IMG/VR virus record: IMGVR_UViG_3300032241_000927
Span: 1 to 42,269 of that record
Length of the DNA: 42,269 nucleotides
Direction: 5' to 3' (one strand)
From: a virus
The notes below the pieces were generated by a model. That model saw nothing but the letters and a program-made list of their open reading frames with translations. It had not been told where the DNA came from and searched no databases. Positions 1 to 42,269 of this stretch are shown here, piece by piece; position 1 is the stretch's first letter; every line of letters begins with the position of its first letter. The position numbers were made by a program, and so were the translations under genes.

Positions 1-2
1 AT

Positions 3-89
3 TGGAAGACTGCTAAGATTATGTGTAGCACACGTGAAGAACTATTTGAAGTTATTAACGAAGCACTTGATATGGAAAAGGATGATTAA
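3..89 (+). CDS. 3' end of an upstream phage gene (partial)
   Basis: Only the last 28 codons are in the window, ending in TAA at 87-89; the start lies to the left. The visible tail reads through TREELFEVINEALDMEKDD with no internal stop, so a coding reading is likely. The next start codon follows after two bases, the tight packing typical of this phage block. Too little is visible to assign a family or function. Confidence 0.55.
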   Translation, partial: WKTAKIMCSTREELFEVINEALDMEKDD

Positions 90-91
90 TC

Positions 92-595
92 ATGGCAATT
101 TGGACCGTTAGTACATATTATAAAAAATCTTGTCAAGAAGTCGAAACATATCATCAGCGAGAAGGTGAAGGTAAAGTCACTGTAGTTAACGGTTTCCGGT
201 ATGGAGAGTGGACCGTAGAAACTACAGACGACAATCCTCCAGAATTTGAATTTGTAGAAGTTCCCGGCGGCGATGGTAAGAAAGATAGCATCAATATGTT
301 AGACTGTGAAGTTAACAATATTGAAAATTGCGAGCTTGTTGAAATGTTCGATGGCGGGTGTTGGTATGATGTTGAAATCGAAGGACTCGACGATAATGCC
401 GAAGAAGAAATCCGCGAATTTCTTGATGAAAATAGTCCTTATGAATTGGAAGAACGTGAAGAAGATTCTTGGTATCAAGGTGACACTGAATGGTGGATCT
501 GGGGACCAATTGAAATTAAAAACGAAGACGGCGAAACTGTGCGTATTATATGTGCAGATGAAGACGGTAATGTTGTGGATTTTAAAGATGAATAA
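92..595 (+). CDS. conserved acidic phage protein of unknown function
   Basis: A 167-residue, strongly acidic and tryptophan-rich protein with no signal peptide or membrane segment. Visible blocks include VNGFRYGEWTVET near residues 33-45, a VPGGDGKKDSIN block near 57-68 and a C-terminal WGPIEIKNEDGETVRIICADE block. From memory, proteins of this pattern occur as unnamed genes in T4-like marine phages; that is recollection, not a search. The start is supported by AAGGATG a few bases upstream. The end overlaps the next gene by 8 bases, so translation is probably coupled. Acidity alone could suggest a DNA mimic or a protein-binding adaptor, but nothing in the sequence proves this. Confidence 0.75.
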   Translation: MAIWTVSTYYKKSCQEVETYHQREGEGKVTVVNGFRYGEWTVETTDDNPPEFEFVEVPGGDGKKDSINMLDCEVNNIENCELVEMFDGGCWYDVEIEGLDDNAEEEIREFLDENSPYELEEREEDSWYQGDTEWWIWGPIEIKNEDGETVRIICADEDGNVVDFKDE

Positions 596-800
596 ATTAC
601 CAACTATAGGATCTAAATGGTCCTCTATTGACGGAAAATTATTTCTTGTTGATAATGTTGAAAAAATTGGTAAACATACTTGGGTATATTATACCAATAA
701 AGATAGCAATCAAAAATACAGTTGTTATGTAAATGCATTTTTACAAAGATTTAGCGAGATTATAAATGGATGCAATATTCACAGGCCCAGATCATATTGA
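588..800 (+). CDS. small conserved phage protein of unknown function (70 aa)
   Basis: The start is the ATG at 588, inside the end of the preceding gene (8-base overlap); the open frame extends farther upstream, but that part is out of frame with the real upstream gene. The protein has the spaced pattern GSKWSSIDGKLFLVDNVEKI, then W-x-YY, then SCYVNAFLQRF. This resembles short phage proteins built on a small beta-barrel with a terminal RF motif, but I cannot name the family. Its last 35 bases overlap the HIT-family gene in another frame. Possibly a small regulatory or host-interaction protein; function unknown. Confidence 0.6.
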   Translation: MNKLPTIGSKWSSIDGKLFLVDNVEKIGKHTWVYYTNKDSNQKYSCYVNAFLQRFSEIINGCNIHRPRSY

Positions 801-1161
801 AGATAGTTCTGCTCCTTGGACAGACATTGAGCGGGATGATTTTCATGTAATTGTATATAGAGACAAATATCCTTGTACACCCGGTCATTTATTATTTGTT
901 CCTAAATATAATAACACGTCTATCCTCAATGAAGCGTTCAGCGACGCATTTAGATATGGAAACACCAAAGTTAAAAACGGTGAATGGGACGGTTTTAACA
1001 TTGGATTTAATTATGGCGAAGCCGCAGGACAAACTGTAAACTGGCCACACATTCATCTTATTCCTCGTAGAAAAGGTGATGTCGAAGATCCAATTGGTGG
1101 TGTTCGTAATACAATTCCAGATAAAGGTAATTATAAAAGTTCAACATATAAACAAGATTAA
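766..1161 (+). CDS. HIT-family nucleotide-binding protein
   Basis: A 131-residue protein of the histidine-triad (HIT) superfamily, whose members hydrolyse or transfer nucleoside monophosphates from dinucleotides, AMP-lysine or similar substrates. The fold order is right: a beta strand with YPCTPGHLLFVPK at 35-47, an NIGFNYGEAAGQTV block at 78-91, then the active-site strand WPHIHLIPRRKGDVEDP at 93-109. In the family pattern H-x-H-x-H the first histidine is replaced by Trp93, while the central, nucleophilic histidine (His95) and the third (His97) remain. Catalysis is therefore possible but substrate binding may differ. No other in-frame start exists; the 35-base overlap with the upstream gene is long but unavoidable. 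A sigma70 promoter follows immediately, so the gene ends an upstream operon. Confidence 0.85.
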   Translation: MDAIFTGPDHIEDSSAPWTDIERDDFHVIVYRDKYPCTPGHLLFVPKYNNTSILNEAFSDAFRYGNTKVKNGEWDGFNIGFNYGEAAGQTVNWPHIHLIPRRKGDVEDPIGGVRNTIPDKGNYKSSTYKQD

Positions 1162-1166
1162 ATCTG

Positions 1167-1195
1167 TTGACTTGTTAAAAAAATATGTTTATAAT
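1167..1195 (+). promoter_or_regulatory. sigma70-type promoter upstream of queE
   Basis: TTGACT at 1167-1172, a 17-base spacer and a perfect TATAAT at 1190-1195. Transcription should begin near 1202, giving a short leader before the queE ATG at 1216, with AAAGGA at about 1205-1210 as ribosome site. It probably drives queE, the 141-residue unknown and RNase H as one early or middle transcript read by host RNA polymerase. Confidence 0.8.
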
Positions 1196-1215
1196 AAACT
1201 CATTGAAAGGATAAT

Positions 1216-2055
1216 ATGAGTAAAATTAAAGTAGCGGAATTATTTTATAGTATTCAAGGCGAAGGACGTTATATGGGCGTGCCTTCTGTTTTCTTGCGTA
1301 CATTTGGATGTAATTTCCGCTGTGCTGGATTTGGTATGCCACGAGGAGAACTAAGTAATGAAGTCGAAGATATTGCAGTTGTTGTACATTTGTTCAACGA
1401 TTATAAAGAATTGCCTCTTGTATCTACAGGGTGCGATAGCTATGCTTCTTGGGATCCTAGGTTTAAGCATCTTTCTCCTTTATTGTCTGTTGATAGCATT
1501 GCCTCTTCGATTGTGGATATACTTCCTTACAAAGAATGGCAAGACGAACATCTCGTAATTACAGGCGGTGAGCCTTTACTAGGTTGGCAACGTAGTTATG
1601 CTGAATTATTAGATCATCCTAAAATGCAAAGTCTTAAAGAACTTACATTTGAAACAAATGGCACTCAAAAACTAACTCCAGAGTTTAAAGAATATCTAAG
1701 TCGTTGGAGTAACTTTAGAGAAATCACATTTAGTGTAAGTGCTAAATTACCTTGCAGTGGTGAGAGTTGGGATGATGCTATTAAGCCTGAAGTAGTTTGC
1801 GAATATGAAGAAGTCGGAACTGCCTATCTTAAGTTTGTAGTAGCAACAGAACAAGACATCGCAGATGCAGAATGTGCAGTTGGTGCATACCGTGTGGCAG
1901 GATTTAAAGGACACGTTTATCTAATGCCAGTGGGCGGTGTGGAAAATGTTTACACATTAAACGCAAAGAATGTGGCACTAGCGGCAATGAAACGTGGATG
2001 GCGTTACAGTGATCGACTACAGGTACCACTGTTCAAGAATGAGTGGGGTACATAA
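1216..2055 (+). CDS. queE: 7-carboxy-7-deazaguanine synthase QueE, radical SAM
   Basis: A 279-residue member of the radical SAM QueE family, which converts 6-carboxy-tetrahydropterin to 7-carboxy-7-deazaguanine in the queuosine/archaeosine precursor pathway; phages use this pathway for 7-deazaguanine DNA modification. The N-terminus carries the QueE hallmark AELFYSIQGEGRYMGVPSVF (7-26). The GGEP motif, for SAM binding, is in LVITGGEPLLGWQ. The iron-sulfur cysteines appear to be Cys32, Cys36 and Cys73: the usual C-x3-C-x2-C is interrupted by about 36 residues between the second and third, and the expected C-D-[ST]-x-A follow-up is found at 73-77. No other deazaguanine gene (queC, queD, folE, dpdA) is in the window. 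The gene has its own sigma70 promoter and overlaps the next gene as TAATG. Confidence 0.9.
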   Translation: MSKIKVAELFYSIQGEGRYMGVPSVFLRTFGCNFRCAGFGMPRGELSNEVEDIAVVVHLFNDYKELPLVSTGCDSYASWDPRFKHLSPLLSVDSIASSIVDILPYKEWQDEHLVITGGEPLLGWQRSYAELLDHPKMQSLKELTFETNGTQKLTPEFKEYLSRWSNFREITFSVSAKLPCSGESWDDAIKPEVVCEYEEVGTAYLKFVVATEQDIADAECAVGAYRVAGFKGHVYLMPVGGVENVYTLNAKNVALAAMKRGWRYSDRLQVPLFKNEWGT

Positions 2056-2480
2056 TGAAAAATATTATTAAAAAATTATTCGGTATTGATAAAATTGAAG
2101 CCGAAAAAGAACAAGCAAAAGCCGAGGCAGAATTGTTTATTAAAACTGCCGAAGAAGCCAAAGAAGCCGCTAGACTTGCTGGGTTAAGTCCAAAAGAAAT
2201 TGCTACTGAGCGGAAAGAGCCCTGGGTAGCTGTTTTGGATACACACGTCAACAAGGATAATATTCGTAACGGATTTTTTGAACTTGACTGGAATGACTAT
2301 TTTGTGTTACAATTACGTAGTAACGGATACGTTGGAGAAACAGATGAAGAAATTGTGGACCAATGGTTTTCCGAACTATGCCGAAATGTTGGTGCCGAAG
2401 AAGGCGTTGATATGAGTCGTAGAGGTGCCGGTTACGTTAACCGTGCGTTGCGTGAAGATGGAAGAACGGAAGTTAGTTAA
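2055..2480 (+). CDS. conserved phage protein of unknown function with N-terminal coiled coil
   Basis: A 141-residue protein, taking the ATG at 2055 that overlaps the queE stop as TAATG; a GTG at 2043 is possible but less likely. Residues about 10-45 are rich in Ala, Glu and Lys (AEKEQAKAEAELFIKTAEEA) and should form a coiled coil or long helix. The C-terminal half has a distinct block NGFFELDWNDYFVLQLRSNG, then VDQWFSELCRNV and a GAGYVNRAL tail. I recall this block from unnamed proteins of T4-like marine phages; no function is known to me. Position between queE and RNase H suggests co-transcription with both, not shared chemistry. Confidence 0.75.
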   Translation: MKNIIKKLFGIDKIEAEKEQAKAEAELFIKTAEEAKEAARLAGLSPKEIATERKEPWVAVLDTHVNKDNIRNGFFELDWNDYFVLQLRSNGYVGETDEEIVDQWFSELCRNVGAEEGVDMSRRGAGYVNRALREDGRTEVS

Positions 2481-3469
2481 TGTCAAAAACATATATACTG
2501 GTAGATACAGCAAATACATTTTTTAGAGCCCGACACGTTATTAGAGGAGATCTTAATGATAAAGTCGGAATGAGTATCCATACAGTATTAGGCAGTGTCC
2601 GAAAAGCGTGGAAAGACTTTAAAGGTGACCACGTTGTTTTTTGTTTAGAGGGACGTAGCTGGCGTAAGGATTACTATGCTCCTTACAAACGTCAACGTAC
2701 AGATGCTCGTGCCGCGGCAAGTCCTCGTGAGCAAGAAGAAGATCGTGTATTTTGGGAAACCTTTGATCAGTTCAAAGATTTTATTACCAATAAAACTAAT
2801 TGTACAGTACTTCAGCATCAGCAGTTAGAAGCAGACGATTTGATTGCTGGATGGATACAAAGTCATCCCAGCGATAATCACGTGATAATTTCGACAGACG
2901 GAGACTTTGCACAACTTATTGCACCAAACGTTCGACAATATAATGGTGTGATGCAAATTACAACTACACACGAGGGATACTTTGATGAAAAAGGTAAACG
3001 TGTCATTGATAAGAAAACTAAACAAGAAAAGCCCGCGCCGGATCCATCCTGGTTGCTATTTGAGAAGTGTATGCGTGGAGACACCTCCGACAATATCTTT
3101 AGTGCTTATCCAGGAGTACGTGAGAAAGGGACAAAGAATAAAGTTGGTCTCCGTGAAGCATATGCTGACAGGGCGTCTAAAGGATATTCGTGGAACAATC
3201 TCATGCTCCAAAAGTGGGTAGACCACGAAGGAGTAGAGCATCGTGTGCTAGATGATTATATGAGAAATGTTAATTTGTGTGATCTAACAGCGCAACCAAA
3301 CGATATTAAATTGTTGATCAAAGATACTGTGCAATCTGCAACCACAGCAGAAAAAAATGTTCCGCAGGTTGGTATTAGATTATTAAAATTTTGTGCAGAA
3401 TACGATCTACAAAAAGTCAGTGAGCAGGTTCAAAGTTACGCAGAACCATTAAACGCAAGGTATATATGA
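2480..3469 (+). CDS. rnh: T4-type RNase H, 5'-3' flap exonuclease
   Basis: A 329-residue nuclease of the T4 RNase H/FEN family, close in length to T4 Rnh (305), which removes RNA primers and short DNA from the 5' ends of lagging-strand fragments. Metal-binding acids of the PIN-like core are visible: VDTAN (Asp9), LEADDLIAGW (Glu117, Asp119, Asp120), STDGDFAQL (Asp140, Asp142) and GDTSDNIFS (Asp201, Asp204). The arch segment SWRKDYYAPYKRQR (60-73) matches the WRRDFAYYYKKNR block of the T4 enzyme. In the second acidic motif the usual Asp (T4 Asp71) is Glu57, a conservative change. The start overlaps the previous stop as TAATG and the end overlaps the next start, so translation is coupled. Confidence 0.9.
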   Translation: MSKTYILVDTANTFFRARHVIRGDLNDKVGMSIHTVLGSVRKAWKDFKGDHVVFCLEGRSWRKDYYAPYKRQRTDARAAASPREQEEDRVFWETFDQFKDFITNKTNCTVLQHQQLEADDLIAGWIQSHPSDNHVIISTDGDFAQLIAPNVRQYNGVMQITTTHEGYFDEKGKRVIDKKTKQEKPAPDPSWLLFEKCMRGDTSDNIFSAYPGVREKGTKNKVGLREAYADRASKGYSWNNLMLQKWVDHEGVEHRVLDDYMRNVNLCDLTAQPNDIKLLIKDTVQSATTAEKNVPQVGIRLLKFCAEYDLQKVSEQVQSYAEPLNARYI

Positions 3470-3942
3470 TGATAGCAAATGCAAAAGTATTGATTCCAAA
3501 TAAAGAATGGTTAGTAACAGATGGTCCTAAAAAAATTGGATCTATTGCTAAATCTAAAAAAGGTTATGTTTTTTTAAAAAATGGACAAACTGTGCCTTTC
3601 AAAGATTTAACAGAAATTAATACTCAATTTGGCATCGATGTAGTCGAAGAAAAATATAAAAAAGAAAATAACGAAACCAACGGGCATTCTGTATACGATT
3701 ATCCTTGCCGTACACATCCTTACGAACCCGTATATGATGTTCGTAGGAAATTACCATTATTTGCCAAAAGTGCAAAAAGTAAAAGTCAATATTGTGCAGG
3801 ATATTATGTTATAAAATTTAAAAAAGGATGGCTTAAAAGTTTCTGCCCAAAATTAATTACATTAGAACGTAATCCATTTCAAGGACCATTCCGCACAGCA
3901 CAGGAAATGAAAAAAGTATTAAACCAGTTAAATAAAGAATGA
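3466..3942 (+). CDS. conserved phage protein of unknown function (158 aa)
   Basis: A basic, 158-residue protein beginning at ATGATG (3466 or 3469), overlapping the RNase H stop. Two regions are visible: an N-terminal beta-rich part with GSIAKSKKGYVFLKNGQTVPF, and a C-terminal block YEPVYDVRRKLPLFAKSAKSKSQYCAGYYVIKF followed by FCPKLITLERNPFQGPFRT (described here in pieces; residues about 85-145). The lysine-rich surface would suit nucleic-acid binding, but this is only inference. It sits between RNase H and another unknown with ATGA overlap, and similar genes occur at this place in T4-like marine phages as far as I recall. Confidence 0.75.
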   Translation: MMIANAKVLIPNKEWLVTDGPKKIGSIAKSKKGYVFLKNGQTVPFKDLTEINTQFGIDVVEEKYKKENNETNGHSVYDYPCRTHPYEPVYDVRRKLPLFAKSAKSKSQYCAGYYVIKFKKGWLKSFCPKLITLERNPFQGPFRTAQEMKKVLNQLNKE

Positions 3943-4163
3943 AGAACCTTAACACCATTCCAATTGAAGATTTTTTAGATCGTACTCGTGTTGCCATTAA
4001 GAGTAATCAAAAAACTGTAACTTTGACTATTAAAGAAGCCACAGATCTTCAAAATAGTTTAAGTGTTGTTATGACCAGATTAGCTGGTGATTTAGATCAA
4101 ATTGTTTCAACTACAGCATCAGCTGATCCTATATCTATCAAAATGGACGGTGGAAGTTTTTAG
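3939..4163 (+). CDS. small conserved phage protein of unknown function (74 aa)
   Basis: A 74-residue protein whose start overlaps the previous stop as ATGA. It reads NTIPIEDFLDRTRVAIKS, then TLTIKEATDLQNSLSVVMTRL, so most of it should be two helices with a beta strand between, ending in a flexible tail. No enzyme motif is present. Such a compact helical protein could be a subunit or small regulator. The operon tail position and translational coupling are the best evidence that it is a real gene. Confidence 0.7.
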   Translation: MKNLNTIPIEDFLDRTRVAIKSNQKTVTLTIKEATDLQNSLSVVMTRLAGDLDQIVSTTASADPISIKMDGGSF

Positions 4164-4173
4164 GTGATTTTGT

Positions 4174-4181
4174 GATAAATA
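4174..4181 (+). promoter_or_regulatory. candidate T4-type late promoter (GATAAATA)
   Basis: GATAAATA matches the T4 late element TATAAATA at seven of eight positions. Initiation is expected about six bases downstream, near 4187, which gives a leader of about 20 bases before the ATG at 4209. That leader contains a good ribosome site, ACGGAG. Because the genome is AT-rich, a chance match cannot be excluded. Confidence 0.5.
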
Positions 4182-4208
4182 TATATGTACTTTACGGAGA
4201 TATATATA

Positions 4209-4508
4209 ATGAGTCGCCCAAAACCAAAAGTTTTGTTAGAAATAACCAATAAAAAAACTTATAAAACAGAGCAGGTCTTAGACGCAGAGGCTATTTGGGC
4301 AGTATTCTATCAAGATAAACCAATTAATCTTAAAACATCTAGTATGGTCGCACACCATATAGGTCCAAAGTACAAGAAAATTTCATTCTCCAATTCTGGT
4401 CACGCATTTAATCTAGCTGAAAAATTAAACAAATTGTTTAATACCACAGACTTCAATGTATATAAACTTACAGTTGGAGAAAAATTAACCGATGAATCTC
4501 AAACCTAA
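4209..4508 (+). CDS. conserved phage protein of unknown function (99 aa)
   Basis: The start is taken as ATG 4209, not the in-frame ATG 4185, because 4209 has GGAG nine bases upstream and 4185 lies at the predicted late transcription start. The protein has the blocks LDAEAIWAVFYQDKPINLKT and GPKYKKISFSNSGHAFNLAE followed by KLNKLFNT. I recall near-identical blocks from unnamed proteins of marine T4-like phages. No enzymatic motif is visible. It overlaps the next gene by 17 bases and probably forms a two-gene unit with it. Confidence 0.75.
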   Translation: MSRPKPKVLLEITNKKTYKTEQVLDAEAIWAVFYQDKPINLKTSSMVAHHIGPKYKKISFSNSGHAFNLAEKLNKLFNTTDFNVYKLTVGEKLTDESQT

Positions 4509-4872
4509 ACTAACCAAGTATATTGCAGAAACACTTGGATTAAAAACGGACGAGAAATCTCTTAGAAAATTACAATCAATATTGTTTCTTAGTACAAGAA
4601 ACAAATCAAAAGGCGGACTTCGTCTTAGTGATCAAGGGTTTGATACTCTTCAAAAAGCCGATCTTAAATTTTACAAAATTAAATTAGACGAACCAGTTGT
4701 TTATAACAACCAATTAATTATTTGGTTAGATCATTTTATTGATTGTCCTTGGTATATTACCAACAAAGACATCTATGTTTTTGGAGAAAAAATGGCAGTT
4801 CAACTAGTGTTGTTTTCAGGCAACATTGTAAAATTTACAATAGCCAAAGACAAAAGTACCAAAACTGCTTGA
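4492..4872 (+). CDS. conserved phage protein of unknown function (126 aa)
   Basis: A 126-residue protein starting inside the end of the previous gene. Visible features are GLRLSDQGFDTLQKADLKFYKI (about 42-63), NQLIIWLDHFIDCPWYI (about 73-89) and YVFGEKMAVQLVLFSGNI (about 95-112). This mix of helix and hydrophobic strands indicates a globular alpha/beta protein; the hydrophobic stretches are too short and amphipathic for membrane segments. From memory it belongs to a widespread but unnamed T4-like phage family. The next promoter starts within its last codons, so it ends this transcription unit. Confidence 0.75.
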   Translation: MNLKPKLTKYIAETLGLKTDEKSLRKLQSILFLSTRNKSKGGLRLSDQGFDTLQKADLKFYKIKLDEPVVYNNQLIIWLDHFIDCPWYITNKDIYVFGEKMAVQLVLFSGNIVKFTIAKDKSTKTA

Positions 4873-4897
4873 CGCTGACTGTTTTATAGTGTACAAT
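4869..4897 (+). promoter_or_regulatory. sigma70-type promoter upstream of the MoxR ATPase
   Basis: TTGACG at 4869-4874, a 17-base spacer and TACAAT at 4892-4897. The -35 box lies over the stop of the preceding gene. Predicted start near 4904 leaves a leader of about 50 AT-rich bases before the ATG at 4957, with AAGAAAG as a weak ribosome site. Confidence 0.7.
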
Positions 4898-4956
4898 ATA
4901 TACATATTGATGCATACAGTATTCAATATTTTTTAAACACTTTAAGAAAGATTGTT

Positions 4957-6036
4957 ATGGCAGAGCAAATTTCCGCAAATCGTACAGTTACACCAAATGA
5001 AGCTAAACGTAGTCTTCGTAAATGTATTAAAATTAAACGCCCTGTGTTTATGTGGGGTCCTCCCGGTATTGGTAAATCCGATATTGTTAAACAAATCGGA
5101 GACGAACAAGATAGAGAAGTTATCGATGTTCGTTTAAGTTTGTGGGAACCTACTGACATTAAAGGTATTCCTTATTACAACAGTACACTCAATACAATGA
5201 CCTGGGCTCCTCCCGCAGAGTTGCCTACAGATCCAGAGTCTACTGCTATTTTGTTTTTAGATGAGTTGAACTCTGCGGCTCCTTCTACACAGGCGGCGGC
5301 ATATCAATTAATTTTGAACCGTCGTGTTGGTACTTACATTTTGCCAGAAGGTGTTAGTATTGTTGCCGCAGGTAACAGAGAAACTGACAAGGCTGTTACT
5401 TATAGAATGCCTGCTCCGTTGGCAAATCGTTTTGTTCACTTAGAACTTAAATCAGATTTTGAAGATTGGCAAGAATGGGCTGTTAACAATAAAATTCACG
5501 AACAGGTTGTCGGTTATGTAGGCTTTGCTAAAAATGATTTGTATGACTTTGATCCCCGTGGTGCAAGTCGTTCTTTTGCTACACCCCGTAGCTGGTCTTT
5601 TGTATCAGAATTACTCAAAGATGACGATTTAGACGAAGGCACATTAACTGATTTGGTTTCAGGTGCAATTGGCGAAGGGCTTGCTGTTAAATTTATGGCA
5701 CATCGTAAGGTTGCTAAACAGATGCCTAAGCCAGAAGATATTTTGTCAGGCAAAATTAAAAACTCTAGCATCAAAGAAATTAGTGCTATGTATTCTTTGA
5801 TTGTATCTTTGTGCTACGAACTTCAAACAGCACACCAAAAGAAAGTCAAAGATTGGGATGCAATGGCAGATAACTTCTTCGGATTTATGATGGATAATTT
5901 TCCAACTGAATTGGTTGTGATGGGGGCAAAAGTTGCGCTCACAAATTATCAATTGCCGTTTGATGCGTCTAAGTTGAAGAACTTTGATCGCTTCCACGAG
6001 AAGTACGGCAAGTTCATTATCCAGGCAATGGAATAA
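4957..6036 (+). CDS. MoxR-type AAA+ ATPase
   Basis: A 359-residue AAA+ ATPase of the MoxR branch, whose members act as chaperones with a VWA-domain partner. Walker A is GPPGIGKS (34-41), Walker B is ILFLDE (98-103), sensor 1 is the Asn in AAGN (140), and the arginine-finger segment is LANRFVHLEL (156-165). The insertion LSLWEPTDIKGIP after the first strand is typical of the MoxR clade. The next gene encodes a VWA protein, the classic partner, but here the two are separated by a terminator and a second promoter, so their ratio can be set independently. Substrate unknown: metal insertion, complex assembly or virion maturation are all possible. Confidence 0.9.
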   Translation: MAEQISANRTVTPNEAKRSLRKCIKIKRPVFMWGPPGIGKSDIVKQIGDEQDREVIDVRLSLWEPTDIKGIPYYNSTLNTMTWAPPAELPTDPESTAILFLDELNSAAPSTQAAAYQLILNRRVGTYILPEGVSIVAAGNRETDKAVTYRMPAPLANRFVHLELKSDFEDWQEWAVNNKIHEQVVGYVGFAKNDLYDFDPRGASRSFATPRSWSFVSELLKDDDLDEGTLTDLVSGAIGEGLAVKFMAHRKVAKQMPKPEDILSGKIKNSSIKEISAMYSLIVSLCYELQTAHQKKVKDWDAMADNFFGFMMDNFPTELVVMGAKVALTNYQLPFDASKLKNFDRFHEKYGKFIIQAME

Positions 6037-6061
6037 AAAAAGGACCCTAGGGTCCTTTTTT
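6036..6061 (+). terminator. rho-independent terminator after the MoxR gene
   Basis: A perfect palindrome of AAAAAAGGACCCTAGGGTCC followed by T6, centred between 6048 and 6049. The GC-rich stem GGACCC/GGGTCC directly abuts the gene's stop codon, with an A tract on one side and T tract on the other, so it could stop transcription from either direction. Confidence 0.9.
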
Positions 6062-6129
6062 AATATCTTAATTTTTTATCTTTATATGAACTTATTTTAT
6101 ACAAATAAAATAATTTGAATAAAAATCAC

Positions 6130-6158
6130 TTGCGTTTTCAACAATTTTCCTGTATAAT
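6130..6158 (+). promoter_or_regulatory. sigma70-type promoter upstream of the VWA gene
   Basis: TTGCGT at 6130-6135, 17 bases, perfect TATAAT at 6153-6158. Expected start near 6165, with AAAGGAG at about 6176-6182 as a strong ribosome site before the ATG at 6190. The preceding 6062-6129 is AT-rich and holds no gene that I can see. Confidence 0.75.
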
Positions 6159-6189
6159 AACTATATATTGTTAACAAAGGAGCAAAAAT

Positions 6190-7446
6190 ATGTCGTCAGC
6201 TAAAAGTACAACAGCAACCAAAGTTTCCAAAATTGAAAAACGAGAATTTACCACCGCAGAAAAAAACAAAATTGTAGAAAAACTTGTTACTGCTCGTATT
6301 GGATTGTTGTTACGTCATCCATTTTTTGGTAATTTAGCCACTCGTTTGAAACTTGTAGATGCTACAGATTGGCTCAGTACATTGGCCACAGATGGAAGAA
6401 ACTTTTATTACAATAACGATTTTGTGCATAAATTAACACCAAAAGAGTGTGAATTTGGATTTGCACACGAAGTACTACACAATGTGTTTGATCATATGGG
6501 ACGTCGCGAGCATAGAGATCCACAGTTGTCTAACATTGCCGCTGACTATGCCGCTAATCAAATTCTAAAAGATGAGCGTATTGGCGAAGTGCCATCATTT
6601 ATTAAAATCTTCCAAGATAATAAATATCGCGGAAAAAGCTATGAAGAAATCTACGATGAAATCGAAAAAGACGCAATTAAAATTGATCTTAGTCAACTTG
6701 GAGAATTGTTAGACGAACATTTAGATGGTGAAGGGGACGGAGACGGCGAAGATCAAGATGGTGACAAAGACGGTAATGGGCGTCCAAAACTTACAGCCGA
6801 AGAAAAGAAAGCAATCCGAGACGAGATCAAAGAAGCAATGGTTGCGGCTGCACAGGCAGCAGGTGCAGGCAGAGTTCCAGCAGGTGTTGCTAGAATGATC
6901 CAAACTTTTACAGAACCTAAAATGGATTGGCGTCAATTGTTACGTATGAATATTCAAAGTATTCTTAAAAGTAACTTTAGTTTTAATCGTCCAAATCGTA
7001 AAAGTCAGCATTGTGGTGCTGTATTACCTGGAATGTTAAATGAAGAAACCATTGACGTAAGTGTAGCAATTGATATGTCGGGCAGTATTTCGGATAAACA
7101 GGCCAAAGACTTTTTAAGTGAAGTCAAAGGAATTATGGAAGAATATGTAGACTTTAAATTGGATTTGTGGACTTTTGATACCAACGTTTACAACTATGCT
7201 AGTTTTACCGGAGATACTGCCGATGAAATTAATCAATACGAGATACAAGGTGGCGGCGGTACAGACTTTGATATAAACTTCGAGTTTATGAAAGAAAAAG
7301 GAATTGAGCCAAAACGTTTTATTATGTTCACAGACGGTTATCCTTGCGGAAGTTGGGGTGATGAAAATTACTGCGAAACATTGTTTATCATACACGGCAA
7401 TGAATCCATAATTGCACCGTTCGGCCAGACAGCATACTATAAATAA
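6190..7446 (+). CDS. metallopeptidase-like and VWA domain protein (DUF2201 type), MoxR partner
   Basis: A 418-residue two-domain protein. The N-terminal part contains FAHEVLHNVFDHMGRR, with HEVLH (93-97) matching the zinc-peptidase HExxH, as in the putative metallopeptidase domain paired with DUF2201. Residues about 179-197 form an acidic Asp/Gly-rich linker. The C-terminal VWA-like domain holds the metal-ion adhesion motif D-x-S-x-S in AIDMSGSIS (293-301), the loop GGGGTDF (354-360) and FTDGYP (380-385). Members typically work with a MoxR ATPase, which is encoded just upstream. Whether it cleaves protein is unproven. The gene has its own promoter and a strong AAAGGAG site. Its stop codon is embedded in the late promoter for the next gene. 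Confidence 0.85.
   Translation: MSSAKSTTATKVSKIEKREFTTAEKNKIVEKLVTARIGLLLRHPFFGNLATRLKLVDATDWLSTLATDGRNFYYNNDFVHKLTPKECEFGFAHEVLHNVFDHMGRREHRDPQLSNIAADYAANQILKDERIGEVPSFIKIFQDNKYRGKSYEEIYDEIEKDAIKIDLSQLGELLDEHLDGEGDGDGEDQDGDKDGNGRPKLTAEEKKAIRDEIKEAMVAAAQAAGAGRVPAGVARMIQTFTEPKMDWRQLLRMNIQSILKSNFSFNRPNRKSQHCGAVLPGMLNEETIDVSVAIDMSGSISDKQAKDFLSEVKGIMEEYVDFKLDLWTFDTNVYNYASFTGDTADEINQYEIQGGGGTDFDINFEFMKEKGIEPKRFIMFTDGYPCGSWGDENYCETLFIIHGNESIIAPFGQTAYYK
7438..7445 (+). promoter_or_regulatory. T4-type late promoter, exact TATAAATA
   Basis: An exact match to the T4 late promoter element, lying across the last codons and stop of the VWA gene. Initiation is expected near 7451, eight bases before the ATG at 7459. 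The spacing leaves almost no leader and no clear ribosome site on that transcript, so read-through mRNA may also supply translation. It probably switches on 7459-8603 late, through the gp55 encoded at 37317. Confidence 0.75.
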
Positions 7447-7458
7447 AGTACATAGATA

Positions 7459-7755
7459 ATGTCATTAAGTAGAGAAGAAGTAAACCCATTAGGAATCCTT
7501 AATTTTAGAAAATTAAGTTTTATTCCAAATCATTTTACAAAAATCAATGTTGATCCTGACAATGATGCCAATCTTCTCGAACACTGGATTGTTTATAATT
7601 TAAATAGTCGGTATGCTATAGTTAAAAGCTACATTGTTGATCATTCTAACAAAATGATCGAAACGTTGGAAGTAGGCATAGAAGATTCGAAAGAACTTAC
7701 TATGCTAACATTAGGATGCCCCTATATACATAGAAATAAAAAGGAAATTTTTTAA
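7459..7755 (+). CDS. phage protein of unknown function (98 aa), late-promoter gene
   Basis: A 98-residue protein with LGILNFRKLSFIPNHFTKI near the N-terminus and LEHWIVYNLNSRYAIVKSYI in the middle. These suggest a small beta-rich globular protein without membrane segments or cysteine motifs. It begins 13 bases after an exact late-promoter element, implying late expression, so a virion or packaging-related role is plausible but not shown. The next gene follows after one base with AAGGAAA as ribosome site. Confidence 0.65.
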   Translation: MSLSREEVNPLGILNFRKLSFIPNHFTKINVDPDNDANLLEHWIVYNLNSRYAIVKSYIVDHSNKMIETLEVGIEDSKELTMLTLGCPYIHRNKKEIF

Positions 7756-7756
7756 A

Positions 7757-8017
7757 ATGGAAAATCAAGAAACAGCACAAGTAGCAACAGAGAACGGCGT
7801 AGGTGGTACAGCCGCTCCAAAACAACCAGAATTGAGTATCAATGATCTATTGAACATTCGTGCCGTCATCGACACAGCAGTTCGTAGAGGTGCATTTGGT
7901 GGGGCAGAGGCTTCATCGGTAGGTGTAGTATTTGATCGTCTTAACACATTCTTGAATGCAGTTGCACCAAAACCTGCAACTACAGAAACTGATACCCAAG
8001 AAACCGCAACAGCTTAA
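7757..8017 (+). CDS. small conserved phage protein of unknown function (86 aa)
   Basis: An 86-residue protein with low-complexity ends (Gln, Thr, Ala, Pro) around a folded core, LSINDLLNIRAVIDTAVRRG then FGGAEASSVGVVFDRLNTFL, which should form three helices. The core pattern is one I recall from unnamed proteins of T4-like cyanophages. AAGGAAATTTTTTAAA upstream supplies the ribosome site. It lies in the putative late unit 7459-8603. No function can be assigned. Confidence 0.75.
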   Translation: MENQETAQVATENGVGGTAAPKQPELSINDLLNIRAVIDTAVRRGAFGGAEASSVGVVFDRLNTFLNAVAPKPATTETDTQETATA

Positions 8018-8030
8018 TTAGGAGATAATC

Positions 8031-8603
8031 ATGAAGCACGTAGGAAAAATGAAAAACAACGGTGCTAAAATCGTTGTAGCCTACCGAACATTACCAGGAG
8101 ATCCATACAGCGCATTAGTAGTAGGTACTGGCAATCTCGGAGAATCGTATCACGATGCATTGATGAGTACTGTACAAGATGTCGAAGGGCAACAGGCAAA
8201 TGAACTTGCAGATGTTCTTGCAGTAAGAAACTTCCCAGATGGCAGTAATATGCTTCAATGGTTACACTCCAAAGGGCAACTTAAAAAAGTTCCAACGAAC
8301 GGTGTTCTAATGACTCCTACTACACAAAATAGTGTTCCGCTCGATGAATTAAATAATTTGATTGCAGAACAAAAAGGTGTGTCAGTAGAAGACCTAGCAG
8401 TTACCGATGGGTCTAAACCTAATCCAAAAGCTAAAAAGGCCGCGGAGCCAGTAGTCGAAGAATCAACAGATAATTTAACTCCTGCAGAACTTCGTTCAAA
8501 GGCAGATGCATTATTTAAACAGGCTCAGCAATTACGAAAACAGGCCGATGCATTAGATCCACCAAAAAGCAAGAAAAAAGTTCCAGAGGTTGAAGTAGAT
8601 TAA
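8031..8603 (+). CDS. conserved phage protein of unknown function (190 aa)
   Basis: A 190-residue protein behind a strong ribosome site (TTAGGAGATAATC). The N-terminal domain reads MKHVGKMKNNGAKIVVAYRT, then DALMSTVQDVEGQQANELADVL, NMLQWLHSKGQL and KVPTNGVLMTP, a pattern I recall from conserved T4-like marine phage proteins. Residues about 125-190 are a charged linker plus a helix rich in Ala, Gln and Lys (LRSKADALFKQAQQLRKQAD), probably a coiled coil, ending in a basic-then-acidic tail. It overlaps thyA as TAATG, so it may be translated with it. Confidence 0.75.
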   Translation: MKHVGKMKNNGAKIVVAYRTLPGDPYSALVVGTGNLGESYHDALMSTVQDVEGQQANELADVLAVRNFPDGSNMLQWLHSKGQLKKVPTNGVLMTPTTQNSVPLDELNNLIAEQKGVSVEDLAVTDGSKPNPKAKKAAEPVVEESTDNLTPAELRSKADALFKQAQQLRKQADALDPPKSKKKVPEVEVD

Positions 8604-9487
8604 TGTCACATCCAGAGCAGGCGTATTTAGACGCATTACAAAATATTTTAGACAACGGTGAGGATCGTCCTGATCGAACAGGAACTGGTACTCGCAGTAT
8701 ATTTGGTCTTCAAATGCGTTTTGATTTAACAGAAGGCTTTCCAGCAATTACTACAAAAAAACTTGCGTGGAAAGCAGTTGTTAGCGAACTGCTTTGGTTT
8801 ATAGAAGGGTCAGGTGATGAGAATCGTTTAAAAGAAATTTTACACGGTGAACGTTATTCTGATAAAAAAACTATATGGTCTGACAATGCTACTGCTCCAT
8901 ATTGGGTACAAAAACGTTTACAGAGACACCCCGGCGACCTAGGTCGTGTTTATGGAGTACAATGGAGACGGTGGCGTAAACCATTGATTCGTGTTAACAA
9001 AGTTGTTCTTCAAAATCACGATCAGTTAATCGAATTAATAAACGGTATCAAGGATGATCCATACAGTCGTAGACATATTATTACTGCTTGGAATCCAGGT
9101 GAAATTGATTTAATGGCATTGCCTCCTTGCCATATGATGGCACAATTTTATGTTTCCAATGGTAGACTAAGTTGTCAGATGTATCAGCGTAGTGCCGATA
9201 TGTTTTTGGGAGTGCCGTTTAATATTGCTTCTTATGCGTTATTCACACATATGATAGCACAGGTATGTAATTTAGAAGTAGGTGATTTAATTATTACAAT
9301 CGGTGATGCACATATCTATAATAATCATTTTGATCAGGTCAATGAACAATTGGCACGTAAGCCGTTGCCACTGCCTACGTTAAATTTAAATCCAGAAATT
9401 GATGTAATAACCGATTTTGATATGCAGGATATAGAGTTAGTAGAATATGAAAGTCACGAAGCTATTAAAGCACCAATGGCAGTTTAA
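8603..9487 (+). CDS. thyA: thymidylate synthase (ThyA type)
   Basis: A full-length 294-residue folate-dependent thymidylate synthase, which methylates dUMP to dTMP using methylene-tetrahydrofolate. Signatures: DRTGTGTRSIFGLQMRFDL near 24-42, the substrate phosphate-binding segment DPYSRRHIITAWNP (152-164), the catalytic cysteine in LPPCHMMAQFYV (Cys176) and RSADMFLGVPFNIASYA (196-212), followed by GDAHIYNNH (234-242). It ends with the canonical hydrophobic C-terminus. It supplies dTMP for AT-rich phage DNA. The stop overlaps the stop of the convergent fibre gene by four bases, and a terminator hairpin lies just downstream. Confidence 0.97.
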   Translation: MSHPEQAYLDALQNILDNGEDRPDRTGTGTRSIFGLQMRFDLTEGFPAITTKKLAWKAVVSELLWFIEGSGDENRLKEILHGERYSDKKTIWSDNATAPYWVQKRLQRHPGDLGRVYGVQWRRWRKPLIRVNKVVLQNHDQLIELINGIKDDPYSRRHIITAWNPGEIDLMALPPCHMMAQFYVSNGRLSCQMYQRSADMFLGVPFNIASYALFTHMIAQVCNLEVGDLIITIGDAHIYNNHFDQVNEQLARKPLPLPTLNLNPEIDVITDFDMQDIELVEYESHEAIKAPMAV

Positions 9488-10701
9488 ACTACAAGAACTT
9501 CAATAATTCCAAGGCCCTCGGATTGTGATCCTAGGGCTTTTCCTATTACTGCTCCTGCAGATACAGAACTAGCGGCGCATCCATATCCAGGTGTACTACT
9601 TGTTACAATTAGATCACCTTTTTTAACATAGCCTAATACTTTGCAAGGAACACGACCTTTTAATGCAATATAAGGGTGAGTTTCGTCAGATCCGGCGGCA
9701 GAATTCATCATATATGCCGGGGTTTTACTTACTATGCCCGCTACCCTTGTATCAGCAAATTGATTGGTGGTTGTAACTTCTTTTTCACCACCAATTACCA
9801 ATACAGTGCCTTCCTCATATACAGCATCTGCTTCATAACGTTCTGCCAAATCTGCATAATAGGCTGCTGTAGCAGTAGCATTAACTACACCAGTCGATGG
9901 GTTAAATGTAAATGTAGAATTTGCGTTAACAGTTTGATTACCAGATGATCCGGATGCAAATGTAATATAATAATTAGTGTTGTCGGATACCTGTGTTAAA
10001 TTCAATCCACTTGAATTTAACGATTCAGATGCTGTTCCCCAAAAATAGTATCCGGCAGATTTGGATGATCCATTAGAATCACAACCTGCTAATGTTATAC
10101 CTTTTATTACACCATTTGAAAAATTAGTATAAAGATTTGATGTAGTTTGAGGTACAAGTGCTCCACCTGTATTATCTAATGTCGTTCCTAATTTTGTTAT
10201 AGTAACAATAGGAATTCCTCCAACTTCACCTTTGATAATAGGGTAAGAAGTATTTCCTGAATCTTGTTGACCAATATCTTCTTCAAATACCCAAGATGAT
10301 CGTGAAGATGCACTTTGAGATGGTCCGATTATTGTGTACGCTGATCCGTTGAATAATCTTAAATAGGAATTATCCCACCATAAATCTCCTGCAACCGACG
10401 AATCAGGTGTATTAGATTGAACTCTAATAGATGCTAATCCTTTAAAATTTGCACCATCATAACAAAGTTTTAATTGTCCAATTGATGGAGTGTTGTCAAA
10501 CCAAAGTTGTCCCTGTAACGGTTTTGTAGGAGCTGAATTATTAGAAAAATTTTCTAATAATTTTACAAAATTTTCATCAATTACCTGTCCGTATCCTGAA
10601 TAATTTTTTCCTACAAAGGTTAAATTTGTAGTTGTATCTACAGATGCATCCTGTATAACAGCAAGTGTTGTTCCGTTTGTTTTGGTGAGTGTATATGGCA
10701 T
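9484..10701 (-). CDS. tail fibre-like virion protein, paralogue A, with C-terminal tip domain
   Basis: A 405-residue structural protein from the end of the virion block. The N-terminal domain has TLTKTNGTTLAVIQDASVDT, then LTFVGKNYSGYGQVIDENFV and KLLENFSN, shared with the genes at 11075 and 12074. Two short repeats follow, GQLWFDN...LKLCYDG and GDLWWDN...LRLFNG, typical of thin beta-structured fibres. From residue 283 comes a separate domain, ADLAERYEADAVYEEGTVLV, which is similar to the free-standing protein at 10711. A trimeric fibre or fibre-tip role is likely, at the host-contact end. A weak ribosome site only. It converges on thyA, with stops overlapping. Confidence 0.75.
   Translation of the reverse strand: MPYTLTKTNGTTLAVIQDASVDTTTNLTFVGKNYSGYGQVIDENFVKLLENFSNNSAPTKPLQGQLWFDNTPSIGQLKLCYDGANFKGLASIRVQSNTPDSSVAGDLWWDNSYLRLFNGSAYTIIGPSQSASSRSSWVFEEDIGQQDSGNTSYPIIKGEVGGIPIVTITKLGTTLDNTGGALVPQTTSNLYTNFSNGVIKGITLAGCDSNGSSKSAGYYFWGTASESLNSSGLNLTQVSDNTNYYITFASGSSGNQTVNANSTFTFNPSTGVVNATATAAYYADLAERYEADAVYEEGTVLVIGGEKEVTTTNQFADTRVAGIVSKTPAYMMNSAAGSDETHPYIALKGRVPCKVLGYVKKGDLIVTSSTPGYGCAASSVSAGAVIGKALGSQSEGLGIIEVLVV
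9511..9541 (+). terminator. terminator downstream of thyA, inside the convergent fibre gene
   Basis: AAGGCCCT at 9511-9518 pairs with AGGGCTTT at 9533-9540, and GGAT (9520-9523) pairs with ATCC (9528-9531) around a TGTG loop; only one C/T mismatch interrupts the stem. The + strand continues with T4 then CC. The same bases encode the C-terminal residues of the minus-strand fibre, so the hairpin is constrained twice. No comparable T tract follows on the minus strand. Confidence 0.7.
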
Positions 10702-10710
10702 AATTTTATT

Positions 10711-11061
10711 TTATAGTATCAACGCTTGTATAGGATCACTTCCCCATACTTTTTGAGATTTTCCTACTCCTAGTGCAATAGCAAAAACGTCAGGATGTCC
10801 AGGGGGTGTAACTCGGGCAAAACCGTCATCTGTGGCTACTAGTCTATCACCTTTTTGTACATCTCCAACTGCTAGTAGTAAAGCAGTTCCTTTAATAAGA
10901 ACACCAGGACCAGTAGGAGTAGTTACCATAACTCCAATGCCTCGATCGCCTTCTGAGGTTTTTGTAACATCATTTTTACCACCAAATGTAACAACTGTTC
11001 CATCTGGATAAATTTTGTCAGCAACATAAGGTTCTACCAATCCTGAATAATTTGTCCCCAT
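10711..11061 (-). CDS. free-standing fibre tip-domain protein (116 aa)
   Basis: A 116-residue protein that aligns by eye with the C-terminal domain of the downstream fibre (10711 gene: LVEPYVADKIYPDGTVVTFG; 9484 gene: LAERYEADAVYEEGTVLVIG), followed in both by a VT.T stretch, an R-x-G-I/V turn, a KG-x-V region and KGD-x-[LI]-[VI]. So it looks like the tip domain expressed without the shaft, either a duplicated adhesin, a cap or a decoy for the fibre end. It is preceded by AAGGAAA as ribosome site. Expression is probably part of the minus-strand late transcript. Receptor specificity is unknown. Confidence 0.7.
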   Translation of the reverse strand: MGTNYSGLVEPYVADKIYPDGTVVTFGGKNDVTKTSEGDRGIGVMVTTPTGPGVLIKGTALLLAVGDVQKGDRLVATDDGFARVTPPGHPDVFAIALGVGKSQKVWGSDPIQALIL

Positions 11062-11074
11062 TTCATTTTCCTTA

Positions 11075-12067
11075 TTATCTATTAAAATCGTACAATATAT
11101 TTGTAGTAGTATTAGAAGATATTACCTTATCAGCCCATCTTCCAACTCCTACACTTATTCCTGCTTCAAAAACCCTTACCTGATATTTTCCAGGTTGTGT
11201 ACTCGACGAACATAGTACCCTTGCTTGACTACGTACAGGAACTCCTACTTCAACAGAATCAGAATTATATAAATTAGATACAGAATTTGTAGAAGTATTT
11301 ACAGGGAACATAGCATCTAATACAGATGCTATTAAACTATTTTGATAAGTTAAATCGTTATATGATAAACCAGATAAATCTTGACTGTTTGGTGAGTTTA
11401 CCAACGTTGTCATTTCGATGTTCATTGAAAGATAGTTGTTTAAAATCTTTCCAGAATATTGTATGTCACCTAAAATTGTTAATCCTGCAACTGTAGAAGT
11501 TGTTGTACCGGGAGTTATATAATCATAATTAGATGAAGCATTAACATTAAAAGACGAAGTAGTAATGTATCCTATTGTAGTATCAAAACTATTCAATAGA
11601 GTAACGTTTTGATTATTACCTCCGTTATCTTGTATTTTTACACCGGGTAATACCCATCCGTTTGATCCAACACTATTAGGAAATGCTGGTCCAATAGTTT
11701 GTGCGTTTGCTCCGTCATACAATTTTAATTGTTGATTTGTGGTATCCCACCATATGTCACCTGCCGCCATCGATGGTTGTACATTAGATACTATAGCACC
11801 ATTGATCGGTTTAAATATTCCATCATAAATTTTTAATTTTTTATTAGTAGTATCGTACCATAGTTGTCCTGTAATAGGACTAATCGGTGGTACATCTGAT
11901 GTGTTTGCAGAATTTGCCAACAATGTAATTAAATTTTCATTGTAGTATTGTCCGAATCCACTATAGTTTTTACCAATAAGTGTTAAACTTGTTGTGCTTT
12001 GATCAATAGTCCCATCTGGTAATAAAACCAATAATGTTCCATCTGTGTTTAATATTGTGTATGCCAT
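11075..12067 (-). CDS. tail fibre-like virion protein, paralogue B
   Basis: A 330-residue paralogue of the fibre at 9484: the N-terminus has LTLIGKNYSGFGQYYNENLI and then the double repeat GQLWYDTTNKKLKIYDG and GDIWWDTTNQQLKLYDGANA. The middle is Ser/Thr/Asn-rich low-complexity beta structure, and the C-terminus (YQVRVFEAGISVGVGRWADK) is unlike the other paralogues. Such divergence after a conserved N-terminus is typical of fibre genes under host-recognition selection. It lacks the A paralogue's tip domain, which is instead encoded by the separate gene at 10711. The A-rich leader has only a weak ribosome site. Confidence 0.75.
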   Translation of the reverse strand: MAYTILNTDGTLLVLLPDGTIDQSTTSLTLIGKNYSGFGQYYNENLITLLANSANTSDVPPISPITGQLWYDTTNKKLKIYDGIFKPINGAIVSNVQPSMAAGDIWWDTTNQQLKLYDGANAQTIGPAFPNSVGSNGWVLPGVKIQDNGGNNQNVTLLNSFDTTIGYITTSSFNVNASSNYDYITPGTTTSTVAGLTILGDIQYSGKILNNYLSMNIEMTTLVNSPNSQDLSGLSYNDLTYQNSLIASVLDAMFPVNTSTNSVSNLYNSDSVEVGVPVRSQARVLCSSSTQPGKYQVRVFEAGISVGVGRWADKVISSNTTTNILYDFNR

Positions 12068-12073
12068 TTTATT

Positions 12074-13156
12074 TTACCAAGTGTTTAACGGAGATCTTTT
12101 CCAAGTATTTGTTGCTATACAAATATAGACATAGTTTGAATCCCACGCAATTTGTCCTGTTGTACCTATATCAGTTGCACTAGAAGGAACAACAGGGTTT
12201 GATATAATTACATTCCCATTTACAGTTAATGTATTAGCTATACTAACTGATGTTTTTTCAATAGAAATAGTATCAACTAAAGTTGTATCTGTTATTCCTT
12301 TGGTTTTAAAAACTATTTTTCCGCCTTGTACATTATTAGCAACAATAGCATCACTATCTTTTTTATAAAATTGAACGTACTCCGACGATACACCACCGGC
12401 TGATTGTATAACAACTCCATTATTACCTTCGGGATTATTAGTAACTGATGTTTGATAAACAACTTTTCCTGTTATTATTTGGCCTGCAGGATCATTCTTT
12501 AACAAATAACTTGTTGCTGTTTTTCCACCAAGGCTGTCTGCATTTACAGCAGTTCCTACAAATTTCGCTGTATTATTAGTTGTAAGATTAACTCCTGCAT
12601 TTATTCCATTTGTAAATCCAGTTAGTACAGGATTAGGTGTAAACGCCTGATCAGAAACGATAGAAACACAAGTATTGTTTACAAAATTTTTAATAACCCA
12701 ATATGAACTACCATCGTCCGCAGTTATCTGTTCAGATACAGGACCAGTTGTACCATTGCCAATTGGACCTACAATAGTCCATCCTGTACCATTATATACT
12801 TTCAATTGACTTGCGGTAGTATCCCACCATAAGTCACCAGTTTTACCTGTTGTTGGTTCTGTGCCGCCGATATACTGACCGCTTACTGGAGTCCAATTTG
12901 TACCATCATTTACTTTTAAAGTATTAGTACTATTATCAAACCAAAGTTGTCCTTGTATAGGATTAGTAGGACCGGGCGTCGGACCTGCAAAATTTTCTAA
13001 TAAATGTAAAAAATTTTCAGCAGTTTTAATACCGTAATTAGGATATCCTCTACCAATTAAATTTAAACTGGTATCTACTGTATTAATGCCAGGTGGCATA
13101 TCAGGAACTGTTATTGTTCCATTACCAGGATCAGAATGTTGTAATGTATAACTCAT
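12074..13156 (-). CDS. tail fibre-like virion protein, paralogue C
   Basis: A 360-residue third member of the fibre family, with LNLIGRGYPNYGIKTAENFL at the N-terminus and the paired repeats GQLWFDNSTNTLKVNDGTNW and GDLWWDTTASQLKVYNGTGW, then GPIGNG. The shaft ends in a C-terminal module GQIAWDSNYVYICIATNTW that is also present at the end of the collagen-like protein at 13807. Sharing of this 30-residue end by two otherwise different proteins points to module exchange or a common assembly/trimerisation cap. Ribosome site GGGATG eight bases upstream of ATG 13156. Confidence 0.75.
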   Translation of the reverse strand: MSYTLQHSDPGNGTITVPDMPPGINTVDTSLNLIGRGYPNYGIKTAENFLHLLENFAGPTPGPTNPIQGQLWFDNSTNTLKVNDGTNWTPVSGQYIGGTEPTTGKTGDLWWDTTASQLKVYNGTGWTIVGPIGNGTTGPVSEQITADDGSSYWVIKNFVNNTCVSIVSDQAFTPNPVLTGFTNGINAGVNLTTNNTAKFVGTAVNADSLGGKTATSYLLKNDPAGQIITGKVVYQTSVTNNPEGNNGVVIQSAGGVSSEYVQFYKKDSDAIVANNVQGGKIVFKTKGITDTTLVDTISIEKTSVSIANTLTVNGNVIISNPVVPSSATDIGTTGQIAWDSNYVYICIATNTWKRSPLNTW

Positions 13157-13158
13157 AA

Positions 13159-13770
13159 TTACATCCCGTTAGTAAGACTTTGAATTCTTACTGTATAATC
13201 TATTTGTATCATACGATTTAATGATTTTTGTACAGGGTGAAAAATAACGTGAGTTAACAAATCTCCCATACCTGGACCGTCTGGACTGTATGCTCGCAGA
13301 CCTAGTTCATCAAATACATATGTTCCGTCTGTGTTTGTTGCATTATCAAATGCCGCTTGTCCACTTGGCTCGCCAAAATCTAACAAACAACTTACTAAAA
13401 TATCTGTGTATGCTGTTCCTAATACGTGTCGAACATCCATAAAATTCCTAGCAGGATCTAAACTAGATGGTTGTGTTGGATCAATGATTTTACTGTAAGT
13501 TTCATTGTACAATGTAGAATTAATACCAACTGTATTAGGTGTTAAGTACGTGATAATTCCAGTTTCATCTACTCGAGTCCCACCATTGCCAAACGCCATT
13601 TCAGCAATAGTACCGTAACCTTGATTGCTTAAACTACGTGCTAACGCTACTGAAAAGTTTTCGTAGTGTATGGCATTAGATTTATCAATGAATACTTCTT
13701 TAGATACAGGATCAAAGATCTTAATATGACCTTTAACTCTTATATTTCCTTGTTCGTTTGGCTTGTTCAT
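13159..13770 (-). CDS. putative virion structural protein (baseplate/fibre region)
   Basis: A 203-residue protein, starting at the second in-frame ATG (13770), which has GAAAGAGACACC upstream; the first ATG (13788) coincides with the predicted late transcription start and would be leaderless. The sequence begins IRVKGHIKIFDPVSKEVFID, then NAIHYENFSVALARSL and AFGNGGTRVDETGIITYLTP. I recall this IHYEN and AFGNGGT pattern from structural proteins of T4-like marine phages next to fibre genes. The C-terminus is beta-rich. Possibly a baseplate-fibre adaptor; unproven. It is followed by the paralogous fibres. Confidence 0.7.
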   Translation of the reverse strand: MNKPNEQGNIRVKGHIKIFDPVSKEVFIDKSNAIHYENFSVALARSLSNQGYGTIAEMAFGNGGTRVDETGIITYLTPNTVGINSTLYNETYSKIIDPTQPSSLDPARNFMDVRHVLGTAYTDILVSCLLDFGEPSGQAAFDNATNTDGTYVFDELGLRAYSPDGPGMGDLLTHVIFHPVQKSLNRMIQIDYTVRIQSLTNGM

Positions 13771-13793
13771 GGTGTCTCTTTCTTTCATAATGA

Positions 13794-13801
13794 TATTTAT
13801 G
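13794..13801 (-). promoter_or_regulatory. candidate late promoter (CATAAATA)
   Basis: On the minus strand CATAAATA, seven of eight matches to TATAAATA, followed by TCATTATG. Predicted initiation falls at about 13788, at the first possible ATG of the 13159 gene, leaving a short leader with a ribosome site before the preferred ATG 13770. Confidence 0.5.
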
Positions 13802-13806
13802 CTGTA

Positions 13807-14499
13807 TTAGAATGTGGATACAAAAGCTCTTCGCCAGGTGTTAGGAGCAACACATATATAGACAAAATTACTGTCATAGGCAACATTTCCTACTACACCT
13901 GTGCTGGTACTACTAGCAGGTACATATACTGCCGCAACACCCGGTCCAGTAGCTCCAGTTGGACCCAACACCCCTTGTGGACCAGTCGGACCAGCAACAT
14001 TACTTTGAGGGCCAGTGGGGCCTAGTGGACCAGTTGGGCCTACTGAACTTGCGCCTGTGGGTCCTGTTGCTCCAATACCAGTAGGTCCTGTAGGTCCTTG
14101 TGGACCAGGAGGACCGCCACTTGGGCCAGTCGCACCCTGTGCTCCAGTTGCTCCAGTGGGACCTGGTACATTACTCGGTGATCCGGTGGGACCAATTGCC
14201 CCTTGTCCAGTTGGTCCAGTTGCTCCAGTGGGACCTGGTACATTACTCGGCGATCCAGTGGGACCAGTTACTCCTTGCCCAGTTGGTCCAGTAGGTCCCG
14301 GAACTGTGCTTACTGGCCCTGTTGGACCTGTTGCTCCATTTGTACCTATACCAGGAGCACCCTGTGGACCAGTCGGTCCTTGTGGTCCTTGTCCAACTGA
14401 AAATGCGGGTAAACGTTTGGCCAATCTATTATCGACCACCATAAAATATGTTTCACTGGTAGCAGTACTAAGCGTTGGTAATTGATTAATATTTGACAT
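13807..14499 (-). CDS. collagen-like virion protein
   Basis: A 230-residue protein with a globular N-terminus (residues 1-35, [20 protein letters not shown]) then about 140 residues of Gly-x-y repeats (GPTGPTGQ and similar), which should form a trimeric collagen-like triple helix. The C-terminal 30 residues ([19 protein letters not shown]) match the end of the fibre at 12074. It is most likely a thin fibre or whisker-like virion component; collagen-like repeats are common in such phage fibres. A 72-base direct repeat is embedded (separate entry). The ribosome site AAGGATAAAG lies inside the last codons of the upstream giant gene, so translation is coupled. Low AT content relative to neighbours comes from Gly/Pro codons. 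Confidence 0.85.
14147..14290. repeat. 72-base imperfect tandem repeat in the collagen-like gene
   Basis: Two copies, starting at 14147 and 14219, each 72 bases (24 codons, i.e. eight Gly-x-y triplets). They differ at a few positions, for instance CGGTGATCCG versus CGGCGATCCA. Multiples of a triplet period keep the collagen register, so copy-number change would alter shaft length without a frameshift. Confidence 0.7.
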
Positions 14500-14503
14500 T
14501 TCT

Positions 14504-17500
14504 TTATCCTTCTAATGGAGATCCTGATTGATCTATAATAGCAATTCCTGTATCATCTTCAAGTGCAGGATCACCTCCGTAATAATAATTATCTGGCAAT
14601 TCAGCAGGACTATCCTGTAAAAATACAGCCTGTAAAGTATCACTATCTATTAACGATAATGTTTTAGTACTGTTAACTTCTGTATTCCAAACTGACGATC
14701 TTTCAACCTGACGTTTTACCACAGTTAATTTTATGTCTGGGTAGACACCTTCAGGAATATTTAATGTAATTTGCTGAGTAGATGTATTAACAGTAAACTC
14801 AGGAGGTTGATACTTCAATCCTTTGTATACGTATCCTCTAAATGAATTTTCTTCCTTAGAATTTTCAAATACCCATACTTCATTTGTTGCTGTAACAATA
14901 TATGAAGTATTTAATATTCCAGTAACTGGCAAAGAAGTTATGTTATCTACAAATCCAACTGAGCTTATTGCAGGACTATCATATGAAACTGAGATGTCTT
15001 GATGATACGTTCCTTCTTTGTTTAGCAATCTGCCTCCATAATAAACACTAATTTGATCAGTAGCATTTACTATGGTAGATAATGTTATTCCACTATTTAC
15101 AAATGTTGCTGTATTTGCTAAGCCTGTATAATATTGAACTATATTACTATTTGTTGAAATTGTATAGACTGTACTTGTTGTTGTTAATGTATTTTGTACA
15201 AGAATTGTTTCACTGTAAGGAACTGTTTGATCAGTTCCTTGATCAATAACTTTTGTATTTTCTTGACTATAGAATTTAGGTGCAGTACCTAATGTACTTC
15301 TACGAAGTTGTCCTAATATATTACCATTGACTTTAAAAAACTCAATTCTTTCTCCATCAATAATTACAACACCAGGAATATTTTTATCAACAATTGGTTG
15401 TGTTAATACTGTTGCATCAGCAACATTTATTTCTGTATCTGTAAAAAATAATGGACTAGTTAGATAGGTAGTGTTTTGTTTACTCAAACGTTTAAATTGT
15501 GTTCTATTAAACAAATCATTGAATATTCTATAACCCAATACCGTGGTGGACAAATCAGTACTATTAAATGTTCTAATTACAATTTGATCTTTAGCTCCAA
15601 TTGTAAATTTATCAGATATTTGGACAGTAACACTGTCATCTAAAATTTCAAAATCAACAAAATTAACCAAAGGTATACCATTTAGACTTACCCATATATA
15701 ATTTTCATCTAACACTGGACGACTAATTTTAAATCTATGATTTGAATTTCCAAAGAATTTTTCTGTTCTCATTAACATATCGTCTTGATCGGTATATGTT
15801 ATAACTCTAATCTCGCCACTCCAATTGGTATTCCATCCAAAATAATTAGAATATGTAGGGGGCGCACATAATAAAAGATTGTTTCCAATAATATCATATT
15901 CATAATCTTGTCTAGGAAGATTTGTAGTAGGATAAGATGGTGAAGATGATTTATACAAAATTGCTACAACATCACCCGGATTTAGTACTGGTTGTATTAT
16001 AGTAACAAGGCCAGTGGAATTTACCGAGAAATCAAATCCTCTTAATAATTCCTGCCCGTTAATGTATGCACGCACATTTTCTAATCCAAAATCATTGGTA
16101 TCTCCATTATATCCTACAGTATCAGTTATTTGGAATGTATTTGTATTTCTATCATACACCTGATAGTAATCGATGTGCGGAGGAACTAATAATTTTCTAC
16201 CATTACTATCAGCAAAATCAACAATTGCATTGGCTACTTCAGGTTTAATATTGCCTGGAGGTTGAGTTAATGCTATTGGAAATTCTGTATATACAGTAGC
16301 AGTAGATAGTGTATTAATTTTAATAATCTGTTCGTTAATTTCATTAAATGTTTTATGATCAGTACCAAAGAACCAAACACTAACTCTGTTTTCACCATCT
16401 GGTAAATTATAAACAATAACAGCCGCTCTACGATTGTTATTATTTGCTGAAGTCAATACGTATCCATAATTTGATGATGTAGTTACAGCGGATATAGATT
16501 GACCGTTAACTGTTACATAAGCAGTCTTAACTGTATTAACACCAGATATACTTTGTATTTCAATTGTAGTTTGGTCAGTTACTATGCTTTGAGAGTCTGT
16601 TAATCCTGTTTGATTTTCAGTGCTATTGCTACCTATAGTTACTATAGTATAACCTAATTTTCCCGACACAGGTTGTGGAGGAATAATTAATTCGTTTAGA
16701 TCCCAATTAATGTTATACATTGTCGACGAAGTTATATTTGTTGCAGTATAGCTAAAAATTGTTCCATTATATGTAACCATAACGCTGGCACTATTTGGAG
16801 GAACAACACTCATAACTCTAGTCGTAGTCGATCCTGCTACTACATCAATATATGATGATACTATAACTGGAGACGCTTGTGGACTCTTTGTGTATACATT
16901 AATGCCTAAACTTTCAACAACTTCTCCAGGCACCATTTCTTCTGGAGCATAGCTCGTGTTAGGTGTTAAGAATCCATCACCATCGATGATAATATCAGAT
17001 GGATTAATTCCTAATGCAGTTGTATATCCTAAATCGCCACCTCTTATTGAACTGTCTAATACACTAGAATCGGTATTATAACTCCAAAATTCTATTACAG
17101 AACCTGTGCTTATAACATTAACTGTGGTAGTATTAATTGTAACTACATTTGTGATTGGATCTACACCTACAACTTTAGGATTAGTTCCACTAAACACATT
17201 AGATGTGGTGCTTATTACTGCTACACTTTGTCCAATTGTAACTCCTGATATATCCGATAATTTAATAGTTGATGAAGTACCTGTAGTATTATAGGATCTG
17301 TTAGTCGACGTTGTAACTGTATAGAATCCAAAATTGTCATCCCACAATGCTGTATCATAACCATTGATATCCCATTGGGTAGTGTAATCAAACATCAATC
17401 CTGTTATTCTAGTTTTAGGATAATCAATTCCGGTCATTAGTTGTCCTAAATCTAGGCCTGGCATACCAGATGTAGCTGTATAATAATTTTCTATTCTGTC

Positions 17501-20500
17501 AACAGCATTTAACACACTTTGACTTTTATTATAGGTAACTGATAATACCTGTCCTAACTTAGGAACATAATTTAAGAATGAAATTTTACTATAATGTTTT
17601 GCATAACCATTATAAGTTTTTACATAATTTTTAATTGTATAATCAGAATTTAATATCAATGATCTGTCAAGAGTAACCACAATCTTAGATTTATCTAACT
17701 CGGCTAACCAAGTTAATGAAAACTCCGAATCTGTGCCATTACAATTAAAACTATCAGATGTTACGACATTTCCAGCCTGTGATACTTTGCTAGTTCTGTC
17801 AAATTTTAATCCAATTGTAGTAGATCTTACTTTGTTATTTGCAATGTATGGATACGCTGTTGCAGTAGTTATAACTGATCCGCCACCTAATATACTAACC
17901 TTGGGTGTGGTTATGTATCCGCTACCTGAATTAATTACTCGAATTTGAGAAATTGCACCGGAGCTTACATATGCTTCGGCAGTAGCAGTAGTACCTCCTT
18001 CAAGATCTGGATCAGAAATAATTATCTGCGGAGCTTCGGTATATCCTGCTCCTGAATTTCCTAATGATATTTCAGACACAAAATCAGAGTAATTATCTGC
18101 CCAGGATTTCCAAGGATATTGAGAAATATATGAACTACTTGTATCTACTGTTATAAACTTGTCAGAAGATTTATCATATATTGCAGGTAAATCAAAATCA
18201 GTTATAAATGATCCACTAGGATCTGTTAATGTATAATTAGTAGTAAATGTTCTTATCTGCGTATGATAAGGTTTAACTTCATTTACATAATCTTCATAAT
18301 AACTACTGTTCTGTAATTTGTATACCAATCGTTGATCCAACCCACCAGCATAATTTGTAACATTGATAAATGATGTTTTAAATGCCCAGTCTAATAATTT
18401 CTGTTCTGATAGTGCATACTTAACTGCTCTGAAGAATAATAAATTCCAATTAACTTTTAAGTCATTTACAAATAAATCTTGTTTCAATGCTGTTAAAATA
18501 TACAATAATTCAGCATCAGGAGTTTGATCATACAATGTTTGATCGTAGGTATTTTCATCATAAGCAAGATTTGTATTTCTAATGTCCCATAAATTAGATG
18601 ACAACTCTATTGTTCCATTTTGAGAATAAACAATATTATAATCAGAATCAAATGTTCCGTTGCCAGTATCTATTTTTTCTAATATAACATAATAACCTAA
18701 TCCTGCATTTTTAACTTTAACATATTGTCCAGTAGATACAGTTATTTCATTAAGCTCGTATAATTCATCTATTGTATATGCAATATCTACAAAAGGATTA
18801 TATGAAGAATCAACCCAATCAATATAATTCCAATATAAAGTTGTATTATAAGCCTGAGTATGTGATCTTACCCAAGTTTTAAAATCTGTGTCAAATATAA
18901 ATTTAGTCCATTTACCGTTATAGGTAGAATCGGCCTGTACAATAACAGTATAAGGTCTTACTGTTAACTCAGGAGGAACTGTAAAACCACTACCAGCATT
19001 CTCAATGTTAACAGAAACAACACGCCCATTTGCATCAATTGTTGTACTAATAGATGCAACCGTACTACCGTTGATAGAAACTGTAGGACTAATTTTATAT
19101 CCATATCCTGGATTATTAATTGTAACACTGGTTATTTTACCATTTTCTACAGTACAAGATAATTGTGCTGTGGCAAATAATTGTGTATCAATTAATAATA
19201 ATGCTTCGTTATCTTCAACCGATTGATCATATTCTTGAGTTGTTACATCGGGAATTTGTTCTTGTTTATTAAGATTTACAAAACTGTAATTACCTGTAAT
19301 TCTCTGATCGACCAACACATTGTTTACAAATTCAATAATATTTCTTAGTGCAGAATATCTATTTTTAAACAAAGTCTGTCTTGGTCTAATACCAATACCA
19401 TATTTTGCTCTTTCAGACAGTGCAGGATCAGGTACAAGATTTCCCAGGCTATCATGACCTATTAAACTATCTATAAGTTTTTTCTCTAGTAATGTGTTAG
19501 GTACACTTTCTGCTGACCCTTCTTGTAACAGCAACCATTCAGTATGACGAGGAATTGTATTATCAATAACATCTGATGTGATGTTTAAATGTATTCTATC
19601 ATCAACCAATAAGTTTCCAACATTAGCAACTCCGACTGCATCTCTAGATAATGCAGAAATATACATTAATCCATATGATTTAGGATTGGTAATTATTTCT
19701 GCAACATCAAACGCAGATATTCTTCTATTTTTTACATTAGGAACAGTTGTTTTATTTTTTACCCAGAAGTAATAATAATTTGTAAATGAATCACTTAATG
19801 GATTATAAATTTGTTTAACTGCAACAACATCGTTATTTGGATATTTAGGTTGTCCACTAATACCATTGCTTAACCCAACAGCGGTATCTGCTAGGCTAGC
19901 CCATTGACTAGGTAGTATTGTTGATTCAACCCATTCATATACATCAATACTCGAACCTGGAAATAATTTACCCCAATTATTTTTACGGTATTCTACTTCA
20001 CCTTGTTCGTACCATACATATTTGGCTATTGATAAATCCCACCATAGCTCTCCAACTTGCTCGTTGGACCAATTTGTATTAGTATCGTTGACTGTAGCAC
20101 TTGTACCTAATGAATAAACAGCAGGGTCAAAAGAAGAACGATATTTTAATTCTTGTTCTGCTAGTCCTGAAATTTTTCCTTTTACAGGATCTATAACTTC
20201 AAGATAATCAACAAGTTCTTCATTGAATGCATCAATTAAAGAAACTTTTTGTATTGTATCTGTTACTACTAAATCGTCTTGAGATCTAATTAAACTCCAG
20301 CTTTGAGTACCTGTATTGATTTTATAAAATTGATAGAATGCACTTGTAGCAGTATCTGGATTTGTATTATTTTTATAAGCAGGAGCTCCTACATAAATGC
20401 TATTTGCATTTACAGAAACACTGAAACCAAAATTAGTTCCAGTATTTGTATCAACAGGAGTTAATTCATCAGCAAGTTTGAATAAATTTGCCTTCTTATT

Positions 20501-23500
20501 ATAAACATAAGTCGTACCAGAATATATAACATCATCAAAGAAAGATGTTGATCCTAGATCAAATGTAGTTTGAGAATCACTGTATTCGCTGTTTGAGTCG
20601 TTTACATAGTTTCCTAGCAACACAGAGTATCTGTCAAATGTATCAGAAATATGTCTATTTGTACCTATTGCAGAAATTACCAATTCATTTGTGTTAGGAC
20701 TTATTCCTAGAGATTGGCCAAATTTCATTCCTACTCCTGCTACAGGATTATTGATAATTTGTATCAATGAATATGTGCCAGAAGACATATTATATACAGC
20801 AACTTTACCATATGATTGATCGTCGCCTCTTGCTTCCGGTGCAGAAATAAACAGATAGTCACCAGTTGAACTTACAGAAATAGATTCGCCAAACTTTGCA
20901 TATTTGCCAAAAGGACTATTAATCGTTTGGAGGTAATTAGTAGCTGTGCCTGTGAAGATATTTACTAGGCCTGTTCTATTAGAATAACCAGGAGCACCTA
21001 CTGCAATTATCTCTGCATTATTAGAACCACTAATTGTATATCCCCATTGACTTCCTGCTGATACTCCAGTTGCTGATAATATTCCATTATAAGCAATATT
21101 AATATTACCACCAGTAGTCGTCATCCAGTATGAATACACAGAACCTACACCTGTACCAGATGCTTGTGTAGCACCTACTAATAGCAGTTTGCCTTGATCT
21201 GTATTTGCCTGATATATACTACTTCCGAAACGTTCATAGTTTGATGGATTAGGACTTAATAATACTTTTTCTGTATTTTCTTCAACTAGTATAGGAGAAA
21301 TACTACTAATTTTTACAAGACCTTCTTGCACATATGTAGAAGTAGTACCTGTAGAACTAGCAAACCTTAACCCACCAGGAGCATCATTGGATAATATTCT
21401 ATCAGTTAATGGAGCACCTGCAAATAATAATCCATATCCTGTATTATTAAATTCTTGTTCATCATAAGCAACAGACCATCCAAATCCTGTATCTGAACCG
21501 TGATGATATGTGTTATTAGAATTAATACCGTATCTAAATTTTTCGTTAACAGAGTACGGAACTTCACTGTACACAAATACACTTCCAGTATTATTAGAAC
21601 TTACAAATCCAGGACTACCAACTAAGAAAATATCAGAATTTTTTCTATTACTAATACTCCAACCTAATCGTTGGTCAACTGGGGACGTAGATCCTGTTAC
21701 AGCATAATCGTTATAATTTTTAATTTTTTCATACACTGCCCAATGTCCGGTGCCATCATCATCGACCCATACTTTAGAATTTTCTTCTAAAGATAATAAG
21801 TTTTTATCGTCGGGCAACGAATCAAACCCATCGTATCTAACGCTAGGAAATGTAAACAACAATCCAGGATTAGATGGTATTAATTGAGAGATGGCAACGG
21901 TAGATGTACTAGTAATACTAAATTCACTCAATGACGGAACCGAAGATATTTTATATATTCCGTCCATTGTACTGTCAAATTCGCTGACAGAAATAATATC
22001 ACCTGCTGATAAACCGTGAATACCATCTGTGACAAAATTAAGTTGATCATTTACTATTGGATCAGGAGTCATACTTATAATTCTTGAGGGAGATAACGTA
22101 TATCTTAAAACATCCCAATCGTTATTATTTTTATTTGCAACCCAAATAATACTACCTTCGCTGATAGAATTAGTAGTTGTAAAAGTTAACAATCCATCTT
22201 CAGTAAACGAAGTTAAATTAACATCATCAAATCTAGCATATCCTGCTGTGTTTAATTGCATTACATCTATATCTGATGTTGTTACAAACGTGGCAGATGA
22301 TTGATAATTTGAAGGAGTTATAACTAAATCACTAGGTAAACTATAATTAATCAACTCTGCAGGAGGTACAGGCACAGAATCAACAAAATTAATTGTTTGC
22401 GGATTATCTGCAAAAGTTCCTTCTATTAATGGTACTTCTAATTCTTTAAATGTTTCAAATGATCCGTAATATCCAACACGGAATGCCCATTCTTCTCTAT
22501 AATCTATTTGTCCTTGTAGATTATGTATTGTGGCCTTGGCTAATTTACTAATTGCGTTTTTAGTTCCCTTTTCTCTAATAAACCCTTGATAGAATTTATA
22601 TTGTGCAATAGGATCTGTAAAAATATTGTTTAGGTATGTACGAGGAGTATATCCTGTTAGATGCTGTGCCATTTGTTGTTGACCAGCATCAAAGTTATCA
22701 ATATCTAAACTATAAAAATCTTCAAACTGATTAATTTTATAATCAAAGTTTGGTAATAATGCGGCAACTGGTTTTGATCCCAACACTGTCCAACTTGAGA
22801 ATTCAAAAGAAGTTGTACCAACTAAATTAGTATTTGCTGAGTAATAATTACCATTAAATCTAACAACATCACCTGCGTTGTAATCTGTATAAGTTTTCCA
22901 ATCAGAAATAATAGCAGAATCATAAACAAACCCCGGACTGAAGTAATCTCCATTCCAGTTTGCTGTTCTAAATCCAACCAATTTCATTCTATGTTGGCGG
23001 TATCCAGATTGAATATCATATATAGTATCATTAAACAATGTTGCATTATTGAATATGATAGCGTGTTCTTTTTGTACACTATTCAACTTGGCAAAGAAAA
23101 TTCCGTCAGTTGAATTGAGTGTTTTAATTGTACAAATTCCATTATCTCTAGAAATAGACAATGCCTTTTGAGGGAACGCAACGGCATTGGCTTTTAATAT
23201 ACTGTAATCATAAAAACTATTAAAAATATTATCAACTACAGAATTTGCCAATTGAAATTTAATTTGATCAGCAAATGGACTTAATGCTACAATACTTCCA
23301 TTTGCCCAATTTTGGGTAGTCCAGTACAAAAATTCTTTGCCAGTAAAATCCCAATTTAATACTGTTTGTAAATCGGTGTTATACTCATCAAAAATAAATC
23401 CTTGATCTTCTAACCACGCACCGTAACCAAGTATCACATCATAGACTTCTTGAATCGTATTAAACTCTGTCCCGTATGGAATATTAACTGCTACTCCATC

Positions 23501-26500
23501 AAATTTTGTTGCTGTTTTTACAGTTGCTCCACCTGTTGTTGGTAATCCTGGCAATATTTGGAAGTATGCAGGATTAAAACTTTCAGTACTCCTGTGACTA
23601 GTTGTTACACGATAAAAAGAATTTTTATACTTAACAATTTGTCCTTGTTGATAAAATGTTCCTGCTATTGCCGCATTTGCAGTGGTTGTATCGACTGCTG
23701 ATAAACCTGTTTGACCTGTAGTTGAACTTTCTGCCCAATTTACATAGGATGATGATATACCGCCAACTGTGATAGATGAGGCATTAGAATTTCGAATTAC
23801 TCCGTATACTGTAAAGTAAGGAGACGATGTATCAAACCCTCTAACAAGTAATTTTCCATTGTTTTTTTGTACAATGACTCCTGATATTGCTGATGATTTA
23901 ATAGGATTGCTTACATTAAGAATTAAATTATAATCTTCAGCATTTAACAATGCTCCAGGACTTGTGCTTGTAGGATCAATAGCATCTATAATAATTTGTA
24001 TTTTAGATTTGTTAACAAATCCACCTACTTTATAAAATAAATTAAATGTTAGGTTACTTAAATCACTTTGTAATTCTGTATCATAATTTCCTGTACGCTG
24101 GCGACCCACTTCACTAACAAAAACGCTATAACCACTGGTTAATGTATTATTTGGTCCTTGAATATAAACATTTTGTAAATTTAAAAATTCATAATTAGAG
24201 CCATATGTCCATTGACCTGCAATATTTTTATTGATTCTAATCGGATCATACATCAATGATGCATATGTAGCAGATTTAGTTAATGCCATTAATTTTTGTA
24301 CAACAAATGGCCAATAACTACTGCGTCTCCACGCAGTTTCTGCCGCGCCCTGATCACCAAATACCCAAGGCTGTCTTCTGCTATAAGGAGTAATGTCTGA
24401 TGCCAACAATACTGTAGGATCAACTAACTTTCCGCTATCATCAACTGGCAATAACTGACTTAGTTGTGGACGAGCATAGATTGAATTTACTCCTGCTCCG
24501 GATCCTTGTTTAATAATACCTTGTTCAAGATCGCCCCATAGGATATCATTTCCTGATGTATAAGGAGCAGGACCGTATTCACTGGTCCACCACTCTGGCT
24601 CTTCAGAAAATCCTAACATTTCCCAAGGACAAGTATCTGGTCTGTCAGTATCATAGAAATGTTTGTATATTGCTCTCCAACTACCTGTTAATGGAATACT
24701 TAACGTGTTGTTATAACTCTCAGTGTAGTTCCAGGTAAAAGGATTTGTCTCATTAAATGCTGTGTTGGTTACATAATCAACATTATAAAGACCTGTCCAT
24801 TTAATAAATTCTTTTACTAAAATTTGTTTGATTTCATCTTGAGTGTAATCGTTATTCCTAAATGCACCAGGAAGAACTGAATTAATATCTAATAATTCTG
24901 ATCTATATTCTGCTTTTATGTTATTGTAGATTCTAGTTTCAAACTCTAATATAATGAGATCTCTATAATCATTATATGCAACCATAATACTACCATCGTG
25001 ACCTTGTATCACAGTGGTAGGTGTTACATAAGTATTGTCAACATAAATGCTAGGAGTAAATTTTGGATACAATCCTAGTTTTGAAGGAGTAGGAGGAACA
25101 AAAGATCCTTTTGTATCTGTATAATCATTTATTACAATTGTATCACCAATTGCAATATCTACAAGAATTTCAACTGATGCATCTGCAACAATAAATTGAT
25201 AATCTCTGTCTCTTATTAATTGAATTCCATTTAGATATACCAATACTGATCTTAATGTTAACGCATTAGGATTATAATCTGATGTTATAGGAAATATTTT
25301 ACTATTGGTGTTAGTAACAGTCCAGGTTTTAGTAATTTTGTCAGTACCATATGCTATCATATCTGATAGATAGTAAGGAGACAATAAATCTTTTTCAAAA
25401 TTAATTTCAGTTAATGCTGTATCAACTGCTGTTATCGGGTCTGTTTGAATATCAAGATTAGAAATTTTTCTTAGGAATGATAATTTGTATTGATTATATT
25501 GATCAGCAACTTTGGTCACAGCATCCACGACACTATGCTCTTTTTTTCCTATGAAAAGATGAGCAAATGCAATTGGATTTATATTAGATATGAATCGAGT
25601 ACCGTAACTAGAAGGATCAGCCAAATCTCTTAAATTATTATCCCCAGGAACTACTCCAATAAAATCAGGATCTCGATCAGCCATAGTGCTAACGTGATCT
25701 GTAATTTCGCTGAGTGTAAATGCAGGTATGGGACCATTTAACGGATTGTTTGTAAGGCCCAATGGTGTTTCATAATACGATTGTTCAGAGGTTGCAGTTG
25801 TTAATAAACTAGTTAATACAGGTATAGGATATTCAACGGCTTCTTTCCATACATTGAAATATTGATCATTTATTTTAAAATATGTAATACCAGTTGATAT
25901 AGTTTCTACAGTTTGATTTGTAGTAGAAATAGTGATAGTGTCTGTCATAAAATAATTATTAAACAGATATGTTCCAACTCCTACACTATTTCTATATTGT
26001 AAAGGAAAGCCTAACACTAAATCAGCAGTACCAGAGCCAATACTATATCCAAATATTTGACTTCCTTTAAAGTTACTAGAGTAATACCTAGTATCACTAT
26101 AACTATTTCCTAAGTCATCAAATAAATCAAACAATGGTGCTTGATTTAATGAAGTATGTTGCTGAGAATAATTCCAGTTGGTTCCATCATACCACCAACT
26201 TGTACCAGCATATTTTGTTCCAAGATTAACTCCAATTACTGATCCAGCAGAAGGAGTTTCAACTTTTTGTAAAGTTAATCTTAGTTGTCCAGCAATATCA
26301 ACAAATACAACTTCATATATATTGTTTCTTATTAGACTATCTGTGTCAGCAGTAAAAATTACTTTATGACCTTGTTCTAGTAATACACCATCTATATAAT
26401 ATCCTGCAGAACCTTCTACAGTATTAAATGCATTGGTAGTTTTGCTGTCAATAAGATCAACATTACCAATTCCTTTTGATCCAAAATTATAAAGTTGCAT

Positions 26501-27409
26501 CCCTGCCGCAAACTCTATGATTGGTCGTTTGGCTCGCATATTAGTAGGGTAGACCGGTTGCTGTCCTGTTAACAATGCACTTGTGGTAATAATGTCTTTG
26601 TGTACCCAACGATTATATCTAGACCAAGGATTTAAATCTGGACTTGCTCTATTAATTGTAATATATTCAGGATTTATAGGTAATTGTTTATACCCATCAA
26701 ATGGATACTCATCGAATGGAACTGAATCAAATGTTTCACTAAACACAGTTGAAAATGTTTCATTGCTGGTTAAATTTCTAGAATCTACTAAAACTATAGA
26801 TGTTCCGACACCTTCAACAAAATATTCTTGACCTTGGTATGACTCCGGCGATACATTTGTACCGAACTGAATTTTCATTCCATTTGATAATGTTACACCA
26901 TTTGGAGATGTGTATGTTGCTTTTCCAATAAGGTCAACATCAATGTATAATGTTGACGAATCAGTAGTTTCAATTGTAATTGTATCTGGTCCGTTGACTA
27001 GCCAATAATATTCTTGATAATTTACAAACTTATCCCAATCAATTCTAGGATCATAAGAATAAAATTCTGATCTAAATATTCTATCAAAATTTTCTGCAGA
27101 TCCACCATTCAAATTAATTTCATTTATTAAGTCATCTAATGCAACAACATCATTGATATTTCCATTAATATCTTTAACTACTAATGCTGGATTTAATTGA
27201 TAATCTCTACGTAATGGCAACGTTTCGGTTATATAAACATCTGTTGCTGTATAAGTAGGAGTATTTGTAGATCCTATATAACCTTCAATGCGCTCTAACT
27301 GAGGTTTTTGAATAAGCTGGTCAATAGTACTAGCTAAGAATTTAGAATTTTTAGTTGTTTGTAAAAATTCTGGAAGTAATTCAACTGATTTAATTATTTT
27401 TTCTGCCAT
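14504..27409 (-). CDS. giant virion structural protein (4301 aa) with beta-propeller
   Basis: One unbroken reading frame of 12.9 kb, about 30 percent of the window. It sits directly after gp6, where T4 carries gp7 and gp8, but I see no clear gp7 or gp8 elsewhere here. The N-terminus is ordered ([20 protein letters not shown]). Residues about 1905-2345 hold at least five FG-GAP-like repeats, for example [20 protein letters not shown] and [19 protein letters not shown], indicating an integrin-alpha-like beta-propeller. Residues about 2740-2820 and 3105-3180 have Gly-rich [GS]GY-x2-[PT]P repeats. Around 3040-3070 is [14 protein letters not shown], a motif I recall from giant phage tail proteins. 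Ser/Thr/Asn-rich, no signal peptide. Probably a baseplate-wedge or large tail-periphery protein that binds cell surfaces; the gp7 assignment is inference. Confidence 0.8.
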
Positions 27410-27411
27410 TT

Positions 27412-30400
27412 TTAACTTCCACTAGTTGTAACTATGGCTGTTGTTTTTAATTGTGATGCTGTAATAGCATCAATAATTGTTATATCATTAACGGTTGCTC
27501 CGTTGATAAACAGTTCGTTGCTTTGACAAGCAACCTCGTATAAACTACCAAAATTATTTGATGAATTAGGAACTATAACAAAATTTGTTATATCAGGGGT
27601 CATAACATTCATAACATAAGTTGCTAGTTCACTAAAATAAAATGATTGACCAAACTCCCAATTTTGAAGCCCAAAGAAATCTTCAATGGCTATCAATATT
27701 CGGCTCTTAAGATCATTGTCACTAGTTGTTCTTGAAGAATTTCTAACCGCTTTAAAAGTTGCCTGTAAATTTATATCTGCATAACTGCCAAATAATACTT
27801 TATATTGAACAGGTTGAAAAACAATTTCATCGCTGATAGTTTTTATTGGCTCAAGAGCAGAAGAATAATTTTGTTCAAGTGTTGCACTTGTAGGTGCTAG
27901 TGGTTGTGTTCCGCCATTGATTAACCAGTTTCTAAATGCAGTATCATAATCCGCAGTTAACATATAAACATCAATAATATTGCTCTTGCTTGGATCAATT
28001 CTACGATCTTCCCCGCTATTATGAACATATTGGAATTTTAATTCGCTTCTTCCTGGATATGCAAAATATTCAGATCGATAAGTCCAAGGTGTTCCAGTTA
28101 GTGCTCCGGATGCTGAATAACTTTTTACAACATTAATTGATGGATCATAAAAATAATATAACTGCCCGTCAGCAGGAGGATAGTTTTGCGCATCTGCCTG
28201 AGCTTCTGTTTCAGTTGGATATGCTAAAAATTCTCCGCTATCAACCAATGAATATCTTTCTCCACTACTCGATGTTTGAAAATAAACAAATTTGTCTCTG
28301 TATGAAGTTTGTGTGCTCGTAGTCAGCGGTTGAACAATAACATTAAATGAATCTGGATCAAGAATTTGTCCTGAACTATTATAATCGTAAAAACTTGTTT
28401 GGACTTTTTTAGGCTCAACATATCCATCAGGTTCTAAAATAGAACTATCAATTTGCCATTGGTAGTCTTTTCCTAATCCTATACTAGTAGAGGTGTTCAA
28501 AGAATTAATAGATAGAACATTGATTTTATCTTTAATTACTGTGTTATTGACATAATCATAATTGACAGAGTTAGGATCAATAAAGAATGATGTTTGTTGT
28601 TCACTTTCAAAAATATAATTTGTAAGTCTATATCTTACTTTGTAACTATTTCCTGTCCAGGTAAAAGCAATTAACCAACTAGAATCTTTGTTTGAATTAT
28701 CGTTGTTACCTTGTAATGCAAGACTAAAAGGATTTATCAAATCAATATTTGTATCTTGAATAATGGTCCAAGTTCTAGTATTTTGATCAAATGCAAGACC
28801 AAAATTTCTTTGTGTTAGACAAAGACTTACTAATTCATTTTCAAATGTATATGTAAAAGAATTAATAAAAGTAGGAATAACTTCACTAGGAATTGCACCG
28901 GACGCAATTACATCTGTTAAAACAATAGGTCCTGCCCCTGTAGCAAGTGCACCACTGCCTGAATTAGAACCATCACCAACTACCTGATAAACTTTGGTCC
29001 AAATATAATCTATTGTATTGCTACCTGGATTATTAACTATTGTACCGTTTGGTTTAAAGTATTTTCCGGCGGGCGATACAAACTTAACCAGCGCACCAGC
29101 ACTAATATATTTTAAATTACTAGAAGTATATGTACCTACGCTCACTGGGCTAATAGAATCTGTAAAATGTCCGCTACTTTGATTAGAATTTTTATTGTCT
29201 TGTACCCAGGTTAAATTTAAGTTCTCCAAAGACGGTCTTATATATTCATCAAGATAAAAAGAACGAAGTGCTGGAGATGCAACTACTGGTTCTAAATATG
29301 TTTTAATTGCTGAAAATATTTCGTTTTTATTTGTAAATGTAAATTCAAAATTTTGTTCGTTGGTATTTTTATAAAGTATACCATCTGTTGCAAAAATATT
29401 TGTGCTACTATATTTGCCTGTCACATCACTTAATTCAAAATATCTACTCAATCCGCTATTGGATCTAGCAATGCTTTTAACTTTAAGAATGTTACTTCCT
29501 AAAGTCAACGGAGCAATATTGTAATCTTCAGCAGTTACCATACGGTTTTGTGTATAATACGCCTGAGGAGCTTTACTTTGTATACTAGCATTTGATTCTG
29601 TTCCAGCACTATTGCTTACTGTATATTGTAAACCAAATGTCATTGTCAACGAATGAGCTTGTCCTGATTTATTAACATAAGGAACTGTAATCACAATCCC
29701 CGACATTTGCTCAGGCTTAACAGTATAGGTTAATCCATTACTTTGTCTATAAAATAAAACAAATTGTCCTTGTGGCAAATTACCAAAACTACCATCTGCA
29801 AAATTTAAATCAATTTGATCTTGATCTCTAGAAGTCACACTATAAATGTTTCGTTCAGAAACATTCAAACTATTATAGATAATATTGTTTCCAGTTACAG
29901 CAGGAACTTTTGTCCACAAGGTTGAGTAGTTACCGCTAGGGTCTAGTTGCCAAAGCCAAACATCGTTGTCATTTATATTTGTAACATTAACACCAACAAT
30001 CTCATTGGCAACAGGATTTGTAATAGAAAAATTAGATACTCCAGTTTGTCCTTGTTTAAACTGTACAAAAAATCCAGTGTTAACACTACTAGATCCTTGA
30101 TTATCGTTTTGATAAATGAAACTAAAAGTATTTTTAGGCTTAGGTGGTTCTTCATATATAGAAGTTTCACCAGACATCGATGATGGAATTATTTCAAAAT
30201 TCATCGATGTGCCATTAATATTTTTTTGAAATCCAAATGTAGGAATATCTGTGTTACTACTATTAATACGATATTGCTCGGTTAATATTCCATTTATTGT
30301 TTGACGATTATACGGCTTTCCAAAACTAAATCCACCTTCCATAGATGAATTTAATACACTAACTATTTGTTCATACCAATTTGCATTAGTAGGATCATCC

Positions 30401-30831
30401 CACGATACTGTTGTATTAGCTAAATTAACACCTGTAGAATCATAGACATTATCAGTTGTTGAAACTGCTGTTAATTTTAGCAAACCTTGAGCAGGTACAT
30501 TACGTGTAGGAATATAACTAATCAACTGTGCTAATCTTAAAATACTATCACGACGTTGCGCTGTTTCTAAGAAATTCTCACGTGCATTTAAATCTACACG
30601 AAAACTTAAATTTTGTCCAAGAAATGCAATAAGATCAACTAATGCAATATATTCGCTACTATCAATGTAATCATTAAAATCTTCAGGAAAATTTTCTTGA
30701 AGATATTGAATCATTATTCTTCTTAATGTTTCAAAATCATAACTTTGAAACTCGGCGTTAGGAAAAGATTGGTATATTTTTTGCCAATCTTCTGCGACAA
30801 GTAGTTGTGAATTGGTTGCTGGAATAGTCAT
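27412..30831 (-). CDS. gp6: baseplate wedge protein gp6
   Basis: A 1139-residue baseplate wedge subunit; T4 gp6 is 660 residues, so the protein is greatly enlarged. In T4 it is the wedge protein forming the inner dimeric ring of the baseplate. The N-terminal signature is clear: YLQENFPEDFNDYIDSSEYI (about 42-61), then ALVDLIAFLGQNLSFRVDLN and ARENFLETAQRRDSILRL. The middle part is Ser/Asn/Tyr-rich and not T4-like; the C-terminal part (EDFFGLQNWEFGQSFYFSEL) resembles the gp6/GpJ-type C-terminal domain. Upstream is a late-promoter-like AATAAATA (30853-30860). Translation stops two bases before the giant protein's start. Confidence 0.9.
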   Translation of the reverse strand: MTIPATNSQLLVAEDWQKIYQSFPNAEFQSYDFETLRRIMIQYLQENFPEDFNDYIDSSEYIALVDLIAFLGQNLSFRVDLNARENFLETAQRRDSILRLAQLISYIPTRNVPAQGLLKLTAVSTTDNVYDSTGVNLANTTVSWDDPTNANWYEQIVSVLNSSMEGGFSFGKPYNRQTINGILTEQYRINSSNTDIPTFGFQKNINGTSMNFEIIPSSMSGETSIYEEPPKPKNTFSFIYQNDNQGSSSVNTGFFVQFKQGQTGVSNFSITNPVANEIVGVNVTNINDNDVWLWQLDPSGNYSTLWTKVPAVTGNNIIYNSLNVSERNIYSVTSRDQDQIDLNFADGSFGNLPQGQFVLFYRQSNGLTYTVKPEQMSGIVITVPYVNKSGQAHSLTMTFGLQYTVSNSAGTESNASIQSKAPQAYYTQNRMVTAEDYNIAPLTLGSNILKVKSIARSNSGLSRYFELSDVTGKYSSTNIFATDGILYKNTNEQNFEFTFTNKNEIFSAIKTYLEPVVASPALRSFYLDEYIRPSLENLNLTWVQDNKNSNQSSGHFTDSISPVSVGTYTSSNLKYISAGALVKFVSPAGKYFKPNGTIVNNPGSNTIDYIWTKVYQVVGDGSNSGSGALATGAGPIVLTDVIASGAIPSEVIPTFINSFTYTFENELVSLCLTQRNFGLAFDQNTRTWTIIQDTNIDLINPFSLALQGNNDNSNKDSSWLIAFTWTGNSYKVRYRLTNYIFESEQQTSFFIDPNSVNYDYVNNTVIKDKINVLSINSLNTSTSIGLGKDYQWQIDSSILEPDGYVEPKKVQTSFYDYNSSGQILDPDSFNVIVQPLTTSTQTSYRDKFVYFQTSSSGERYSLVDSGEFLAYPTETEAQADAQNYPPADGQLYYFYDPSINVVKSYSASGALTGTPWTYRSEYFAYPGRSELKFQYVHNSGEDRRIDPSKSNIIDVYMLTADYDTAFRNWLINGGTQPLAPTSATLEQNYSSALEPIKTISDEIVFQPVQYKVLFGSYADINLQATFKAVRNSSRTTSDNDLKSRILIAIEDFFGLQNWEFGQSFYFSELATYVMNVMTPDITNFVIVPNSSNNFGSLYEVACQSNELFINGATVNDITIIDAITASQLKTTAIVTTSGS

Positions 30832-30852
30832 ATATTTTATTAGTTTATACCA

Positions 30853-30860
30853 TATTTATT
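30853..30860 (-). promoter_or_regulatory. candidate late promoter of gp6 (AATAAATA)
   Basis: AATAAATA on the minus strand, seven of eight matches to TATAAATA. Predicted start near 30847 gives a 16-base leader before the gp6 ATG (30831), although no strong ribosome site is visible in that leader. In this AT-rich DNA the match may be by chance. Confidence 0.45.
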
Positions 30861-30880
30861 GTTAAAATAAACCAGGTACT

Positions 30881-31318
30881 TTATTGTGTAATTAGTCCTA
30901 TACTCTGATCAAATGTTAGTTTCATACTTGTTGATTGATTAGTAGCATTAAGCAATAAAGTCAATTCAAGTACATATCCGTTTGGATATTCTGTTAGGTC
31001 CATTTGTATAGGAGTTACTCTAGGATCGCTGGTACAAATTTTTGTAATATCAGCTCTTAACGCATCTTGTGTTTGATCAGTTAACGGTTCCATTAACAAA
31101 TCCCACACACTGCTTCCAAAAGTAGGATTCATAACCCTACTACCTTTTTTTGTATTAAATTGATTTATAATATCTTGTTTGATTAGATCTAAATCGTATA
31201 ATCTAGATCCGGTATTAGTATCGTCTACTGAACTAAACCCTTTGTAAAAATGAGTTTGTTGAGTAGGTTGCTGATATACCACTGCGGCATTTGTAATTTC
31301 TAAATTTTTATAAGGCAT
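30881..31318 (-). CDS. gp25: baseplate wedge protein gp25
   Basis: A 145-residue homologue of T4 gp25 (132 residues), the gpW/lysozyme-like wedge protein that attaches to gp6 and helps initiate sheath assembly. The typical gp25 block is visible: LYDLDLIKQDIINQFNTKKG, then SRVMNPTFGSSVWDLLMEPL and TDQTQDALRADITKICTSDP. The C-terminus ends in strands with LELTLLLNATNQSTSMKLTF. The EPR-type core common to the gp25 family is only partly recognisable as MEPL. It lies directly after gp5 and before gp6. A late-promoter-like GATAAATA precedes the ATG, and no ribosome site is visible. Confidence 0.85.
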   Translation of the reverse strand: MPYKNLEITNAAVVYQQPTQQTHFYKGFSSVDDTNTGSRLYDLDLIKQDIINQFNTKKGSRVMNPTFGSSVWDLLMEPLTDQTQDALRADITKICTSDPRVTPIQMDLTEYPNGYVLELTLLLNATNQSTSMKLTFDQSIGLITQ

Positions 31319-31323
31319 AGTGA

Positions 31324-31331
31324 TATTTATC
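31324..31331 (-). promoter_or_regulatory. candidate late promoter at gp25 (GATAAATA)
   Basis: GATAAATA followed by TCACTATG, so initiation is predicted at about the first base of the gp25 start codon. The arrangement closely repeats that at 13794-13801 (ATAAATATCA[TC]TATG in both). It would make a leaderless gp25 mRNA. Alternatively it is a translation-related motif. Confidence 0.45.
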
Positions 31332-31337
31332 GGAGCA

Positions 31338-33413
31338 TCAAGCTACGAGTGTTCCTCCTGCTTGTTTATAAACTTGTTGAGTAAATGCAACACTCCTAGT
31401 GCCTTGCCCTGGATAATTTGCTCCAGGTAAACTTGCCCAGGTTCGTTTATTTTTCTCAACAGCAATTGTAAATCTACCTGCTTTGATATCGTCTAATGAA
31501 TTATTCTGAGCCAACAATAAGATGCAAGCAGAATCTTGATTGGCAGGATTAAAATTAGATAATCCAAGAATTTTCTTACAAGATTTCCAAGTTGATATTA
31601 AGAATTGATATGCTCCTGCCGCACTTGATCTTAGACCATTAGCAACTTGTACAGTTCCAGGATGATCATTAAACTGATAGCAAGGAAGATCAGGGTTATC
31701 AATAGCAAAATGTGTGCTTGGAAATTGTGCCTGATATCCTAAAAGTTCTGCGGTTCCTTCACAGGCCCTAATCATCCATAGGAATGCCGCAATGTTATCT
31801 TGTTCCGTGTTACCAGTAGGTGTTGGAGGAGTACCTGTTACTGCTGGATTTCTATTATATACTCCTGATATACTAGCCTTTAGTCCTCCTGAAATTTGAG
31901 ACAACGGACCACCAGATAATTGTAAATCTAAATTACTGGAACTATACTGAGTTGGATTAATGTTTTCGTGTTGATCGTATGGTTCGTGTGTAGGTACCCT
32001 TGGAAGTATAGTAACAAGATCTGTGGCTTTAAATTTTGTACCATTTCCCCAGGTACCAAATTGTCTATTAGGTAGTGTATGCCTTGCTAACACAGATGTT
32101 TGATCAGGTGCTGAAGGTGTCGTAGCAGTTGCCGCAGTTGGTCCATTCATATGTATTTCTGCGGCTGTTTCAAAATAACTACCCCCGGCATTGACATTAA
32201 AGTTTCCTAGAGATTGTTGATACATTATACCATCTGAAATTAAATGTACTTCATTTGCACTTCCAATTTTTACAGACGTAGATCCATTAATATTAATATC
32301 ACTTTCTGATCCAATATCAACATCATTGTTTGCGTATACATTTATTTGTCCACTAGATTGTATATATGCATCATTGTCAGAAATTATGTGTAGCTCGGAA
32401 GCACTTTCCAATTGCACTCCTTGACGTGCTACCATATTAAGATTACGTCCTGCTTCGATATTAAAATCTCGATCAGCTCTCATATTGATATCACTTTCGC
32501 TATGAATAGAAATTGCATCAGCGGAATAGATATCTATTTTACCTTGGCTTGTTAGTTCAATCCAAGCAGTTCCTGCGGCATTTGCAATATAAATCAAATC
32601 TTGACTATTGTGCATTAATAGTTGATGCCCCGTTCTAGTCCTTAATCTAACCAATTCGTTTTGGCCGTTTACATCTCCATCATCCATAACAAATGTAGTT
32701 CCACCTAGACGAGAAACTAATCCTTGTCTATTACCTTCGTAGCCAATTTTTCCTTTTTTGCCGTTTGGATCTAATGGACCCGGTGTTGAAATACCAAATA
32801 CACCACTAGGTACTTCTCTTCGAGCACTGCTAGATGTAACACCCCTAACTGTATCCAATAACAACCCCTGTGCCAATAATCTATCAGCAAAAGGATGAAC
32901 AGGTTTAGGAATTTTATCAATAGATGGACTATTGAGTTTTTGTGTACCTTTTAAAAATTCTGCAACAGGAACATTGGTTGTTCCATATTTGTCTAACTGT
33001 TCTTGTGTCATTGCAGACATCTTACTGGCTGCAATACCAGGTACCATTTGATTTTGAAATGCATCAGGAACACATCCTATCCAGTATCCTTGATTAGGAT
33101 CTCCGTCTAAGAAAATAACCAATACTCGTGTACCTACATCTGGTGGCACCATCCACATACCATAAGATTTTTGCACATCTTGAAAATTACTACTGTCATT
33201 TCCTTCAAATCTTATAGATGTAACTCCATAGAATGGACTAAGATATTGTACTGTGTAAGTTGCTGGTTGAAAACTAACTGATCCAGGGATACCTTTTGTT
33301 AGCGCAACTTCGAGGGCACCCATATATGTAGGATCTAAATGATTGGTTATTTCAGCTAGATATGGCCCAGATGATGGTAATTTGGCCTTGCCTCTATATT
33401 CTGTTTTTAACAC
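31338..33413 (-). CDS. gp5: baseplate hub protein gp5 with beta-helix and C-terminal lambda-R-like lytic domain
   Basis: A 691-residue baseplate spike. The N-terminus (1-130) is a gp5/VgrG-like OB domain: YMGALEVALTKGIP, then GVTSIRFEGNDSS and GYWIGCVPDAF. Residues about 275-440 hold spike-type beta-helix repeats (SDININGSTSVKIGS and similar). The C-terminal 153 residues, from about 539, resemble the phage lambda R endolysin, a lytic transglycosylase: RACEGT with the probable catalytic Glu552, NDHPGTVQV, LRSSAAGAYQF, FNPANQD, WASLPGANY and a GGT end. T4 gp5 instead has a T4-lysozyme domain between OB and helix. GTG start at 33413 with GAGGT ribosome site. It should puncture and digest the cell wall locally during injection. 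The neighbours are baseplate genes. Confidence 0.88.
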   Translation of the reverse strand: MLKTEYRGKAKLPSSGPYLAEITNHLDPTYMGALEVALTKGIPGSVSFQPATYTVQYLSPFYGVTSIRFEGNDSSNFQDVQKSYGMWMVPPDVGTRVLVIFLDGDPNQGYWIGCVPDAFQNQMVPGIAASKMSAMTQEQLDKYGTTNVPVAEFLKGTQKLNSPSIDKIPKPVHPFADRLLAQGLLLDTVRGVTSSSARREVPSGVFGISTPGPLDPNGKKGKIGYEGNRQGLVSRLGGTTFVMDDGDVNGQNELVRLRTRTGHQLLMHNSQDLIYIANAAGTAWIELTSQGKIDIYSADAISIHSESDINMRADRDFNIEAGRNLNMVARQGVQLESASELHIISDNDAYIQSSGQINVYANNDVDIGSESDININGSTSVKIGSANEVHLISDGIMYQQSLGNFNVNAGGSYFETAAEIHMNGPTAATATTPSAPDQTSVLARHTLPNRQFGTWGNGTKFKATDLVTILPRVPTHEPYDQHENINPTQYSSSNLDLQLSGGPLSQISGGLKASISGVYNRNPAVTGTPPTPTGNTEQDNIAAFLWMIRACEGTAELLGYQAQFPSTHFAIDNPDLPCYQFNDHPGTVQVANGLRSSAAGAYQFLISTWKSCKKILGLSNFNPANQDSACILLLAQNNSLDDIKAGRFTIAVEKNKRTWASLPGANYPGQGTRSVAFTQQVYKQAGGTLVA

Positions 33414-33432
33414 TTATTACCTCATTATAAAA

Positions 33433-36111
33433 TTATTGTACTGTTGGCGGATTAGGAGCAACTGTTTTAGGAGATACCGGGGGTAAGTCTTTTACCTTGT
33501 TAATATCAGACGGCATTATTACTCCTTGATCTTCCTCTGCTGTTATATCTACATTAGAAGGAACTAATCTAGAATAAGTAGCCAACGATGCAATATCTTT
33601 GGGAGACAGCGTTAATAACTGTTGTGGAGTTAATCCTAATTTTCCAGATACCGAAGATATCGCACTACCTATACCATTTTGTGCATTTGTTATCGATTGT
33701 GTAGCCTGTGCTAATGCTTGCCCCGGAACAGCTAATACGCTACCCACTGCATTTGCTACTCCTGCAACTGCACCTCCAACTGCACTTACTACGTTTGCTT
33801 CCACAGAAGCAATACTAGCAACAGCATTGTTGATTCCTTGTATAGCATTCATTAAAGATGTTTGTCGTCTGTTTAACGGAACTGCTTTACTAGCATCGGG
33901 TGTTGTAACTGTCAAAGGATTTATTCTCTTAGTGAATACGCTTTCTGTAGAGTCTTCTGGACCTTTGATGTCATTGTTAGTTCCAACAAGTCTTGCAACT
34001 TCAAGATGCTGTTTAAATACACCATCTTTAAACACCGACCTTACACGGTTAACCATATAAATTCCTGAAAAAGAAAGTTTCTTAGATTCAAAATTTAATC
34101 TTCCTCCTTCATCTAAAGGATTAATATCTATAGGATTTTTAAAATTTAAATTTATTAACACTTGTCCATAATTTGTGTCTGCTTCTCCATCCACAGTTTC
34201 ACCTTTGCGAGACATTTTTGGATCATAATTACCAATTCCACCTGTAACAAGATAAAAAGGATCTCCTATAATTTCAAGATCTCCCTTTAGCATATTATAT
34301 TGAGCATTTGTAATTAGAGACCTAAATGCATTTTTAGCCAAAATTGACCAAGGATCGATAGCAGGTGGCCCAGCATTTCCATCTGTAGCATTTAAATTAC
34401 TAGCAGTATCTGTAAATTTTATCAAAGGAATACCTAATTCTGCATTTAAAGAATTTTGTATACTTCTCATATCCAACTTAGGATCATTTTCTTCAGTTCG
34501 TCCAGCACTGTCTCTTGCAGAAACTCCTTCATTATTACCCAATGATTTTGGTAACGCTTCGTAGAACATTGTATCAAAATTAAGTTTAAAATTTAATACA
34601 TCTGTATTTTTTCCAGAATAGATATAATTGTAAGTTCGTAGTGCTAGAGTTTGAGTTTTAGCAGGATCAACTGTCATACCCATATATCCAGGAATTTGTG
34701 TTAGATGAACTTTGTACGGAGTAACAACATAGGTTATTGTTTGAGACGGACGTCCTAATGTAGCATCCATCTCTCCTATTTTAATCTTTGTATTAATTTT
34801 CCAAAAACTGACCATATTTTCTTGATCTATATGGTCGCCTAAATTTGATACTATTTCTCTAAAGTACTCACTATCTCTGATCACAGAAGAAATAATTGCG
34901 TGAATATTAGCACCGTTGGCAAATGTAATAGCGGAATTATTTGGTTCATACTTATAATTAACCGGGTCTGCTGTCATTTGTTCAACAGTCGGCTGTTGAT
35001 TATAAAGTGTAGATCTTGGGTCAGTGTATGCATTATTACGAGGATCTAATTTATAACCAGTTGGTTTATCAGTGGTTCCGGGGTCTGGAAAAGAATATAC
35101 CTGACGTTTTCTAAATAATTTTGTAATTTCGTATCCAGCTATTGGATTATCTTTACTATAATCAATTTCTCCTGTTTCTTCATCTACCGTGGGAAATTTT
35201 ATTTCAAATGTATCACTATTAATAGTTGGATTATTATCTTTTTTGTATATGGTGTCTTCATTTTCTTGTTGTTGAGAACGCACAGTCATTAAATTTTCTA
35301 AAACTTCCTTAACAGTTCTTCCAACCATTTTAACAGGTGCTTTTAATTGATTATATTCTCCTAATGCAAATTGATTAACCGGCACTCCTTGACATCTATA
35401 TCTTGTACCAGATTCGGATACATCAACTTCTACTTTTTTAAATACAAAAGGAATATATCTACTACTTTTTTCTACAAATTCTGGTTTAGGAATATTATCT
35501 TTGTCATTATATCCTATAAATTCAATTTTTAATAAAAATGAAGCACCCATATATGTTAGATATCCTGCGGCCACTGCGGCAGTATGTAATGCTTCTATAA
35601 ACCCACTAATACTGTATGGCTCAAATACATCAAATGATATTCCTGTTACAAATGTAGTATTACTTGCTTCCGAAAATGCCATTGTTGTGGTTAGCTCTAC
35701 ATTATCGATATACATATCAAATCTACCTGGACTATTTTGATTAAAATTATCCAGTGCTGCCTGTATACCTTGTGCGGCTCGAGCCTGTGTTCCATTACTG
35801 TTAGAAACGGTTGTAGAACTATACGAAGTAGAAGTACTACTTTGTGTAGTTTTCATAGCATAATCAGATCCTTTACCGCCAGATTTTAAAATAACTAAAT
35901 CCAACTCTCCATTTCTATATGACAATGGATTATTTGCTTTTCCTTTATCTAAACCAGCCAAGGTAAATTTGTAAGTGTATGATCTATATTGATTTAATAC
36001 ATTTTCAGAAGTAACATTATTAATATCTAACGTAGAATTAATAGTCGTGCCTGTGGTAGCATTACTTTGCTTGTTAGGTGTTTTGTTTTCTATGTTAGAT
36101 GATGTTGCCAT
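33433..36111 (-). CDS. putative baseplate hub-region structural protein (892 aa)
   Basis: An 892-residue protein between gp53 and gp5. N-terminal 60 residues are Ser/Thr/Asn-rich and likely disordered. The core has SYTYKFTLAGLDKGKANNPL, then FVTGISFDVFEPYSISGFIE and AAGYLTYMGASFLLKIEFIG; a similar set of blocks occurs in hub-type structural proteins of T4-like marine phages as far as I recall. Near residues 735-810 is a long Ala/Val/Asn-rich segment (SAVGGAVAGVANAVGSVLAV) that looks like an amphipathic or weakly hydrophobic helix. T4's hub gp27 would sit next to gp5, so a gp27-type function is a reasonable inference, but I cannot see gp27 sequence similarity. The start overlaps no gene; gp53's stop lies two bases upstream. 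Confidence 0.7.
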   Translation of the reverse strand: MATSSNIENKTPNKQSNATTGTTINSTLDINNVTSENVLNQYRSYTYKFTLAGLDKGKANNPLSYRNGELDLVILKSGGKGSDYAMKTTQSSTSTSYSSTTVSNSNGTQARAAQGIQAALDNFNQNSPGRFDMYIDNVELTTTMAFSEASNTTFVTGISFDVFEPYSISGFIEALHTAAVAAGYLTYMGASFLLKIEFIGYNDKDNIPKPEFVEKSSRYIPFVFKKVEVDVSESGTRYRCQGVPVNQFALGEYNQLKAPVKMVGRTVKEVLENLMTVRSQQQENEDTIYKKDNNPTINSDTFEIKFPTVDEETGEIDYSKDNPIAGYEITKLFRKRQVYSFPDPGTTDKPTGYKLDPRNNAYTDPRSTLYNQQPTVEQMTADPVNYKYEPNNSAITFANGANIHAIISSVIRDSEYFREIVSNLGDHIDQENMVSFWKINTKIKIGEMDATLGRPSQTITYVVTPYKVHLTQIPGYMGMTVDPAKTQTLALRTYNYIYSGKNTDVLNFKLNFDTMFYEALPKSLGNNEGVSARDSAGRTEENDPKLDMRSIQNSLNAELGIPLIKFTDTASNLNATDGNAGPPAIDPWSILAKNAFRSLITNAQYNMLKGDLEIIGDPFYLVTGGIGNYDPKMSRKGETVDGEADTNYGQVLINLNFKNPIDINPLDEGGRLNFESKKLSFSGIYMVNRVRSVFKDGVFKQHLEVARLVGTNNDIKGPEDSTESVFTKRINPLTVTTPDASKAVPLNRRQTSLMNAIQGINNAVASIASVEANVVSAVGGAVAGVANAVGSVLAVPGQALAQATQSITNAQNGIGSAISSVSGKLGLTPQQLLTLSPKDIASLATYSRLVPSNVDITAEEDQGVIMPSDINKVKDLPPVSPKTVAPNPPTVQ

Positions 36112-36112
36112 C

Positions 36113-36415
36113 TTATATTCCCAAAGATGATTTTAAAGTACTTAATTTAGGAAGGCGGATGCTTAAACCTGCTGTAAAATCATAGACAGGATCTTTAATT
36201 ATACTAACATTTCGTACAGCGAATACCCACCATAGATTAGAATCTTGATACAGATCATAGGCTAATAAATCAGGACGATATTCGTAGTCTTTGGTGATTA
36301 CAAAAGTTAGATCATCAGTCTGTGCAGGAATATTTGAAAATGACATTACATCAAGATATCCGCTGGTAATTGGTGTAGAAAAATAAGGACTGGTTCTTAG
36401 GTATGTAGCAGACAT
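36113..36415 (-). CDS. gp53: baseplate wedge protein gp53
   Basis: A 100-residue protein with the conserved baseplate gp53 pattern: ITKDYEYRPDLLAYDLYQDS, then NLWWVFAVRNVSIIKDPVYD, FTAGLSIRLPKLSTLK and a short tail. This is the LysM-like core that in T4 gp53 (196 residues) links neighbouring wedges; here only that core remains. The start overlaps the preceding stop as TAATG, so it is co-translated with the tube-type protein. Identification rests on the LLAYDLY and LWWVFAVRN blocks. Confidence 0.85.
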   Translation of the reverse strand: MSATYLRTSPYFSTPITSGYLDVMSFSNIPAQTDDLTFVITKDYEYRPDLLAYDLYQDSNLWWVFAVRNVSIIKDPVYDFTAGLSIRLPKLSTLKSSLGI

Positions 36416-37206
36416 TATAGGTATCCTTTGGGATTATCTTTACTGTTAAAATCACCATTGAGCCATCCTGTAACTGAAAAGTCTTGCAATTCTTTTCTAC
36501 TATAAACAGGAGCACAGGTAATACTTATTGTTGAAGATACTGGCACAGATGCTTGACCATAAAATGGATCATCGACATTCTTTCCTAGTGTGAAATAATC
36601 TACACTATCGGGCAAATCTATTCTGTAACTAGTAATAACAATCGGAACATTACCTAACATAAATGCACCATATCCGTATAATCTGCAAACAGGAGGAGGT
36701 GCACCAGCATCGCTGTCATTGCCAAATCTCATTTTTGTCAATGCTTTAAGCAGATGTATTGTAGACAAATATGTTTGTGCATCTTGTGCATTTTGTACTG
36801 TAAATTTCCCAGAAATATTTAATACGCCAACCTGACTATGTTGATAGAAAAACTGTGTATAATTTCCGTGTGTAGGATTCACAGGCGAATAATCAGCTCT
36901 GACATCGTATGTTATTTGAGGAGTATAAGGAAATATAATTCCATCTAACTGATCAATATCTCCTCGAGCACCGCCCCTGGTTCTCCAGGTAATATAATCC
37001 GAAGGTACTATAATTCTTACTCGAAGATCTTGTTTCCTAACACTACCTTGCGCACTTCGTATGTTAAATGCTGCCGGTTTATTAGCTTGCGGTTGGGCAC
37101 CCGGAATGTTTACTGCCATTCTGGATGCAGTAACATCTGAATTATTACCTGCAACCTGCAATGAATTTTGAACGGCTGGATTATTAAGTAAATCTTGTGC
37201 TGACAT
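36415..37206 (-). CDS. tail tube/baseplate junction structural protein (gp48/gp54-like, tentative)
   Basis: A 263-residue protein that is first in the minus-strand virion block. The core is IIFPYTPQITYDVRADYSPV, then THGNYTQFFYQHSQVGVLNI, and AQTYLSTIHLLKALTKMRFG, a pattern of beta strands plus one helix used by tube-fold proteins; C-terminal strands include LPDSVDYFTLGKNVDDPFYG. I recall it from tail-tube-cap and tube-initiator proteins of T4-like marine phages, but cannot tell gp48 from gp54. Ribosome site AAGGAAC is ten bases before ATG 37206. The gene is divergent from gp55, with the promoter of that gene in between. Confidence 0.65.
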   Translation of the reverse strand: MSAQDLLNNPAVQNSLQVAGNNSDVTASRMAVNIPGAQPQANKPAAFNIRSAQGSVRKQDLRVRIIVPSDYITWRTRGGARGDIDQLDGIIFPYTPQITYDVRADYSPVNPTHGNYTQFFYQHSQVGVLNISGKFTVQNAQDAQTYLSTIHLLKALTKMRFGNDSDAGAPPPVCRLYGYGAFMLGNVPIVITSYRIDLPDSVDYFTLGKNVDDPFYGQASVPVSSTISITCAPVYSRKELQDFSVTGWLNGDFNSKDNPKGYL

Positions 37207-37263
37207 ATTTGTTCCTTATATTGCTATTTAACCAATAAATAAACTGCTAATTTAATACTGTGG

Positions 37264-37291
37264 TTGACACACAACAGATTTGTGTTATACT
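37264..37291 (+). promoter_or_regulatory. sigma70-type promoter of gp55
   Basis: A perfect TTGACA at 37264-37269, 16-base spacer, TATACT at 37286-37291. Predicted start near 37298, followed by AAGGAAAAT at about 37299-37307 in the leader. A GTG start at 37260 would lie upstream of this promoter, so the coding start is placed at the ATG at 37317. An AATAAATA at 37234-37241 on the + strand may be a weak late promoter for the same gene. Confidence 0.75.
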
Positions 37292-37316
37292 CAAATATAA
37301 GGAAAATAATAAAAAG

Positions 37317-38234
37317 ATGACTCCAATATTCACCACAAGGAAAGTAAAATACTTAAACAATAGAGATTTATTAGCAGAGATACATAAAAGTAAATGCTCA
37401 TATTCAAGTTTTACCAAACCCGAATATCAGCAATACGATATTATTCTACCCAATCTTGACAAAGTAAACATTAGAACAATTGCCGAAGCTAAACGCAATC
37501 GTGCAAAGAGACTAGGAATTTATGCATTTTCTGCGGCTCGGCTGTCAGGAGATAAAAAAATTAAATTATCCGAATGTACTCCTGATTATAAAACCATAGA
37601 TAAAAAAGATATTATAATCCGAATAATGACATTTGATCATATTCCATTATCACCAGGTCGTAAAAAAACATTAAAAATTACGGCAGATAGTCATGACAAA
37701 GTAAATTTTCCACCGTATCAACATTGGAAATTTAATGATCAGGACGAGTTGGTCTGCGTTGGCAAAAGCCATTGGAAAGGCGCCATTGATACCGGAGTGT
37801 TCTGTAAAGATCACGGACGCATCACAGAAAATCTTGGCAAAATGTTTATCAAGTTGTCAGAGCGTTACGCACAACGTAGCAACTGGCGTGGTTATACCTA
37901 TGTTGATGAAATGAAGGGACAGGCTATCCTACAGCTAAGTCAAATTGGTCTACAGTTTGATGAATCAAAGTCAGAAAATCCATTTGCCTATTACACTGCC
38001 GCTGTTACCAACAGTTTTACAAGAATTTTAAATCTTGAAAAGAAAAGCCAAAATATTCGAGACGACTTGTTAGAAGAGGCAGGACTAACTCCTAGTTCTA
38101 CCAGACAACATTCACACGAGTACGCAGAAGAAACTGCAAGGCAGGCAGAACTTTATAAAAATATGCGTATGCCAAAAAGTGAAGATGTACCCGAAGACGA
38201 AGAAGGTATAGAAGAGGACGAAACAGAGACTTGA
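37317..38234 (+). CDS. gp55: late-transcription sigma factor gp55, N-terminally extended
   Basis: A 305-residue protein homologous to T4 gp55 (185 residues), the sigma factor that with host core RNA polymerase recognises TATAAATA late promoters. The sigma-like part is clear: MFIKLSERYAQRSNWRGYTY, then EMKGQAILQLSQIGLQFDES, KSENPFAYYTAAVTNSFTRI and LNLEKKSQNIRDDLLEEAGL. Residues about 1-170 form a long N-terminal extension with VKYLNNRDLLAEIHKSKCSY, then a Lys-rich segment and KVNFPPYQHWKF and VGKSHWKGAI. This extension resembles that of marine T4-like phages. Acidic C-terminal tail, as in T4. Start and promoter as described. The stop TGA (38232-38234) is followed in frame by a 44-codon open stretch (see 38235). 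Confidence 0.9.
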   Translation: MTPIFTTRKVKYLNNRDLLAEIHKSKCSYSSFTKPEYQQYDIILPNLDKVNIRTIAEAKRNRAKRLGIYAFSAARLSGDKKIKLSECTPDYKTIDKKDIIIRIMTFDHIPLSPGRKKTLKITADSHDKVNFPPYQHWKFNDQDELVCVGKSHWKGAIDTGVFCKDHGRITENLGKMFIKLSERYAQRSNWRGYTYVDEMKGQAILQLSQIGLQFDESKSENPFAYYTAAVTNSFTRILNLEKKSQNIRDDLLEEAGLTPSSTRQHSHEYAEETARQAELYKNMRMPKSEDVPEDEEGIEEDETET

Positions 38235-38259
38235 CTTTATTCACTGTGCCTGTTAAACT
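38231..38259 (+). promoter_or_regulatory. possible sigma70-type promoter before gp47
   Basis: TTGACT at 38231-38236, overlapping the gp55 stop codon, and TAAACT at 38254-38259 after 17 bases. The -10 is poor (four of six), so the call is tentative. The same TTGACT -35 occurs in front of queE. If used, transcription would start near 38266 and give gp47/gp46 a separate unit. Confidence 0.4.
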
Positions 38260-38369
38260 TTTTAAATAAAAGCGATTTTCAACGGCAGACAGGTCAATGG
38301 GCTAATACCGTATTAGAAAAATCAAAAAACGGAGAATTTTATAATGGTTATAAAGCTAGGGAAGTTTAA
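38235..38369 (+). other. in-frame open extension after the gp55 stop, ending at the gp47 start
   Basis: The reading frame of gp55 continues for 44 sense codons after its TGA, to TAA at 38367-38369, which overlaps the gp47 ATG as TAATG. The translated stretch (FLNKSDFQRQTGQWANTVLE and NGEFYNGYKAREV) looks protein-like. No ATG, GTG or TTG is in frame, so it is either a read-through extension, a gene with an unusual start, or a decaying remnant. Confidence 0.35.
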
Positions 38370-39382
38370 TGGGATTATTTAAGAAAGTTGCTGTCTTTAC
38401 AGATCTTCATGTAGGACTTAAATCTAATAGTTCTGTACACCTTCGAGATTGTGAAGAATTTGTAGATTGGTTTATCGAAGAAGCTGAAAAAAATAATTGC
38501 GAAACCTGTATCTTTATGGGAGACTGGTCACATAATAGAAATAGTTTGAATCTTTTTACTTTAGATTCTAGTTTAAGATGCTTAGAAAAATTAGGTTCTT
38601 CTTTTGAACAGTTCTTTTGGTTTCCTGGCAACCACGATTTGTTTTACAAAGACAAGCGCGACATTCATTCATCGGCGTTTGGTCGTCACATTCCAGGAGT
38701 TACTGTTGTAGATGGTATTACAACTCTTGATGATGTTACCCTTGTTCCGTGGTTAGTTGGGGATGAGTGGAAGACTATGAAGGATATAAAAAGCAAATAT
38801 GTATTCGGACATTTTGAATTGCCACACTTCTTTATGAATGCTATGGTACAAATGCCCGATCACGGTGAGCTTACATCTGATGTTTTTAAAGGCCCAGATT
38901 ATGTATTCAGCGGACACTTTCATAAAAGACAGCAACAAGAACATATTATCTATATAGGAAACGCTTTTCCACATAATTTTGCTGATGCGTGGGACGATGA
39001 TCGAGGAATGATGATATTAGAGTGGGGTGGTAAGCCAGAGTTTATTAATTGGCCAGATTGCCCTAAGTATAGAACTATTAAGTTGAGCGAACTAATCGAT
39101 CGTCAGGCAGAATTAATGAAAAATAAAATGTACTTTAGAGTTAATTTAGACATCGACATTAGTTTTGAAGAAGCAAATTTTATCAAAGAAGAGTTTACTA
39201 AAAATTACGATATTAGAGAAATAGGACTACAACAAGACAAAGTTAATCTAGAAGGTTCTACCAGCGATACTCCAGATACTTTGTTTGAAAGTGTTGACCA
39301 GATTGTCACAGAACAATTGGTTAATATAGATTCAACACAATTTGAAAAATCAACTCTACTAGAAATATATAATAATCTATAA
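38369..39382 (+). CDS. gp47: recombination endonuclease subunit gp47 (SbcD/Mre11-like)
   Basis: A 337-residue calcineurin-like phosphoesterase, the same length as T4 gp47 (339). With gp46 it forms an SbcCD/Mre11-Rad50-like complex that resects DNA ends for recombination-dependent replication. Metal-binding motifs in order: FTDLHVG (Asp12, His14), MGDWSHN (Asp52), FPGNHDLF (Asn88, His89), GHFELPHF (His148) and SGHFHKRQ (His183, His185). Ribosome site AGGGAA lies just before ATG 38369. The stop overlaps the gp46 start as TAATG, so both subunits are translated together. Confidence 0.95.
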   Translation: MGLFKKVAVFTDLHVGLKSNSSVHLRDCEEFVDWFIEEAEKNNCETCIFMGDWSHNRNSLNLFTLDSSLRCLEKLGSSFEQFFWFPGNHDLFYKDKRDIHSSAFGRHIPGVTVVDGITTLDDVTLVPWLVGDEWKTMKDIKSKYVFGHFELPHFFMNAMVQMPDHGELTSDVFKGPDYVFSGHFHKRQQQEHIIYIGNAFPHNFADAWDDDRGMMILEWGGKPEFINWPDCPKYRTIKLSELIDRQAELMKNKMYFRVNLDIDISFEEANFIKEEFTKNYDIREIGLQQDKVNLEGSTSDTPDTLFESVDQIVTEQLVNIDSTQFEKSTLLEIYNNL

Positions 39383-41163
39383 TGTTTAAAATTAAAAATA
39401 TCACTGTTAAAAATTTTATGAGCGTGGGTAATCAAACCCAGGCTGTAGATTTTGCCAAAGAACATCTTACTCTTGTACTAGGTGAGAATGTAGATTTAGG
39501 TGGTGACGATACCGGGTCTCGTAATGGCACAGGAAAAACAACTATTATTAATGCGTTGAGTTATGCAGTATATGGGCAAGCACTTACTAATATACGTAAA
39601 GAAAATTTAATCAATAAGACCAACGGAAAAGGTATGTTGGTTACAGTCGAATTTGAAAAAAATGGCTATAATTATCGTATTGAAAGAGGTCGTAAGCCGA
39701 ATATTCTTAAGTTATATGTAAATGATCAAGAGTTAAAATCTGACGAAATTGAAGATGATGCTCAGGGCGATAGTAGAGAAACACAAAAAGCAATTGATCA
39801 AATGCTAGAATTAAGCCATACAATGTTTAAACATTTAGTAGCTCTTAATACATATACAGAACCTTTCTTGTCAATGAAGGCCGCAGATCAACGAGAAATC
39901 ATTGAACAATTATTAGGTATAACTCAATTAAGCGAAAAAGCTGAAAATTTAAAGTTGGCTATTAAAGAATCGAAAGATCAAATACAGGCAGAAACATTAA
40001 GAATTGAAGCAATTAAAAAAGCCAATGAAAATGTGCAAAAAAGTATCGATAGCCTAGGAATTAAAAGTTCTGTTTGGGATTCTAAGAAAGATCAAGACAT
40101 TGAATCTTTGGGTAAAGCAATAATGAAACTTGAAAGTGTTGATATCGAAGCTGAATTGCTGGCTCACCAAGCACTAAAAGTTTGGGAAGATAATGATAAT
40201 GAACTAAGAAACCTTAATAAACAAAAGGCAACATTAGAAAGTGCATTATCTCAGGCCAATAAATCAGTGATCAAGTATACCAATGAGCTAGGAAAACTTG
40301 TTGATAAAACTTGTCCAGCTTGCGAGCAAGCACTTCACGATCACAAACACGAAGAAATGTCGTCAATTGCTCAACAACATTTAGACGAAGCACAAATTTA
40401 TGCTACTAAAGTAGGCAATGACCTACAAAAAATCAGCAACGAAATTGAAAAAATAGGTGATCAGCCACATAAACCGCAGACATTTTACGATACCGAAGCT
40501 GAAGCATTGGGTCATAAAAATAATGTTGCTAGTTTAGAAAAAGAACTTATTACAAAAATTGACGAAGCCAATCCATATCAAGAGCAAATAGAAGAATTAA
40601 AGAATACTGCTATTCAAGAAATTACTTGGGATCATATTAATACAACAACTAGATTGAAAGACCATCAAGAATTTTTATATAAACTACTAACAAACAAAGA
40701 TAGTTTTATAAGGAAAAAGATTATTGATCAAAATTTAACCTATTTGAATAAACGATTAAGTCATTATATTGATGCATTAGGATTACCACATAAGGTGTTA
40801 TTCCAAAATGATCTTAGTGTAGAAATTACCCAGTTAGGGCAAGACTTAGATTTTGATAATTTATCACGCGGCGAGCGCAATCGATTAATCTTAAGTCTAA
40901 GTTTTGCTTTCCGAGATGTTTGGGAAGGATTGTATCAAAATATAAACTTACTATTCATCGATGAATTAGTAGACTCTGGTATGGATAGTGCGGGTGTTGA
41001 AAGTGCATTAGCTGTTTTAAAGAAAATGGCCAGAGAACGAAATAAAAATATATATCTTATTAGTCATAAAGACGAGCTAGTAAGTCGAGTTAATAATGTA
41101 CTTAGAGTTGTAAAAGAAAACGGATTTACCAATTATAGCAACGATATTGATTATGTTGAATAA
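39382..41163 (+). CDS. gp46: recombination endonuclease subunit gp46 (SbcC/Rad50-like ATPase)
   Basis: A 593-residue SMC-like ATPase (T4 gp46: 560). Walker A is in GSRNGTGKTT (45-54). A long coiled-coil pair (about 175-460) flanks the zinc hook CPAC (Cys311, Cys314). The signature motif is LSRGERNRLILSLSFAF near 493-510, and Walker B is LLFIDELVDSGMD at about 523-535, followed by a His-containing switch region (ISHKDE). It drives the gp47 nuclease with ATP at broken DNA ends. Overlaps gp47 by one base and the next gene by 11 bases. Confidence 0.95.
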   Translation: MFKIKNITVKNFMSVGNQTQAVDFAKEHLTLVLGENVDLGGDDTGSRNGTGKTTIINALSYAVYGQALTNIRKENLINKTNGKGMLVTVEFEKNGYNYRIERGRKPNILKLYVNDQELKSDEIEDDAQGDSRETQKAIDQMLELSHTMFKHLVALNTYTEPFLSMKAADQREIIEQLLGITQLSEKAENLKLAIKESKDQIQAETLRIEAIKKANENVQKSIDSLGIKSSVWDSKKDQDIESLGKAIMKLESVDIEAELLAHQALKVWEDNDNELRNLNKQKATLESALSQANKSVIKYTNELGKLVDKTCPACEQALHDHKHEEMSSIAQQHLDEAQIYATKVGNDLQKISNEIEKIGDQPHKPQTFYDTEAEALGHKNNVASLEKELITKIDEANPYQEQIEELKNTAIQEITWDHINTTTRLKDHQEFLYKLLTNKDSFIRKKIIDQNLTYLNKRLSHYIDALGLPHKVLFQNDLSVEITQLGQDLDFDNLSRGERNRLILSLSFAFRDVWEGLYQNINLLFIDELVDSGMDSAGVESALAVLKKMARERNKNIYLISHKDELVSRVNNVLRVVKENGFTNYSNDIDYVE

Positions 41164-41452
41164 GTACTTAGATCGTTATAAAGAACTATATTCAGAATAT
41201 ATAGAACGTGCAGTTAATTTGCATAACTACCATAAAAGTTTTATATCTGTGGCCAGTTATGATATAGGTCTACAGGTACGTAAGCAATTAAGAGCAATGG
41301 TGTCTCTTGAAAAAGAAATGTTAAAAATTTCTCGACTTGCATATCAAGAACGATTGAGACTAGTTCGAGAACAAAGACGAGAAGAAAAGGCTTATAAAAA
41401 AGCCAACCCTCAAAAAAGAGGGCCTAAACCAAAAGGTACAAAAAATATTTAA
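41153..41452 (+). CDS. small basic phage protein of unknown function (99 aa)
   Basis: A 99-residue protein; start placed at ATG 41153, inside the gp46 end, not the TTG at 41147. It should be mostly helical (YLDRYKELYSEYIERAVNLH, then QVRKQLRAMVSLEKEMLKIS), with a highly basic tail KRGPKPKGTKNI that looks like an AT-hook-type DNA-binding tail. Coupled translation with gp46 suggests a helper in DNA ends processing or nucleoid binding, as inference only. No enzyme motif. Similar small genes follow gp46 in some T4-like marine phages in my recollection. Confidence 0.7.
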   Translation: MLNKYLDRYKELYSEYIERAVNLHNYHKSFISVASYDIGLQVRKQLRAMVSLEKEMLKISRLAYQERLRLVREQRREEKAYKKANPQKRGPKPKGTKNI

Positions 41453-41467
41453 GGCATTTAGTAATCA

Positions 41468-41905
41468 ATGGAATGGACTTACCAAGGACAAATAGTTGAA
41501 GAATTACCAGAAGATTGTGTAGGATTTGTTTACATTATTACTAACTTAACCAATGACAGAAAATACATAGGCAAAAAATTAGCAAAATTCTCTAAAACCA
41601 CTTATAAAACTATAAAATTAAAAAACGGTACAAAGAAAAAGAAGAAAATTCGTAGCAAAATAGATAGTGACTGGAAAGACTACTTCGGTAGTAGTCCCGA
41701 ACTAACTAAAGATGTTACACTAATAGGCAAAGAAAATTTTAGTAGAGAAATATTATATTACTGTAAAAGCAAAGCAGAATGTTCTTATACCGAAGCAAAA
41801 TTACAATTTGAATATAAAGTATTAGAATCTACTGAATATTATAACAATAATATACAAGTTCGTGTCCATGGCTCACACATAATCAAGAAAACATTAGGCT
41901 CATAA
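41468..41905 (+). CDS. GIY-YIG nuclease-domain protein
   Basis: A 145-residue protein with the GIY-YIG nuclease core at the N-terminus: GFVYIITNLTNDRKYIGKK, where Gly19-Phe20-Val21-Tyr22-Ile23 stands for GIY and Tyr33-Ile34-Gly35 for YIG. A Lys-rich loop (KLKNGTKKKKKIRSKID) lies between the core strand and DWKDYFGSSPELTKD. The catalytic Glu is probably within TEAKLQFEYKVL. Related to SegE-like proteins of T4-like phages; these are sometimes free-standing homing nucleases and sometimes conserved genes next to gp46. Directly followed by the structured non-coding tract, so a link with a homing element should be considered. The C-terminus is short and basic. Confidence 0.8.
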   Translation: MEWTYQGQIVEELPEDCVGFVYIITNLTNDRKYIGKKLAKFSKTTYKTIKLKNGTKKKKKIRSKIDSDWKDYFGSSPELTKDVTLIGKENFSREILYYCKSKAECSYTEAKLQFEYKVLESTEYYNNNIQVRVHGSHIIKKTLGS

Positions 41906-42269
41906 GCGGTATCAGCAAGCATCGGCTAATTTCGGATGCCCTAGACTTGGATCTCGGATCACAGGGATGGAAACCTCTCGCCGCTAAGAGTACTCAACTA
42001 GTATCCTTTACAGGACCAAGATCGCAAATTCGCCGCGGTTTAGTTGTTTGAAAGATAGAAAAAGGCAAAAAGGAAGGGAGAAAAACCCTGGGTTTACCTA
42101 TATGTTAGTGTATATAGTTAAACTGCCGTTGAATGAAGACGGAGCTCGTGGTACCGGTCAACCGCCACTGTAACTGCTCTAACACTAAGTGACTGTTCGA
42201 ACTCGGATAATGTCATTTTCGCCCTTGAGCGGGCGAAGTGTGACCAAGGAATCTGGATAATACTTAAAC
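41906..42269 (+). ncRNA. putative structured non-coding RNA, unassigned family, truncated by window end
   Basis: 364 bases without a gene, visibly more GC-rich than the flanking coding DNA and full of hairpins. Paired segments: GCGG 41906 with CCGC 41981; GCATC 41919 with GATGC 41935; CAACTA 41995 with TAGTTG 42041; TCCT 42004 with AGGA around TTAC; AGGG 42075 with CCCT 42086; GTTTA 42092 with TAAAC 42119 enclosing CTATAT/ATATAG; GAGC 42142 with GCTC 42176 enclosing GTGG/CCAC and CGG/CCG with loop TCAA; GTCA 42212 with TGAC 42241 enclosing the 7-bp TTCGCCC/GGGCGAA. Unpaired parts on the + strand are purine and A-rich (42050-42085), favouring the + strand. I could not fit tRNA, tmRNA, RNase P, SRP, 6S or a group I or II intron core. 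Confidence 0.6.
42212..42244 (+). other. strong hairpin within the non-coding RNA tract
   Basis: GTCA, TT, TTCGCCC, loop TTGAGC, GGGCGAA, GTG, TGAC: eleven base pairs with one asymmetric internal loop. No T tract follows (GACCAAGGAATCTGG), so it is not a rho-independent terminator but a stable element of the surrounding structured region. Confidence 0.7.

Follow-up and report, generated by a model that had tools for sequence, protein, structure and literature searches.

The right end of the window

The window analysed here is the whole stretch of 42,269 nucleotides of IMG/VR virus record IMGVR_UViG_3300032241_000927, and it is part of a T4-like phage. On its plus strand, homologues of three T4 proteins are followed by the gene of a GIY-YIG protein and by a tract of 364 bases at the right end, which is a large knotted, elaborately folded RNA of freshwater phages. 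Here we use type I to refer to the form of the RNA found in the window. The main features of this region are:

37260-41163, + strand: T4-like homologues of gp55 (late sigma factor; 37260-38234), gp47 (38369-39382) and gp46 (39382-41163)
41468-41905, + strand: gene of a GIY-YIG protein of 145 amino acids (PHROG 447/7363), with its stop codon immediately before the RNA
41906-42269, + strand: structured noncoding RNA, type I, ending at the window edge

An initial annotation had placed the tract behind a GIY-YIG gene and the gp46/gp47 genes, and this placement agrees with the homologues identified and with the stop codon at 41903-41905, directly 5' of the RNA. Its statements that the tract has no notable open frame and is richer in GC than the phage were also borne out: the largest open reading frame within 41906-42269 has at most 49 amino acids, and the GC content is 45.9% in the tract versus 34.7% in the window, where 1.2% of 364-base segments are equally rich. 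The longest stop-free run was measured in 124 homologues: its median, 66.5 codons, is equal to that of shuffled sequence, and it reaches at least 100 codons in seven; the homologue lengths are spread evenly modulo 3 (45, 40 and 39). Because the stop-free runs are shuffle-like and the lengths carry no modulo-3 bias, the tract is not coding-like, and a protein gene at this place was rejected.

It had further been expected that the RNA goes on past the window, and the continuation is visible in a close relative (L002), which is near-identical up to the final base of the window, then forms hairpins over about 75 bases, and has its next start codon about 114 bases past the last base of the window. 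Relatives in general run about 60-80 bases beyond the window end with more hairpins. The whole RNA is at least 364 bases long, and probably about 370-450 bases with the 3' hairpins included.

Several other features of the window were recorded. A 101-amino-acid open reading frame (ORF101) at 41147-41452 overlaps the end of gp46, has no PHROG match, and is found upstream in only 20 of 124 RNA loci; its basic tail, KRGPKPKGTK, resembles an AT-hook. In the 40 phage records listed of 260, homologues of the GIY-YIG protein are often annotated as 'NAD synthetase', as is PHROG 447, and this label looks like a propagated mis-annotation. A single open reading frame of 4301 amino acids lies amid structural genes on the minus strand (14504-27409), and a QueE-like radical SAM gene at 1216-2055 may point to modified bases in the phage DNA.

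A conserved fold with four pseudoknots

The homologues were collected with a nucleotide profile built from 12 sequences, whose alignment has conserved blocks along the entire tract, and with a scan for a 3' motif, which gave at least 120 stretches. All 115 new loci from the scan match the profile, some being cut by contig or locus ends, as is expected since the scan motif was derived from the family. The profile and the scan together yielded 158 near-full sequences, of which 123 were kept below 92% identity; with the window they make 124. In the 124-row alignment, 447 columns are at least half filled. Column pairs were compared with a null of 20 simulations, in which the substitutions of each column were scattered over a tree made from the same alignment. 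At E ≤ 0.05, 24 column pairs were found, 20 of them Watson-Crick pairs that span 41921-42179 and the hairpins beyond the window. The four other pairs are 42200/42250 and 42209/42259, which are positions of a repeat described below; 41977/41987, a hairpin pair with 69% standard pairs, which is probably misaligned; and 42004/42016. The last is a fully coupled exchange of bases that do not pair (T..C in 79 of 124 sequences, C..T in 45), and it accompanies a switch from TTNAC-type loops to shorter loops, some of which are GNRA-like.

A structure of 84 pairs was tested on 24 sequences, aligned out of 26 that were chosen as diverse. In this structure 87.7% of the cells pair, compared with 72.8% in shuffled sequences and 36-44% (maximum 43.6%) when the partners were slid; 64 of the 84 pairs have two-sided changes, and the covariation is 0.446 versus 0.06-0.10 for slid partners. 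The slid control favours the structure because the structure was drawn from overlapping data, a fault from which the tree-based test is free. Single-sequence folding gave a stability no better than that of shuffles (z -0.29; equalled by 41 of 100 shuffled versions), so it is the covariation, and not single-sequence folding, that speaks for more structure than expected by chance. One conserved fold with four pseudoknots extends over the whole tract. Its parts are:

41906-41984, + strand: pseudoknot PK1, 41906-41909 with 41981-41984 in the P4 loop (GCGG/CCGC); 90.1% paired, two of four pairs two-sided
41914-41927, + strand: pseudoknot PK2, 41914-41916 with 41925-41927; 95.8% paired, two of three pairs two-sided
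41914-42049, + strand: match to Rfam family RF01718, Polynucleobacter-1 RNA, complete over model positions 1-141; 106.3 bits, gathering threshold 37, E 3.3e-22
41995-42046, + strand: helix P5, 41995-42000 with 42041-42046 (CAACTA/TAGTTG); 100% paired, four of six pairs two-sided
42050-42269, + strand: 3' portion, matched by no Rfam model, in which helices P8 to P14 and PK3 covary
42105-42188, + strand: pseudoknot PK3, 42105-42111 in the P9 loop with 42182-42188; 95.0% paired, seven of seven pairs two-sided
42128-42180, + strand: fourth pseudoknot, in which P11 (42128-42132 with 42158-42162) crosses P12 (42141-42145 with 42176-42180); 95.8% paired in each
42218-42237, + strand: hairpin P14, 42218-42224 with 42231-42237; 72.3% paired, four of seven pairs two-sided

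PK2 sits inside the loop of P2 (41919-41923 with 41935-41939), P5 encloses P6 and P7, and three pairs of P12 score higher than the maximum of all 20 null simulations. The weaker helices are P3a (66.0%), P4 (58.8%) and P14, where the variable stems align poorly. The GCGG/CCGC and CAACTA/TAGTTG closures and the long hairpin listed by the initial annotation thus recur as PK1, P5 and P14. Its view of the tract as a large ornate phage RNA is upheld by the 20 Watson-Crick pairs and the 87.7% of paired cells, and the compensatory changes that it proposed to look for in collected homologues are present, both in the 124 sequences and in the 64 two-sided pairs.

The same annotation had called the RNA unassigned and possibly novel, and had named a match to a known family as an outcome against that claim. 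The covariance-model search of Rfam returned such a match, RF01718, well above its gathering threshold, so that the claim fails for 41914-42049 and stands for the 3' two thirds. RF01718 is the sole Rfam match in the entire window; a permissive search of 41800-42269 gave nothing besides it at E ≤ 1. The models of GOLLD and ROOL, to which the initial annotation had not been able to match the tract by eye, had no match in the window. Compensatory changes in the homologues keep the consensus helices of RF01718, but of the 364 or more bases of the RNA 136 fall within the model, and the conserved structure is not limited to its 141 positions: it extends 220 bases past the match and beyond the window. 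The 5' third of the RNA is therefore a known RNA family, and the remainder is an extension that was not found described.

In Table 1 of the paper that lists it, Polynucleobacter-1 is given as probably an RNA, probably cis-regulatory and ambiguous as a riboswitch, and is assigned to Burkholderiales and to fresh water or estuary (Weinberg et al., 2010; PMC2864571). RF01718 had no match in 392 genomes of one bacterial family, a search that had no positive-control match either. In an exact-pattern scan of genome contigs 60 stretches were obtained, in which the profile matched only 28 bases, namely the pattern itself.

Matched words and related RNAs

Near its 3' end the RNA carries a short module twice:

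42189-42212, + strand: 3' module copy 1, GTGAC, spacer, AACTC and the word GGATAAT (42205-42211)
42240-42262, + strand: 3' module copy 2, GTGAC, spacer, AATCT and the word GGATAAT (42255-42261)

In general form, GTGAC and a short spacer are followed by a base, A, CTC and the word in copy 1, and by a base, A, TCT and the word in copy 2. The two words lie 50 bases apart and flank P14. The 7-base word varies among phages, yet it is the same in both copies in 121 of 124 type I sequences: columns 307 to 312 equal their partner columns in 124/124 and column 313 in 121/124, and the outer base of the repeat (column 302) agrees between the copies in 95/124. In all 124, the word is preceded by CTC in the first copy but by TCT in the second. 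Ten distinct words were found (GGATAAT in 37 sequences, GGATGAT in 36, GGATGAA in 31, AGATAAT in 10, and six rarer ones); since three of them account for 104 of the 124 sequences, the word is not free to vary at will. By parsimony, each of the 11 changes at column 307, and each of the 11 at column 311, is shared by the two copies on a single branch; column 313 shares nine changes (of 12 and 11) and column 302 nine (of 30 and 21).

Several local explanations of this agreement were considered. No third column that would be a Watson-Crick partner of the word was seen to covary with it, and local base pairing of the words is without support. Gene conversion between the repeats was ruled out, because the CTC/TCT triplet within the repeat differs in all 124 sequences. 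The translational bypass of T4 gene 60 involves matched GGA codons, a stop codon and a 50-base gap. A bypass of this kind was rejected, because no open frame runs into the word (in the window, the TGA within GTGAC is in frame with it) and because the distance between the words in relatives cannot be divided by three. A repeat that is kept identical while its inner triplet is kept different suggests selection for one external partner that is recognised twice.

Such a partner was sought in the phage DNA and among the neighbouring proteins. Complements of the word in flanking phage DNA are not clearly enriched (40 eight-mers versus 31 +/- 6 after letter shuffling), and direct copies number 27 versus 42 +/- 6 in controls. 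In 198 ortholog clusters, none has the word complement at gene starts or ends in at least three of seven phage contigs, and when longer complements in six of these were checked for purine triplets, nothing clear emerged. In comparisons with the neighbouring proteins, column 311 stands out for the GIY-YIG protein (0 of 100 simulations reach it) and is weak for gp46 (0.05), and column 307 gives 0.07 for ORF101. The signal at column 311 was judged to be a deep clade split, as it is seen with both the GIY-YIG protein and gp46, and none of the three proteins clearly co-varies with the words. The negative searches of flanks and gene ends would leave a host RNA, a protein, or phage sequence outside the searched DNA as partner.

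A related form, type Ib, is closer to the Rfam consensus in one conserved block. From 77 stretches, 51 were kept by flank length and identity, of which 49 have the anchor motif. A shared word of at least six bases stands at the expected place in 31 of these 49 (for example GTGTCAAG), and a subclade with GACAGG/GACAAG has only four shared bases. Over the 49 sequences the longest shared word has a mean of 6.6 versus 5.2 in shuffled sequences (95th percentile 7), a modest excess. Behind the type Ib RNA of L445, the second word is followed by a tandem array of units of about ten bases (ATCAAATGTG). Another contig, L110, has a full RNA and an overlapping inverted partial 3' copy at its end (1-126 and 66-526), the latter possibly being an assembly artefact.

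Where the GIY-YIG gene is present without RF01718, a different conserved tract, also noncoding, often occupies the corresponding position, in some loci with a small additional gene in front of it; this tract is named type II here. Examples are L007:5680-6180, L050:5695-6180, L026, L041 and 69 pattern stretches (L261-L329). Rfam 15 gave no match to type II at E ≤ 0.5 in seven loci, with two weak hits of other families elsewhere in the loci, and RF01718 was absent from 11 of 11 type II records, the positive control coming only from a separate search of viral records. A model of the type II 5' core (R1) matches L007, L051 and L281, and up to E 10 it finds nothing in the window, L002, L011, L019, L039, L413 or L420; across 17 viral records the three of type II were matched and the type I carriers G015 and G016 were not. 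The type I profile, in turn, matches 11 type II loci at their 3' end (E 1.9e-10 to 3.9e-4), a set that includes near-duplicates. In a type II set reduced from 49 to 38 sequences, the six best pairs, all Watson-Crick, beat all 20 null simulations, and identical words, read from the printed pairs, are present in 36 of 38.

These RNAs usually lie behind the GIY-YIG gene. In a protein search of viral contigs from which the best 80 loci were taken, RF01718 stood behind the gene in 16 of the first 20. All loci fetched with the gene numbered 160, or 139 distinct ones after removal of 21 repeats; on the same strand and within 1.5 kb downstream, type I is present in 106 of them, type Ib in 5 and type II in 14, while 12 are without RNA and 2 are too short, which amounts to 125 of 137 distinct loci with enough sequence. 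Conversely, 261 loci found by RNA patterns were reduced to 204 by removal of 57 repeats, and the gene lies at most 4 kb upstream in 182 of these, 12 being too short. In the other 10, all with at least 1.5 kb upstream, no GIY-YIG gene was recognised, even when 14 queries were used at E 0.01. Thirty viral records, which may be fragments, were searched for RF01718: 15 of them, the longest having 354,680 bases, carry a single match each, and the other 15 carry none. Of these, 14 were picked because their GIY-YIG gene lacked the RNA; in the remaining one, G028, a diverged copy was detected by the nucleotide profile alone. Among cultured phages, blastn of the window, L011, L050, L039 and L413 against 50,697 phage records gave no match.

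Proposed function and comparison with known RNAs

The observations are brought together most directly if the RNA is a stand-alone, trans-acting ornate RNA of T4-like phages, with two identical words that are bound by one partner, a tentative reading to which we give a little less than an even chance. It would be transcribed with, or released from, the GIY-YIG transcript and would act in trans; the knotted body would serve as a scaffold holding two equal arms, each of which would bind the same partner in the infected cell, either a host RNA or a dimeric protein. A change of partner would bring a retuning of the word. Candidate outcomes are a sponge, a guide or an RNP scaffold.

The published label of Polynucleobacter-1 as probably cis-regulatory (PMC2864571, Table 1) calls for a comparison with the downstream genes. 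When the next open reading frame of at least 120 amino acids was recorded in 222 distinct downstream contexts, 83 short ones having been dropped, it was on the same strand in 96, as an element or riboswitch acting on a downstream gene would need, but convergent in 126, including 49 of 49 for type Ib. The convergent contexts disfavour cis-regulation, and a motif like a T4 late promoter lies between the RNA and the next open reading frame in 62 of the 96 same-strand contexts (1 of the 126 convergent ones), so that the downstream gene seems to own its start. The downstream open reading frames also vary among loci, without a fixed gene, and cis-regulation appears very improbable. A DNA-level role tied to the GIY-YIG enzyme, with the repeats as its target or the RNA as its passenger, fits the linkage at 125 of 137 distinct GIY-YIG loci, but it has to face the 12 distinct loci without RNA and the 10 distinct RNA loci without a recognisable gene. 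The word changes do not clearly follow residues of the enzyme, and compensatory base pairs require an RNA, which makes this role just as improbable. The compact fold with multiple pseudoknots and a first conserved pair that starts one base after the stop codon would suit a self-cleaving or self-processing ribozyme which frees itself from the GIY-YIG mRNA; no ribozyme or intron family in Rfam, group I and II introns included, was matched at E ≤ 1, and the lockstep words would be left unexplained. No result supports the divergent ribozyme that the initial annotation had suggested, and we hold a ribozyme to be improbable.

Two further readings concern what the words touch. The RNA is phage-borne, contains several pseudoknots and, in the way reported for GOLLD (PMC12286853), is conserved on its 3' side and variable on its 5' side; it might be an RNA-only or mainly structural molecule comparable to GOLLD or ROOL, assembling with further copies of itself, and the words might be equivalent structural contacts and not sites of target binding. 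Against this, Watson-Crick covariation with the word was found at no other position of the RNA, for which reason self-contacts by pairing are not seen; tRNA genes are absent from 50 of 50 loci scanned and from the window, and the RNA is shorter than those two. Self-assembly is accordingly regarded as unlikely. Alternatively, a trans-acting RNA with two words could be bound by a co-evolving protein dimer instead of a nucleic acid. The small choice of words, three of which make up 104 of 124, speaks for this, and so does the failure to find a nucleic acid partner in the phage DNA searched; GGATGAT, ACATGAA and GTGTCAAG are diverse, however, a wide range for one protein family, and no clear co-variation was seen in the GIY-YIG protein, gp46 or ORF101. 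A protein dimer is a somewhat unlikely partner on balance.

Returning to the trans-acting RNA with one partner, a broader proposal can be made, which we put forward cautiously as appreciably short of an even chance: a new, modular and retargetable class of phage RNAs, in which a two-word 3' module for the bivalent capture of one host molecule is combined with either of two interchangeable cores, that of type I, to which Polynucleobacter-1 belongs, or that of type II. If this is true, the lockstep evolution of the words and their switching between lineages are as expected. The coupled words predict the bases that touch the partner, a handle that is rare among orphan ornate RNAs. What had been catalogued as a short orphan motif, probably of cis-regulatory function, is here a phage RNA of several hundred bases with a defined fold and genomic place, which is widespread among viral contigs, the longest having 354,680 bases; the analysis also corrects where RF01718 ends and adds a companion family of RNAs that Rfam does not match. 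No published description was found of the long form or its linkage to phages, nor of the matched words or type II, and the additional files of the 2010 paper may add more.

The type II RNA resembles the RNA of the window in its position at the locus, in its 3' module with matched words and in its 3' hairpins, whereas its 5' core is unrelated and it has no database name. According to PMC12286853, GOLLD is likewise a phage-borne ornate RNA with a conserved 3' and a variable 5' region, but many GOLLD RNAs exceed 800 bases, compared with about 370-450 here, and the RNAs of the window type are not near tRNAs (0 of 50 loci). ROOL, as described in the same source, is also phage-borne, with multiple pseudoknots and without a known protein partner; the RNA of the window is shorter than the 659-base ROOL example and does not lie beside tRNAs. 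Polynucleobacter-1 is also among the closest known systems; the 5' third of the RNA is a full-length match to its model with helices P2 to P7. The match ends at 42049, whereas the conserved RNA is nearly three times longer and has four pseudoknots, of which PK2, inside the Rfam part, and PK1, over its 5' edge, are not in the Rfam structure line; and the RNA of the window type is carried by phages, without one constant downstream gene.
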